Assembly (NCBI GenBank): GCA_029259185.1
Contig: JAPDJF010000006.1
Location: 1-47,940 of the forward strand
Length of the DNA: 47,940 nt
Origin: Hadesarchaea archaeon
GTDB taxonomy: Archaea > Hadarchaeota > Hadarchaeia > Hadarchaeales > WYZ-LMO6
Reading direction: 5' to 3'
In this document: piece by piece, positions 1 to 47,940 of the stretch
Layout: every line of letters begins with the position of its first letter
Numbering within the stretch: the stretch's first letter is position 1
Notes under the pieces: generated by a model
Seen by the model: only the letters and a program-made list of their open reading frames with translations
Databases searched by the model: none
Told to the model about the DNA's origin: nothing
Program-made: the position numbers and the translations under genes

Positions 1-2
1 CC

Positions 3-641
3 ATCACAATGGTTGAGAAAAGGGAGGATATTCCTGAGTTCAAGGGTACCTTAGGAGACTGGGTCGCGTTGGGATCCATAGAAGGGACACGGGAATTCGT
101 GAAGTATGCGCGCTCAGTAGTTGAAAAGGAAATACAGAATCACTGGGATAACATCGATGAGGGGAGAGAAGTGGTTTTGATGTCAAAGATGCTAAGAGAT
201 GAACTCAAAGCAGCCCGGAGGATATTCAGGTGGTTCAGGCTCGGGAATTATTACGCGTTGGCTTGGTGGGGACCGTTCAAGAGATTCCCCGACTACTACT
301 ACACGGCGTTGAAGATATGGCAAGATCTAGGGATAACGGAGGAACTCTCCATAGTTGGGATACCCGCGTATCCCTACTGTGGGCAACTATGTTATTACGA
401 GTTTGATAGCTACTGGGACTCAACCGATGAAAAGAACACGGAGAGGATAAAGGAGTTCACGAAGATAATGTACGACAAGATGCTGGACTTGGGGATCTAC
501 TGTTGGTTCAGACCCTACCCTGGAGTGTACGAAAGCACCATCCCGCGCTTGAAGGGATGTATGGGAGATTTGTGGTTAAAGATAAAGAGACTCCTCGACC
601 CGAACAACATAATGAATCCAGGCAAAGTATTTCCGGAATGA
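3..641 (+). CDS. FAD-linked oxidase (GlcD/vanillyl-alcohol-oxidase-like), C-terminal part, truncated by left window edge
   Basis: Frame open to the window edge; C-terminal ...GIYCWFRPYPGVYES...LLDPNNIMNPGKVFPE closely parallels the C-terminus of the full-length paralogue at 25024-26475 (GIYGWFRPFPGV...LIDPNNIMNPGK). Confidence 0.8.
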   Translation: MTMVEKREDIPEFKGTLGDWVALGSIEGTREFVKYARSVVEKEIQNHWDNIDEGREVVLMSKMLRDELKAARRIFRWFRLGNYYALAWWGPFKRFPDYYYTALKIWQDLGITEELSIVGIPAYPYCGQLCYYEFDSYWDSTDEKNTERIKEFTKIMYDKMLDLGIYCWFRPYPGVYESTIPRLKGCMGDLWLKIKRLLDPNNIMNPGKVFPE

Positions 642-667
642 AGCGAGTTTTTCCATGATCTACAGGG

Positions 668-1711
668 TTGGGAAAGATGGGCGAGTCGGACAAGCTGATG
701 ACAGCTAAGGAGGCTATTAAAAAGTTCGTGAAAGATGGGTGCAGCATTACGCTTGCGAATTTCGCCACCTCCGAACCCTTTGCCTTAACCCATGAAGTAA
801 TAAGACAACAGAAGCGAAATCTCTATCTCATAAAATCCTCAAGTTTTATGGCCTCAGACCAACTTCTGGCCGCTGGATGTTTGAGGAAGATACTAACATC
901 TTGGCATCTCCGTATGTCCCCTACCTCGTACTACTCACCCATAGACAAGTTATTGAAGGAGAAAAAAATCGAAATAGAAGATTACAGCAACTGGACGGTG
1001 GCCGCGAGGACATTGGCGGGTGCATGGGGGCTTCCTTTTTTCCCCGTCAAGGGTAACTCCTTGTTAGTATCCGATATAGGTAAGATCAGGAGTTTTGAGG
1101 GTGAGAATAAGCTCAAAGTGATAGAGAATCCTTTCAACCCTGGTGAAAAGGTCGTTTTGGTTCCACCCGTGAACCCAGATGTGGCACTGATTCATGCTCA
1201 ACGTGCGGATGAAAACGGGAACGTTCAGCTTTGGGGTCCTCTGGGGGATACGGTATATGCGGCACTGGCGAGTAAAGTGATTATCGCCAGCGTGGAGGAG
1301 ATAGTGGACGAGGAGACGGTGAGGAGGTCTCCATTTCTCACGGTCATTCCTGAGTTCAGAGTGAACGCACTTGTCCACGAGGAGTGGGGTGCCCACCCGA
1401 TGGAGTGCTTAGGATATTACGATATGGATGAGCCATTCTTGGTTCAGTGGTACGCCCTTCTCACGAGGAAAATGATGGAGAGTTGGATGGATGAGTGGAT
1501 ATTCAGTGTGGAGAATAGGACCGAGTATATCGAGCATTACATTGAGCGGTTCGGGATAGAGAAACTTAACAAGTTGAGGGCCAAGAAGTACATGTCGGCT
1601 CCCGTTAACTTGGGATCGACGTTCGAAAGGGACATGGAAAAGTGGGGTATCGGTTGGGAGACGTTTGAACAGCCGATCTCTGAGATGGTGGAGTGGGAAG
1701 TGGAAGAATGA
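668..1711 (+). CDS. CoA-transferase subunit A (glutaconate CoA-transferase GctA-like, type I)
   Basis: 347 aa; MTAKEAIKKFVKDGCSITLANF..., ...NPDVALIHAQRADENGNVQLWG... typical of type I CoA-transferase alpha subunits; followed by the beta subunit with overlapping ends. Confidence 0.85.
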   Translation: MGKMGESDKLMTAKEAIKKFVKDGCSITLANFATSEPFALTHEVIRQQKRNLYLIKSSSFMASDQLLAAGCLRKILTSWHLRMSPTSYYSPIDKLLKEKKIEIEDYSNWTVAARTLAGAWGLPFFPVKGNSLLVSDIGKIRSFEGENKLKVIENPFNPGEKVVLVPPVNPDVALIHAQRADENGNVQLWGPLGDTVYAALASKVIIASVEEIVDEETVRRSPFLTVIPEFRVNALVHEEWGAHPMECLGYYDMDEPFLVQWYALLTRKMMESWMDEWIFSVENRTEYIEHYIERFGIEKLNKLRAKKYMSAPVNLGSTFERDMEKWGIGWETFEQPISEMVEWEVEE

Positions 1712-2649
1712 AAAAAATCAGAATAACCCCTCTTGAGATGCTTGCATATTCACTGGCTAGAGAATTGCGAGACAACGAAATAGCATTCGTTGGACAAGGG
1801 CATCCGATCGTAGCTGCTTGTTTGGCCAAGAAGTTCTTTGCCCCTAACTTAAAGATTCTGATGGAGGGGGGGATGTACGGCACCGAACCCTACAGACCAA
1901 ACTGGCACATAGCGGACTTGACGGCTTCGAGAGGCGCCCGATGGCTGACCGATTTCGCGGGGGTGTTTCTTGCCACCCTCTCGCGGGGGTTTGTCGATGT
2001 GGGCATCCTCGGAGCTTCTCAGCTCGATAAGTATGGGAACATAAACACCACCGTAGTCGGAGATTACTTCCAGCCAACCCTCCGTTTACCCGGGAGCGGG
2101 GGGGCTCACGAGGTGGGCGCTTTCTCGAAAAGGCTCTTGATCACGATAGCTGGAGGAAGATTCGTGAATAAGCTCGATTACATGACCACTCCGGGCTGGC
2201 TTGAGGGCGGGGACTCGAGGGAGCGGGCCGGCCTTCCGGGTGGGCCTGCAGCCGTGATAACTAAAAAAGCGATCTTCAGGTTTGATCCAGAAACTAAGGA
2301 GATGTATCTCGATGCTCGTTATCCTTGGGTTTCGGTGGAAGAAATAAAAAAAGACATCCCTTGGGACCTCAAGCTGGCTCCAGATGGGGTTAAAGTCGCC
2401 CCCTTGCCCACCGATGAGCAACTTCGCTTCATGAGGGAGTTCTCTCCCCTCACCGCGCTGAGGAGAGATTACTACATCATGGAGAAGATCACGGAGAAGC
2501 ACTGGATGTTAGAGCCTTCAGATGAACCCCTCATAACGAGGATAATAGAAATAAGGGATGAGGATAGAGAAGCCATCAAGAAGAGGATTCAACTAAAGCG
2601 AGTCGCCCGTGGTAGTTTCTTCAAGAAGGAAATCGAGAGATGGAAGTAA
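1708..2649 (+). CDS. CoA-transferase subunit B (GctB-like)
   Basis: MKKIRITPLEMLAYSLARELRDNEIAFVGQGHPIVAACLAKK...; ...FVDVGILGASQLDKYGNINTT...GSGGAHEVGAFSKR typical of CoA-transferase beta; start ATG at 1708 overlaps the subunit A stop. Confidence 0.85.
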   Translation: MKKIRITPLEMLAYSLARELRDNEIAFVGQGHPIVAACLAKKFFAPNLKILMEGGMYGTEPYRPNWHIADLTASRGARWLTDFAGVFLATLSRGFVDVGILGASQLDKYGNINTTVVGDYFQPTLRLPGSGGAHEVGAFSKRLLITIAGGRFVNKLDYMTTPGWLEGGDSRERAGLPGGPAAVITKKAIFRFDPETKEMYLDARYPWVSVEEIKKDIPWDLKLAPDGVKVAPLPTDEQLRFMREFSPLTALRRDYYIMEKITEKHWMLEPSDEPLITRIIEIRDEDREAIKKRIQLKRVARGSFFKKEIERWK

Positions 2650-2913
2650 TTGTGCCAAGCGCTTCGCCGACCTTTAAACGGAACCTAACGTGGAGGGTAC
2701 CAATCACTGAGTTATGACTAAGCTAACCAGCGCGATCAGAGGTGTTCCACTATCATTTCCAAGGTCTTTTCAAGCTCTGTGGTCAGAAACTGAGGATCGG
2801 GTACCAGAACGCAAGTCAGCGATCAATCCGAGTGTCCTGATTGTACCTGAAGTTAAACCAAAGCAAAAATCCTATCTTAGCGGGTGTCTTTGGGGGCTTT
2901 CGTCGTTTGTCGA

Positions 2914-4785
2914 TTACGTGACCCGAGTTCTGACCAACTCTTCTAGACCCAATTCTTTAACCTTCTCTTTAGTCGGTACTCCATTTTCATCCCATCCGAC
3001 CATCCGGTAGTACTCATCCAACATCTCATCAAAAGTTTTGCGATCGATCACTTGACCTTGGGAGAAGCCATTAGGTAATTTCTCGGTAAAGAACCGTTCT
3101 GGAAGGGTGTCGTCTTTCCTGCTTATCCCAGCTTCCACGTTATACATTCGTTGCAGCGTCCAGATGCGTTCGCCTATGCGATCCATTTCTGGAGCATCGA
3201 TCTCCCACCCCGTGACCGCCGAGAGAATCGAAGCCATCAACTCTGGGGTGAAAACAATTCCTGCAAAGAATTTGCATAGCACGGAGGACTCCACAACTGT
3301 GTACCGTCGTTCTAGGGCGACTTCGGCTTTTACTTTTTCCAAATCCAGCACTTGCGGATCGAGAGGGGAGTCCACTGGATACATCCAAGTCATCGTGCCC
3401 ATATCTAGGTAGAGCATACCTGTGGTTATGTGGCATCCTCCTCTGTTCCCGACGGCGTAGGTTAGGGCCATTCCCTTCATCCCCCTAGGTTCATACCCAG
3501 CGTATTCCAGTCCTTTCGTTTGCATCGCGTACTTCTCCGCACCTCTCCCTATCCGCTGGGCGGCTATCCTCGATCCTTCTGCGAGTAAATCCCCAATCCC
3601 CTCCCTCTCCCCGATCTTCTTTACGAGTTCGATGATGGTTTCAGAATTTCCCCAGCTGAGGTCTAATCCGTCTGCATCTTCTCTTTTCAGTATTCCCTTC
3701 TCATAACATTCCATGGCAAAGGATATCACCCTCCCACATGTTATTCCATCCATTCCGTACTCGTTCACGAGTTGGTGGCAGATGGAGACGGTTTGCAAGT
3801 CAGGGTTCCCACATCCAGCCCCCAAGGTGTTTATGTGCTCGTATTCGGGGCCCCATACCACCATCCCCTTGTAGGGTCCAGATTTTATTCTGGATATCCT
3901 CCCACAAGCTATCAAACACCCAAAGCATCCACTCTTTTTGACCAACAAAGTTTTTGAGAGAGTCGGTCCGGAGAGCTTTTCCCACTCTGGGAAGAAACCG
4001 CTTTGGAAGTTTCGAGTTGGGAAAGCTGCTATCCCGCTTGTGAACGAAGTTACCGCGGCAGTTCCGTAGAGGGTAAGGGATCTCGCAAACGGTTCGGATT
4101 TCCATATCCTGTATATCTCATCCATGAGTTGGACTACCCTATCAAAATCAGCAACCTCCACATCGCGTGTTCCTCTCACGGCAATCGCTTTCAATCGTTT
4201 GTGACCCATCACTGCCCCGGCCCCACATCTTCCTGCCGCTCGCCCCTCATCGTTGATGATTGACGCGAACCTGACAAGTTTTTCACCCGCACGGCCGATT
4301 GCGGCAACTCTTATTTCTTCATCTCCGAGTTCCTTTCTTATGCGGGATTGGGTCTCACTCGTGCTTGTTCCCCAAATATTTTTGGCCGATCGTAATTCCA
4401 CGAAATCATCGTCTATCCAGAGATAAACAGGTCTTGGTGAAATACCCTCAACGATTAGTCCATCGTACCCAGCGAACTTGAGTTCCGGGCCCCAGTGTCC
4501 CGCCGAGCTGGACCAACCTAGGATGGAGGTTAAGGGGGACTTGAATACCACCACGTATCTGCCCGTGGGTATCCGAGTACCTGTTACCGGTCCTGTAAAA
4601 AAGAGGAGTTTGTTCTCCTCTCCCAGCGGATTGGTCTTGGGGGGTACCTCTTTATAGAGTATGCAACTAGCGAGACCAACCCCGCCCAGAAATTTCTTGG
4701 CGAGCCTCATGTCAAGATTTTCGATCGTGATCCTATCCTCGGTGAGGTTTATCCTTAAGATCTTTCCCATATATCCTCTTCCCAT
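2914..4785 (-). CDS. Aldehyde ferredoxin oxidoreductase (tungstopterin AOR family)
   Basis: 623 aa; MGKILRINLTEDRITIENLDMRLAKKFLGGVGLASCILYKE, GRYVVVFKSPLTSILGWSSSAGHWGPELKFAGYDGLIVEG, GCFGCLIACGR, YAVGNRGGCHIT are AOR family hallmarks. Confidence 0.93.
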   Translation of the reverse strand: MGRGYMGKILRINLTEDRITIENLDMRLAKKFLGGVGLASCILYKEVPPKTNPLGEENKLLFFTGPVTGTRIPTGRYVVVFKSPLTSILGWSSSAGHWGPELKFAGYDGLIVEGISPRPVYLWIDDDFVELRSAKNIWGTSTSETQSRIRKELGDEEIRVAAIGRAGEKLVRFASIINDEGRAAGRCGAGAVMGHKRLKAIAVRGTRDVEVADFDRVVQLMDEIYRIWKSEPFARSLTLYGTAAVTSFTSGIAAFPTRNFQSGFFPEWEKLSGPTLSKTLLVKKSGCFGCLIACGRISRIKSGPYKGMVVWGPEYEHINTLGAGCGNPDLQTVSICHQLVNEYGMDGITCGRVISFAMECYEKGILKREDADGLDLSWGNSETIIELVKKIGEREGIGDLLAEGSRIAAQRIGRGAEKYAMQTKGLEYAGYEPRGMKGMALTYAVGNRGGCHITTGMLYLDMGTMTWMYPVDSPLDPQVLDLEKVKAEVALERRYTVVESSVLCKFFAGIVFTPELMASILSAVTGWEIDAPEMDRIGERIWTLQRMYNVEAGISRKDDTLPERFFTEKLPNGFSQGQVIDRKTFDEMLDEYYRMVGWDENGVPTKEKVKELGLEELVRTRVT

Positions 4786-4788
4786 CTT

Positions 4789-5280
4789 TCACCCGCCTCC
4801 CAGGATCTCGCCGGCCAAGTTTTGTGCCGATATCAATTTTTGGGCTGCGAGGATCCTATTTTTTCCGCCGACTTGTTCTAATGTAGCGAGTTCAATCGCT
4901 CCAGTTGGGCAGGCTTTGGCACATTCAGGTTCGCCATCGCACAGGTCACATATCCGGACGGTATTTTCTTCCCGATCGAGCACTATCGCCCCAAAAGGAC
5001 AAGCGTTGAAACACCAAGTACATCCTATGCATTTCTCTTTATCGATTCTTATTCTGCCAGTTTCGTCGACCTCCAGTGCCCTTTCCGGACACGAAGTAAC
5101 ACATGGGGGCTTTTCGCAGAATTGACAGTTTATGGGCACGTAGAAGTAAGGGGAAACCAAAACGACCCTTATCAAGGATTTTTTAGGATTGTAGACCTTT
5201 TTCTTGGATTCCACACAGGCCAATTCACACGCTCTACATCCAGTACATTTATCCAAATCGATTTTCAAGTACTGGCGCAT
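4789..5280 (-). CDS. 4Fe-4S ferredoxin-type electron carrier (AOR-associated, HycB/DMSO-reductase B-like)
   Basis: 163 aa with several cysteine clusters: CTGCRACELAC, CQFCEKPPCVTSCP, CIGCTWCFNACP, CDLCDGEPECAKACP; directly upstream of the AOR on the same strand. Confidence 0.9.
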   Translation of the reverse strand: MRQYLKIDLDKCTGCRACELACVESKKKVYNPKKSLIRVVLVSPYFYVPINCQFCEKPPCVTSCPERALEVDETGRIRIDKEKCIGCTWCFNACPFGAIVLDREENTVRICDLCDGEPECAKACPTGAIELATLEQVGGKNRILAAQKLISAQNLAGEILGGG

Positions 5281-5339
5281 AGCTATATAGTTTTATCTTG
5301 ACGGATTTAATCCTATCGACAAAATCGGTACTTTAGATC

Positions 5340-7079
5340 TTAGAATTCTGTAAAGGGGAATCCAGCACCAGCGATTCTTATGAAGTTTTCTATTACTTCG
5401 CTCGGATCTCCGGACTGAATTATCATTCCCTCTTTCATGAGTATAACCCTGTGGGCGATTTCTCTCACGAAGTCCAAGTGATGGCTAACGATGACCATCG
5501 TTAGCCCCAACTCCCTATTTATCAGTTTCAGCACGTTTGCTATGGCGCGGAGGGTTACTGGGTCGAGATCTCCAAACGGTTCATCGAGGAACAAGACCTT
5601 CGGTCGGGAGAGGAGCTCCAGCGCTATGGCGAGCCTTATCCTTTCCCCCCAAGAGAGTTCATACGTTTTTCTCTCGAGCGTGTTGGATGGGAGTTTACAC
5701 AGGTTCAAGGTTGGTTCTATCGTCTTGGAGATGGCCTCCCAAGGGGCGAGGGGGAACAGCTCCTTCATGACCTCCCGATCGAGACCTAAGGTCTCAAGTC
5801 GGGGCCCTATTTCTTTCTCCGGATAGTCCGCTAGCCTGTAGAGAGCGTCCACCACTTCTTCTCTCAGTCCTAGCTCCCTCGCCCTAACCCTAGCTGTGGC
5901 TAGGACCCTCTCACCTTTCAACCCGACTCTTGCCATAGCCAATTCTTTCACGGTGGCGTGATAGGGAAGATCCATTTCTTGGTGGATTCTGCCGATTGCC
6001 CGCCGCGCGGCCATCGCGCGGTAGCCCAGTTTTGTTATGTCTATCTCCCGCCTGTCTAACTTGTAGATCACCCTCCCCCCGTCCGGAAGTTCAAGTCCAG
6101 ACATGAGTCTCAAAAAAACAGTTTTCCCAACTCCGGAGGGTCCAATGATGGCCAGTATCTCCCCCTCCAGAACGTCGAAGTTTACTCCTTTGAGTTCAAA
6201 GGTTTCCTTAAGGACTTCGGCATGATATTTCTTTTTCAACTCTCTGACTTTGATTATCACCCGTTTGCGCTTGGTTGGGGGGGTGAGCGGGATGGGCGGA
6301 TCCATTTGAGACAGGAACGAGTCTATTACTTCCTCGGCTGATCCATCATTCAAGATCTTTTTTTCAAGCCAGAGTACTCTGTCCGATAGTGATTTCAGAA
6401 GGGAGGGGAGATGAGAGGCCACGATGATCGATACATCGAATTCCCTCCGAACGTTTTTGATCCAGTCTATAGCTTGGTACTTCGTGGCCGGGCATGTCAT
6501 GGTTACCGGTTCGTCGAGTAGTAGAACGGTTGGTCTTCTTGTTGCTATAGCAACTTGTCTTGCCAACACGAGCCTCTGTTTTTCTCCCCCGCTCAAAGTA
6601 TGGACCGGGTGGGTGGCTTTCTGGTCGAGGGAGACAGCCCGCAAGAGTTTTTCGCTCTCCTTTTTGAGTGCGTGATATTCGTTTGAGTCTTCAGGTGGTA
6701 GGGGGGCGGTTTCATCTCCCACCGCGAGGGCGTTAAGCCTCCTCATCAAGTTTTCCAGTACGGTCCCTTCCCAAAGCCCGAAGGAGCGCTGGAGGTGTAA
6801 GGCTGTGGCTTCTCGCAGTTTTCTCAGTTCGGTCTCAGGGGAATCGGGAGTTATCCGACTTCCGCTTAACCATATCTCTCCTTTCTCAAAAGGCTCCACC
6901 CCCCTTAACACTCGGATCAGAGTACTTTTTCCACCCCCACTTCTCCCGATGATACCGAGGATTTCTCTCCTATGGAGTTCAAACGATACTCCCTCAAGCA
7001 CCCGGATTTTTTCCCCAGTCTCCAAGGTGTAGCTCTTATGTAGATCCCTTATTTGGAGCACCACTTCTCCGCTTTTCAA
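5340..7079 (-). CDS. atwA: Methyl-coenzyme M reductase activation component A2-like protein (two ABC ATPase domains)
   Basis: Two Walker A motifs (GIIGRSGGGKST, AIIGPSGVGKTV), two signature motifs (LSGGEKQRL, LSWGERIRL) and Walker B segments, no TM segments; adjacent to methanogenesis-marker genes. TTG start at 7079 (LKSGEVVLQIRDLHKSY) chosen because the longer ORF overlaps the divergent gene at 7161. Confidence 0.85.
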   Translation of the reverse strand: MKSGEVVLQIRDLHKSYTLETGEKIRVLEGVSFELHRREILGIIGRSGGGKSTLIRVLRGVEPFEKGEIWLSGSRITPDSPETELRKLREATALHLQRSFGLWEGTVLENLMRRLNALAVGDETAPLPPEDSNEYHALKKESEKLLRAVSLDQKATHPVHTLSGGEKQRLVLARQVAIATRRPTVLLLDEPVTMTCPATKYQAIDWIKNVRREFDVSIIVASHLPSLLKSLSDRVLWLEKKILNDGSAEEVIDSFLSQMDPPIPLTPPTKRKRVIIKVRELKKKYHAEVLKETFELKGVNFDVLEGEILAIIGPSGVGKTVFLRLMSGLELPDGGRVIYKLDRREIDITKLGYRAMAARRAIGRIHQEMDLPYHATVKELAMARVGLKGERVLATARVRARELGLREEVVDALYRLADYPEKEIGPRLETLGLDREVMKELFPLAPWEAISKTIEPTLNLCKLPSNTLERKTYELSWGERIRLAIALELLSRPKVLFLDEPFGDLDPVTLRAIANVLKLINRELGLTMVIVSHHLDFVREIAHRVILMKEGMIIQSGDPSEVIENFIRIAGAGFPFTEF

Positions 7080-7160
7080 TCTGATCCCTTCAAGCCGTCT
7101 TTTTCTGAGATTTAGTACCGGTGGATGTAAAAGCCAATCTCCTTTAAATTTGATGGGAAC

Positions 7161-8513
7161 ATGAAGAGTGTTTTGATCGTTTCTCCGGATGTATACTCCT
7201 ATGGCGCGATGCTGGTTGGTGGGGTGCTGAGAGATCGGGGATACCGGGTCAGGATAGCTAGGGGTCTTCATCCGAGTGATGTGGAAAAAAGAGAAATCGT
7301 GGGGTTGAGCCTCGTTTCGGTTTCCCACTTGTTAGGAGCAAGAGGATTCGTGGAGGAAGTGAAGAGAAAGGAGGGGGTAAAAGTTGTGGTAGGCGGTCCT
7401 ATCACTCAGGCTCCAGAACTCGTTTTCGGGATCCTTCCCCGGGTCGACGCGGTGGTGATGGGTGAAGGGGAAGACACTGCTCCTGAGTTGGTCAATGCTA
7501 TCGAATCCGGAGAGGAGTTAGAGACGGTAGAGGGGATAGCTTTCTTAGAGGATGGAACGGTTGTGAGGACGAGCCCCAGAGATCCCCCCGAGCTGGTTGG
7601 GAGGCCGCTTCCCGAAATTCCCTCCGATATAGGACACCAAGACATCAGAGGAGCCAATGTTTACGTAGAAACTCATCGAGGATGTTTGGGGAGTTGTGGG
7701 TTCTGTCAGGTCCCTTGTCTTTTTGGCCGCCACGTGCGCTCAAGACCCGTGGATGAGATCGTCGCAGAAGTCAAAGCCTTTAAGGCGAAGGGAGCACGTA
7801 GAATTTCCCTTTTCGGTGGTACTTCGAGTCAGTATGGATCAGACTCGCCTCCCCAAGAGGAAATGTTCGTGGAGATGTTAAGGAGAGTAAGCGAGGTGGT
7901 GGGGGCGAGAAATCTCTCCGTCCCTGACTTGAGAGTAGACGGAAATAGCGACGAAATCCTTGAATCCTTGAAAAGGTACACCATCGGATTCGTGATATTC
8001 GGGATAGAGTCAGGAAGTAACCGGATGTTGGTCAAAATGAGGAAGGGAATCACCGTCCAAAAGATCAGAGATGGGGTGGAGAGAGCGAAGGAAGCAGGGC
8101 TGGAGGTCGCAGGAGCGTTTATCGTGGGCTATCCGGGTGAAAGCGAGGAAGATTATCTCCAGACTAGGGAGTTGGTGGAAGAATTGATGCTTGATGACTA
8201 CACCATAAGCATAGCCGATCCGATCGTTGGAACTCCACTAGCCCAAGAAGTCATTTCCCTTCCCGAAGAGGAGATCCCGGTTTTCATGAAAGACGAAGGA
8301 AAAATTGGTTCCATCCATGGACTCTCAGTAGCAGAAGCGAGAGCTTTGGACCTGATGCTCACAGCTTCCTCGGCTAGGTCTAGACCTATCGTGGTTACGA
8401 ATGGGCTTTACGGGAGGTTCCTTGAAGAGGTGAAGAAGCAAGGTGAGGAGATACGGCAAAGTATAAAGATGTTAAAAAAGTTTTTGGGGAGGTGGAAGGT
8501 GAAAAGGTCCTAG
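7161..8513 (+). CDS. Cobalamin-binding/radical SAM protein (B12-rSAM architecture), methanogenesis-associated
   Basis: N-terminal B12-binding-like region (MKSVLIVSPDVYSYGAMLVGGVLRDRGYRVRIA...VVVGGPITQAPE), radical SAM Cx3Cx2C (RGCLGSCGFCQVP), FGIESGSNRML, GAFIVGYPGESEEDY. Confidence 0.88.
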   Translation: MKSVLIVSPDVYSYGAMLVGGVLRDRGYRVRIARGLHPSDVEKREIVGLSLVSVSHLLGARGFVEEVKRKEGVKVVVGGPITQAPELVFGILPRVDAVVMGEGEDTAPELVNAIESGEELETVEGIAFLEDGTVVRTSPRDPPELVGRPLPEIPSDIGHQDIRGANVYVETHRGCLGSCGFCQVPCLFGRHVRSRPVDEIVAEVKAFKAKGARRISLFGGTSSQYGSDSPPQEEMFVEMLRRVSEVVGARNLSVPDLRVDGNSDEILESLKRYTIGFVIFGIESGSNRMLVKMRKGITVQKIRDGVERAKEAGLEVAGAFIVGYPGESEEDYLQTRELVEELMLDDYTISIADPIVGTPLAQEVISLPEEEIPVFMKDEGKIGSIHGLSVAEARALDLMLTASSARSRPIVVTNGLYGRFLEEVKKQGEEIRQSIKMLKKFLGRWKVKRS

Positions 8514-8541
8514 AGTTTTTTAGGTAGGATGATATCAAAAT

Positions 8542-10071
8542 TTGATAATGGTTGGTGTCTTCGTTAATGGAGGGAGGGTAGAGGCCCCTACCGGAACATC
8601 CGTTCTCGATGTTTTGAGGATGATCGGAGCCCCTTATAGAGAGGGGTGTAAGGTAACAGTACTCAGAAGAGTCAAACTTCCCTCCCCTGCTTCTAGAGAT
8701 TACTCGATCGAGACTAACAAGGGAAAGATCGTGGTCAACGTGGAGGAGTCCTTCTTCCCATTATGGTTGAAGCACTTTCAACTCTTAGATGGAGTTGGTA
8801 TGGGATGGAGCACGGGAAATGTTGTAGCATTTGGCCCGGTGGACTTCAGCTCCCTCGGTCTTCGACCTGCGAGAGAAAAACTGAGGTTTGCAAGATTCGA
8901 TCTCTTTCTGAGTTTTGGAGGATTCGATCCCTCCCAAGCTTTTTTGGTTCTCAGCAAGGTCCCTCACGAGGGGATATATGGTGTTCCTGAGGAATACCCA
9001 ATCATCGGGAGAGTTGTAAGTGGTGGGCACCTCATAACCGAACTCGAGAAGGGGGATCGGATCCTCGCTGTCAAGCCCTTGATCACAGAAAAAAAAGAGT
9101 TGGTGACAGGAAAACTGGGAGATATCAAGGTGGAAGAGGGGATGGAAATCTACACATTCGTGGAGGTCGCTCTTAATTTGGAGGCACGTGTTTGTGCAGA
9201 GCATTTTCTAGGGGTAGTGAGGGAGGGGACTTTTAATGTCGATCGGGTGGCAACGAGCTTCATCTCGAGTGGGGCAGCGGTGGGAGTTGGTCTCCCCAGT
9301 GAAAACACGGTGTATAGGGCTAGAGGAACAGTAACGGTGAGAAACTCGGGCAACGGAGTTGGGGCTATCTACATTTACAGAAGGGACTCTCCTTTTGTGA
9401 CTTCTCACAGCGTAGTCGGCAAGGTGATTCGGGGTATCGAGATAGTGGATCACGCGGAATCTAGAGATCGTTTTTTGATAAAGACGATCCCGGAGAGGTT
9501 GATGGTGGTGGGGATGACTCAAGGAGAAGCGTCTGAATACTTGGCCCGATGGGGGATCAAGCACGTGAGAGTCAATGACGAAAGCGACGATGCGGTGGTC
9601 ATAGAGCAGAGACCAAAATTCACGATGGATGTGAAGGAACAAGGAGTGGCCGTGACGTTGGGGGTAGACCCAGAGTCAGTAGTTCAAATAGAACTATGGG
9701 AAGACGAAGCTCCTGTGAGTACCTCTCACTTCAAGTCGGTTGCTGAGATGACGATGTCGAACGTGGGAAAGCTCCAGGTCATAGCTACCACCGATGAGGT
9801 TTTACTGCTCTCGAGCACAAGTGCCAAAACGTTCAAGTCGATCCCGCCCGAAAATCCTCCATCAGTAGAAGTTGAGGAGGGATCGGTGGGGGTGACGAAT
9901 TCGTTCAGAAAGCTGACGGGTGTGATAGGAGTCAGACTGAAACCTAGCAAGTCCTACGGTCCCACGGGGGAGGCATTTGAGGGTACGAATCTTATAGGAA
10001 GAGTGGTGAAAGGGCTAGACTCTTTAAAGAACAGAAAAGTAGGTGATGTGATATACTTTATGAAGAGATGA
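8542..10071 (+). CDS. mmp3: Methanogenesis marker protein 3 (UPF0288 family)
   Basis: N-terminal small beta-grasp-like region VGVFVNGGRVEAPTGTSVLDVL...GCKVTVLRR plus C-terminal cyclophilin-like stretches (VVQIELWEDEAPVSTSHF); sits in the mmp6/5/15/17/7 cluster. TTG at 8542 or ATG at 8548. Confidence 0.85.
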   Translation: MIMVGVFVNGGRVEAPTGTSVLDVLRMIGAPYREGCKVTVLRRVKLPSPASRDYSIETNKGKIVVNVEESFFPLWLKHFQLLDGVGMGWSTGNVVAFGPVDFSSLGLRPAREKLRFARFDLFLSFGGFDPSQAFLVLSKVPHEGIYGVPEEYPIIGRVVSGGHLITELEKGDRILAVKPLITEKKELVTGKLGDIKVEEGMEIYTFVEVALNLEARVCAEHFLGVVREGTFNVDRVATSFISSGAAVGVGLPSENTVYRARGTVTVRNSGNGVGAIYIYRRDSPFVTSHSVVGKVIRGIEIVDHAESRDRFLIKTIPERLMVVGMTQGEASEYLARWGIKHVRVNDESDDAVVIEQRPKFTMDVKEQGVAVTLGVDPESVVQIELWEDEAPVSTSHFKSVAEMTMSNVGKLQVIATTDEVLLLSSTSAKTFKSIPPENPPSVEVEEGSVGVTNSFRKLTGVIGVRLKPSKSYGPTGEAFEGTNLIGRVVKGLDSLKNRKVGDVIYFMKR

Positions 10072-10502
10072 GGGAAAAAAGGGATGTGGTACGCATCTTC
10101 GTCATATCACCGGACTCCGATCTCACACCGGAGCTTCTTTACAGGTATATGGTAAACCAGAAGATGAATTTGAAAATGAAAGAGACGTGCTTTGGACTAA
10201 TAGTTGTGGGTGATGAGAAGTCACTCGCTGAAGCACTACATGAAGTGAAGAAGCTTGACAAATATGGGATTTTCTCTAAAGTTAGGGGGTACCCGCCTGG
10301 AGATCCAAGGATATGCAGAGCGAGTAGGGGTGGAGGCCCTAGGATGGGATTTCACTTTTTAGAATACGAGTTTTCTGTCCTTCCTTTGATAAGGGAGGGC
10401 TTAGAGTCGGTAGAGCGTGGTGAGGAAGTTCGGGAGAGACATGTTGAGGAGAGGGTATCAGTAAAGGAGGTGGAAAAAGCCTTTCGGGAAGTGGAACTTT
10501 GA
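10068..10502 (+). CDS. mmp6: Methanogenesis marker protein 6
   Basis: RIFVISPDSDLTPELLYRYM...MKETCFGLIVVGDE...LDKYGIFSKVRGYPPGDPRICRASRGGGPRMGFHFLE matches the remembered Mmp6 signature (KETCFG, IFSKxRGxPPGDPRxCRAxRGGGPRxGF). Confidence 0.9.
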   Translation: MREKRDVVRIFVISPDSDLTPELLYRYMVNQKMNLKMKETCFGLIVVGDEKSLAEALHEVKKLDKYGIFSKVRGYPPGDPRICRASRGGGPRMGFHFLEYEFSVLPLIREGLESVERGEEVRERHVEERVSVKEVEKAFREVEL

Positions 10503-10945
10503 GAATTTTTATCTTTCCTCCGAATAGTTTGATACTCTCTGATTTAGTGGAAAGATTTGGCCATCATCCCTTGGGCATAGGTCAGGAGATAGGAAGGATG
10601 GTAACGACCCCCGGTTTGGACAATCCACCTTTGAATATAACCGAGAAAGAACTCACCCGGGGGTTGAGGTACGTTGCTGTCGAGGCTCCCTCCGGGATAA
10701 GGGGGAGAATGGGTGTGCTGGGCCCCCTCGTGGAACAGGCGGAGGCTGCGATCGTGGTGAAAAACGCGGATTACGCTTTTGGGTGCTCGGGATGCGCTCG
10801 CGCGAACATCCAACTCATCTACATGCTGAGGCGGAAGAAAATTCCAACACTGGAGATCGAATATCCGAAAACCCGTGAGGAGGCAAAAGTCATGGTGAAG
10901 AGGGTGGTAGATTTCCTCAGAGGATTGGGTGGTACGAATGGCTAG
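10499..10945 (+). CDS. mmp5: Methanogenesis marker protein 5
   Basis: MRIFIFPPNSLILSDLVERFGHHPL...PPLNITEKELTRGLRYVAVEAPSGIRGRMGVLGPLVEQAEAAIVV...FGCSGCARANIQL. Confidence 0.9.
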   Translation: MRIFIFPPNSLILSDLVERFGHHPLGIGQEIGRMVTTPGLDNPPLNITEKELTRGLRYVAVEAPSGIRGRMGVLGPLVEQAEAAIVVKNADYAFGCSGCARANIQLIYMLRRKKIPTLEIEYPKTREEAKVMVKRVVDFLRGLGGTNG

Positions 10946-12155
10946 GATTGCCCAGATCTCATGTGGGACAGAGTGGAGCGGAATCCAGGACTTGCTTGAG
11001 AAGGCCGCCAACATGGTGGGGGCAGAGTTGTTCTTCCCAGAGGTAGACTTGGAGTCGATAGATAAAGCCGTGGAAGAGGTAGGGGTGAATGCCCAGAGCC
11101 CAAACTTGCGGCTCATGACCGCGAGGGCCAAGGCGGTCGTGGATGGAGCACCCGCCGAGGCTGTTCTTCTCTTGACGTGTTTTAGGTGTGCGGAGGGAGT
11201 CATCACCAAGCACGCCATCCGGAGATATCTCCAAGAGAAGACGAAGATACCGCTCGTCATGTATTCCTTCACAGAAAAACCTAAGCTCGGAGAACTCTTG
11301 ATAAGGCTGGAAGCACTCGTCACGCTCGCTGAGAAGAAAGCGCTGTTAGCCAGAGAAAGACAAGAGGGAATAACGTTAGGTATCGACTCGGGTTCCTCTA
11401 CCACGAAGGCGGTAGTGATGATGGATAACGAGATAATCGGCACGGGGTGGACTCCCACTACCACAGTTCTGGATTCTGCTGAGAAGGTCAAGCGGGAGGC
11501 ACTGGAACAAGCTAAGTTGAACGGGAGAGATATAGAGGGGATCGGGGTGACTGGCTACGGGAGATTTTTGCTCAAAGAAAAAATGAGTGTTGATTTAGTT
11601 CAAGAAGAGCTCACAGTGGTGTCCAAGGGAACGGCGTTTTTGGCGAACAGACAGCGAGGAGAGGCTATGGTGATAGATATAGGAGGATTAGACAACAAAG
11701 TGATGACTCTCCTTAATGGGGTTCCGGACAATTTCACGATGGGGGGCGTGTGTGCGGGCTCGTCTGGAAGATTTTTGGAGTTGGCTGCTGCGAGGCTTGG
11801 AGTGGATGTTCCAACTCTGGGAAAGTTAGCCCTGAGAGGGGATCCGGAGAGAGTGAAAATGGACAGTTACTGCGCGATCTTTGGGATCCAAGACCTAGTT
11901 TCAGGTTTGGCGAGCGGAGTTTCTAAGGAGGATGTTGCAGCGGCTGCATGCAGGAGTGTTGCTCGACAGGTCTTTGAAACCCAGCTTCAGGAGATAGATC
12001 TGAGGCAACCCATTATAGAGGTTGGAGGAACCTCCCTCGTAGACGGTCTCGTGAAAGAGATGGGTGAGATCCTGAATGCGGACATCGTGGTACCTAGGTT
12101 CCCCCAGTTCGGCGGAGCAGTCGGTGCGGCGCTGCTGGTTTCGGGAGTGGTGTAA
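10929..12155 (+). CDS. mmp15: Methanogenesis marker protein 15 (BadF/BadG/HgdC activase-like ATPase)
   Basis: ASKHA-type motif GITLGIDSGSSTTKAVVM, cysteine region GGVCAGSSGRFLE...YCAIFGIQDLVSGLASG, and C-terminal EVGGTSLVDGLV typical of CoA-substrate-enzyme activases. Confidence 0.88.
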   Translation: MVRMARIAQISCGTEWSGIQDLLEKAANMVGAELFFPEVDLESIDKAVEEVGVNAQSPNLRLMTARAKAVVDGAPAEAVLLLTCFRCAEGVITKHAIRRYLQEKTKIPLVMYSFTEKPKLGELLIRLEALVTLAEKKALLARERQEGITLGIDSGSSTTKAVVMMDNEIIGTGWTPTTTVLDSAEKVKREALEQAKLNGRDIEGIGVTGYGRFLLKEKMSVDLVQEELTVVSKGTAFLANRQRGEAMVIDIGGLDNKVMTLLNGVPDNFTMGGVCAGSSGRFLELAAARLGVDVPTLGKLALRGDPERVKMDSYCAIFGIQDLVSGLASGVSKEDVAAAACRSVARQVFETQLQEIDLRQPIIEVGGTSLVDGLVKEMGEILNADIVVPRFPQFGGAVGAALLVSGVV

Positions 12156-12158
12156 ACA

Positions 12159-12836
12159 ATGGTTGAGAAAATTTTCGTTGAATCGATGGGCGAATCGCGT
12201 GCATATGATTACGGAATCCTGATCTCCAAGGTGATAGCCGAGCATGCGTTCACCGATCTAGCACTGGGAAAAGCTGTGGAGCAGCTCAGGATACTCGTGG
12301 ACATAAAAGAACCACTCTTTGCCGTACATGCTCGTCTTGGTCCGCCGCTCCCTCCGTTGAGGATGGAAGATTATGCCCAGCTGGAGGAAAACCCGGATGG
12401 GATACATGTGATAATTCGAGATGAGACGTACGTAGCCGATATGTTGAGAGTTCTGCGTGAGAGATTCGGCAGAGAGAAGGTTAAACAGGTGGATCGATGG
12501 GAGACGGTCATTTCAGTGACTTCTTTAGAGGAACTCAAGCGGATGGTGATCGCGGAGCCTCAAACGAAAATGGTGGATAGATTGATGGATGCGGTGCAAA
12601 GGATAATCCCCGTGGGTTTCAGAGTTGGTTTCTTAGAGCATGACGAAAACTCCATAACCCTCATAGCGTCTGAGAATCCCATTCGGGAGGAGTGGATAAG
12701 AGAAGTGAAGGATGCCTTGAAGAAACCTCCAAAGCCCATACCCCCTGAAGAACTGGAGAAAGTGAGGAGGAAGGTGGAAGCGGCAGAAGTAATGCCCGAG
12801 TTCAAGGACATCGTGGCTCCCTGGAGGCCGGGGTGA
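12159..12836 (+). CDS. mmp17: Methanogenesis marker protein 17
   Basis: 225 aa, MVEKIFVESMGESRAYDYGILISKVIAEHAFTDLALGKAVEQLRILVDIKEPLFAV...; position between mmp15 and mmp7, as expected for this conserved cluster. Confidence 0.8.
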   Translation: MVEKIFVESMGESRAYDYGILISKVIAEHAFTDLALGKAVEQLRILVDIKEPLFAVHARLGPPLPPLRMEDYAQLEENPDGIHVIIRDETYVADMLRVLRERFGREKVKQVDRWETVISVTSLEELKRMVIAEPQTKMVDRLMDAVQRIIPVGFRVGFLEHDENSITLIASENPIREEWIREVKDALKKPPKPIPPEELEKVRRKVEAAEVMPEFKDIVAPWRPG

Positions 12837-13780
12837 GGGAAGTGCTCGGGTTCACATTTGAGGGCGGGGGGTATAGGCATCAAGAACTCCTAGAGTTGGT
12901 TGAAGACTTGGGCGGGTCAATTCTTAGGGTGAGGTTGGTTGCCCAAGAGGCCACTATAATGTTTTTGGTTCCGGAGGAGGATGTGGAGCTGGTAAAAAAG
13001 TTAGTGCAGGACTTGAGGGGAAAACTCACGAGTGTCCCATTGGTCGGTTCAGAGATAGCCGTAGTTTCACCTACAATGACGAGACACCATCTCCCCCACC
13101 CCCTCTGTGATATAGCCGAATATCTTAGGAGGATGGGTGCCAAGACGAATATGGTGGGGCTCTCTCGTGGAGTGGGACAGCGGATCTGTCAGCTTAATCT
13201 CAAGGAGAAAAATCTAATCGAGGAGCATGATGTGGCAGTTTTTGTACTCGGGAACTTTGAGTACTGTTTGCTAGAGCATAAATGGAGGCTCTACAAAGAT
13301 ATCAACATTCCTGTGGTCGTGGTGGGTGGTCCTGAGCTAGATCGTGTCCCCCATGCTTTCGCTTATGTCAGCGGGATCGGTAGGATTCCCTACAGAACGA
13401 GGACCCTTAGTGAAATAGGTAAATTGGATGAGTTGGCCAAGGCTGTGGGTCGTGCTCTAGACGAAAGGAAAAAGCTCATAGCTCGAGATCCTCCACTCAT
13501 CTCTCCTTTGATCTTAAAAGGAGAAATAGAAAATAGGATCGAGGAACTCAAGCGGTGCAGATCCCCGACCCCGGTGGTTCCTCAGCTCGATGGCGTGAGG
13601 GTAAAACTACCGTATGATAGGTTTGCTTCCGTTTTAGCCCAAATCGAAATAGGTGGATACAGACTGAGCGATATAGCGGATATACGTAGGTCGGTGATGA
13701 GAAACTTCATCTTGGTCAAGCTCCGTCCTTCCTCTCGTGTGGAGTTAGAAAAAGGTAGACGGATCGGAGTTTTGGCGTGA
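12833..13780 (+). CDS. mmp7: Methanogenesis marker protein 7
   Basis: FEGGGYRHQELLELVEDLGGSILR...VGSEIAVVSPTMTRHHLPHPLCDIAEYLRRMGAKTNMVGLSRGVG...VAVFVLGNFEYCL; GTG start overlaps the end of mmp17. Confidence 0.9.
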   Translation: MREVLGFTFEGGGYRHQELLELVEDLGGSILRVRLVAQEATIMFLVPEEDVELVKKLVQDLRGKLTSVPLVGSEIAVVSPTMTRHHLPHPLCDIAEYLRRMGAKTNMVGLSRGVGQRICQLNLKEKNLIEEHDVAVFVLGNFEYCLLEHKWRLYKDINIPVVVVGGPELDRVPHAFAYVSGIGRIPYRTRTLSEIGKLDELAKAVGRALDERKKLIARDPPLISPLILKGEIENRIEELKRCRSPTPVVPQLDGVRVKLPYDRFASVLAQIEIGGYRLSDIADIRRSVMRNFILVKLRPSSRVELEKGRRIGVLA

Positions 13781-13813
13781 ACTATAAATCGAAAGTGGGC
13801 GAAATCAAACAGA

Positions 13814-14191
13814 GTGGAGACGGATAGAGAAATGCAAGAGGTGGAGGTTTTTCCATACCGTTTTCCCAGTGATGAAACAGTGACTAATTTTTTGAAAAAG
13901 ATTCGAGAAGTCAAAGGTATTGTTCAGGTCGTGATGCAGGGCCCCAGTGTTTTCTACCGGAGGAGGATCAAAATCGGGGAGAAGGTAATTCCGCTGAACA
14001 TTCAGGTCGGGAGGTTCTGGATCGAGATGCAGGAATTGGAAGAGTTGGAAAAACTCAGAGAGATATGTGCGGAGGTGTTCCCTTACGGTTTTGAGATGAG
14101 AGTTGGAAAGTTCACCGCTCCCAGGGATCCTCTGAGCGGGCGCAGGTTGGTCTTGAGGATGGATTTGTTTTCCTGTGGAGAGGAGCGATAA
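13814..14191 (+). CDS. mcrD: Methyl-coenzyme M reductase operon protein D-like (short form)
   Basis: QEVEVFPYRFPSDETVTNFLKKI...LNIQVGRFWIEMQELEELEKLREICAEVFPYGFEMRVGKFTAPRDPLSG matches the McrD pattern (VGRFxVE...EIxEICxEVFPFGYDIRVGKFT). Immediately upstream of mcrC. Confidence 0.85.
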   Translation: METDREMQEVEVFPYRFPSDETVTNFLKKIREVKGIVQVVMQGPSVFYRRRIKIGEKVIPLNIQVGRFWIEMQELEELEKLREICAEVFPYGFEMRVGKFTAPRDPLSGRRLVLRMDLFSCGEER

Positions 14192-14808
14192 TGAGGAAGT
14201 TTGGGAGAGAGTTTCAGGTCGTGGATTGTAGAGAGACAGCAGGTTTGGGCTTGGGCGGTGGTTTGGCCCAGCGGGCAACATTTGCAGAGGCGGTGAAGCC
14301 AGACATAATAGTTCTGTCGATGGGTCCCAGCCCTAGGCACATAACGAAACCCGTGTGTGAAATAACCTATGGTTTAAGAGAGACAGGGTTTAACGTGAGC
14401 GTGCTCGTGCTTGGTGCGGGGATAGGTCCTCCCGAGGAGCTGATGGATCAGGTGGTAGGTTCTGCATATTCAGGGATATCGCCTGAGGAGGAGGAACAGA
14501 TAGCGAGACACAAGCTTGCGATAATTCACGTTGGGAACGTTCCCCGACATTTCATACCCAAAGTTAAAGTCTTCCTGAGGAATGTGGATATTCCGGCAAT
14601 CGTCGTATGTCAAGCTCCTGTGGACCTCATAGACTTTGCGATGGGTGGGGTGAGAACGAGCAAGGTGGAGCCCGATCAACCTGAGACGAAGGGGATTGTA
14701 TTAGATGTGGTGACCGGGGTTGTTAGAGGACAGACGTGTCCCCAATCCAAGCTTGATGAGATAGTTGGAAAGGTGAAATACTGGTTCGAACGGATCGGGG
14801 GTGAGTAG
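14191..14808 (+). CDS. mcrC: Methyl-coenzyme M reductase operon protein C
   Basis: VVDCRETAGLGLGGGLAQRATFAEA...MGPSPRHITKPVCEITYGLRETGFNVSVLVLGAG...HVGNVPRHFIPKVKVFLRNVDIPAIVVCQAPVDLIDFA...GVRT. Confidence 0.93.
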   Translation: MRKFGREFQVVDCRETAGLGLGGGLAQRATFAEAVKPDIIVLSMGPSPRHITKPVCEITYGLRETGFNVSVLVLGAGIGPPEELMDQVVGSAYSGISPEEEEQIARHKLAIIHVGNVPRHFIPKVKVFLRNVDIPAIVVCQAPVDLIDFAMGGVRTSKVEPDQPETKGIVLDVVTGVVRGQTCPQSKLDEIVGKVKYWFERIGGE

Positions 14809-15654
14809 GTGGATAGACACGTGTGGGAAGTAGCCAAGGCTAGGATAGTGGTGAGTGATGGGAAAGTGGTATCGGTGGGAGAACCAAAAACGAAATTTTG
14901 TCCCATCATTCATGCGATGATGGGTGAACACGAGCGCACGGTAGACAATATAAGAGAATCGATGGAGACTAGGATAGAAGCTTTTGGGCTTTCCACTCCC
15001 CGTAGGGTTTTAGAGGCAGAGGAGTTTGGAGTCGGGTTTGGAGCGAGCGAGTGTCTGGCTACCGCGCTCAGAGAAAAAATACTGGAGACTACCGTCACGG
15101 TTTGTGATGGAGCTGGGACGATCATTGCAGCGAAACCGTCGGTGGTCCAAGGAGTAGGTATGATCATGAGCGCCCTTATCGAGACTACTCCTATTCCTGA
15201 GCTGGTAGAGAGACTCGAACGGGAGGGTATAACGGTATTGGACCCAACCAATGCGACGATAGATCAAGTCGGGGGGGTTGAGAGGGCTTTTGAGATGGGA
15301 TACAGAAAAGTGGGGGTTACCGTCATGGGGCCAGATGCGAGGATGATATCTGTGATGAGGGAGCTTGAAGAAAAAAATGGGGCGACCCTCCTCATAATCG
15401 TGATCCACACCACGGGAATCGGGAAGGATATGGTTCCTTTCATAGAGAAGGCAGACATCGTTCATGCATGTGCTTCGAAAATTGTGAGAGAGCTTATCGC
15501 CCCAAAGGCCAAAGTCACCTTCGGGAAAAGCATACCGGTTTATGCCCTTACCGAGCTGGGTGAGAGAGTGTTGGGGGCTCAGGAGAAGATGGTTGTGAAA
15601 ACGGGCAGGATACTTGAAATAGGGACCCCGAAATCACCCTCTCCACTTTCGTGA
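14809..15654 (+). CDS. mmp8: Methanogenesis marker protein 8 (DUF2099 family)
   Basis: GKVVSVGEPKTKFCPI...VGFGASECLATALREKILETTVTVCDGAGTIIAAKPSVVQGVGMIMSALIETTPIPELVERLE...VLDPTNATIDQVGGVERAFEMGYRKVGVTV. Confidence 0.82.
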   Translation: MDRHVWEVAKARIVVSDGKVVSVGEPKTKFCPIIHAMMGEHERTVDNIRESMETRIEAFGLSTPRRVLEAEEFGVGFGASECLATALREKILETTVTVCDGAGTIIAAKPSVVQGVGMIMSALIETTPIPELVERLEREGITVLDPTNATIDQVGGVERAFEMGYRKVGVTVMGPDARMISVMRELEEKNGATLLIIVIHTTGIGKDMVPFIEKADIVHACASKIVRELIAPKAKVTFGKSIPVYALTELGERVLGAQEKMVVKTGRILEIGTPKSPSPLS

Positions 15655-15658
15655 AGAT

Positions 15659-16237
15659 ATGCAGATCAGAGACGGGATATACTTGATAAAACCTGGAAAG
15701 GTCGTGTACGACGAGGTCAGCGTGAGGTATGCTTCTTCTTCTGTTGTCCTGATAGACGATGGTTCGCTCATAGTGGTGGATACGGGTTTGGAAGAAGATT
15801 GGGGGGAGATAGAGAGAGGTATAAGGCGGGCGGGCTTCCATCCTTCGGAGGTGGATACGATTATCAACACACATCTCCATGTAGATCATATCGGCTGTAA
15901 CCACCGTTTCAGCGCTGAGTGTTATGCTCATCCTAAAGAAATAGAGCGTGTGGGTGTTTCTGGATATCTCCCTTGTCCGAAAAGGATTTCGAAGAGAGTC
16001 TGTATCTTAGAAACCCCTGGTCATGTGGATGGCCATATTTCAGTAGTTTTCGAAGGGGTCGTAGTGGCTGGGGATGCCATTCCTACTAAGGAGCATTACT
16101 TCCGGAGGATAATCCCTCGTATCCACACGGATGCGGAGAAAGCCAAGGAAAGCATGCAGAAGATCATAGATGTTGCGGAAATAATACTTCCCGGGCATGA
16201 TGGCCCCGTGTGGATCGGTAGAAAAAGTAAGTTTTAA
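15659..16237 (+). CDS. Metallo-beta-lactamase-fold hydrolase
   Basis: 192 aa; INTHLHVDHIGCN metal-binding motif, TPGHVDGHISVV, AGDAIP. The 3' end (AAA AGT AAG TTT TAA) is the left copy of the 18-bp direct repeat. Confidence 0.9.
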   Translation: MQIRDGIYLIKPGKVVYDEVSVRYASSSVVLIDDGSLIVVDTGLEEDWGEIERGIRRAGFHPSEVDTIINTHLHVDHIGCNHRFSAECYAHPKEIERVGVSGYLPCPKRISKRVCILETPGHVDGHISVVFEGVVVAGDAIPTKEHYFRRIIPRIHTDAEKAKESMQKIIDVAEIILPGHDGPVWIGRKSKF

Positions 16238-16239
16238 CC
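16222..16239. repeat. Left copy of exact 18-bp direct repeat AAAAAGTAAGTTTTAACC
   Basis: Identical to 21764-21781; includes the stop codon of the MBL gene. Confidence 0.85.
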
Positions 16240-16252
16240 ATTATTGCATTTT

Positions 16253-16269
16253 CGACCCCAACTTTATGA
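16253..16269. repeat. Imperfect short direct repeat CGACCCCAA(CT)TTATGA, copy 1
   Basis: cgaccccaactttatga vs cgaccccaattatga at 17157-17171; the pair brackets the GC-rich segment. Confidence 0.4.
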
Positions 16270-16494
16270 TATCTGAAGGTAGATAACATACGTTTTAGCC
16301 AATCAGAGCACTTATTGAGCGGCGAACAACGAAATACGGATTAAACAGTCCTTTTTCATACGTTACCTATTCTTCCCCCCTTTCGCCTTCGACCAAAACC
16401 CCGAAAATCGAATTAGGGTCAGGGGTTTGGGTCATGCAGATTTTCCGCCAACGCTTTTAGGGTTTAGAGAACGGAGAACGGGCTTAGTCATTTT

Positions 16495-16821
16495 GTGGCC
16501 ATCTCACTTTCGCAAATCACCGACGGTCTTCCAGAACGCCCCGGGCGCTTCAGTGTCTCCAAGGCGACCGTCCATAGCGTACACCTCCGACGGTTGCAGG
16601 CCGAGATCGCCACGGCTCTGCGACAGAGGGATGAGGCGCTGAGGCGGAGGGGCGAGGCAAGGAAGGCGGAGGCGGAGTACGAAGAGAGGAGGCGGGTCAA
16701 AGAGGCGGAACTCGAAAAGTTGCGGGCGAGGAAAGCCGAGCTGGTGGGGGAGATCAAAAGGCGGGGCTTAACGCTCAAGGAGAACCGTGGAGGAGAGGAG
16801 GCGCCCGCCGTTCCCGTTTGA
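16495..16821 (+). CDS. Hypothetical coiled-coil protein (GC-rich, possibly mobile-element derived)
   Basis: 108 aa, GTG start; highly charged heptad-like helix (AEIATALRQRDEALRRRGEARKAEAEYEERRRVKEAELEKLRARKAELVGEIKRR). Overlaps another short ORF downstream. Confidence 0.4.
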   Translation: MAISLSQITDGLPERPGRFSVSKATVHSVHLRRLQAEIATALRQRDEALRRRGEARKAEAEYEERRRVKEAELEKLRARKAELVGEIKRRGLTLKENRGGEEAPAVPV

Positions 16822-17156
16822 CCTGCCCCACAGGATCGCCGACCTTGTTGAGTCCGCAACCAGAGGCATCAGGGCGCTGGACGAATCGATCAGGGAACTC
16901 GACCGGGAGCTCGGAGGGGGCAGGGTGAAAGCGGGCGGTGAGGATCTGGTCGCCCGTACCGCGGGACTCGACCAAGTTCCAGCTACACGCACGGCTCTTT
17001 TCCAACCCCGGTCCCGCTGGAGCTGGAGCTCTCCCCCAAGACCAGGGAAGTCTTGGAGAAGGTCAAAGGCAAGAGAGAGGGATCTTGACCAAAAGCGAAA
17101 TCGCCCAGCTTGTGGAAGAGTTAGACTGAATATTTGAACTTCGGTTCATTTGTTTC

Positions 17157-17171
17157 CGACCCCAATTATGA
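17157..17171. repeat. Imperfect short direct repeat CGACCCCAATTATGA, copy 2
   Basis: See 16253-16269. Confidence 0.4.
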
Positions 17172-17260
17172 AGGGAGCGATGGGATGTGGTTGAGCAAGA
17201 AACAGCGATCGAGGCTATTCTGGGGCACTTTAAAGTCGGCGCCCGTAGGTCATTTTCTTT

Positions 17261-17632
17261 TCAAGCGATGATTTGACAATAGAGTAATACCTCAGCGATT
17301 ACCACCACAGCCACGGCAATTCCGCCTATCAGGATCCATAAGATCGGCTCGACAGGAGCGGGTAAAGCCGCGGTTATCGTGATCGTATGCGTCGAGAAGC
17401 TTGGGATCGAAACGAGAATTTGAATCCCCTTCGCTCCCACCAATACCAGATATTTTTCCCTATCTGGATTCAATACGTCAGAATAATCGTCTGCTAGGGG
17501 TATTTCCTTTCCATCAAGGAGAACGGAGATTTCACCTACCCTTGCAACTGGTAAGATGCGGTTGTCGACGTACATCTGCTGATTCGCAGAATCGGTACTG
17601 GGGCTTGGTCGTGGGCTTCCCTCCGCGACCAT
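17261..17632 (-). pseudogene. C-terminal remnant of a membrane-anchored surface-type protein (tentative)
   Basis: Beta-rich domain (MYVDNRILPVARVGEISVLLDGKEIPL...) followed by one C-terminal TM helix (PILWILIGGIAVAVVVIAEVLLYC) with no signal peptide, suggesting a 5'-truncated gene. Confidence 0.4.
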
Positions 17633-17753
17633 CCCCCCGGTTCGTCCCCTGACAGAACTCGCTTTCTGGGATTAAATCATCTCCCGAGTTTGCAACAAAG
17701 CCGAGGATAGTAAATACTTATTTTTACTGAAATTATTGGATGGAGGAATGTAA

Positions 17754-18437
17754 ATGCCATATGATGAGTCTTTGTTAAGGGATTTTTTGGATAAAGCGAG
17801 GTTTTTCCATGGACATGTGTGTCCTTTTGTGGCGCTTGGGATAAAGGCTTCCTTTGTAGCTATGGATAGGCTTGGTGTAGGAAGATTGGGTTTTGATGAG
17901 AGTGTTGGCGAAAGCATACTTGCCATAGTTGAGTGTAATAATTGCTTTACTGATGGTGTTCAAGTTGCCACTGGCTACACGTTAGGCAATAACTGCCTTC
18001 TATATTTCGACCTTGGCAAGGTTGCCTTAACCATTGTGAAGGGAAGCACATGGGATGGTGTAAGAGTCTATATTGACTCGCAAATGCTGAAAAAGGAATA
18101 TTTCCCGGAAGAGGCACTTCGTCTTTTCCGCAAAGTTGTTGCAATGCGAAAGGGAAGCAAGAAGGATAAAGAAATGCTTTCGCAAATATGGGAAAAACTT
18201 GGTTATGAGATGCTTAAAATTCCCGAAAATAAGTTTAAAATTGACAAGGTAAATGTTCCTCCCATTGAAAAAGCACCAATAGTTAAAAGTGTCCGATGTG
18301 AATCCTGCAAGGAGCTAGTTATGGAAACGAGGGCTGTTAGAATTTCAGGGAAGAATTATTGTCTTAAGTGTGCTGGTATGCGTTATCGAGCCCTCATCGG
18401 GAGAGGAATAGTAGAGATGGAAACTGACAAACAATAA
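17754..18437 (+). CDS. FmdE-family protein (formylmethanofuran dehydrogenase subunit E domain) with C-terminal zinc ribbon
   Basis: FFHGHVCPFVALGIKASFVAMDRLG (HxHxC FmdE motif), ECNNCFTDGVQVATGYTLGNN, C-terminal CESCKELVM...YCLKCAGMRY. GGAGG at about -10. Confidence 0.9.
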   Translation: MPYDESLLRDFLDKARFFHGHVCPFVALGIKASFVAMDRLGVGRLGFDESVGESILAIVECNNCFTDGVQVATGYTLGNNCLLYFDLGKVALTIVKGSTWDGVRVYIDSQMLKKEYFPEEALRLFRKVVAMRKGSKKDKEMLSQIWEKLGYEMLKIPENKFKIDKVNVPPIEKAPIVKSVRCESCKELVMETRAVRISGKNYCLKCAGMRYRALIGRGIVEMETDKQ

Positions 18438-18475
18438 AAGCGATATTGGTGTTACTTTTTTAAACAACCGTAACA

Positions 18476-18483
18476 CTTATAAA
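18476..18483 (+). promoter_or_regulatory. Putative TATA box (CTTATAAA) for the secreted FmdE-like gene
   Basis: AT-rich CTTATAAATTG about 31-38 nt upstream of ATG 18514 in a short intergenic gap. Confidence 0.45.
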
Positions 18484-18513
18484 TTGAACATCTAAATTGG
18501 ATAGGTCTTTAAA

Positions 18514-19869
18514 ATGCATCGAAAGAAAAACCCTAATTTACAGGCAATATTGCTTCTTGCATTTTTGGTTATTGCATCTCTCAGCGCAGCCGTTCCAGCA
18601 CATGCCAATAGCTCCATAGTTGACGATTATCCAGAGCTAGCCAACATAGTTGATTTTGTCGGAGAAGAGAATCTTTCCATTCTGCATCTACTCGCATTCA
18701 AGGCATGCAACATCTCAATGGAATCTTTATCGTTTAATGTAAACGAAAGCAGCATATTGGTACTAACCGATGCTGGCTACTGCATGATTGGGAGCTACAC
18801 AACCGAAAAATGCATAGATGTAATCCCCATAAAAACAGGCTGCTCAATAGGCAAAGGAAGTCTTATGATGATACATAGAGCTAAGGAAAGCAGCCTCTGG
18901 TTTGCTTTCTTCAAAAACTCAACTAACGAATGCGTATACTTAGAAGCGAATAGTACCCTGCTGAAAGAATATTTAGATCGAGAAAGCGAGAATCCCTCTG
19001 AAAAATACACAATTCACAAGGAATTTATGGAACTTCCAGCCGAAAAAATATTTGTCAAGAATGTTAAGGAGCAAATAGGTGCCGACAAACTGCTTAACAA
19101 TCCTGAAGATTGGCAAGCAAAAATGGAGAACAAGGTCTTCGGCGGAAACGAGTTTACCATAATAACGATTGCCAATGTTTGGGCGAAAGGTATGAGCTAC
19201 GATTTTATGCAAGCAGCGCAATTTCACAATCACATCTGCCCCGGACTAACCTCCGGATACATTATGATAAAATATCTAGATAAGCATTTGCCGCTTCAAA
19301 GCCCCAGCCAAGGGTATATAATACTCGCCGTTCCGCCTTGGTGTAAGGACGACGCTTTTCAGGCGATATTGGATACAACTGTTGGAAAACGAAAGATGAC
19401 AGTTATGATGCTTTCTAAGGAACAAAAAGATGCATTGCCAGAAGAAGCCAAAAATGTGGCGGGAATTTACATAAGATGGGATAAGAAAGCCGGAAACGGA
19501 ACTGCGCTCGTTCTTGCATTCGATTGGGATAAAGCTTCAAACATGTGTGGGATAGAGAGGTCATGGTTCAAGGACTTTAAATCATATAAATGGTGGTGGA
19601 CAAGGCTTAAGATGGACCTTTGGATGATGGACTATCTGGACAATCCTGAAATGCTAGTTTCAACGATTAAAGAAGTTACTATCGAGAGTCCGGACGAGCT
19701 AATGAAACTGAGATGTGCGGGAATAAATCCTCTAGCTGAGCTTGGAATAATGCCAAGCCAGCAAGCTGAAACGATTCCAACATGGGTTTACGTCGTAATA
19801 GGCATTCTTCTTATAGCAATAGTCTTAACCATAGCCGTATGCGCAGTTAGAGTAAGGAAGCAAACTTAG
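18514..19869 (+). CDS. Predicted secreted, C-terminally membrane-anchored FmdE-like domain protein
   Basis: N-terminal signal-like sequence (MHRKKNPNLQAILLLAFLVIASLSAAVPAHA), FmdE-type AAQFHNHICPGLTSGYIMIKYLD motif, C-terminal TM helix (WVYVVIGILLIAIVLTIAVCAVRVRKQT). Confidence 0.8.
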   Translation: MHRKKNPNLQAILLLAFLVIASLSAAVPAHANSSIVDDYPELANIVDFVGEENLSILHLLAFKACNISMESLSFNVNESSILVLTDAGYCMIGSYTTEKCIDVIPIKTGCSIGKGSLMMIHRAKESSLWFAFFKNSTNECVYLEANSTLLKEYLDRESENPSEKYTIHKEFMELPAEKIFVKNVKEQIGADKLLNNPEDWQAKMENKVFGGNEFTIITIANVWAKGMSYDFMQAAQFHNHICPGLTSGYIMIKYLDKHLPLQSPSQGYIILAVPPWCKDDAFQAILDTTVGKRKMTVMMLSKEQKDALPEEAKNVAGIYIRWDKKAGNGTALVLAFDWDKASNMCGIERSWFKDFKSYKWWWTRLKMDLWMMDYLDNPEMLVSTIKEVTIESPDELMKLRCAGINPLAELGIMPSQQAETIPTWVYVVIGILLIAIVLTIAVCAVRVRKQT

Positions 19870-19871
19870 CT

Positions 19872-20441
19872 CTAATCCCTCTTTTCTTTACGAATAAAGC
19901 TGATAAAAACTTCAGCTATGAGACTTCCTAAAACTCCAGATACGAACGCCACAATTAAGTATATAAGAAGATTCTCTTTAAGCGGCCACACATTAGTATG
20001 GAAGCCTATAGCAGTCCATGTAGTTATGACGCATACAAAATTTGCCAATCCTCCACCAATAGAAAAGCCGAGGAAATCACCTTTTAACCTGAAAAATACT
20101 TCAATAATCAAACCTACTATCAGAAAAGTTATGATGCCGTAAATTCCAAACCATGGGGGATCTACTATTCCGTACCAAGGAGAAATTGGTAAGCAAAAAG
20201 CTGGAATAAGAACTGAAGTGGCAACTGCTGAAAAATTCTTTTTCGTTATTAATGGTGCCAAGGAAATCCAGAGTGTAAATATGAAGCCTCCGAAGAAGAC
20301 CATCCCACCTGCGGGCCCTTTTATGCCCATATTGTTGAGAATTATTTTTATGGGAATAATTATGTTTATTGCGGCGCTTATCATTGCTAAAAGAAAGATA
20401 ACTGCAATATCTTTTAAGTTAAAGTAGGCTGCGCTCCTCAT
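19872..20441 (-). CDS. Polytopic membrane protein, possibly ECF-transporter S-component-like
   Basis: 189 aa, about 6 predicted hydrophobic helices; size and layout resemble ECF S-components. Assignment by architecture only. Confidence 0.5.
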   Translation of the reverse strand: MRSAAYFNLKDIAVIFLLAMISAAINIIIPIKIILNNMGIKGPAGGMVFFGGFIFTLWISLAPLITKKNFSAVATSVLIPAFCLPISPWYGIVDPPWFGIYGIITFLIVGLIIEVFFRLKGDFLGFSIGGGLANFVCVITTWTAIGFHTNVWPLKENLLIYLIVAFVSGVLGSLIAEVFISFIRKEKRD

Positions 20442-21299
20442 TTAGATCACACATCTACTGCAGACAGGGTGACTATTCATATTTCGAATAAATTCCTTAT
20501 ATTCTCGCGACTTTACCACTTCTTTTATACTTACTTTCAACGCATCAGCCAAGCAGCTGTCCGGCATGAAACAGCAAGGCGTTAGCATAGCGTCCCAGGT
20601 AACAAAAATGCAGTTTTTAGCTATTCTACAGGGATAAGAATGTTTCTTCGGTAGAATAAGCTTCATTCTATAATTTTTAGTCAAAGCATTAATTTTCTGA
20701 AAAAGTTGCTTTTCTCTGTGAGTACTCAACGGTTTAAATTCAGAGTTGTATAGATGGAAGATTCTGTGAACATTTATGGCCTCTACTCCTAACCGAGAAG
20801 ATTCCTCTATTATTTGTAGAATCTCACTTTCATTTCTTTCATAAATGGTTATGTCTAAGAAAATTTTCGGCTCTTTAAGCTTGAATTTTTGTTTTAAGGA
20901 TGAGACGAGCTTTACTTTATCTTTGATTTCCTTTAGCCTTTCAAGTTTATACACGCCAAACGCCAATTCGTTAAGTTTCAAATTTAACAAGATTTTAGCA
21001 CTTCCCTCGTTTAGCAAAGTTCCATTTGTTATAAGGCTTGTCTTTGCCCGCTTTTTTGAGGCATAGGTTATCATTTCGTAAATTTTATCATTTAGTAGAG
21101 GCTCACCCCACCCATGAAAAGCAACGTACAGCGGCCTGTTAACATCAATAATCCTCTGAAAATCTTCAACTTTCATGTCCCCCAGGGGCCTCTTAGAAAA
21201 TCTTCTTATGCATATTTCACAGTCAAGATTACAACGGTTAGTAGGTTCAACCTGCACTATCCACCTTCCACCAAACAATAAAGACACCCGAATAAACAA
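20442..21299 (-). CDS. Radical SAM protein with C-terminal cysteine-rich (SPASM-like) region
   Basis: VEPTNRCNLDCEICIRRF (Cx3Cx2C), FHGWGEPLLN, SLITNGTLL; C-terminal CRIAKNC...TPCCFMPDSC...CSRCVI. Confidence 0.88.
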   Translation of the reverse strand: MFIRVSLLFGGRWIVQVEPTNRCNLDCEICIRRFSKRPLGDMKVEDFQRIIDVNRPLYVAFHGWGEPLLNDKIYEMITYASKKRAKTSLITNGTLLNEGSAKILLNLKLNELAFGVYKLERLKEIKDKVKLVSSLKQKFKLKEPKIFLDITIYERNESEILQIIEESSRLGVEAINVHRIFHLYNSEFKPLSTHREKQLFQKINALTKNYRMKLILPKKHSYPCRIAKNCIFVTWDAMLTPCCFMPDSCLADALKVSIKEVVKSREYKEFIRNMNSHPVCSRCVI

Positions 21300-21763
21300 A
21301 AAAAGAAAAGATTAGGGGTGATTTCTGAAAATCCCGAGAATCCTCGTTAACATTCTTCCCTTGAAAGTCAGCAGAAGTAATGTTCCGATGGTTGCTGCTG
21401 AGGCTATATAGTTGACTAGCATAGCCAACGTAGCAAAAGTCGCGTTTGCAGCATTAGCAGCAATAGGTGCACACATCTTAGATCGTAAAATTGCATTCAG
21501 AAAGTATATAAGTGTTACGATTCCGGGTTCCGGGTTCTGGTAAATATTCGTGACTTGTTTTGAATGGTAAATTTCGAGACCTAAACCCATTGCATTTGAA
21601 GCCAAAAAAGCTACTGAAAAGGCACCAGGCGTGGGTAAAACAGCCACAGATATGGCTATCATAACAGCCAAAGGAGTTACTTCTGTGCCTATTGATATTA
21701 TCGACAGATTAAATTCAATTTACATTGAGAGAACCAAAAACATTAATGAAGTGGGAAAATGAT

Positions 21764-21781
21764 AAAAAGTAAGTTTTAACC
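21764..21781. repeat. Right copy of exact 18-bp direct repeat AAAAAGTAAGTTTTAACC
   Basis: Identical to 16222-16239; lies 23-40 nt upstream of the GTG start at 21804, where a TATA box would be expected. Confidence 0.85.
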
Positions 21782-21803
21782 TTGGGAAGAATACAACAGC
21801 TCT

Positions 21804-22964
21804 GTGGACGTGAAGAAGTTGGGGTTCTCCACGAGAGCTGTGCATGCTGGGGAGGAGCCATGTCCGACCACGGGTGCTCACGTCACCCCCATATATCAAA
21901 CCTCAACCTTTGTCCTCGCGGGTAAGATCCCACGTTATTTCTACACGAGACATGGGAATCCCACTCACGCGGTGCTCGAGGAAAAGATGAAAATCTTAGA
22001 GGGTGGAGGTTCCGCCCTCGCCACAGCCTCTGGAATGGCTGCCCTGTTGACGGTGATGTTGACCTCCCTTGAGAAAGGGGACAAAGTACTTTCTTCAGAG
22101 GCGATATATGGTGGTACTTACAATATGCTCAAATTTCTTTTACCCAAATTCGGGGTGGAGCCGATCTTCATAGACATGAGGGACCCAGCGAACGTTAAAA
22201 GAACATTAGATCAAGAGACCAAAGTCAGGATCGTCTTCTTCGAAACTCCGGCTAATCCAACCCTAGACATAATAGATATCGAGAAGATCTCTCGGGTAGC
22301 GAGGGATGCTGGGGCGGATGTAGTGGTAGACAACACATTGATGACTCCCTACTACCAACGTCCGCTAGAATTAGGGGCCGACATAGTGGTCTACAGTGCT
22401 ACCAAGTACCTGAGTGGCCATGGAGATACTTTGGGTGGGATTGTAGTGGGGAAAGAGGAATTCATAACGGAGGCGAGAAGGATATTGGCGGTCACTGGGA
22501 GTGTGATAAGTCCTTTCAACGCTTGGCTCATAATCCGAGGGCTCAAAACGCTTTCGGTGAGGATGGAAAAGCACAGCGAAAATGCTATGAAAGTGGCAAG
22601 ATTCTTGGACTCTCACCCCAAGGTCAGACGGGTGTTGTATCCTGGGTTGTCCACTCATCCCCAGTATAAGCTAGCCCGACAGCAGATGAGGGGATTTGGG
22701 GGAATGGTAGCGTTTGAGATAGATGGAGATACTGGGGATGTTTACGAAGTTTTAGAAGGGTTAAAACTTTGCAGGTGTGCCGTTAGTTTGGGGGATGTAT
22801 CTACTCTTATAGAGCATCCGGCTTCAATGACTCACAGGTCTATCCCGGAGGAGGAGAGGGTGAGAATCGGTATAACCGAAGGACTGATGAGGATTTCGGT
22901 GGGTATCGAGGATGCAGATGATGTGATAGCAGATCTTAACCAGGCACTAAGTCTTTTAAGTTGA
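21804..22964 (+). CDS. Cys/Met-metabolism PLP-dependent enzyme (methionine gamma-lyase / cystathionine gamma-synthase family)
   Basis: GFSTRAVHAGEEPCPTTGAHVTPIYQTSTFV, YFYTRHGNPTHAVLEEK, VVYSATKYLSGHGDTLGGIVVG (PLP lysine), CAVSLGDVSTLIEHPASMTHRSI. Confidence 0.92.
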   Translation: MDVKKLGFSTRAVHAGEEPCPTTGAHVTPIYQTSTFVLAGKIPRYFYTRHGNPTHAVLEEKMKILEGGGSALATASGMAALLTVMLTSLEKGDKVLSSEAIYGGTYNMLKFLLPKFGVEPIFIDMRDPANVKRTLDQETKVRIVFFETPANPTLDIIDIEKISRVARDAGADVVVDNTLMTPYYQRPLELGADIVVYSATKYLSGHGDTLGGIVVGKEEFITEARRILAVTGSVISPFNAWLIIRGLKTLSVRMEKHSENAMKVARFLDSHPKVRRVLYPGLSTHPQYKLARQQMRGFGGMVAFEIDGDTGDVYEVLEGLKLCRCAVSLGDVSTLIEHPASMTHRSIPEEERVRIGITEGLMRISVGIEDADDVIADLNQALSLLS

Positions 22965-24427
22965 GTCACGGAAAAAACGGAAAGATGCCGGAGAGGGACT
23001 TTGATAGAGTTTTCAACCCCCGTGGGATCGCAGTAGTGGGTGCTTCCAATAACCCCTCCAAGTTCGGGTTCATCTTTTACTACGGATTGAAAAATTCCGG
23101 AGGAACGGTTTATCCCGTTAACCCAAAGGAAAAAGAAGTGTTAGGGGATAAGGCGTATCCGAGCGTGGATCGGATACCTTACGAAGTTGATTACGCCGTT
23201 ATTTCCATTCCAGCCAAAGGGGTTCCCAAGGTCGTGGAAGATTGTGGCAAGAAGGGTGTGAAAGCCGTCAGCATTTACACCGCAGGCTACAGCGAAGAAG
23301 GGACGGAAGAGGGTAAGAGAAGGGAAAAAGAATTGGCGGAGGTGGCGAAGAGGAGCAGAGTCAGGGTGATAGGTCCTAACTGTATTGGGATATACTGCCC
23401 AAAGGGAAAACTGTCTTTTTTCGCCGGGCTTCCTCTCCTCTCCGGGGACGTGGCTTTTCTTTCCCAGAGTGGAGGTCATGCTGAGGAGTTCGCATACAAG
23501 GCCGAGAATTGGGGAATACGGTTTAGCAAGATAGTGAGTTTTGGGAATTCATGTGATGTTACATGTGAGGAACTTTTAGAATATCTCGGGGAGGATCCGG
23601 AGACAAAAATCATCGGGATCTACATAGAAGGATCAAAGAATGGCAGGAAATTTTTCGAGACTCTCAAAGAAGTCGCGAAGAAAAAGCCAGTCGTGGTATG
23701 GAAAGGTGGTGAGACGGAGGCCGGTGTCAGAGCCGTGGCTTCCCACACAGGTTCGCTGGCGGGTTCTCCTCTAATCTGGTCCGCCATGATCAGACAGGCG
23801 GGAGCGGTGAAAGTCGAGGATTTTGAAGAGCTCGCCGACACGATATGTGCTTTTAAATACCTCCCGCTCCCGCGTGGGAGAAGAGTGGCGGTGGTAGGGG
23901 CGGGTGGGGGGGCGGGAGTGGCATCCACGGATGTGTGTGAAAAGAATGGTCTGAAGGTTGTCCCCCTTCGAGAGGAAACGAGGAAAAAATTGGGGGAGAT
24001 CGTCCCCCCGCTGGGAACGAGTGTAAAAAATCCGGTCGATCTCTCGTACTTCGTGTTGTTCGACTTTTCAATGATGAAAGATTGTGTAGAGATAGTGATG
24101 GAGGATCCAGATGTGGACATGGTAATCGTGCACGTAAGCCACTTTGACATGATGATGAAGGCTCTCCCAACCATGGAAGAGATTGTATTCAAGACACTTA
24201 TGGAGATCAAGGAGGTCGTAAAGAAATTTCCAGAAAAACCGATAGCGGTGGTTCTCTCCCCTGAATCAGATTTCGATTTGGAGATAGAAAAAGTTAAGCT
24301 GCGCGAACGATTGGTCAGAGAGGGATTATGTGTGTTTGCCTCCACTGTTCGGGCGGCCAGGGCTCTCTCTAATCTCGCTTTTTTGAGAGAGGCGCGTGAC
24401 AGGCGACGGTCAACTACCCCTCCCTAA
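22961..24427 (+). CDS. NDP-forming acyl-CoA synthetase alpha-type protein (CoA-binding + succinyl-CoA-ligase-like domains)
   Basis: VFNPRGIAVVGASNNPSKFGF, VIGPNCIGIYCPKG, FLSQSGGHAEEFA, ASHTGSLAGS active-site His region; no ATP-grasp domain. Stop codon lies inside a hairpin (24416-24436). Confidence 0.88.
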   Translation: MSHGKNGKMPERDFDRVFNPRGIAVVGASNNPSKFGFIFYYGLKNSGGTVYPVNPKEKEVLGDKAYPSVDRIPYEVDYAVISIPAKGVPKVVEDCGKKGVKAVSIYTAGYSEEGTEEGKRREKELAEVAKRSRVRVIGPNCIGIYCPKGKLSFFAGLPLLSGDVAFLSQSGGHAEEFAYKAENWGIRFSKIVSFGNSCDVTCEELLEYLGEDPETKIIGIYIEGSKNGRKFFETLKEVAKKKPVVVWKGGETEAGVRAVASHTGSLAGSPLIWSAMIRQAGAVKVEDFEELADTICAFKYLPLPRGRRVAVVGAGGGAGVASTDVCEKNGLKVVPLREETRKKLGEIVPPLGTSVKNPVDLSYFVLFDFSMMKDCVEIVMEDPDVDMVIVHVSHFDMMMKALPTMEEIVFKTLMEIKEVVKKFPEKPIAVVLSPESDFDLEIEKVKLRERLVREGLCVFASTVRAARALSNLAFLREARDRRRSTTPP

Positions 24428-24500
24428 AGGAGGGGTCTTGCAGGTGAGCATGGCGCTCAAAACTCATCGCACTCAGACCGCATAAGGCCTGATCGAGATA
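24404..24500. mobile_element. Putative solo IS200/IS605-type end (hairpin-bearing, PATE-like)
   Basis: GGTCAACTACCCCTCCCTAAAGGAGGGGTCTTGCAG with perfect 8-bp stem ACCCCTCC-CTAAA-GGAGGGGT (24416-24436), followed by GTGAGCATGGCGCTCAAAACTCATCGC; no transposase ORF adjacent. Confidence 0.45.
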
Positions 24501-24548
24501 TCCGGAGGGATTAAATTTCTTACTCACTTCATTCAAATCGGTGAAAGA

Positions 24549-24947
24549 ATGGCCAAAATGCCCAAAGAGGCCCTGGACATGCTTAACGATTTGGAGAGTT
24601 CCAAAGTCCTGGCAACCGTAGATAGGGAAGGAAGGGTGAACGCGGTACCCGTGGGATCTCTCATGGCCGCCGATGACGAGACCATCCTATTCGCCGAAAT
24701 CTTCCTACAAAAGACGAAGTCGAATCTTGAAACCACGGGGAAGGCGAGTGTACTCGTGTTCAAAGCTCTGGATGGATATCAGATTAAGGGAAAATTCTTG
24801 GGTTTTCAAACGTCTGGAGAACTTTTCGAGCAGACGGCAAAGCGTGTCAAGGAGCTGTTGGGGCTGGAAATAAAGAGTGTTGGAACGATAAGAGTTGAGG
24901 AGGTTTACTCGGTAGGTCCACCCGAGCCTGGTAAAAGACTCGTTTGA
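24549..24947 (+). CDS. Pyridoxamine 5'-phosphate oxidase-like FMN-binding protein
   Basis: 132 aa; KEALDMLNDLESSKVLATVDREGRVNAVPVGSLMAADDETILFAEIFLQKTKSNLETTGKASVLVF typical of small PNPOx-like flavoproteins. Confidence 0.82.
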   Translation: MAKMPKEALDMLNDLESSKVLATVDREGRVNAVPVGSLMAADDETILFAEIFLQKTKSNLETTGKASVLVFKALDGYQIKGKFLGFQTSGELFEQTAKRVKELLGLEIKSVGTIRVEEVYSVGPPEPGKRLV

Positions 24948-25023
24948 ACACGATACATCTTGCAAGCCCATCCGTTATGGCGGGGTAGTTGGGAGCAACG
25001 AACCGAGAGAAAACCAGCAGGAG

Positions 25024-26475
25024 TCAACTTAGAGGAGGTTTGCCCGGGTTCATTATGTTGTTTGGATCTATGAGCTTCTTCACGGCTATCCACAGCTCCC
25101 CATACTTTCCGAGTTCGGAAGCGTCCACAACTCCAGGAAACGGTCTGAACCATCCGTAGATACCGGTTCTCAAGAGGGCCTTCATTATTTCTCTGTGGAG
25201 TTTTTTCATCTTTCGTACTTGCTCTGGATCCCCAGCGTCCCAGAGGATACACGGATCGTTATAAGAGAGCTGGCCGTGAAACGGAGCTACTGGAACCGCT
25301 TCATAGTGAAACTCATCGAATCCGTATTTGAAGCTAAGTTTCCTGCATACCCTATAGTAGGTTGGAGCAAGCTTCATTACTCCATAGAATGAGCAACCGT
25401 ACAGATTTCCTTTTTTCCATCCTCTGACACTCGTCCTTTCCCATATTTCGTCTTTTATCATTTCCTCTTCGCTCTCCGGGGGGAGGGGAAGGATCGTCCC
25501 CCCACTCTCCGCCACGATTTTTCTCATGATTTCCTCATCCTTTTCCGCTCTTTCCCTCTCCCCAGCCACATACAGCCACATGGTTAGGAAGTCCTCACTT
25601 CCCATCGCCTCTGCCAATTGTACGGATACGCTCTCTAAGTGAGATCCCTTGGTTAGCGTTCTCAGAGAAGAGGGGGTAAACGTCATCGTCCAACATGCCT
25701 CCACCACGTCTTTGATCGTTAGTTCGATGGCGGGTTTGACCATAGATTCATAGTTCGGATAGGCCACCATAAACGGTTTCATTACCTCTGGCATCGGGTA
25801 GAGCCTTATCGTGCCCTTGGTTAGCACGCCGAATGTGCCCGGGTTAGCTTGGAAGAGCTTACATAAGTCAGGTCCATTCACGATGTTGCAATAGGGTTTC
25901 GGATTCGTAGTTGGGGTATTGAGGGAGCCGGTTTGAAGGAGGTCCCCGTTAGGGAGCACAACCTCTATGGAGATCAGGTGGTCTGTCCCGTACCTCGTAG
26001 CTGGCCCATAGATCCCTCTCAGCATGTAATTGGCGAGCACTGATGCCGTTGAGGGGGCCCAAGGGGTTATGACCCTCAATCCCGTTTTCCTAACTTCATT
26101 CACGAGTTGTCCAAAGCTCACAGCCGGCTCTATCGTGGCTGTCATCATCTCCTCGTTTATTTCCAAGATGCGGTTCATTCTTCGAAGGTCTAGCATTATC
26201 CCACCCTTGGAAGGAATGCACAGCCCCTTTCTGTTAATTCCAGAGGCCAGGGGCACAACTGGCACTCGATATTTGTTGGCCAGTCTGAGGATGGCTTGAA
26301 TTTCTTCTTTCGTTGAGGGTCTGACTACCACATCGGGTCTGTGGGGAGGGATTAGGAAGAATTGGTCATCTCTTTCGTACGCCACTAGGTCAGACACATC
26401 CGAGGATACGTGTTCCTGACCGACTATATCGATTAATAGCTTCTCGATGCGCCGCATTTTCCCCTTTCTTTTCAT
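25024..26475 (-). CDS. FAD-binding oxidoreductase (GlcD / FAD-linked oxidase type)
   Basis: RPDVVVRPSTKEEIQAILRLANKYRVPVVPLASGINRKGLCIPSKGGIMLDLRRMNRI...; C-terminal LIDPNNIMNPGK. Confidence 0.9.
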   Translation of the reverse strand: MKRKGKMRRIEKLLIDIVGQEHVSSDVSDLVAYERDDQFFLIPPHRPDVVVRPSTKEEIQAILRLANKYRVPVVPLASGINRKGLCIPSKGGIMLDLRRMNRILEINEEMMTATIEPAVSFGQLVNEVRKTGLRVITPWAPSTASVLANYMLRGIYGPATRYGTDHLISIEVVLPNGDLLQTGSLNTPTTNPKPYCNIVNGPDLCKLFQANPGTFGVLTKGTIRLYPMPEVMKPFMVAYPNYESMVKPAIELTIKDVVEACWTMTFTPSSLRTLTKGSHLESVSVQLAEAMGSEDFLTMWLYVAGERERAEKDEEIMRKIVAESGGTILPLPPESEEEMIKDEIWERTSVRGWKKGNLYGCSFYGVMKLAPTYYRVCRKLSFKYGFDEFHYEAVPVAPFHGQLSYNDPCILWDAGDPEQVRKMKKLHREIMKALLRTGIYGWFRPFPGVVDASELGKYGELWIAVKKLIDPNNIMNPGKPPLS

Positions 26476-27644
26476 GTCAATCTCTCCGAGAGTAGCTCGC
26501 TCAAGTCACGCACTTCCATTCCTTTCTTAACTTTTTTTTCGGCGTCTTCTAGATTTCTCTTGCAAAATGGACATGTTGAAGCGAGGATGTTAGCCCCCGT
26601 TTTCTCGGCTTCTTCGAGACGTTGGGTTGCCGACCAGATGGCGAAGTCCGGGAGAGCGGCTTTCACACCACTTCCCGCCCCACAACACCAAGCATTCTCT
26701 TTTGTGCGTTTCATCTCCACGAAATATCGTCCAAATATTTCCCTTAGAACTTGGCGCGGGGGGTCATAAAGGCCGGTTCCTCTACCGAGGTGACATGGAT
26801 CGTGATAAGTGACTTTTATCCCCTCCTCTCTCCGCGGCCGAAGTTTCTTCTCCTTGATGAGGTTCCAAAAATATTCGCTCGTGTGTAGGACTTCAAAGTC
26901 AAGTGTCCTTCCCAAGAGTTTAGGATAATCCTTTTTGAAGGTTTTGTAGCAGCCGGCACACGAAAATATCACTTTCTCAGCCCCCGCGTCCTTTAGCGCT
27001 CTTAGATTGTGCTTGGCCAGATCCCTGGCGAGTTTCCTCTGTCCTGTTCGTAGGAGGGGGGATCCGCAGCACCACTCCTCACCATCCATGATCCCGAACT
27101 CTACTCCAGAAGCGGAAAGGATCTCGACGGTGGCTCTAGCTATTTCTTGGGTTCGGTATGAAGAGGTGCAACCTACGAAATACACGATCTTCCCACCTTT
27201 CGGAATTCGAGAGTTGAGCCATGAGGTTCTCTTTTCATGTTTTTCCCAGTAGGGATTGTGGTTTCTCTGTATGCTCCTCGCGTAATCCGCTTGTTTGGGT
27301 AGAGGTCCGTACCCCTCCTCAACGAGCTTTGTCTTAAGCTCTTCAAAAAACTCGACGTGATCTATGTTCAACCCCGTCAGATCTTTGCACTGACTATGGC
27401 AAGCTCCACACCCCAAGTCACCAAATATTATTTGGAGCATGCGAGAGGAGGGCTTCTTTATCTTACCTTGGATGAACGCTCTTCCTATTTCTATCTTCCC
27501 AGCGGCTGAGAATGATTCGAACCCAAAGTAGGCGTAGGTAGGGCAGATGGAAACCCATTCATCGAGTTCGTGCCAGTTTCCCACATTACAGAGATGACAG
27601 TGAAAACAGTGGTAGAGTTCTTTTAAATAATCTTTCAGCTTCAT
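26472..27644 (-). CDS. CCG-domain (Fe-S)-binding oxidoreductase (HdrB/GlcF/HdrD-like) with N-terminal ferredoxin-like region
   Basis: Two CCG motifs: YFVGCTSSYR...WCCGSPLLRTG...FSCAGCYKTF and YHDPCHLGRGTG...WCCGAGSGVK...TCPFCKRNLED; start overlaps the stop region of the FAD oxidase gene. Confidence 0.9.
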   Translation of the reverse strand: MKLKDYLKELYHCFHCHLCNVGNWHELDEWVSICPTYAYFGFESFSAAGKIEIGRAFIQGKIKKPSSRMLQIIFGDLGCGACHSQCKDLTGLNIDHVEFFEELKTKLVEEGYGPLPKQADYARSIQRNHNPYWEKHEKRTSWLNSRIPKGGKIVYFVGCTSSYRTQEIARATVEILSASGVEFGIMDGEEWCCGSPLLRTGQRKLARDLAKHNLRALKDAGAEKVIFSCAGCYKTFKKDYPKLLGRTLDFEVLHTSEYFWNLIKEKKLRPRREEGIKVTYHDPCHLGRGTGLYDPPRQVLREIFGRYFVEMKRTKENAWCCGAGSGVKAALPDFAIWSATQRLEEAEKTGANILASTCPFCKRNLEDAEKKVKKGMEVRDLSELLSERLT

Positions 27645-27777
27645 CCACCCATTTCCAACCCTCGACTAAAAAATTTTACTCAAAGGGAGCAAAACTTCAC
27701 GAAGAGGAAAACAGAGGCTAGAATTTAGACAGTAGGACATCCATCGGGTACAATTGATCCTTCTCGTTCCCGAGCTC

Positions 27778-29184
27778 CTAAGTGGGTGGATTCTCGGTTC
27801 GGTCTCCTCCGATTACCACTTCCACTAGCTCGTTCAAAAGTCTCACTACTTTCGCTCTTACAGCGTCCACGTCGTTTCTCTTTAGCTTCACAACGTTTTT
27901 CCCACGAAAGATCCTGTCTTTGATGAGTTTTCCCGCCTCATCATCCATACCAGGTCTCACCCGTATCAACACAGAATGACGATCCTTGGTTCTCCCCGTG
28001 TCCCGACTCAATCGTTCGAGAATCCCGTCTGCATCCCCATCCACAACTCCAAGCACAGGAACTCCAAATCTAGAGAGGATTTCGCTGGCTATCATGGTAG
28101 TATCGTCTCCTATCGTTATGACTAGACTGGCACGAGTTGCTGTATCCAAGACTACCTCAGCTCTTTCTATCAAGATCATTTCTGCTTTTCTTTTGACTCT
28201 TCTAAAGCGCGTCTCCTTCGGGGATGTCCTCCTCAAGGTACGGAGAGTTTTGACTACTGCTTTTCGAAGATCTATTCTCCCGATCTTCCTGACCCCCCGG
28301 GCGTACAGCTTTCCACCGATTATTTCATTTAGGATACCGTTTCGGGTCACCAGTATAACGTCGTCCGAGACGCTTTCACCGACTACGTATCCGTTCACCA
28401 GTATTTTTTCGCCGGGGCGAACACCCATCAAGGTTCGATACATCTTGTCTCCTTTTTTCTCCACCCTTCTCGTAATCACGGACGGTGACTTCACCTCCAA
28501 CCTGAGCGAGTCCGCCAACTTTTGGACGAGTGGTTGAGAATTGCCCGACCAAGGTATGATTGCACCCTTTTTCTCCCCCGTTCCCTCTATCTGGATCACC
28601 GGTATCCTCAACAGCCGAATGAGTTTGGCATTTTCTATTATTCTCATACCGAGCGAGATTCCAGCTTCTAGTGATTTTGAGTCGTTAAGGAGAATGACCA
28701 AGTCAACGTTTTTCCTACCGAATTCATCCAATACTTCACTAGGCAGCATAGGTTTTTCTGTCATTATCAAATTGTCCAGTCCCGCATCTAGGACGGCGAT
28801 TCTTCCCATCGTCCCTCCTATTCTCGCGTCAACCACAGCCCCGGTGTTTCGGAGTATTGTCAAGACTTTCTCAGCCAACCCCGTGTCGATCACCTCGGGT
28901 CCGTGAACAAGGACACCCACCACACTAGTTGGTCCGATCTCCACTTGTTGCCCCCTTAGTTTGGATAGGGGGATAGGCTTCCACTCAGAAATCAGGACGG
29001 TTCCTCCCAGGGTTCGGATTTCGTCTATCATCCGGAGGAGTTCAGGGGTTATGGAGGGGATAATCCAAGCAGATCGCTGAACGGGGATACCTCCACTCTT
29101 CCGGAGTAGCCTAACCAGACGAACTCGTGCTCCGTGTTTGTCTAGTTCCGGCTTTATGTCGTAAAAGATGATCACGGTTCTCAA
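27778..29184 (-). CDS. DUF2117-like archaeal protein with N-terminal Cas2/ChrB/PaaX-like ferredoxin-fold domain
   Basis: N-term MRTVIIFYDIKPELDKHGARVRLVRLLRKSGGIPVQRSAWIIPSITPELLRMIDEIRTLGGTVLISEWKP looks Cas2/ChrB-like; followed by VVGVLVHGPEVIDTGLAEKVLTILRNTGAVVDARIGGTMGRIAVLDAGLD (DUF2117-like). Confidence 0.65.
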   Translation of the reverse strand: MRTVIIFYDIKPELDKHGARVRLVRLLRKSGGIPVQRSAWIIPSITPELLRMIDEIRTLGGTVLISEWKPIPLSKLRGQQVEIGPTSVVGVLVHGPEVIDTGLAEKVLTILRNTGAVVDARIGGTMGRIAVLDAGLDNLIMTEKPMLPSEVLDEFGRKNVDLVILLNDSKSLEAGISLGMRIIENAKLIRLLRIPVIQIEGTGEKKGAIIPWSGNSQPLVQKLADSLRLEVKSPSVITRRVEKKGDKMYRTLMGVRPGEKILVNGYVVGESVSDDVILVTRNGILNEIIGGKLYARGVRKIGRIDLRKAVVKTLRTLRRTSPKETRFRRVKRKAEMILIERAEVVLDTATRASLVITIGDDTTMIASEILSRFGVPVLGVVDGDADGILERLSRDTGRTKDRHSVLIRVRPGMDDEAGKLIKDRIFRGKNVVKLKRNDVDAVRAKVVRLLNELVEVVIGGDRTENPPT

Positions 29185-29222
29185 TCAAATTTTTATCCAA
29201 GCTCTTAAAACAAGATTAGATC

Positions 29223-29699
29223 GTGTCAGCAGATGTGAAGGTCGAGCAGCTCTCCCCCCAAGATGCATCCGAAATCGAATCGCTGTTCAGAGAAGTGTGG
29301 CCCAAAGCCAGAGAATATCCGGAGGAATGGAGAAGGAAAAGAACGTTGTCGAGGGAAAAGATTTTAAAAGAAATGGAGGAAGGAGTTTATTATTTCGGAG
29401 TTCGAAAGGAGGGACGTATAGTTGGTCTGTACAAGGCCATTATCCGGGGTGAGAGTGTTCTAGGGGAGCATCAAACGGTTCATCCAGCGTGGAGAGGGAG
29501 GGGTTTGGCGATCGCGATGTACAAACAGTTACTTGAGTTCGCTAAGGAAATGGGGTGTAAAAAAGTGGTTGTGAACATCCTGCCTGAGCAAAGGCCTAGT
29601 AGAAGATGTGTGAATGAGTTAGGTTTCCACAAGCGAGGGTCTATTTGGGAACAGGCTAAAGGGATGTGGGTTCAGACGTATGAGAAGGAGGTGAAGTAG
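29223..29699 (+). CDS. GNAT-family N-acetyltransferase
   Basis: VHPAWRGRGLAIAMYKQLLEFAKEMGCKKVVVNILPEQRPSRRCVNELGFHKRGS. Confidence 0.85.
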   Translation: MSADVKVEQLSPQDASEIESLFREVWPKAREYPEEWRRKRTLSREKILKEMEEGVYYFGVRKEGRIVGLYKAIIRGESVLGEHQTVHPAWRGRGLAIAMYKQLLEFAKEMGCKKVVVNILPEQRPSRRCVNELGFHKRGSIWEQAKGMWVQTYEKEVK

Positions 29700-30259
29700 T
29701 GGAGGGTAAGCAGGTTGGGCTCAGGGACCTGTTTTCAATGCAGTTCACGAGTCCGGGGTTCAGTCGAGAGCTGTTAAAAGTAGTTGGCGACCAACAGCCG
29801 GATGCGTGCTTCCAATGCATGAAGTGTAGTAGTGGGTGTGATGCACTCAAATTTCAAGGAGACTTCAGGCCTCACCAGCTGGTAGGACTGGCTAGACTTG
29901 GGTTGCGGGATAGACTCCTGAACGCCAAACTAATTTGGAGTTGCACCACGTGTTCCTATTGTAGGGAGGTCTGTCCCCAAGATGTTTCTCCGGTAGATGT
30001 CATTAAGGCTTTAAGGAGGATGGCAGTGAAGGAAGGGCAATTGCTTGAAGATCATCGAAAGATAGCCGGATACCTGTTCAAGACTGGACACCTAGTTCCA
30101 GTTAACGAGGAAGTGATGGAGCTGAGAAAGAAACTCGGTCTCTCGAGTGTTCCCCCGACTACTCACGCTCACCCCCAGTCGCTAGAGGAGGTCAAAAAGC
30201 TCTTGAGGGCTACCAAATTCGTGGAGATCATCGGAGGAGGCGGAGGAAGTGATCGATAA
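29699..30259 (+). CDS. Heterodisulfide reductase subunit C-like 4Fe-4S protein (HdrC-1)
   Basis: CFQCMKCSSGCDALK...LIWSCTTCSYCREVCPQDVSPVDVIKALRRMAV; GTG start directly abutting upstream stop. Confidence 0.9.
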   Translation: MEGKQVGLRDLFSMQFTSPGFSRELLKVVGDQQPDACFQCMKCSSGCDALKFQGDFRPHQLVGLARLGLRDRLLNAKLIWSCTTCSYCREVCPQDVSPVDVIKALRRMAVKEGQLLEDHRKIAGYLFKTGHLVPVNEEVMELRKKLGLSSVPPTTHAHPQSLEEVKKLLRATKFVEIIGGGGGSDR

Positions 30260-31142
30260 GAGGTACGCATTTTACTTGGGGTGTATAACTCCCAACCGCT
30301 ATCCTGGGATAGAATCGGCCACAAGGAAAATTTTTGGTAGGCTTGGGATCGAGCTCGTCGACATTCCAGGGGCATCGTGTTGTCCAGCTCCGGGTGTGGT
30401 TGGTTCCTTCGACGCGATGACTTGGCTTGTGGTTGGTGCTAGGAATATCACACTAGCAGAAGGGCTTGGTCTCAATATCCTCACGGTATGTAATGGGTGC
30501 TTCGATACCCTTTTTGAGGTGAACAGGTTATTGAGGGAAGATTCAAAGCTCAGGGATGATGTCAATGCCGTTTTGGCCAAAGTAGACCATGAGTACCGAG
30601 GGACGGTGGAGGTTCGGCACTTCTCTGAAGTGTTGCGCGAATACGGAATCGAAAATTTGAAGAAACACATCAAAAAAAGACTCGGCTTGAGAGTAGCTGT
30701 GCATTACGGATGTCATCTCCTACGCCCCTATGAGAAGAAAAAGATAGATCATCCGATGGTCCCCACCCTCGTCGATGAACTCGTGAAAGCGGTTGGATGC
30801 GAGAGTGTGCCCTATATGACGAAGATGATGTGTTGTGGTGCTGGTGGAGGGGTGAGATCGGCCTTCCTCAAATACTCACTAGAGTTTACGAAGAGAAAGC
30901 TAGAGGAACTCAAAAAGCTGAACGTGGATTGCCTTGTTAACGTTTGTTCCTTTTGTCATTTACAGTTCGATAGAGGTCAGAAAGAAATCGAGAAACTTTT
31001 TGGAGAGCATTTTGCAATACCTGTGATTCACTATTCGCAGTTGTTAGGATTAAGCATGGGGATGTCTCCTGAGGAGGTTGGGGTGCGAGCTCATGTGATA
31101 TCCTGTGATCCGTTATTAGAGAAGTTGACGAGTGGGAGGTGA
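30249..31142 (+). CDS. Heterodisulfide reductase subunit B-like CCG protein (HdrB-1)
   Basis: FYLGCITPNRYPG...GASCCPAPGVVG...TVCNGCFDTLFE; HYGCHLLRP...MCCGAGGGVRS...NVCSFCHLQFD; both CCG motifs complete. Confidence 0.9.
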   Translation: MIDKRYAFYLGCITPNRYPGIESATRKIFGRLGIELVDIPGASCCPAPGVVGSFDAMTWLVVGARNITLAEGLGLNILTVCNGCFDTLFEVNRLLREDSKLRDDVNAVLAKVDHEYRGTVEVRHFSEVLREYGIENLKKHIKKRLGLRVAVHYGCHLLRPYEKKKIDHPMVPTLVDELVKAVGCESVPYMTKMMCCGAGGGVRSAFLKYSLEFTKRKLEELKKLNVDCLVNVCSFCHLQFDRGQKEIEKLFGEHFAIPVIHYSQLLGLSMGMSPEEVGVRAHVISCDPLLEKLTSGR

Positions 31143-31277
31143 ACAACAGTTGCCTATACCCGCGGGGAGCTTGAAAACCGACCTGCCATGTCTTCGGGTA
31201 AGATATGTTAGGTTATTGGAACTAGGTAGAGGATATGGTCGCATGAAGAATTTGGGTAAGAGTTGGGGGAGATAGGA

Positions 31278-32471
31278 ATGCGTGATGTGGCGATAATTGG
31301 CGTGGGTCATACCAAGTTCGGGAAGTGGGAAACCAAAACGGCTGTGGAGTTATTCGCTGAGGCAGCACTCCAAGCGATGGAAGATGCGGGGGTGGAGGGG
31401 AAAGAGATTGAAGCTCTTTTTGTGGGTTCCGCTCTCCCAGACTTTGGGGAGGGACAGGCGATGATCAACGTGCACTGTACATCGGAGCTAGGTCTGGGCC
31501 AGATCCCATCGACTAGATTTGAGGGAGCATGTGCTTCATCTACGGTTGCGATAAGAGATGCACATATGTGGGTAGCATCTGGAGAGTTCGATGTGGTCCT
31601 AGTGGGAGGAACTGAGAGGGTGTTACCGATGGGGACCCCTCTGGCCACTCGAACCTTCGCGATGGCGATGCATGCGGTTTCCGAGGTTCCAGCCGGTCTG
31701 ACTTTCCCAGGGGTTTTTGCACTGGTTGCGATGCTTTATTCCAAGACCTACGGAATACCCTTGGAGAAGTTGAGGGAAAAGATGGCCCATGTATCGGTGC
31801 AAAATCACAGACACGGTGCACTCAACCCACTCGCCCAATTCTACCGGAAATATGGGGATCTAAAAGTGGAAGATGTGCTCGGTTCTAGGATGGTGTGTGA
31901 TCCTCTCACCCTGCTCGATTGTTGCCCGTTTTCAGATGGTGCAGCTGCCCTCGTGCTGTGCGCGGCCGAGAAAGCGAGAAAGTACACGGATACACCCGTG
32001 TACATTCTAGGAACCGGCCAGGGTACAGGTGGGGCGATGGGCAGGTTTGGAGAAGAACTCATCAGGCCACCTTCTAGAGTGATGTCCGCCCGGATGGCCC
32101 TCAAAAAATCAGGCTTGGAGCCAAAGGATATCCAAATCTTGGAACTTCACGATTGTTTTACTCCAGCCGAAATAATAGCGTTGGAGGGGATGGGCTTCTT
32201 CGAGTGGGGAAAGGCCGCTGATGCGGTCGAGGATGGTCAAGTAGATATTGGTGGAAAAATCCCCACCAACATGTCCGGAGGGTTGATCGGCAAGGGTCAT
32301 CCCATAGGTGCGACTGGTGCATCTCAAGTCTGTATGATCGTGGAGCAGATGAGGGGAAATGCTCCCAAGGGCAACCAAGTCGACCCGGTGCCGGAGACGG
32401 GGATGACAGACACAATGGGGGGAAGCTTCGGGACCCTTTCGCACATCGTTTTGGGTAGATCGAGGAGATGA
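31278..32471 (+). CDS. Thiolase (SCP-x/acetyl-CoA acetyltransferase type)
   Basis: MRDVAIIGVGHTKFGKW, FEGACASSTVAIRDAH (catalytic Cys), LELHDCFTPAEII, GGLIGKGHPIGATGASQV. Confidence 0.9.
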   Translation: MRDVAIIGVGHTKFGKWETKTAVELFAEAALQAMEDAGVEGKEIEALFVGSALPDFGEGQAMINVHCTSELGLGQIPSTRFEGACASSTVAIRDAHMWVASGEFDVVLVGGTERVLPMGTPLATRTFAMAMHAVSEVPAGLTFPGVFALVAMLYSKTYGIPLEKLREKMAHVSVQNHRHGALNPLAQFYRKYGDLKVEDVLGSRMVCDPLTLLDCCPFSDGAAALVLCAAEKARKYTDTPVYILGTGQGTGGAMGRFGEELIRPPSRVMSARMALKKSGLEPKDIQILELHDCFTPAEIIALEGMGFFEWGKAADAVEDGQVDIGGKIPTNMSGGLIGKGHPIGATGASQVCMIVEQMRGNAPKGNQVDPVPETGMTDTMGGSFGTLSHIVLGRSRR

Positions 32472-32472
32472 G

Positions 32473-32904
32473 GTGGAAGATTTGAAAATAGATGAAAACA
32501 CAGATCATTACATCCTCACCCTCAAGGATTATGAGCAGGGATTGAGGGCAGGAAAGATGCTCGGGTTGAGGTGTAGGAATTGCGGGGAGATCATGTGTCC
32601 TCCTATGCCAGTTTGTTGTGGGTGTGGGGGGAAAGAATTAGAAAAAACGGAAATGGGTGGGGAGGGTGAGCTAATGGCGTTTACGATAACCAGGGTCCCG
32701 CCGGAGGGAATGGATGCCCCATACATAGTTTGCTTGGTAAAGCTGAGCGAGGGACCTTGGGTGATGGGGAGATTGGATCACGATCCGGAAAAGATTACTC
32801 CAGAAATGTTGGGGAGAAAAGTTAAAGTGAGTGGAGCCTATGCATGGTCGGATAAGTTCTCAGCGGGAGAACACACGTGTCCTGTTTTCAAAGTAATCCC
32901 TTAG
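32473..32904 (+). CDS. DUF35 / Zn-ribbon OB-fold protein (thiolase partner)
   Basis: LRCRNCGEIMCPPMPVCCGCGGKELEKTEMGGEGELMAFTITRVPPEGMDAPYIVCLVKLSEGPWVMGRL; directly downstream of the thiolase. Confidence 0.9.
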   Translation: MEDLKIDENTDHYILTLKDYEQGLRAGKMLGLRCRNCGEIMCPPMPVCCGCGGKELEKTEMGGEGELMAFTITRVPPEGMDAPYIVCLVKLSEGPWVMGRLDHDPEKITPEMLGRKVKVSGAYAWSDKFSAGEHTCPVFKVIP

Positions 32905-33018
32905 GTACGTGTCGAAGCTTCTATCAAAGAATCCTCTATGGATAATGCTAGGGTTCCCGGATCTTCCGGCGCAAGGGTTAAATATGTACCATAACTGAAT
33001 AATTCGTTCAAAAAAGGG

Positions 33019-33552
33019 ATGGAAATGAATGGGATCACCGACCTGCTTAGAAACGTTAGACCCTCACCCGAGCTCGTTGAGAAGTTCAATCAGATAGTAT
33101 CTAAACTCAACCTGGAATATCCCTACCATTGTTTTCAGTGCTTTAAGTGCACTAGCGGATGCACCTCTTTTCGTCTCACGGAGATCAAACCTCACGCATT
33201 CGTTAACCTAGCTAGACTGGGGTTTGTAGAAGATCTAATGAAATCGGACCTCCTCTGGGCATGTTGTCAGTGTTTGAAGTGTAAAGAAAGATGTCCGCAG
33301 GATGTAGCGCCCGTGGATATAATTTTCCTGCTCAGGCGCATGACCGTTAGCTCTGGGGCCGAGATACCCGAGGAACTCTCGAAAATCATAATGAACGTGA
33401 CCGATACCGGGTTCATCCAAGGAATCCAGAAAGTGAAGGTGGGAGAGGAAGCTGTCGATAGGGAGCAACTCGGTCTCCCATCCTTGGAAATTCCAAATCT
33501 AGACAATTTCAGATCGGTATTGATGAAGGCATTGGAGGCACAGATAGAATGA
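33019..33552 (+). CDS. Heterodisulfide reductase subunit C-like 4Fe-4S protein (HdrC-2)
   Basis: CFQCFKCTSGCTSFR...LLWACCQCLKCKERCPQDVAPVDIIFLLRRM; paralogous to 29699-30259. Confidence 0.9.
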   Translation: MEMNGITDLLRNVRPSPELVEKFNQIVSKLNLEYPYHCFQCFKCTSGCTSFRLTEIKPHAFVNLARLGFVEDLMKSDLLWACCQCLKCKERCPQDVAPVDIIFLLRRMTVSSGAEIPEELSKIIMNVTDTGFIQGIQKVKVGEEAVDREQLGLPSLEIPNLDNFRSVLMKALEAQIE

Positions 33553-34418
33553 AGATAGCGATCTTTCCTGGTTGTGTGGGTGCAACCGAGCAATATGCTT
33601 GTGAGATGTCGGTCAGACAGGTTTTACCCGAACTGGGTGTGGAGTTGGTGGATATTCCCGGATTCACGTGTTGTGGATGGCCTCTCCAAAATGTTGGAAC
33701 GGTTGGTTGGATGTATCTCGCGGTTAGAAACATGGCGCTGGCCGCGAAGGAAAATGTTGGGATGCTAACCCTGTGTAATGTGTGCAACCGCATGTTTCAT
33801 GAAGCCCTTGACACGATGAGCAAAAATGGGGAACTTAGGGAGACGATTGGTGCACTATTGAGAGAAGAAGGTCTCGAGCTGAACGGGCAGGTCAAGGTAA
33901 TTCATCCCCTTGAGCTGTTTTATGATGAGATCGGAGTGGACAGAATAAAGCAGGGAGTCAAAAAACCCCTGACAGACCTGAAGTTGGCAGCCCATACGGG
34001 GTGTCAGGCCATCAGACCTAGGAAGTTGAGGACCATAGACGATTCCGAATATCCGCAGAAGCTAATGAAATTGATTGAGGCGTTGGGAGCCAAAAGTCCT
34101 CACTATCCCGAGAGACTCGACTGTTGTGGTGCTTACCTCTTTTATACCAGACGTGATGCGTCGCTTACTCTGGCGGGAGAGAAGCTAGATGCCGTTCAAG
34201 CTAGGGGCTTCGACGGGCTCGTCACGATATGTTCTAGCGGGCACAGGATGTTCGATGGAAAACAGGACTCCGCCGCTACCACGGTAGGAAAAACCATAAG
34301 CCTTCCGGTGGTGTACTACACCCAGCTCCTAGGTTTGGCACTAGGCATAGACCCGAATAAGTTGGGCTTCCAACTCAACCGAAGTCCCGTGAAGACCTTG
34401 CTGGAAAAGATAGGATAG
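33549..34418 (+). CDS. Heterodisulfide reductase subunit B-like CCG protein (HdrB-2)
   Basis: IFPGCVGATEQY...GFTCCGWPLQ...TLCNVCNRMFHE; second motif HTGCQAIRP...DCCGAYLFY...TICSSGHRMFD lacks the final Cys. Confidence 0.88.
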   Translation: MKIAIFPGCVGATEQYACEMSVRQVLPELGVELVDIPGFTCCGWPLQNVGTVGWMYLAVRNMALAAKENVGMLTLCNVCNRMFHEALDTMSKNGELRETIGALLREEGLELNGQVKVIHPLELFYDEIGVDRIKQGVKKPLTDLKLAAHTGCQAIRPRKLRTIDDSEYPQKLMKLIEALGAKSPHYPERLDCCGAYLFYTRRDASLTLAGEKLDAVQARGFDGLVTICSSGHRMFDGKQDSAATTVGKTISLPVVYYTQLLGLALGIDPNKLGFQLNRSPVKTLLEKIG

Positions 34419-34462
34419 AGTTAAACCGAAGCTGTTTTAAGAGTTCCTTCTTTTAGGAAATT

Positions 34463-35923
34463 GTGAAACTTCCGGAGTTCGAGAAGCTGGATGAACTTTT
34501 CAATCCAAAGAGCGTGGCGTTAGTGGGGGCATCCCCCAACCCGTACTCAGGAGGGTATGCGTATGCGGTTCATTTGTTGGAGGATTTCAAGGGCAGAACT
34601 TTCCTCGTGAACCCGAAAGTGGATGAGATACTAGGAGTAAAAACTTATCCCAGCTTGATGGATATCCCTGAACGAGTGGATTACGTAATTTGTAGTATCT
34701 CGGCGGAGAAGGTTCTTCGGCTCTTAGATGAATGCAGTCGGAAGGGTGTTAAGCTCGTTCACCTCTTCACAGCGAGGATGGCAGAGACAGGAAGGAGCGA
34801 GGGGGCTAGACTAGAAAAGGAAATAGTGAAGAAAGCTAGGGAACTTGGAATAAGGTTACTAGGTCCGAACTGTATGGGGCTGTACAACCCAGAGGTCGGA
34901 CTCACCTATGGATACTGGTTTCCAAAGGAAGGAGGGTCGGTTGGTGCGATATTCCAAAGCGGGGGGGCATCAACAGATTTTGTTCACTATGGGACTCTTC
35001 GAGGGTTAAGGTTCAGCAAGGTCGTTAGTTACGGTAACGGGGCCGACATAGACGAGTCAGAGTTGCTGTATTACTTCGCCCATGATCGGCGGACGAGAGT
35101 GATAGCGATGTACGTTGAAGGGGTCAAAAATGGGAAGAAGTTCATCGATGCTCTCCAGTACGCAACGGAGAGGAAGCCGGTAGTGGTGTTAAAGGGAGGA
35201 AGGGGGAGCGCGGGCGCACGTTCGGTGAAGTCCCATACGGCCTCTTTGGCTGGACGGATGGAAGTGTGGAGAGCCGTCTTCAAGAAATGCAATGCGGTGG
35301 AGGTGGAAACGTTCGACGAACTCATAGATCAAGTAGTTGTTTTCAGCTTTCTCCCTCCGATTAGGGGGTACAGGGTCCTGATCGCCGGGGGTGGGGGTGG
35401 GAAGAGCGTTTTTTCAGCTGATCAGTGGGAGGAGGAAGGATTTGAGCTCCCAGATCTTTCGCCCCAGGCTAGGGAACGGCTGAAAGAAATCGCACCAGGA
35501 GTGTGGGATTGGCTCCGGAATCCCATCGATCTCTCTATCCTCCAAGACACCCCTCTCTTGCCAGAAGAACTCTTCCGGATAGTGGGGGAGAATGAGGAAT
35601 TTGATTTGTTCGTTTTCAATCTCACCGAGGACGATCCCCTCCCGCTGGACTTGTGGGAATTCTGGATGGGGGAACAAATCAAAGGGGTTCTGAGGTTCAA
35701 AAGGGAAGGTAAACCAGTGGTAGCAGTAGTTTCGAATGGAGAGGTGAGCATGCTGGAGATAAAGGAGTGGAGATGGGGGTTGATCGCCGAGATGCGAAAG
35801 CGGATGATAGATGGAGCGATACCCGTTTTCTCCTCACCGAGGAAGGCTGCTAGAGCGGTCAAGAGAGCGATCGAGTATTGGAGACGGTCTCAGGGAAATT
35901 CGGTCAACCTTTCTTGCCTTTGA
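34463..35923 (+). CDS. NDP-forming acyl-CoA synthetase alpha-type protein (second copy)
   Basis: LFNPKSVALVGASPNPYSGGYAYAVHLL, LLGPNCMGLYNP, IFQSGGASTDFVHYG, VKSHTASLAGRMEVWRAVF; paralogous to 22961-24427; no ATP-grasp domain. Confidence 0.88.
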   Translation: MKLPEFEKLDELFNPKSVALVGASPNPYSGGYAYAVHLLEDFKGRTFLVNPKVDEILGVKTYPSLMDIPERVDYVICSISAEKVLRLLDECSRKGVKLVHLFTARMAETGRSEGARLEKEIVKKARELGIRLLGPNCMGLYNPEVGLTYGYWFPKEGGSVGAIFQSGGASTDFVHYGTLRGLRFSKVVSYGNGADIDESELLYYFAHDRRTRVIAMYVEGVKNGKKFIDALQYATERKPVVVLKGGRGSAGARSVKSHTASLAGRMEVWRAVFKKCNAVEVETFDELIDQVVVFSFLPPIRGYRVLIAGGGGGKSVFSADQWEEEGFELPDLSPQARERLKEIAPGVWDWLRNPIDLSILQDTPLLPEELFRIVGENEEFDLFVFNLTEDDPLPLDLWEFWMGEQIKGVLRFKREGKPVVAVVSNGEVSMLEIKEWRWGLIAEMRKRMIDGAIPVFSSPRKAARAVKRAIEYWRRSQGNSVNLSCL

Positions 35924-36869
35924 GGTAGTCAATCATTGCTGGAAGAACTTGGTAGAGGTCACCGACTATTCCATAATCAGCGACTTTGAATATGGGCGCC
36001 TCGGGATCTTTGTTGATAGCCACTATTATTTTTGAATCCCTCATGCCAGCGAGATGTTGTACCTGTCCAGAGATCCCGACTGCCATGTACATCTTTGGCT
36101 TGACTTTATGCCCTGAAAGTCCGACCCAGTGATCCTCGGGTAGCCACTTCAAGTCCGCGGCTATGGGTCTTGAACATCCTATCGTAGCACCGATGAGATT
36201 GGCCAACTCCTCCAGCAATTTTATGTCCTCTTTCTTTCTGAATCCTCTACCGCAAGAGGTTATGAGCTCAGCCTCTTCGATTTTGATACCCTTAACCTCT
36301 TTCTTTTTCAGTTCAATTATCTTCTTGTCCACTTTGGAGATCTCTGCTTTCACTTCTAACACTTCCCCCTGTCGAGAGTCATCCCTAGGTGGCTTCTCAA
36401 AAGTTCTCGGGGGCACCGTGGCCATCTGGGGTTTAGTTCGGGAAAACTCAGTGGCTACCACCATCGCGGAAACTGCAGGACGTTCTGCTATCAGCTGCTT
36501 TTTCTCCTTGTCTATCCTCAGGTTCGTGGCGGCAGCAGCGCATCCCGTGTTTAGCTTCGTGGCTACTCTGGGGGCGAGCTCTTTCCCACGCTTGGTCGCT
36601 CCTATCAAGAGGATTTCTGGGTTAGCTTGGTTCACCACGCTCAGCATGGCGTCCGAATAGGTTTCAGGGTAGAACTCAGCTAGGAGGGGATCATCCACCA
36701 CATAAACTACATCTGCACCGTGGGCTATGAGTTCACTAGCACTGGTTTTCACGTTCTGTCCGAGCAAGATTCCCCCCAGTTTCACGTTAAGGTCATTTGC
36801 TAACTCTCTTCCCTTACCGAGCAATTCGAGGGCGACATCAAGGTTTTCTGAAAATACCAATACCGTCAT
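35904..36869 (-). CDS. etfA: Electron transfer flavoprotein alpha subunit
   Basis: ADVVYVVDDPLLAEFYPETYSDAMLSVVNQANPEILLIGATKRGKELAPRVATKLNTGCAAAATNL; C-term VGLSGHKVKPKMYMAVGISGQVQHLAGMRDSKIIVAINKDPEAPIFKVADYGIVGDLYQVLP. Confidence 0.95.
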   Translation of the reverse strand: MTVLVFSENLDVALELLGKGRELANDLNVKLGGILLGQNVKTSASELIAHGADVVYVVDDPLLAEFYPETYSDAMLSVVNQANPEILLIGATKRGKELAPRVATKLNTGCAAAATNLRIDKEKKQLIAERPAVSAMVVATEFSRTKPQMATVPPRTFEKPPRDDSRQGEVLEVKAEISKVDKKIIELKKKEVKGIKIEEAELITSCGRGFRKKEDIKLLEELANLIGATIGCSRPIAADLKWLPEDHWVGLSGHKVKPKMYMAVGISGQVQHLAGMRDSKIIVAINKDPEAPIFKVADYGIVGDLYQVLPAMIDYLKGKKG

Positions 36870-36873
36870 ATCC

Positions 36874-37665
36874 TCACACCTTTATTATCCCTTCTTTACT
36901 TAGGGCTTTCATCAATTCTTCGACAACCTGCGGGATTTCTCCCTCGAATACCACATTCTTCCTCCCCATCACCGGGGCCTCTGCTTTCATCACTTGGATA
37001 GCCGAACCGGTGGATCCCACCTCTTCTTTTCCTAACCCCAAGTCCGATGCACCCCATGTCTCTATCTTTTTCTTAGAGGCAGCCATTATCTTAGGAAGGG
37101 TGGCGAATCTAGGTTCATTTATTTCCTTCGTAACGGTGATCAGTACAGGGAGTTTCGATTCAACCACTTCGTACCCCTCTTCCAGATCCCTCTCCACAAC
37201 CATCTTGCCATCTTCTACTGAAACGATATTCCGAACATAAGTGAGCTGAGGAAGATTCAGAAGAGTAGCTAGGCGGGGTCCTACCATGCCCGAGTATCCA
37301 TCCATGCTTGCCTCTGCCGTAAGAACGATGTCGATATTTCCGATCTTCCTTATGGCCGCTGCTAACACCTTCGCGGTGGCTAGGGTATCCGAGTTTTCGA
37401 AAGCGGGATCACTTAACAAGTAAGCGTTGTCTATCCCCATGGCGAGAGCCTCCCTGAGTGCCCTCATAGCATCCGAGGGCCCCATGGTGATCACTATGGT
37501 TTCGGCCTTGTATTTCTCTTTCATTTTCACAGCTTCTTCTATCGCGTTTTTATCGAAATCACTTATTTTCCGAGAAACACCCTCAGTAACGAGCGTGCGG
37601 GTATTCGGATCAACTTTCAGTTCAGCTGGATCAAACACCTGTTTAATGCACACCAATACGCGCAT
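36874..37665 (-). CDS. etfB: Electron transfer flavoprotein beta subunit
   Basis: MRVLVCIKQVFDPAELKVDPNTRTLVTEGVSRKISDFDKNAIEEAVKMKEKY...DIVLTAEASMDGYSGMVGPRLATLL; start set at ATG 37665. Confidence 0.95.
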   Translation of the reverse strand: MRVLVCIKQVFDPAELKVDPNTRTLVTEGVSRKISDFDKNAIEEAVKMKEKYKAETIVITMGPSDAMRALREALAMGIDNAYLLSDPAFENSDTLATAKVLAAAIRKIGNIDIVLTAEASMDGYSGMVGPRLATLLNLPQLTYVRNIVSVEDGKMVVERDLEEGYEVVESKLPVLITVTKEINEPRFATLPKIMAASKKKIETWGASDLGLGKEEVGSTGSAIQVMKAEAPVMGRKNVVFEGEIPQVVEELMKALSKEGIIKV

Positions 37666-37863
37666 TTTTTCTCCTTTCTCTTTCTGTATAAAAAATTTTC
37701 GATGAAAGAGAGGAACAAATTTTCTCAGCACTGGATGGTAGTCAGAAGAAAACAGCTAGGGCATCTCACTCAACAACAGGGTTCACGCGGAGTTTGGTTC
37801 CAGAGGACGTTGAACTCGGCGATAGACCTTTAGATTTTTGTAGATGCACGAGGATGGGTTTTG

Positions 37864-38415
37864 ATGCCAATCTATGAATTTGAGGGAAAAAAACCGAAGA
37901 TTCATCCTCGGGCATTCATCGCACCAACCGCGTGCGTGATAGGCGATGTAGCCATCGGAGAGGGTAGTAGCGTTTGGCCAGGTGCTGTTGTGCGCGGAGA
38001 TTTGAACCCAATAGTTGTGGGGAAGTACACGAGTATTCAGGATAATTCTGTGATTCATACCGATCCTGGAGGCATGGCGAGCATCGGGGATTATGTGACG
38101 GTAGGTCATGGAGCGATAGTCCATGGGGCAGAAGTTGGTGATCACGTGCTCGTTGGGATGAGATCTATACTTCTAAACAGGGCTAGAGTAGGAAGGTGCT
38201 CAGTCATTGCAGCGGGGTCGGTGCTTCTCGAAAGGACGGAGATCCCTCCCGCCACGATGGTCGCTGGAACTCCCGCTAAGGTGGTCAAGACTCTGAGTGA
38301 GAAGGAGCAGGAGATTAGGGCAGAGCTCGGAGCCCAAGCATATTTTGAGCTCGCCCGGAGGCATCTGAAGCTGTTTGGTGGAGAAGCTCTCGGCAACGAA
38401 CGGAGGGCACTCTAG
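37864..38415 (+). CDS. Gamma-class carbonic anhydrase-like / CaiE-PaaY-type hexapeptide-repeat protein
   Basis: KIHPRAFIAPTACVIGDVAIGEGSSVWPGAVVRGDLNPIVVGKYTSIQDNSVIHTDPGG...VTVGHGAIVHGAEVGDHVLVGM. Confidence 0.9.
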   Translation: MPIYEFEGKKPKIHPRAFIAPTACVIGDVAIGEGSSVWPGAVVRGDLNPIVVGKYTSIQDNSVIHTDPGGMASIGDYVTVGHGAIVHGAEVGDHVLVGMRSILLNRARVGRCSVIAAGSVLLERTEIPPATMVAGTPAKVVKTLSEKEQEIRAELGAQAYFELARRHLKLFGGEALGNERRAL

Positions 38416-39572
38416 TGCAACCTTTAGAGGGGATCAGGGTCATCGACCTTACGAGGCTCCTCCCATTCACAAGCTGGTTAGCGGATATGGGGGCTGAGGT
38501 GATAAAAGTTGAGGAGCCAGAGGTTGGCGATTACTCCAGATGGTTTCCTCCGACCATTAACGGCCAAGGGGCTTACTTCATGTTGGTTCATAGGAACAAG
38601 AAGAGTTTGACATTGAATTTGAAATCAGATAAGGGAAAGGAAGTTTTCCGCAAGTTGGTTCGGGTTAGTGATGTCGTAATTGAGAGTTTCAGACCGGGAG
38701 TGAGTGAGAGGCTAGGGGTAGACTACAAGTCCGTCAAAGAGGTGAATCCGAAAATCGTTTATTGTTCGGTTTCTGGTTACGGCCAGACTGGACCGTACCG
38801 CAACTTTCCCGGCCATGACATCAACTACATAGCCTTGGGCGGAGTACTCGCTCTCACGGGACGAAAAGGAGAACCTCCGGTAGTCCCGGGAACCCAGATA
38901 GCAGATCTAGGCAGTTGTTTGCTCGCCACCGTTGCCATCCTCTCAGCCCTTATCTTCAGGAGTAAAACTGGTGAAGGACAATACATAGATATCTCGATGA
39001 CTGACACCGCGATCTCTTGGATGACTATCCCCTCAGCATTTTACTTCGCAGGGTTTGAGGTGGAGAGAGGAGAACTTCCAGTACTTGGTGGTTTCCCGTG
39101 TTATGGGGTGTATGAAACAAAAGATGGTAAGTACATAAGCGTAGGGTGTCTGGAGGAGCATTTTTGGGTTAAACTCTGCAAGGTGTTGGGTAGGGAGGAG
39201 TATGGGGGATACCAGTGGGACATGGAGAAGAGGGATGAGATCTTCAACTCTTTCAGAGAGATTTTTAAAACGAAGACGAGAGATGAGTGGTTTAGTATCC
39301 TAGCGAAGGAGGACATATGTGTGGCGCCCGTTTATTCTCTCCAAGAAGTTTTTTCGGATTCTCACGTTCTAGAGAGGGAGATGGTCTTGGAGACAGAGCA
39401 TCCCCGCTTGGGCAAGATCAAACAGATAGGCTTCCCCGTGAAATTTTCGAAAACCCCATGTGAATTTCGAAGGTTCGCCCCACTGCTTGGAGAGCACACA
39501 GTGGAGATACTGAAACAGCTCGGCTACAGGACGGAAGAGATAGATGAAATGAAAAAATCAGGGGTCATCTAA
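38415..39572 (+). CDS. CaiB/BaiF-family (type III) CoA-transferase
   Basis: MQPLEGIRVIDLTRLLP...LADMGAEVIKVEEPEVGDYSRWFPPTINGQGAYFMLVHRNKKSLTLNLKSDKGKEVFRKLV...SGYGQTGPYRNFPGHDINYIALGG. Confidence 0.94.
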   Translation: MQPLEGIRVIDLTRLLPFTSWLADMGAEVIKVEEPEVGDYSRWFPPTINGQGAYFMLVHRNKKSLTLNLKSDKGKEVFRKLVRVSDVVIESFRPGVSERLGVDYKSVKEVNPKIVYCSVSGYGQTGPYRNFPGHDINYIALGGVLALTGRKGEPPVVPGTQIADLGSCLLATVAILSALIFRSKTGEGQYIDISMTDTAISWMTIPSAFYFAGFEVERGELPVLGGFPCYGVYETKDGKYISVGCLEEHFWVKLCKVLGREEYGGYQWDMEKRDEIFNSFREIFKTKTRDEWFSILAKEDICVAPVYSLQEVFSDSHVLEREMVLETEHPRLGKIKQIGFPVKFSKTPCEFRRFAPLLGEHTVEILKQLGYRTEEIDEMKKSGVI

Positions 39573-39640
39573 TCGAACCATTCCAAGTTTTTTTTCTCCA
39601 TCACCCGAAGGATTTAATTCACTCTCGATTTAACTTAACG

Positions 39641-40840
39641 ATGGTGGACTTCGACTTCACGGAGGAGCAGGAGATATACAGAAGGACACTCCGTGAGTTC
39701 TTGGAAAAGCGTTTGATGCCGGAGTCAAAAAAGATCTTTGAGAAAAAGGATATCTCGGAAAATGTGTGGAGGGCGGTGGCGGACTTTGGTCTCACGGGTT
39801 TGCTCCTGCCTGAAGAATACGGGGGATCGAATTCAGATTTCGTCTCATTCGTTGTAGCCATTGAAGAACTCTCTAGGGCCGATTATAGTGGACTCGTCTC
39901 AACCGCAGTTTTACTGTCCAACACCGAGGGGGCTATCGTCGCGAGACACGGCAATGAGCTACTAAAAGAAGAACTCTTGCCGAAGATCACGAAGGGGGAA
40001 GCGATTTTGGGGCTTGGTTCCACCGAGCCGGGATGTGGTACGGATTTCACTGCTGTACAAACGAGAGTCGAGAGAAGAGGGGAGGAGTACGTGGTGAATG
40101 GTGAGAAACAGTGTATAAGTCTCACTCGTGAAACGAGAAAATTTGGTGGTGGGCACTTGGTGACCGGAAAAACCACACCCGAGTTGGGCCATCGGGGTAT
40201 GAGCCTTGTGTACGTGCCCATTGATTCAAAAGGGGTGGAGTCCTCTGAGTTCGATACGCTTGGTCCGCTGATAGGAAGGATAAGGTATGAAGATGTGAGG
40301 GTTCCAGTCCATTACTTGGTAGGAGAGGAGAACGGGGGGGTTTACCTTGTCCAAGAGAGTTTTGTTATAACGAGGATCCCAGTTGCTGCGAGTTTGCTCG
40401 GTCCGTTAGGGAGAATACTGCGGGATGGTATCGAATACGTGAAGCAGAGAAAAGCGTTCGGGTATCCGATAGGCAAGTTTCAAGGAATCCAGTTCCAGCT
40501 GGCAGAGCATTACTCAAGGTGGGAGGCTAACCGATGGCTGGTTTACCGGGCGGCATGGATGGTTGATGAGGCGATGAAAAAAGGAAGGTTCGACCCATTT
40601 CAGTTGGCACTGGCAGCATCAGAGGCCAAATTGCTCTCGTCCATGGATTCACTGAGAGCGGTTAACGATATAGCGATGTGGTACGGGGCCATGGGGATAA
40701 CCACGGAAGTAGATGTTCACTTTGCGTTGAGGGGACTGATAGGTGCAGCCATAGCAGAGGGAACGGTAGAGGCCCAGAAGATCGTCATAGGGAACGTTCT
40801 GTTGGGGAAAGAGTGCTCCTCAACGAGGTTCGGTGATTGA
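39641..40840 (+). CDS. Acyl-CoA dehydrogenase
   Basis: MVDFDFTEEQEIYRRTLREFLEKRLMPESKK...GLLLPEEYGGSNSDFVSFVVAIEELSR...LGLGSTEPGCGTDFTAVQTRVERRGEEYVVNGEKQCIS...RKAFGYPIGKFQGIQFQLAEHYSRWEA. Confidence 0.95.
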   Translation: MVDFDFTEEQEIYRRTLREFLEKRLMPESKKIFEKKDISENVWRAVADFGLTGLLLPEEYGGSNSDFVSFVVAIEELSRADYSGLVSTAVLLSNTEGAIVARHGNELLKEELLPKITKGEAILGLGSTEPGCGTDFTAVQTRVERRGEEYVVNGEKQCISLTRETRKFGGGHLVTGKTTPELGHRGMSLVYVPIDSKGVESSEFDTLGPLIGRIRYEDVRVPVHYLVGEENGGVYLVQESFVITRIPVAASLLGPLGRILRDGIEYVKQRKAFGYPIGKFQGIQFQLAEHYSRWEANRWLVYRAAWMVDEAMKKGRFDPFQLALAASEAKLLSSMDSLRAVNDIAMWYGAMGITTEVDVHFALRGLIGAAIAEGTVEAQKIVIGNVLLGKECSSTRFGD

Positions 40841-41450
40841 CACCGATCGAACTCCGGTGGTTCAAGTGGATCCAGTACACACGGTGAGAGCCTTTGTAGC
40901 GTTGTTCATAGTGATGGACTTGCCCGGCAATATCCCTATCTTTCTCTCCCTCACTAAGGGGATGACTTTGTTGGAGCAAAAGAGAGCTTTCAACCGGGCG
41001 GTGGTCAGTGCAGTGATAATCCTCTTGACATTTGCCCTATTTGGTGAGGCAATTTTGGAGTTATTCAACATCAGCATTGGAAGTTTCATGATAGCAGGAG
41101 GGGCTCTGTTGCTCGTCATATCTGTGGATCTGTTGCTGGGTACGAGTTTGGTCCAAAAAGCGGAGCGTGAGGATGTAGCGGTGGTTCCGATGGGTACCCC
41201 TCTCTTGGCTGGACCGGGGGCGATAACGATGGCGATCATGTTTATTCGAACCTACGGTAGAGTTGAAACTCTCTGCGCTATCGCTCTTTGCTTCCTAGTA
41301 TCTAGGGTGGTTCTGAGATATGCGGCGGAGATAGGGAGGGTCCTAGGAAAGGCGGGTTCGAATATCCTGTCTCGCCTTTTGGCCCTCCTCGTGGCCGCTA
41401 TAGCGGTTCAATTTATAATAAACGGAGTGACAGAGGTCTTCGGGCTGTAA
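40833..41450 (+). CDS. MarC-family (UPF0056) integral membrane protein
   Basis: AFVALFIVMDLPGNIPIFLSLTKGMT...MIAGGALLLVISVDLLLG...VPMGTPLLAGPGAITMAIMF; multiple TM helices. Confidence 0.9.
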   Translation: MIDTDRTPVVQVDPVHTVRAFVALFIVMDLPGNIPIFLSLTKGMTLLEQKRAFNRAVVSAVIILLTFALFGEAILELFNISIGSFMIAGGALLLVISVDLLLGTSLVQKAEREDVAVVPMGTPLLAGPGAITMAIMFIRTYGRVETLCAIALCFLVSRVVLRYAAEIGRVLGKAGSNILSRLLALLVAAIAVQFIINGVTEVFGL

Positions 41451-41453
41451 CTT

Positions 41454-41990
41454 TCACTCGACGGTCACCGGTTCTGTTGCGCGATCTGGAGCCGCGCAAC
41501 TGGTGGGGTCACAATCATTTCCCACCACCCGGCCGAACCTCAGCCCCCCATCTTCGGGTTCGGCGACGTTCACCCAAGCCATGCGGTTCCTGTCCCCTTC
41601 AATCCCGCAACTCGGGCACATCAGGTGGCGCAAATCTGGGCCGACCTTCAGCCTTTCCCCACATCTCGGACACACGCTTGACGTGCTCCTCGGCGGAACA
41701 TTGGAGAGAGGAGCGGAGTTCCAGTTCGACTTGTATTGGACTGTCTGCCGGATCCTTCGACCATCCGGCTCCAGTCCGTGCCTTTCTCTTATCCCTCCAG
41801 CCGTTGATGCTCCCCAGCGAGGTGATCCCGCGCCGACCGCTGTGCCAAAGAAGTCCTGAACCGCCCTGGGTACCGCTCGATGAGCTCTCCCTCGGCGTTG
41901 GGCTCGTAACCGATGCGGATGCCCTTCAGCGCGACCGCCCTCCAATCAGCATAGGTATGATGCCAACCAAAACGAAGACCGATCACGCAA
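41454..41990 (-). pseudogene. TnpB-family (IS200/IS605/IS607) remnant, C-terminal zinc-ribbon region retained
   Basis: IRQTVQYKSNWNSAPLSNVPPRSTSSVCPRCGERLKVGPDLRHLMCPSCGIEGDRNRMAWVNVAEPEDGG matches the TnpB C-terminal zinc ribbon; upstream part is short and appears frame-disrupted; GC-rich relative to neighbours. Confidence 0.72.
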
Positions 41991-42049
41991 CAGGATCTGG
42001 TCTTGGTCCCCAAAGACTTTTTAATTCGTTCTCAAAAATTATAGATTAC

Positions 42050-43468
42050 TTGGTCGGGATAGCTTCATACGGTCTCCACATACCTAGGTATAGGATAGAC
42101 AGAGTGACCCTTTATGAGGCATTCGCCTCCTGGATAAACCCCCCTGCCTTCTTACCCGGTGAGAGACCCGTAGCCAACTATGATGAGGACAGCGTGACGA
42201 TGGGTGTGGAAGCCGCTAGAGATTGTATACGTGATGTTGAGGATGAGATAGGTGCAGTGTATTTCGCCACCACGACTCCCCCCTATGCTGAAAGACTGAA
42301 TGCCGGGATAATTGCCACAGCGTTGGATTTGGGAGAGAATATCAAGACAGCAGACTTCACGGATTCTACCAAGGCTGGAATGACTGCCCTCATATCCGCG
42401 TATGAGACCGTCAAAGCCGGAGGGGCCAAAAATGTTTTGGTGGTAGCTTCCGATTGCAGACTCGGAAAAGCGGGGAGTCTACAAGAAACCCTCTACGGGG
42501 ATGCGGCAGCGGCGGTACTAGTTGGGGAGGATCGGATCGCCAGTTTTGAGGAATTCTACACGCTGTCTGAGGATTTCGTGGATAATTGGCGCACCGCTAG
42601 AGACGTTTTCACCAGATCTTGGGAAGACAGGTGGATAAGGGAGGAAGGCTATACCCGTTTCATTTACTCTTCGATAATGGGTTTGATGAAGAAACAAAAA
42701 TTGACTTCCAACGATGTAGCTAAAGTGGTTTTTCCAGCTCTCTTCGTTAGAGATCACCCAAAGATAGGAAAAGCACTGGGATTCGATGGAGGGCGGGTGC
42801 AACCTCACCTCCTAGAGAGTTTAGGAAACACCGGTACAGCCTACCCACTCATCTTATTGATAGCGGCACTCGAAGACTCAAGCGTGGGGGACCGGATCGT
42901 GGCCTCAAGCTATGGGAACGGGAGTGACACGGTTTCGTTACGGGTTGTAGGGAAGATAGAGGATCGGAAGCTTGAGAAGGCGTTGAAACGGAAGAAAGAG
43001 CTAAGGAGCTACGAGAAGTATCTCGCGTGGAAGGGAATGACTTCGGTAGAAAAAGGGATAAGGGGGGAAGAGGAGGCTCCAACGGCGATCTCTTTGACTT
43101 GGAGGGAAAGAAGGGAAATACTCGGGCTAGTGGGTTCGAGGTGCCGGAGGTGTGGGCTTCCCCAGTATCCTAGGCAGAGGATTTGTGTCAATTGTGGTGG
43201 TGTGGATATGGAGCCGTATCGATTCGCTGATAAGAAGGGAAAGTTGTTCAGTTATACCGAAGACATGCTCGCGTTCTCCATCAATCGACCAGCTATCTAC
43301 GGGATAGTTGAATTCGAGGGGGGAGGGAGATTCTGGTTCGATATAACCGACTGTGAGGCTGGAGAGTTGAAGGTAGGGGCTAGTGTGAGAATGAGCTTCA
43401 GGAGGAAGTATTCAGATGAAAAAAGAGGGGTTTATGGATATTTTTGGAAAGCAGTTCCCGATGAGTGA
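42050..43468 (+). CDS. HMG-CoA-synthase-like condensing-enzyme-fold protein fused to C-terminal DUF35 (Zn-ribbon/OB) domain
   Basis: LVGIASYGLHIPRYRIDRVTLYEAF..., NYDEDSVTMGVEAARDCI, GRVQPHLLESLGNTGTAYPLILLIAALEDSSVGDRIVASSYGNGSDTVSLRV; C-terminal SRCRRCGLPQYPRQRICVNCGGVDMEPYRFADKKGKLFSYTED. TTG start at 42050; the ORF track's 5' extension runs through the TnpB remnant antisense. Confidence 0.85.
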   Translation: MVGIASYGLHIPRYRIDRVTLYEAFASWINPPAFLPGERPVANYDEDSVTMGVEAARDCIRDVEDEIGAVYFATTTPPYAERLNAGIIATALDLGENIKTADFTDSTKAGMTALISAYETVKAGGAKNVLVVASDCRLGKAGSLQETLYGDAAAAVLVGEDRIASFEEFYTLSEDFVDNWRTARDVFTRSWEDRWIREEGYTRFIYSSIMGLMKKQKLTSNDVAKVVFPALFVRDHPKIGKALGFDGGRVQPHLLESLGNTGTAYPLILLIAALEDSSVGDRIVASSYGNGSDTVSLRVVGKIEDRKLEKALKRKKELRSYEKYLAWKGMTSVEKGIRGEEEAPTAISLTWRERREILGLVGSRCRRCGLPQYPRQRICVNCGGVDMEPYRFADKKGKLFSYTEDMLAFSINRPAIYGIVEFEGGGRFWFDITDCEAGELKVGASVRMSFRRKYSDEKRGVYGYFWKAVPDE

Positions 43469-44670
43469 ATGAGATGGGAATCAAGGATAAGGTTGCCATC
43501 ATAGGGATGGGTTGCACGAAGTTCGGGGAGAGGTGGGATGCCAGCTATGAAGATTTGATAGTGGAGGCGTTCACCGAGGCAATTGATGACGCAGGGATAG
43601 AAAAAAAAGACATAGAAATGGCTTGGCTCGGTACGTGCTTCGACGAGGTTTTCAGCGGTAAGAGTGCGCTCCCACTTTCTACCGTGCTGAAACTCCCCTT
43701 CATCCCGGCGACGAGGGTGGAGAACTTTTGTGCTACGGGATCGGAGGCTTTGAGAGGGGCATGCTATGCGGTTGCGGCTGGGGCGTGTGATATAGCACTA
43801 GCGTTGGGGGTAGAGAAGCTGAAAGACGTCGGGTATGGAGGACTTCCGGAGTTCGGAGCTGGTATGGGATCTAAAAATAGGGTGATCTTCCCGAACATAA
43901 CTGCCCCAGGGGCATTCGCCATGATGGCCGTGAAATACTTCGACAAGTATGGGATAGATCCCGAGAAGGGGAAGGAAATATTGGCTAAAATTTCGGTGAA
44001 GAGCCACCATAACGGCGCGATAAATCCAAAAGCCCACTTGAGAAGAGAAATCACGGTGGAGGATGCACTGAAGTCTCCGATCATAGCCTGGCCCTTGGGA
44101 CTGTACGATTGCTGCGGTGTTAGCGACGGTGCAGCGGCGGCAGTGATTGTCAGGGCCGACATTGCGAGGGAATTCAGGGAGGATCCAGTTTACATCAAAT
44201 CCATGCAAATAGCCACGACCCCAGGAGAGGAACTGCTGTACAGGTGGGACGGTGCTCATGTAGAGACAACTGTGAAGGCGGTACAGAGGGCTTACAAAGA
44301 GGCGGGGATAGAAAATCCCAGAAAGGAGCTAGGGATCCTAGAAGTTCACGATTGCTTCTCCATAACGGAGCTAGTAACCTACGAGGATCTGGGAGTATCC
44401 CCAAGAGGGCGCGCGCGAGAGGATGTCGAGGCCGGGTTCTTCAACTTGGATGGTGAGTTACCCTGCCAGCCCGATGGAGGGTTGAAGTGTTTTGGACATC
44501 CCATAGGGGCATCGGGTCTTAGAATGGCGTACGAGGTATATAAGCAACTTCAAGGAAAGGCTGGAAACAGACAGATACGTGATCCTAGGCTCGGGTTGAC
44601 CCATAACCTAGGTGGTTTCCCAGCTATGAGTGTGGTTAGCATATGTATATTCGGGATGGAGAGGGGGTAA
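43465..44670 (+). CDS. Thiolase (acetyl-CoA acetyltransferase / SCP-x type)
   Basis: KDKVAIIGMGCTKFGERWDASYEDLIVEAF, VENFCATGSEALRGACYAVAAG, LEVHDCFSITELV, GGLKCFGHPIGASGLRMAYE. Confidence 0.92.
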   Translation: MNEMGIKDKVAIIGMGCTKFGERWDASYEDLIVEAFTEAIDDAGIEKKDIEMAWLGTCFDEVFSGKSALPLSTVLKLPFIPATRVENFCATGSEALRGACYAVAAGACDIALALGVEKLKDVGYGGLPEFGAGMGSKNRVIFPNITAPGAFAMMAVKYFDKYGIDPEKGKEILAKISVKSHHNGAINPKAHLRREITVEDALKSPIIAWPLGLYDCCGVSDGAAAAVIVRADIAREFREDPVYIKSMQIATTPGEELLYRWDGAHVETTVKAVQRAYKEAGIENPRKELGILEVHDCFSITELVTYEDLGVSPRGRAREDVEAGFFNLDGELPCQPDGGLKCFGHPIGASGLRMAYEVYKQLQGKAGNRQIRDPRLGLTHNLGGFPAMSVVSICIFGMERG

Positions 44671-44867
44671 CATCTTGGACGGTCTTCTTGCGTTGAATCT
44701 AGTTTTATTCAGGTAAAATGGGCATGGGCACGACAAGATTTTTTAGGTTGGGGGCAGACTTTTAAAGAGCCAGGGTGGTCTGGTTCTGGTAGTGAGGATC
44801 GCCTTTGAAAGAGAAATCGTTAAAAGAATTGGTCAAAAGCCATGCGAACAAGAAGGAGGGTGAGAAC

Positions 44868-46019
44868 ATGAGGGAAGATTTTGGTACAGTTAAGTACTTG
44901 ATCCACGCGAGAATAGAGGCCAACGGAGTGGTCGAGCGTCCAGATGTAGTAGGAGCCATCTTTGGACAGGTTGAAGGTTTACTCGGGGATGATCTAGATC
45001 TGAGAGAGCTCTTGAAGTCCGGAAGGATAGGAAGGATCAAGGTTGACATAAACTCCGTACAGGGGAAGTCCGTAGGCACGATAACAATTCCCTCGAGTCT
45101 GGACAAGGTCGAAACTGCGATCATAGCGGCTGCACTAGAGACCGTAGACAGAGTAGGCCCTTGCGAGGCGAAGATAAAAACAGAGCGCATAGAGGACGTA
45201 CGGGATGCGAAACGTAAGTACATCATCGATCGGGCTAGGGAGATAATGTCCCAACTGGAACGCGAGGCTCCGGAGACCCAGGAGATATCAGAACGGGTGA
45301 GGGAGAATTTACGCGTAGAGGAGTTAGTGGACTACCAGGGGCTCCCTGCTGGTCCAGGAGTTGTGGACTCGGATGCTGTGATACTTGTGGAAGGACGTGC
45401 GGATGTTCTGAATCTTCTTCGAGCTGGTATTCGGAACGCAATCGCCGTGGAAGGAACCAACGTGCCAAAAGCGATCATCGATCTCTGTAAAGAGAAAACG
45501 GTAACGGCTTTCGTGGATAGCGATCGAGGTGGGGATCTGATTTTAAAAGAACTACTGCAGGTCGCAGACATAGACTTCGTCGCTAGGCCTCCGAACGGAA
45601 GAACTGTGGAAGAGCTTACACGCAAAGAAGTTCTGAAAGCGTTACGGAACAAAGTTCCCGTCGACGAACTACAAGAGTTCAAGAGACTCCGCGGTAAGAT
45701 CGGTCAAGATGAAAAGAAGACGGAGATGGCAAAACTAGCCGAATTGATGGATTCGTTAATGGGGACGTTGAAAGCGTATTTCCTCGACGGTTCGATGGAA
45801 AAAATAGGAGAAGTGCCAGTGAGGGATTTAAAGGAGAAACTCGTGCAGACTCGCGGAGTGCAAACCGTGGTTCTGGATGGGATAATCACCCAAGAGCTTG
45901 CAGAACAAGCCTCCAAACAACGGGTACGAAACCTCATTGGGGTTCATTCTCGCGTGGAGAAAGTTCCCCCCGGATTGCGTGTACTTACCCTAGACGATAT
46001 CCGTAAGGCCCATCCTTGA
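44868..46019 (+). CDS. dnaG: Archaeal DnaG-type primase (Toprim)
   Basis: MREDFGTVKYLIHARIEANGVVERPDVVGAIFGQVEGLLGDDLDLRELLKSGRIGRIKV...DSDAVILVEGRADVLNLLRAGIRNAIAVEGTNVPKAIIDLCKEKTVTAFVDSDRGGDLILKEL. Confidence 0.95.
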   Translation: MREDFGTVKYLIHARIEANGVVERPDVVGAIFGQVEGLLGDDLDLRELLKSGRIGRIKVDINSVQGKSVGTITIPSSLDKVETAIIAAALETVDRVGPCEAKIKTERIEDVRDAKRKYIIDRAREIMSQLEREAPETQEISERVRENLRVEELVDYQGLPAGPGVVDSDAVILVEGRADVLNLLRAGIRNAIAVEGTNVPKAIIDLCKEKTVTAFVDSDRGGDLILKELLQVADIDFVARPPNGRTVEELTRKEVLKALRNKVPVDELQEFKRLRGKIGQDEKKTEMAKLAELMDSLMGTLKAYFLDGSMEKIGEVPVRDLKEKLVQTRGVQTVVLDGIITQELAEQASKQRVRNLIGVHSRVEKVPPGLRVLTLDDIRKAHP

Positions 46020-46481
46020 TCAGGTGTTTGGGTAAGTATACCACATGAGTACGGCGGTTTCGCCGTCCTCGTAGTAGTGGGGAAGCTCTCTTTCTTCTTT
46101 AAACCCTAGGGTGAGGTAGAACATCCTAGCACCGATGTTGCTCTTCCTGGCTTCAAGTCTCACCGTTCGTGCTCCATCCGCTTTGAGATCTTCAAGAGCC
46201 TTTCTTACCAAAGCCGATCCTATCCCTCGTCGTTGATACGGGGGATCGACCGCTAAGGAGAGAATATGACCTATCCCCCCCCATCGCATGGTAAAAATGA
46301 GATAGCCCACTAGCCTTCCTTCCAATTCGGCACCTATAAATCCGCGGGGGTAGCTGCTGTAGAGTTGTTCTAACAGACTGAGGGGGTAGGGATCGGGAAA
46401 ACATCTGTACTCTATCTCCAACACCGCTTGAAGATCAGCTGGGGTGAGTTCCTTTATTTTGAATGTTTTTTGTGCGACCAT
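46020..46481 (-). CDS. GNAT-family N-acetyltransferase, RimI-like
   Basis: FKIKELTPADLQAVLEIEYRCFPDPYPLSLLEQLYSSYPRGFIGAELEGRLVGYLIF...HILSLAVDPPYQRRGIGSALVRKALEDLKADGARTVRLEARKSNIGARMFYLTLGFKEER. Confidence 0.9.
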   Translation of the reverse strand: MVAQKTFKIKELTPADLQAVLEIEYRCFPDPYPLSLLEQLYSSYPRGFIGAELEGRLVGYLIFTMRWGGIGHILSLAVDPPYQRRGIGSALVRKALEDLKADGARTVRLEARKSNIGARMFYLTLGFKEERELPHYYEDGETAVLMWYTYPNT

Positions 46482-46568
46482 TTCAATTTCCTTTCGGATT
46501 TTTTTGACTTATAAAAGAAGGGGACTCATAGCAAATCGTTTTTTGGATGAACTTGAGAGTTTTAGTAG

Positions 46569-46656
46569 GCCCCGGTAGCTCAGTCTCGGTGAGAGCGCGC
46601 GCTTGGTATCCCTGCCGAAGAGCGCGAGGTCGCGGGTTCAATCCCCGCCCGGGGCT
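46569..46656 (+). tRNA. tRNA with short intron, most likely tRNA-Thr(GGU)
   Basis: Acceptor GCCCCGG/CCGGGGC, D-arm GCTC..GAGC, anticodon stem CGCGC/GCGCG enclosing 19 nt (7-nt loop TTGGTA+A plus 12-nt TCCCTGCCGAAG), T-arm GCGGG-TTCAATC-CCCGC. Intron inferred at 46609-46620 between positions 37/38; anticodon GGT read on that basis. Confidence 0.85.
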
Positions 46657-46696
46657 TACTAAAAGATTTGAAAAAATAAAAGGGAGGGGTTATTGC

Positions 46697-47065
46697 TTAC
46701 TTGCTCTTCGCGATTTCGTAGATCGCTTTCAGCGCTATCACGAGCACACCAGCACCGATGAGCACAACGATGTTCGTAGCCAGTCGTGTTAGCTCCGTAG
46801 GAATCGTCACCGTAGCCTCAGCACTGATCATCTGTTGCATTGCCATCGCCGTTAAGATGAAGGCGATCGAGCTGATCATGAATTTATTGACTTCTGGGGC
46901 TGTCACGTTGAAAAGACCGACGATTACTCCTAGAACCGCCAACACGATGTAGAACTCTCCCGAAGGGGTGTAAGCCGCTGCAGCCACAACTGAGATCAGC
47001 AGACCGATGTAGAAGACCAGAGGGCCTACTAGACTCTCGATTCTTATTACAGACTTCTTTTTCAT
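46697..47065 (-). CDS. Small polytopic membrane protein (about 4 TM), unknown function
   Basis: MKKKSVIRIESLVGPLVFYIGLLISVVAAAAYTPSGEFYIVLAVLGVIVGLFN...; hydrophobic helices; start set at ATG 47065. Confidence 0.65.
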   Translation of the reverse strand: MKKKSVIRIESLVGPLVFYIGLLISVVAAAAYTPSGEFYIVLAVLGVIVGLFNVTAPEVNKFMISSIAFILTAMAMQQMISAEATVTIPTELTRLATNIVVLIGAGVLVIALKAIYEIAKSK

Positions 47066-47139
47066 GTTTGGCCCATTTCTCATTTAAACACGGGTTTTAA
47101 AACATTTCCTATGTAAATTAAATTCAATGCCGAGCGCAG

Positions 47140-47487
47140 TCCCTTTCCGAAAGGGAGGGGTTAGCGAGGCGGTATATTTACGGAGAAACAACAAACCAAT
47201 GGCCGGTTAGGTTCCGAAGGAGATCAACATGCCCCTCTCGCACGGGGCGTGGGCTTCGGAGAACGCCACCCAGCAGGCGTCAAACGCGCTTGGCGGTCAA
47301 CTCTCCGAAATAGAAGTGCATCGGGCGAAAGCCGCAAAGCTGGTCGGAACCTGACTGAGGCGGCTCGGTATATCCGAACCGCCGGGGGCGCTACCGTGAG
47401 CACCCACGGTGGAGTGACCGCGCCCGAAAGTCCTGCCGGCAATGGCGTGCAAAGGACAACCGGAAGCCCCCTGCAAAAGCGAGGGGA
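47140..47487 (+). ncRNA. Candidate structured RNA / mobile-element end upstream of IS607-type recombinase
   Basis: Series of long hairpins: TCCCTTT-CCG-AAAGGGA (47140-47156); ATGCCCC/GGGGCGT (47229-47250); TTCGGAGA/TCTCCGAA (47255-62/47302-09) enclosing CGCCA/TGGCG and GCGT-CAA-ACGC; GGCGGCTCGG-TATAT-CCGAACCGCC (47359-47383); GGGCGC/GCGCCC enclosing ACCGTG/CACGGT (47386-47425); GTCCT/AGGAC; CCCC/GGGG. Strand not established. Confidence 0.5.
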
Positions 47488-47535
47488 GGAGGTGAGTAAC
47501 AGTTGCCGATAACTTCACAAATACTAATACAATTG

Positions 47536-47940
47536 ATGGCACTAATGGAAATGAAGGAGGCCGCCGAGTACACGGGATTACACCCCCATACGCTACGGAA
47601 GTACATCGATCAAGGAGTGATAAGGGGAGTGAGGATTGGAAAACATCGTGGAGAAGGCGGAGCTGGACAGATTGATGGGTATTATAGAAAGAAGACCCGC
47701 CGGAGTGGCCATTTACGCGAGGGTCTCGGCAAAGAAACAGCAGGATGCCGGGAACCTGAACAGGCAGAGAGAAAGGCTGCTGAGCTACTGCGTAACAAAC
47801 AAGTTGAAAGTTATCGATGTAATCGAAGATGTGGCTTCTGGAGTGAACGAGAACAGGAAGGGATTGAAGAAGCTGTTCGAACTCGCCAGAAGGGGCGAGA
47901 TAGATGCAGTTGTGGTGGAGTACAAAGATCGACTGGCGAG
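47536..47940 (+). mobile_element. IS607-type serine recombinase (TnpA), apparent +1 frameshift, truncated by right window edge
   Basis: MALMEMKEAAEYTGLHPHTLRKYIDQGVIRGVRIGKHR (MerR-like HTH) in one frame, then VEKAELDRLMGIIERRPAGVAIYARVSAKKQQDAGNLNRQRERLLSYCVTNKLKVIDVIEDVASGVNENRKGLKKLFELARRGEIDAVVVEYKDRLAR (catalytic Ser in YARVS) in the +1 frame; shift at about 47648-47651. Confidence 0.85.

Follow-up and report, generated by a model that had tools for sequence, protein, structure and literature searches.

The CRISPR adaptation module has been proposed to descend from casposons, transposons whose Cas1-type integrase (casposase) joins the ends of the element to target DNA. Family 1, the thaumarchaeal NitAR1-C1 type (PMC4046053, PMC6563490, PMC6614799), is defined by a protein-primed-type B-family polymerase (PolB) together with a Cas1 that has no C-terminal HTH extension, and its insertions fall mostly in the 3'-distal portion of a protein gene (PMC6614799). 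The target duplications published for casposons measure 1-27 nt (median 15), and inverted repeat and duplication frequently overlap (PMC4046053); duplications made in vitro are 14-15 bp long (PMC6614799). Mini-casposons with inverted repeats of 31 bp move in vivo in Methanosarcina mazei (PMC10359463). The cargo described in this literature consists mostly of nucleases, methyltransferases and unknown genes, and a literature search for casposons together with Hadarchaeota gave no match.

The window analysed here, the whole stretch of 47,940 bp, is the complete contig C8 of a draft genome (G000; 1,267,874 bases in 54 contigs). The McrC, marker-8 and CoA/beta-oxidation-type genes on the contig suggest, tentatively, that the host is a Hadarchaeota-like archaeon with Mcr/Acr. 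Between the MBL-fold hydrolase gene and the gene for a Cys/Met-metabolism PLP enzyme lies a segment of 5.5 kb (Table 1). In three genomes from another genus of the same family (G001, G002 and G003), the MBL gene (about 69-70% identical to that of the window) is followed directly by the PLP orthologue, with no insert; the marker-8 gene precedes this pair (in G002 it is truncated at the edge of the contig), and an acetate-CoA-ligase-like gene comes after it. Once the insert and one copy of the 18-bp repeat described below are subtracted, the window has the relatives' arrangement, with a slightly longer spacer. Because of this empty site, the segment is a real insertion that splits two genes which are adjacent in the relatives. 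The original prediction, that an insertion had duplicated its target between two genes formerly side by side, is thus borne out, and the intervening genes are absent from the relatives' locus altogether, so that no case was found of the same genes standing there without the repeat. The further proposal that the target had been the ancestral promoter of the PLP gene finds no support, since the relatives leave little or no space between MBL stop and PLP start, which overlap in G002 and G003 and are about 9 nt apart in G001. As the two genes nearly overlap in these relatives, the target probably lay inside an operon rather than in a dedicated promoter, and the gene spacing suggests that the insertion split a single MBL-PLP operon.

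Table 1. Features of the insertion and its flanks (window coordinates).
Feature	Position	Strand	Evidence or remark
MBL-fold hydrolase gene	15659..16237	+	PF00753 5.5e-24; 3' end is the insertion target
Left 18-bp repeat copy	16222..16239	+	last MBL codons and stop; 16226-16239 (AGTAAGTTTTAACC) likely the target duplication proper
Casposon terminal region, inverted repeat and ~107 bp of subterminal DNA	16240..16546	+	~93% to right terminus of the G000:C13 casposon
Frameshifted remnant of a gene 3' end	16900..17129	+	93% to G000:C3:11784-12012; frame-shifting indels
Short membrane-anchored ORF	17261..17632	-	resembles pieces of repeated G010 genes (tblastn, L127-L130)
FmdE1, FmdE domain and C-terminal zinc finger	17754..18437	+	PF02663 1.3e-32, PF01258 2.9e-6
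FmdE2, FmdE domain, apparently secreted and membrane-anchored	18514..19869	+	PF02663 1.3e-19
ECF-transporter S-component-like membrane protein	19872..20441	-	predicted structure, pLDDT 87.9
Radical SAM/SPASM protein	20442..21299	-	PF04055 5.3e-13, PF13186 3.9e-7
54-aa conserved membrane peptide, adjoining the radical SAM gene	21312..21476	-	L067, L068, L076, L078 and L080 have similar peptides in this position
Right casposon-type tip TTTTTATCATTTTCCCACTTC	21748..21768	-	19/21 to G015 casposon tip
Right 18-bp repeat copy	21764..21781	+	21768-21781 likely the target duplication proper
Cys/Met-metabolism PLP enzyme gene, right flank	21804..22964	+	PF01053 7.8e-146

The boundaries of the insert are marked by a direct repeat of 18 bp (AAAAAGTAAGTTTTAACC), both copies of which are exact and lie where they had been predicted. 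The MBL stop codon ends at 16237, inside the left copy, and the right copy ends 22 nt before the GTG start (21804) of the PLP gene. The window has no other exact direct repeat of 18 bp or more, and no third copy with up to two mismatches was found in the genome (a draft, such that the absence of more 18-mers, like that of the cassette elsewhere, is absence in drafts); with two copies only, the 18-mer is not a common promoter word. Its occurrence in two viral contigs is probably due to chance. The sequence is AT-rich, as might be expected of a fortuitous repeat unrelated to the insertion; however, only 1 of 200 Markov-shuffled windows contains any exact direct repeat of 18 bases or more, and the two copies stand exactly at both boundaries set independently by the empty site, which makes such a coincidence scarcely credible. 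The segment also differs from its flanks in composition, as had been claimed, but it is not uniform: the GC content is 46% at 16240-16546, rises to 60% at 16547-17250 and falls to 37-41% between FmdE1 and the right end, with the flanking MBL and PLP genes at 48-49%.

Contig C13 of the same genome carries a 9.5-kb element (about 17970-27530; L087:3465-13032) with perfect inverted repeats of about 205 bp, which encodes Cas1 (PF01867, 2.9e-52), a B-family polymerase (PF03175, 5.2e-25) that matches protein-primed-type viral polymerases, as well as HTH and membrane proteins identified by weak matches. The Cas1, the only one found in the source genome, has E (in MGIES), H (in YLHS) and D (in CDIQE) at what we take, reading by eye, to be the expected catalytic positions. 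The element is flanked by a 15-bp duplication (AGTTAAGGTTTATAT), and it too has an empty site, in that the genes on its two sides adjoin in G001 and G002. By its gene content and termini, with Cas1, PolB, inverted repeats and target duplication all found, the C13 element is an intact casposon. A second intact casposon is present in G015, of the same order (contig C8; L110:1025-11003). It has Cas1 at 80% and PolB at 80%; its inverted repeats are about 170 bp long at 94%, and its direct repeat (AAAAAAGTTAAATTTTAAC) has an A-run that overlaps the inverted-repeat tip. In both elements the PolB matches protein-primed polymerases and the Cas1 is short, so that they may belong to family 1. Two more casposon ends, with the G015-type tip TTTTTACTATTTTCCCA, are found in G009 (C40, L111; C28, L126), likewise within the same order or family. 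A degraded casposon relative is seen on G002:C39 (L125).

The left end of the insert matches the C13 terminus over 307 bp, beginning right at the 18-mer; the copies on C13 are at 27215-27518(-), at about 93% identity, and in part at 17977-18173(+). About 7 nt of the left tip (TTTTTAC) are missing, which slippage between the target TTTTAAC and the tip TTTTTAC would account for, and with its left tip short the element is probably now immobile. Within this region, at 16409-16436, there is a motif like GAAAATCGAATTAGGGTCAGG, common to casposon ends of different genera (L125, L126) and possibly bound by a protein; the right end of the insert showed no such motif. The right end carries a shorter likeness, to a different casposon. 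The G015 tip (TTTTTATCATATTCCCATTTC) has a single place in the window, exactly at the right junction, with two mismatches; at up to three mismatches, 0.02 matches per window are expected by chance, and only this one was found. In a degenerate form of the tip, the right junction is the sole exact match in the genome, with two others at three mismatches. When the right 300 bp were compared with known casposon termini for a longer inverted repeat, local alignments did not rise clear of shuffled controls beyond these 21 nt.

The draft state of the assembly and the foreign composition of the insert, together with the fact that the conclusions are drawn from the assembly and not from reads, raise the question of whether a short overlap led to a foreign contig of 5.5 kb being assembled into the gap between MBL and PLP. 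Such a misjoin would not, however, leave both ends with a casposon-type tip and a target duplication, and the left end is not a collapse of the C13 repeat, because it is 93% and not 100% identical to the C13 copy. An artefact of this kind is considered very unlikely.

The 18-mer itself is best read as a casposon target duplication of about 14 bp (AGTAAGTTTTAACC), to which A's shared with the repeat tip have been added. On this reading a duplication of about 14 bp appears as 18 bp because the A's of the target coincide with those ending the inverted-repeat tip, and the other four A's would derive from MBL codons in the left copy and from the repeat tip in the right one. A target duplication of about 14-15 bp, AGTAAGTTTTAACC, stands at both ends inside the 18-bp repeat. 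The target sites of the related elements are alike: AGTTAAGGTTTATAT for C13, AGTTAAATTTTAAC for G015, GTTAAGATTTAAC for G009-C40 and CTTAAATTTTAAA for G009-C28, beside AGTAAGTTTTAACC in the window. The pattern TTAA, two bases, TTTAA, or one close to it, is found in four of the five sites (n=5 ends, those of G009 being seen from one side only); the C13 site ends in TTTATA, and that of the window begins with GTAA. The data suggest that casposons with a recognisable target motif occur in this lineage.

A repeat of 18 bp present in two copies only would also be a plausible length for an att core, left by site-specific integration through a tyrosine recombinase whose gene was subsequently lost. No integrase gene or remnant was matched among the insert ORFs scanned (Pfam, NCBIfam, PHROGs), though, and the element did not insert into a tRNA gene. 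Moreover, the casposon inverted-repeat sequence at both junctions is not predicted by an att model, and integration of this kind is, in our judgement, highly improbable.

In contrast to the C13 and G015 elements, the insert has no genes for transposition: no match to cas1 or polB was obtained in 16240-21767, where tblastn picked up no more than 26 codons, from a terminal casposon gene. Between the left end and the cassette are the remains of other genes. The counterpart of the frameshifted remnant at G000:C3:11784-12012 (L088:3785-4013) is a gene end that follows a 482-aa ORF whose match, a weak one, is SMC-related, and this region of C3 is possibly another mobile element. No relative was found for a 63-aa ORF tail at 21571-21759. 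Well outside the insert, a remnant of a TnpB C-terminal region (NF040570, 1.9e-8) occupies 41454-41945 (-) of the window.

The cargo proper, in the order FmdE-FmdE-ECF-S-radical SAM-peptide, is intact and spans 17754 to 21476. Full-length relatives of FmdE2, about 50% identical, are found in L067, L068 and L080, and none was found at E <= 1e-8 in the other genomes of the order among those searched. The model of the S-component-like protein has 5edl as its best Foldseek match (probability 1.00, TM 0.65, with an E of only 0.018), and the radical SAM protein is TIGR04317-like, with a score below the TIGR04317 cut-off. The radical SAM protein possibly has the adjoining peptide as its substrate or partner. 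Peptides of about 54 aa in several distant archaea are membrane-like and start with (M/V/L)C(T/A)xxAxN. The order FmdE2, S-component, radical SAM (and peptide) is found again in MAGs carrying the labels Bathyarchaeota, Hecatellales and Thermoprotei; in MAGs labelled Methanosarcinales and Deltaproteobacteria the same genes occur rearranged. In a tree of radical SAM proteins, the window protein falls into a clade (support 100/99) with sequences labelled Bathyarchaeota, Hecatellales and Thermoprotei, and the low GC content of the cassette (37-41%) fits a foreign origin. A viral or plasmid source was considered and set aside: FmdE2 had no match in viral contigs, phages or plasmids, and the radical SAM protein had no relative in viral contigs. 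A literature search for FmdE with radical SAM gave a match only in a methanogen genome description.

That a casposon made the duplication, whether its cargo was aboard from the start or was exchanged later, is highly probable. The explanation that we favour, albeit with modest conviction, is that segment 16240-21767 is a casposon-derived, non-autonomous insertion which already carried the foreign cassette when it arrived. A casposase supplied in trans, for example by the intact C13 casposon, would have inserted a DNA that lacked its own cas1 and polB by joining its ends to a staggered cut in the 3' end of the MBL gene, and filling-in of the stagger would have duplicated the approximately 14 bp of AGTAAGTTTTAACC. 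Supporting this explanation are the empty site, the casposon-type sequence at both ends, the intact related casposons, the alike target sites and the intact, syntenic cargo, which was not detected in other genomes of the order, together with the published precedents for duplication length, 3' target sites and mini-casposon movement; against it stand the limitation of the right-hand likeness to 21 nt, the left tip that is about 7 nt short, and the absence of cas1 and polB from the insert. We infer that the two ends acted together, that a casposase served them in trans and, from the way in which ends and duplication bracket the whole segment, that the cargo lay inside at insertion; at the same time the cassette is found between casposon ends in one genome only, and its presence aboard at insertion is therefore unproven.

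The subterminal casposon DNA retained at the left end, the debris of other mobile genes between that end and the cassette, and the reduction of the right inverted repeat to 21 nt would likewise be expected if an autonomous casposon had inserted and had then been stripped by deletion of cas1, polB and the greater part of its right inverted repeat, with cassette and debris entering by unrelated recombination. The duplication would then be due to a casposon with which the cargo had never travelled. This history calls for several further events, including a deletion that stopped within the last 21 nt on the right, and no cas1 or polB remnant persists in the insert; we regard it as the one serious rival, tenable but somewhat doubtful. 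With the cargo aboard at insertion, as in the favoured explanation, the ends could further have been of mixed parentage, an idea prompted by the right tip, which resembles those of G015 and G009 more than that of C13 (over 21 nt). The insert would then be a natural composite casposon, in which a C13-like left end and a G015/G009-like right end were used together to move a complete cassette between distant archaeal lineages, a proposal that we think rather unlikely.

If the favoured explanation is true, it would suggest that DNA other than casposons can be moved in trans by casposases, in the manner seen with engineered mini-casposons, and if the ends are indeed composite, transposons based on Cas1 would act as vehicles for metabolic gene transfer. 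The two autonomous casposons, several further ends and two clean empty sites provide a ready test set for these ideas.

Compared with the family 1 casposons, the insert has termini that resemble their inverted repeats, a target duplication of similar length (about 14-15 bp) and a location where a protein gene ends, on its 3' side, and the likeness extends to the autonomous C13 and G015 elements, which encode Cas1 and a protein-primed-type PolB; it differs in having neither Cas1 nor PolB, in the 21-nt extent of its right inverted repeat and in its cassette of cofactor/transport type. The engineered M. mazei mini-casposons are alike in placing cargo between short casposon ends and in the use of a casposase in trans, which is proposed for the insert, but they are laboratory constructs that moved in vivo, whereas the insert is natural, has a damaged left tip and is known from sequence alone. 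Despite its casposon ends, and with no insertion-sequence transposase recognised within it, the insert also resembles composite transposons and MITE-like non-autonomous derivatives of insertion sequences, in that host-type genes lie between transposon ends and the enzyme is encoded elsewhere.
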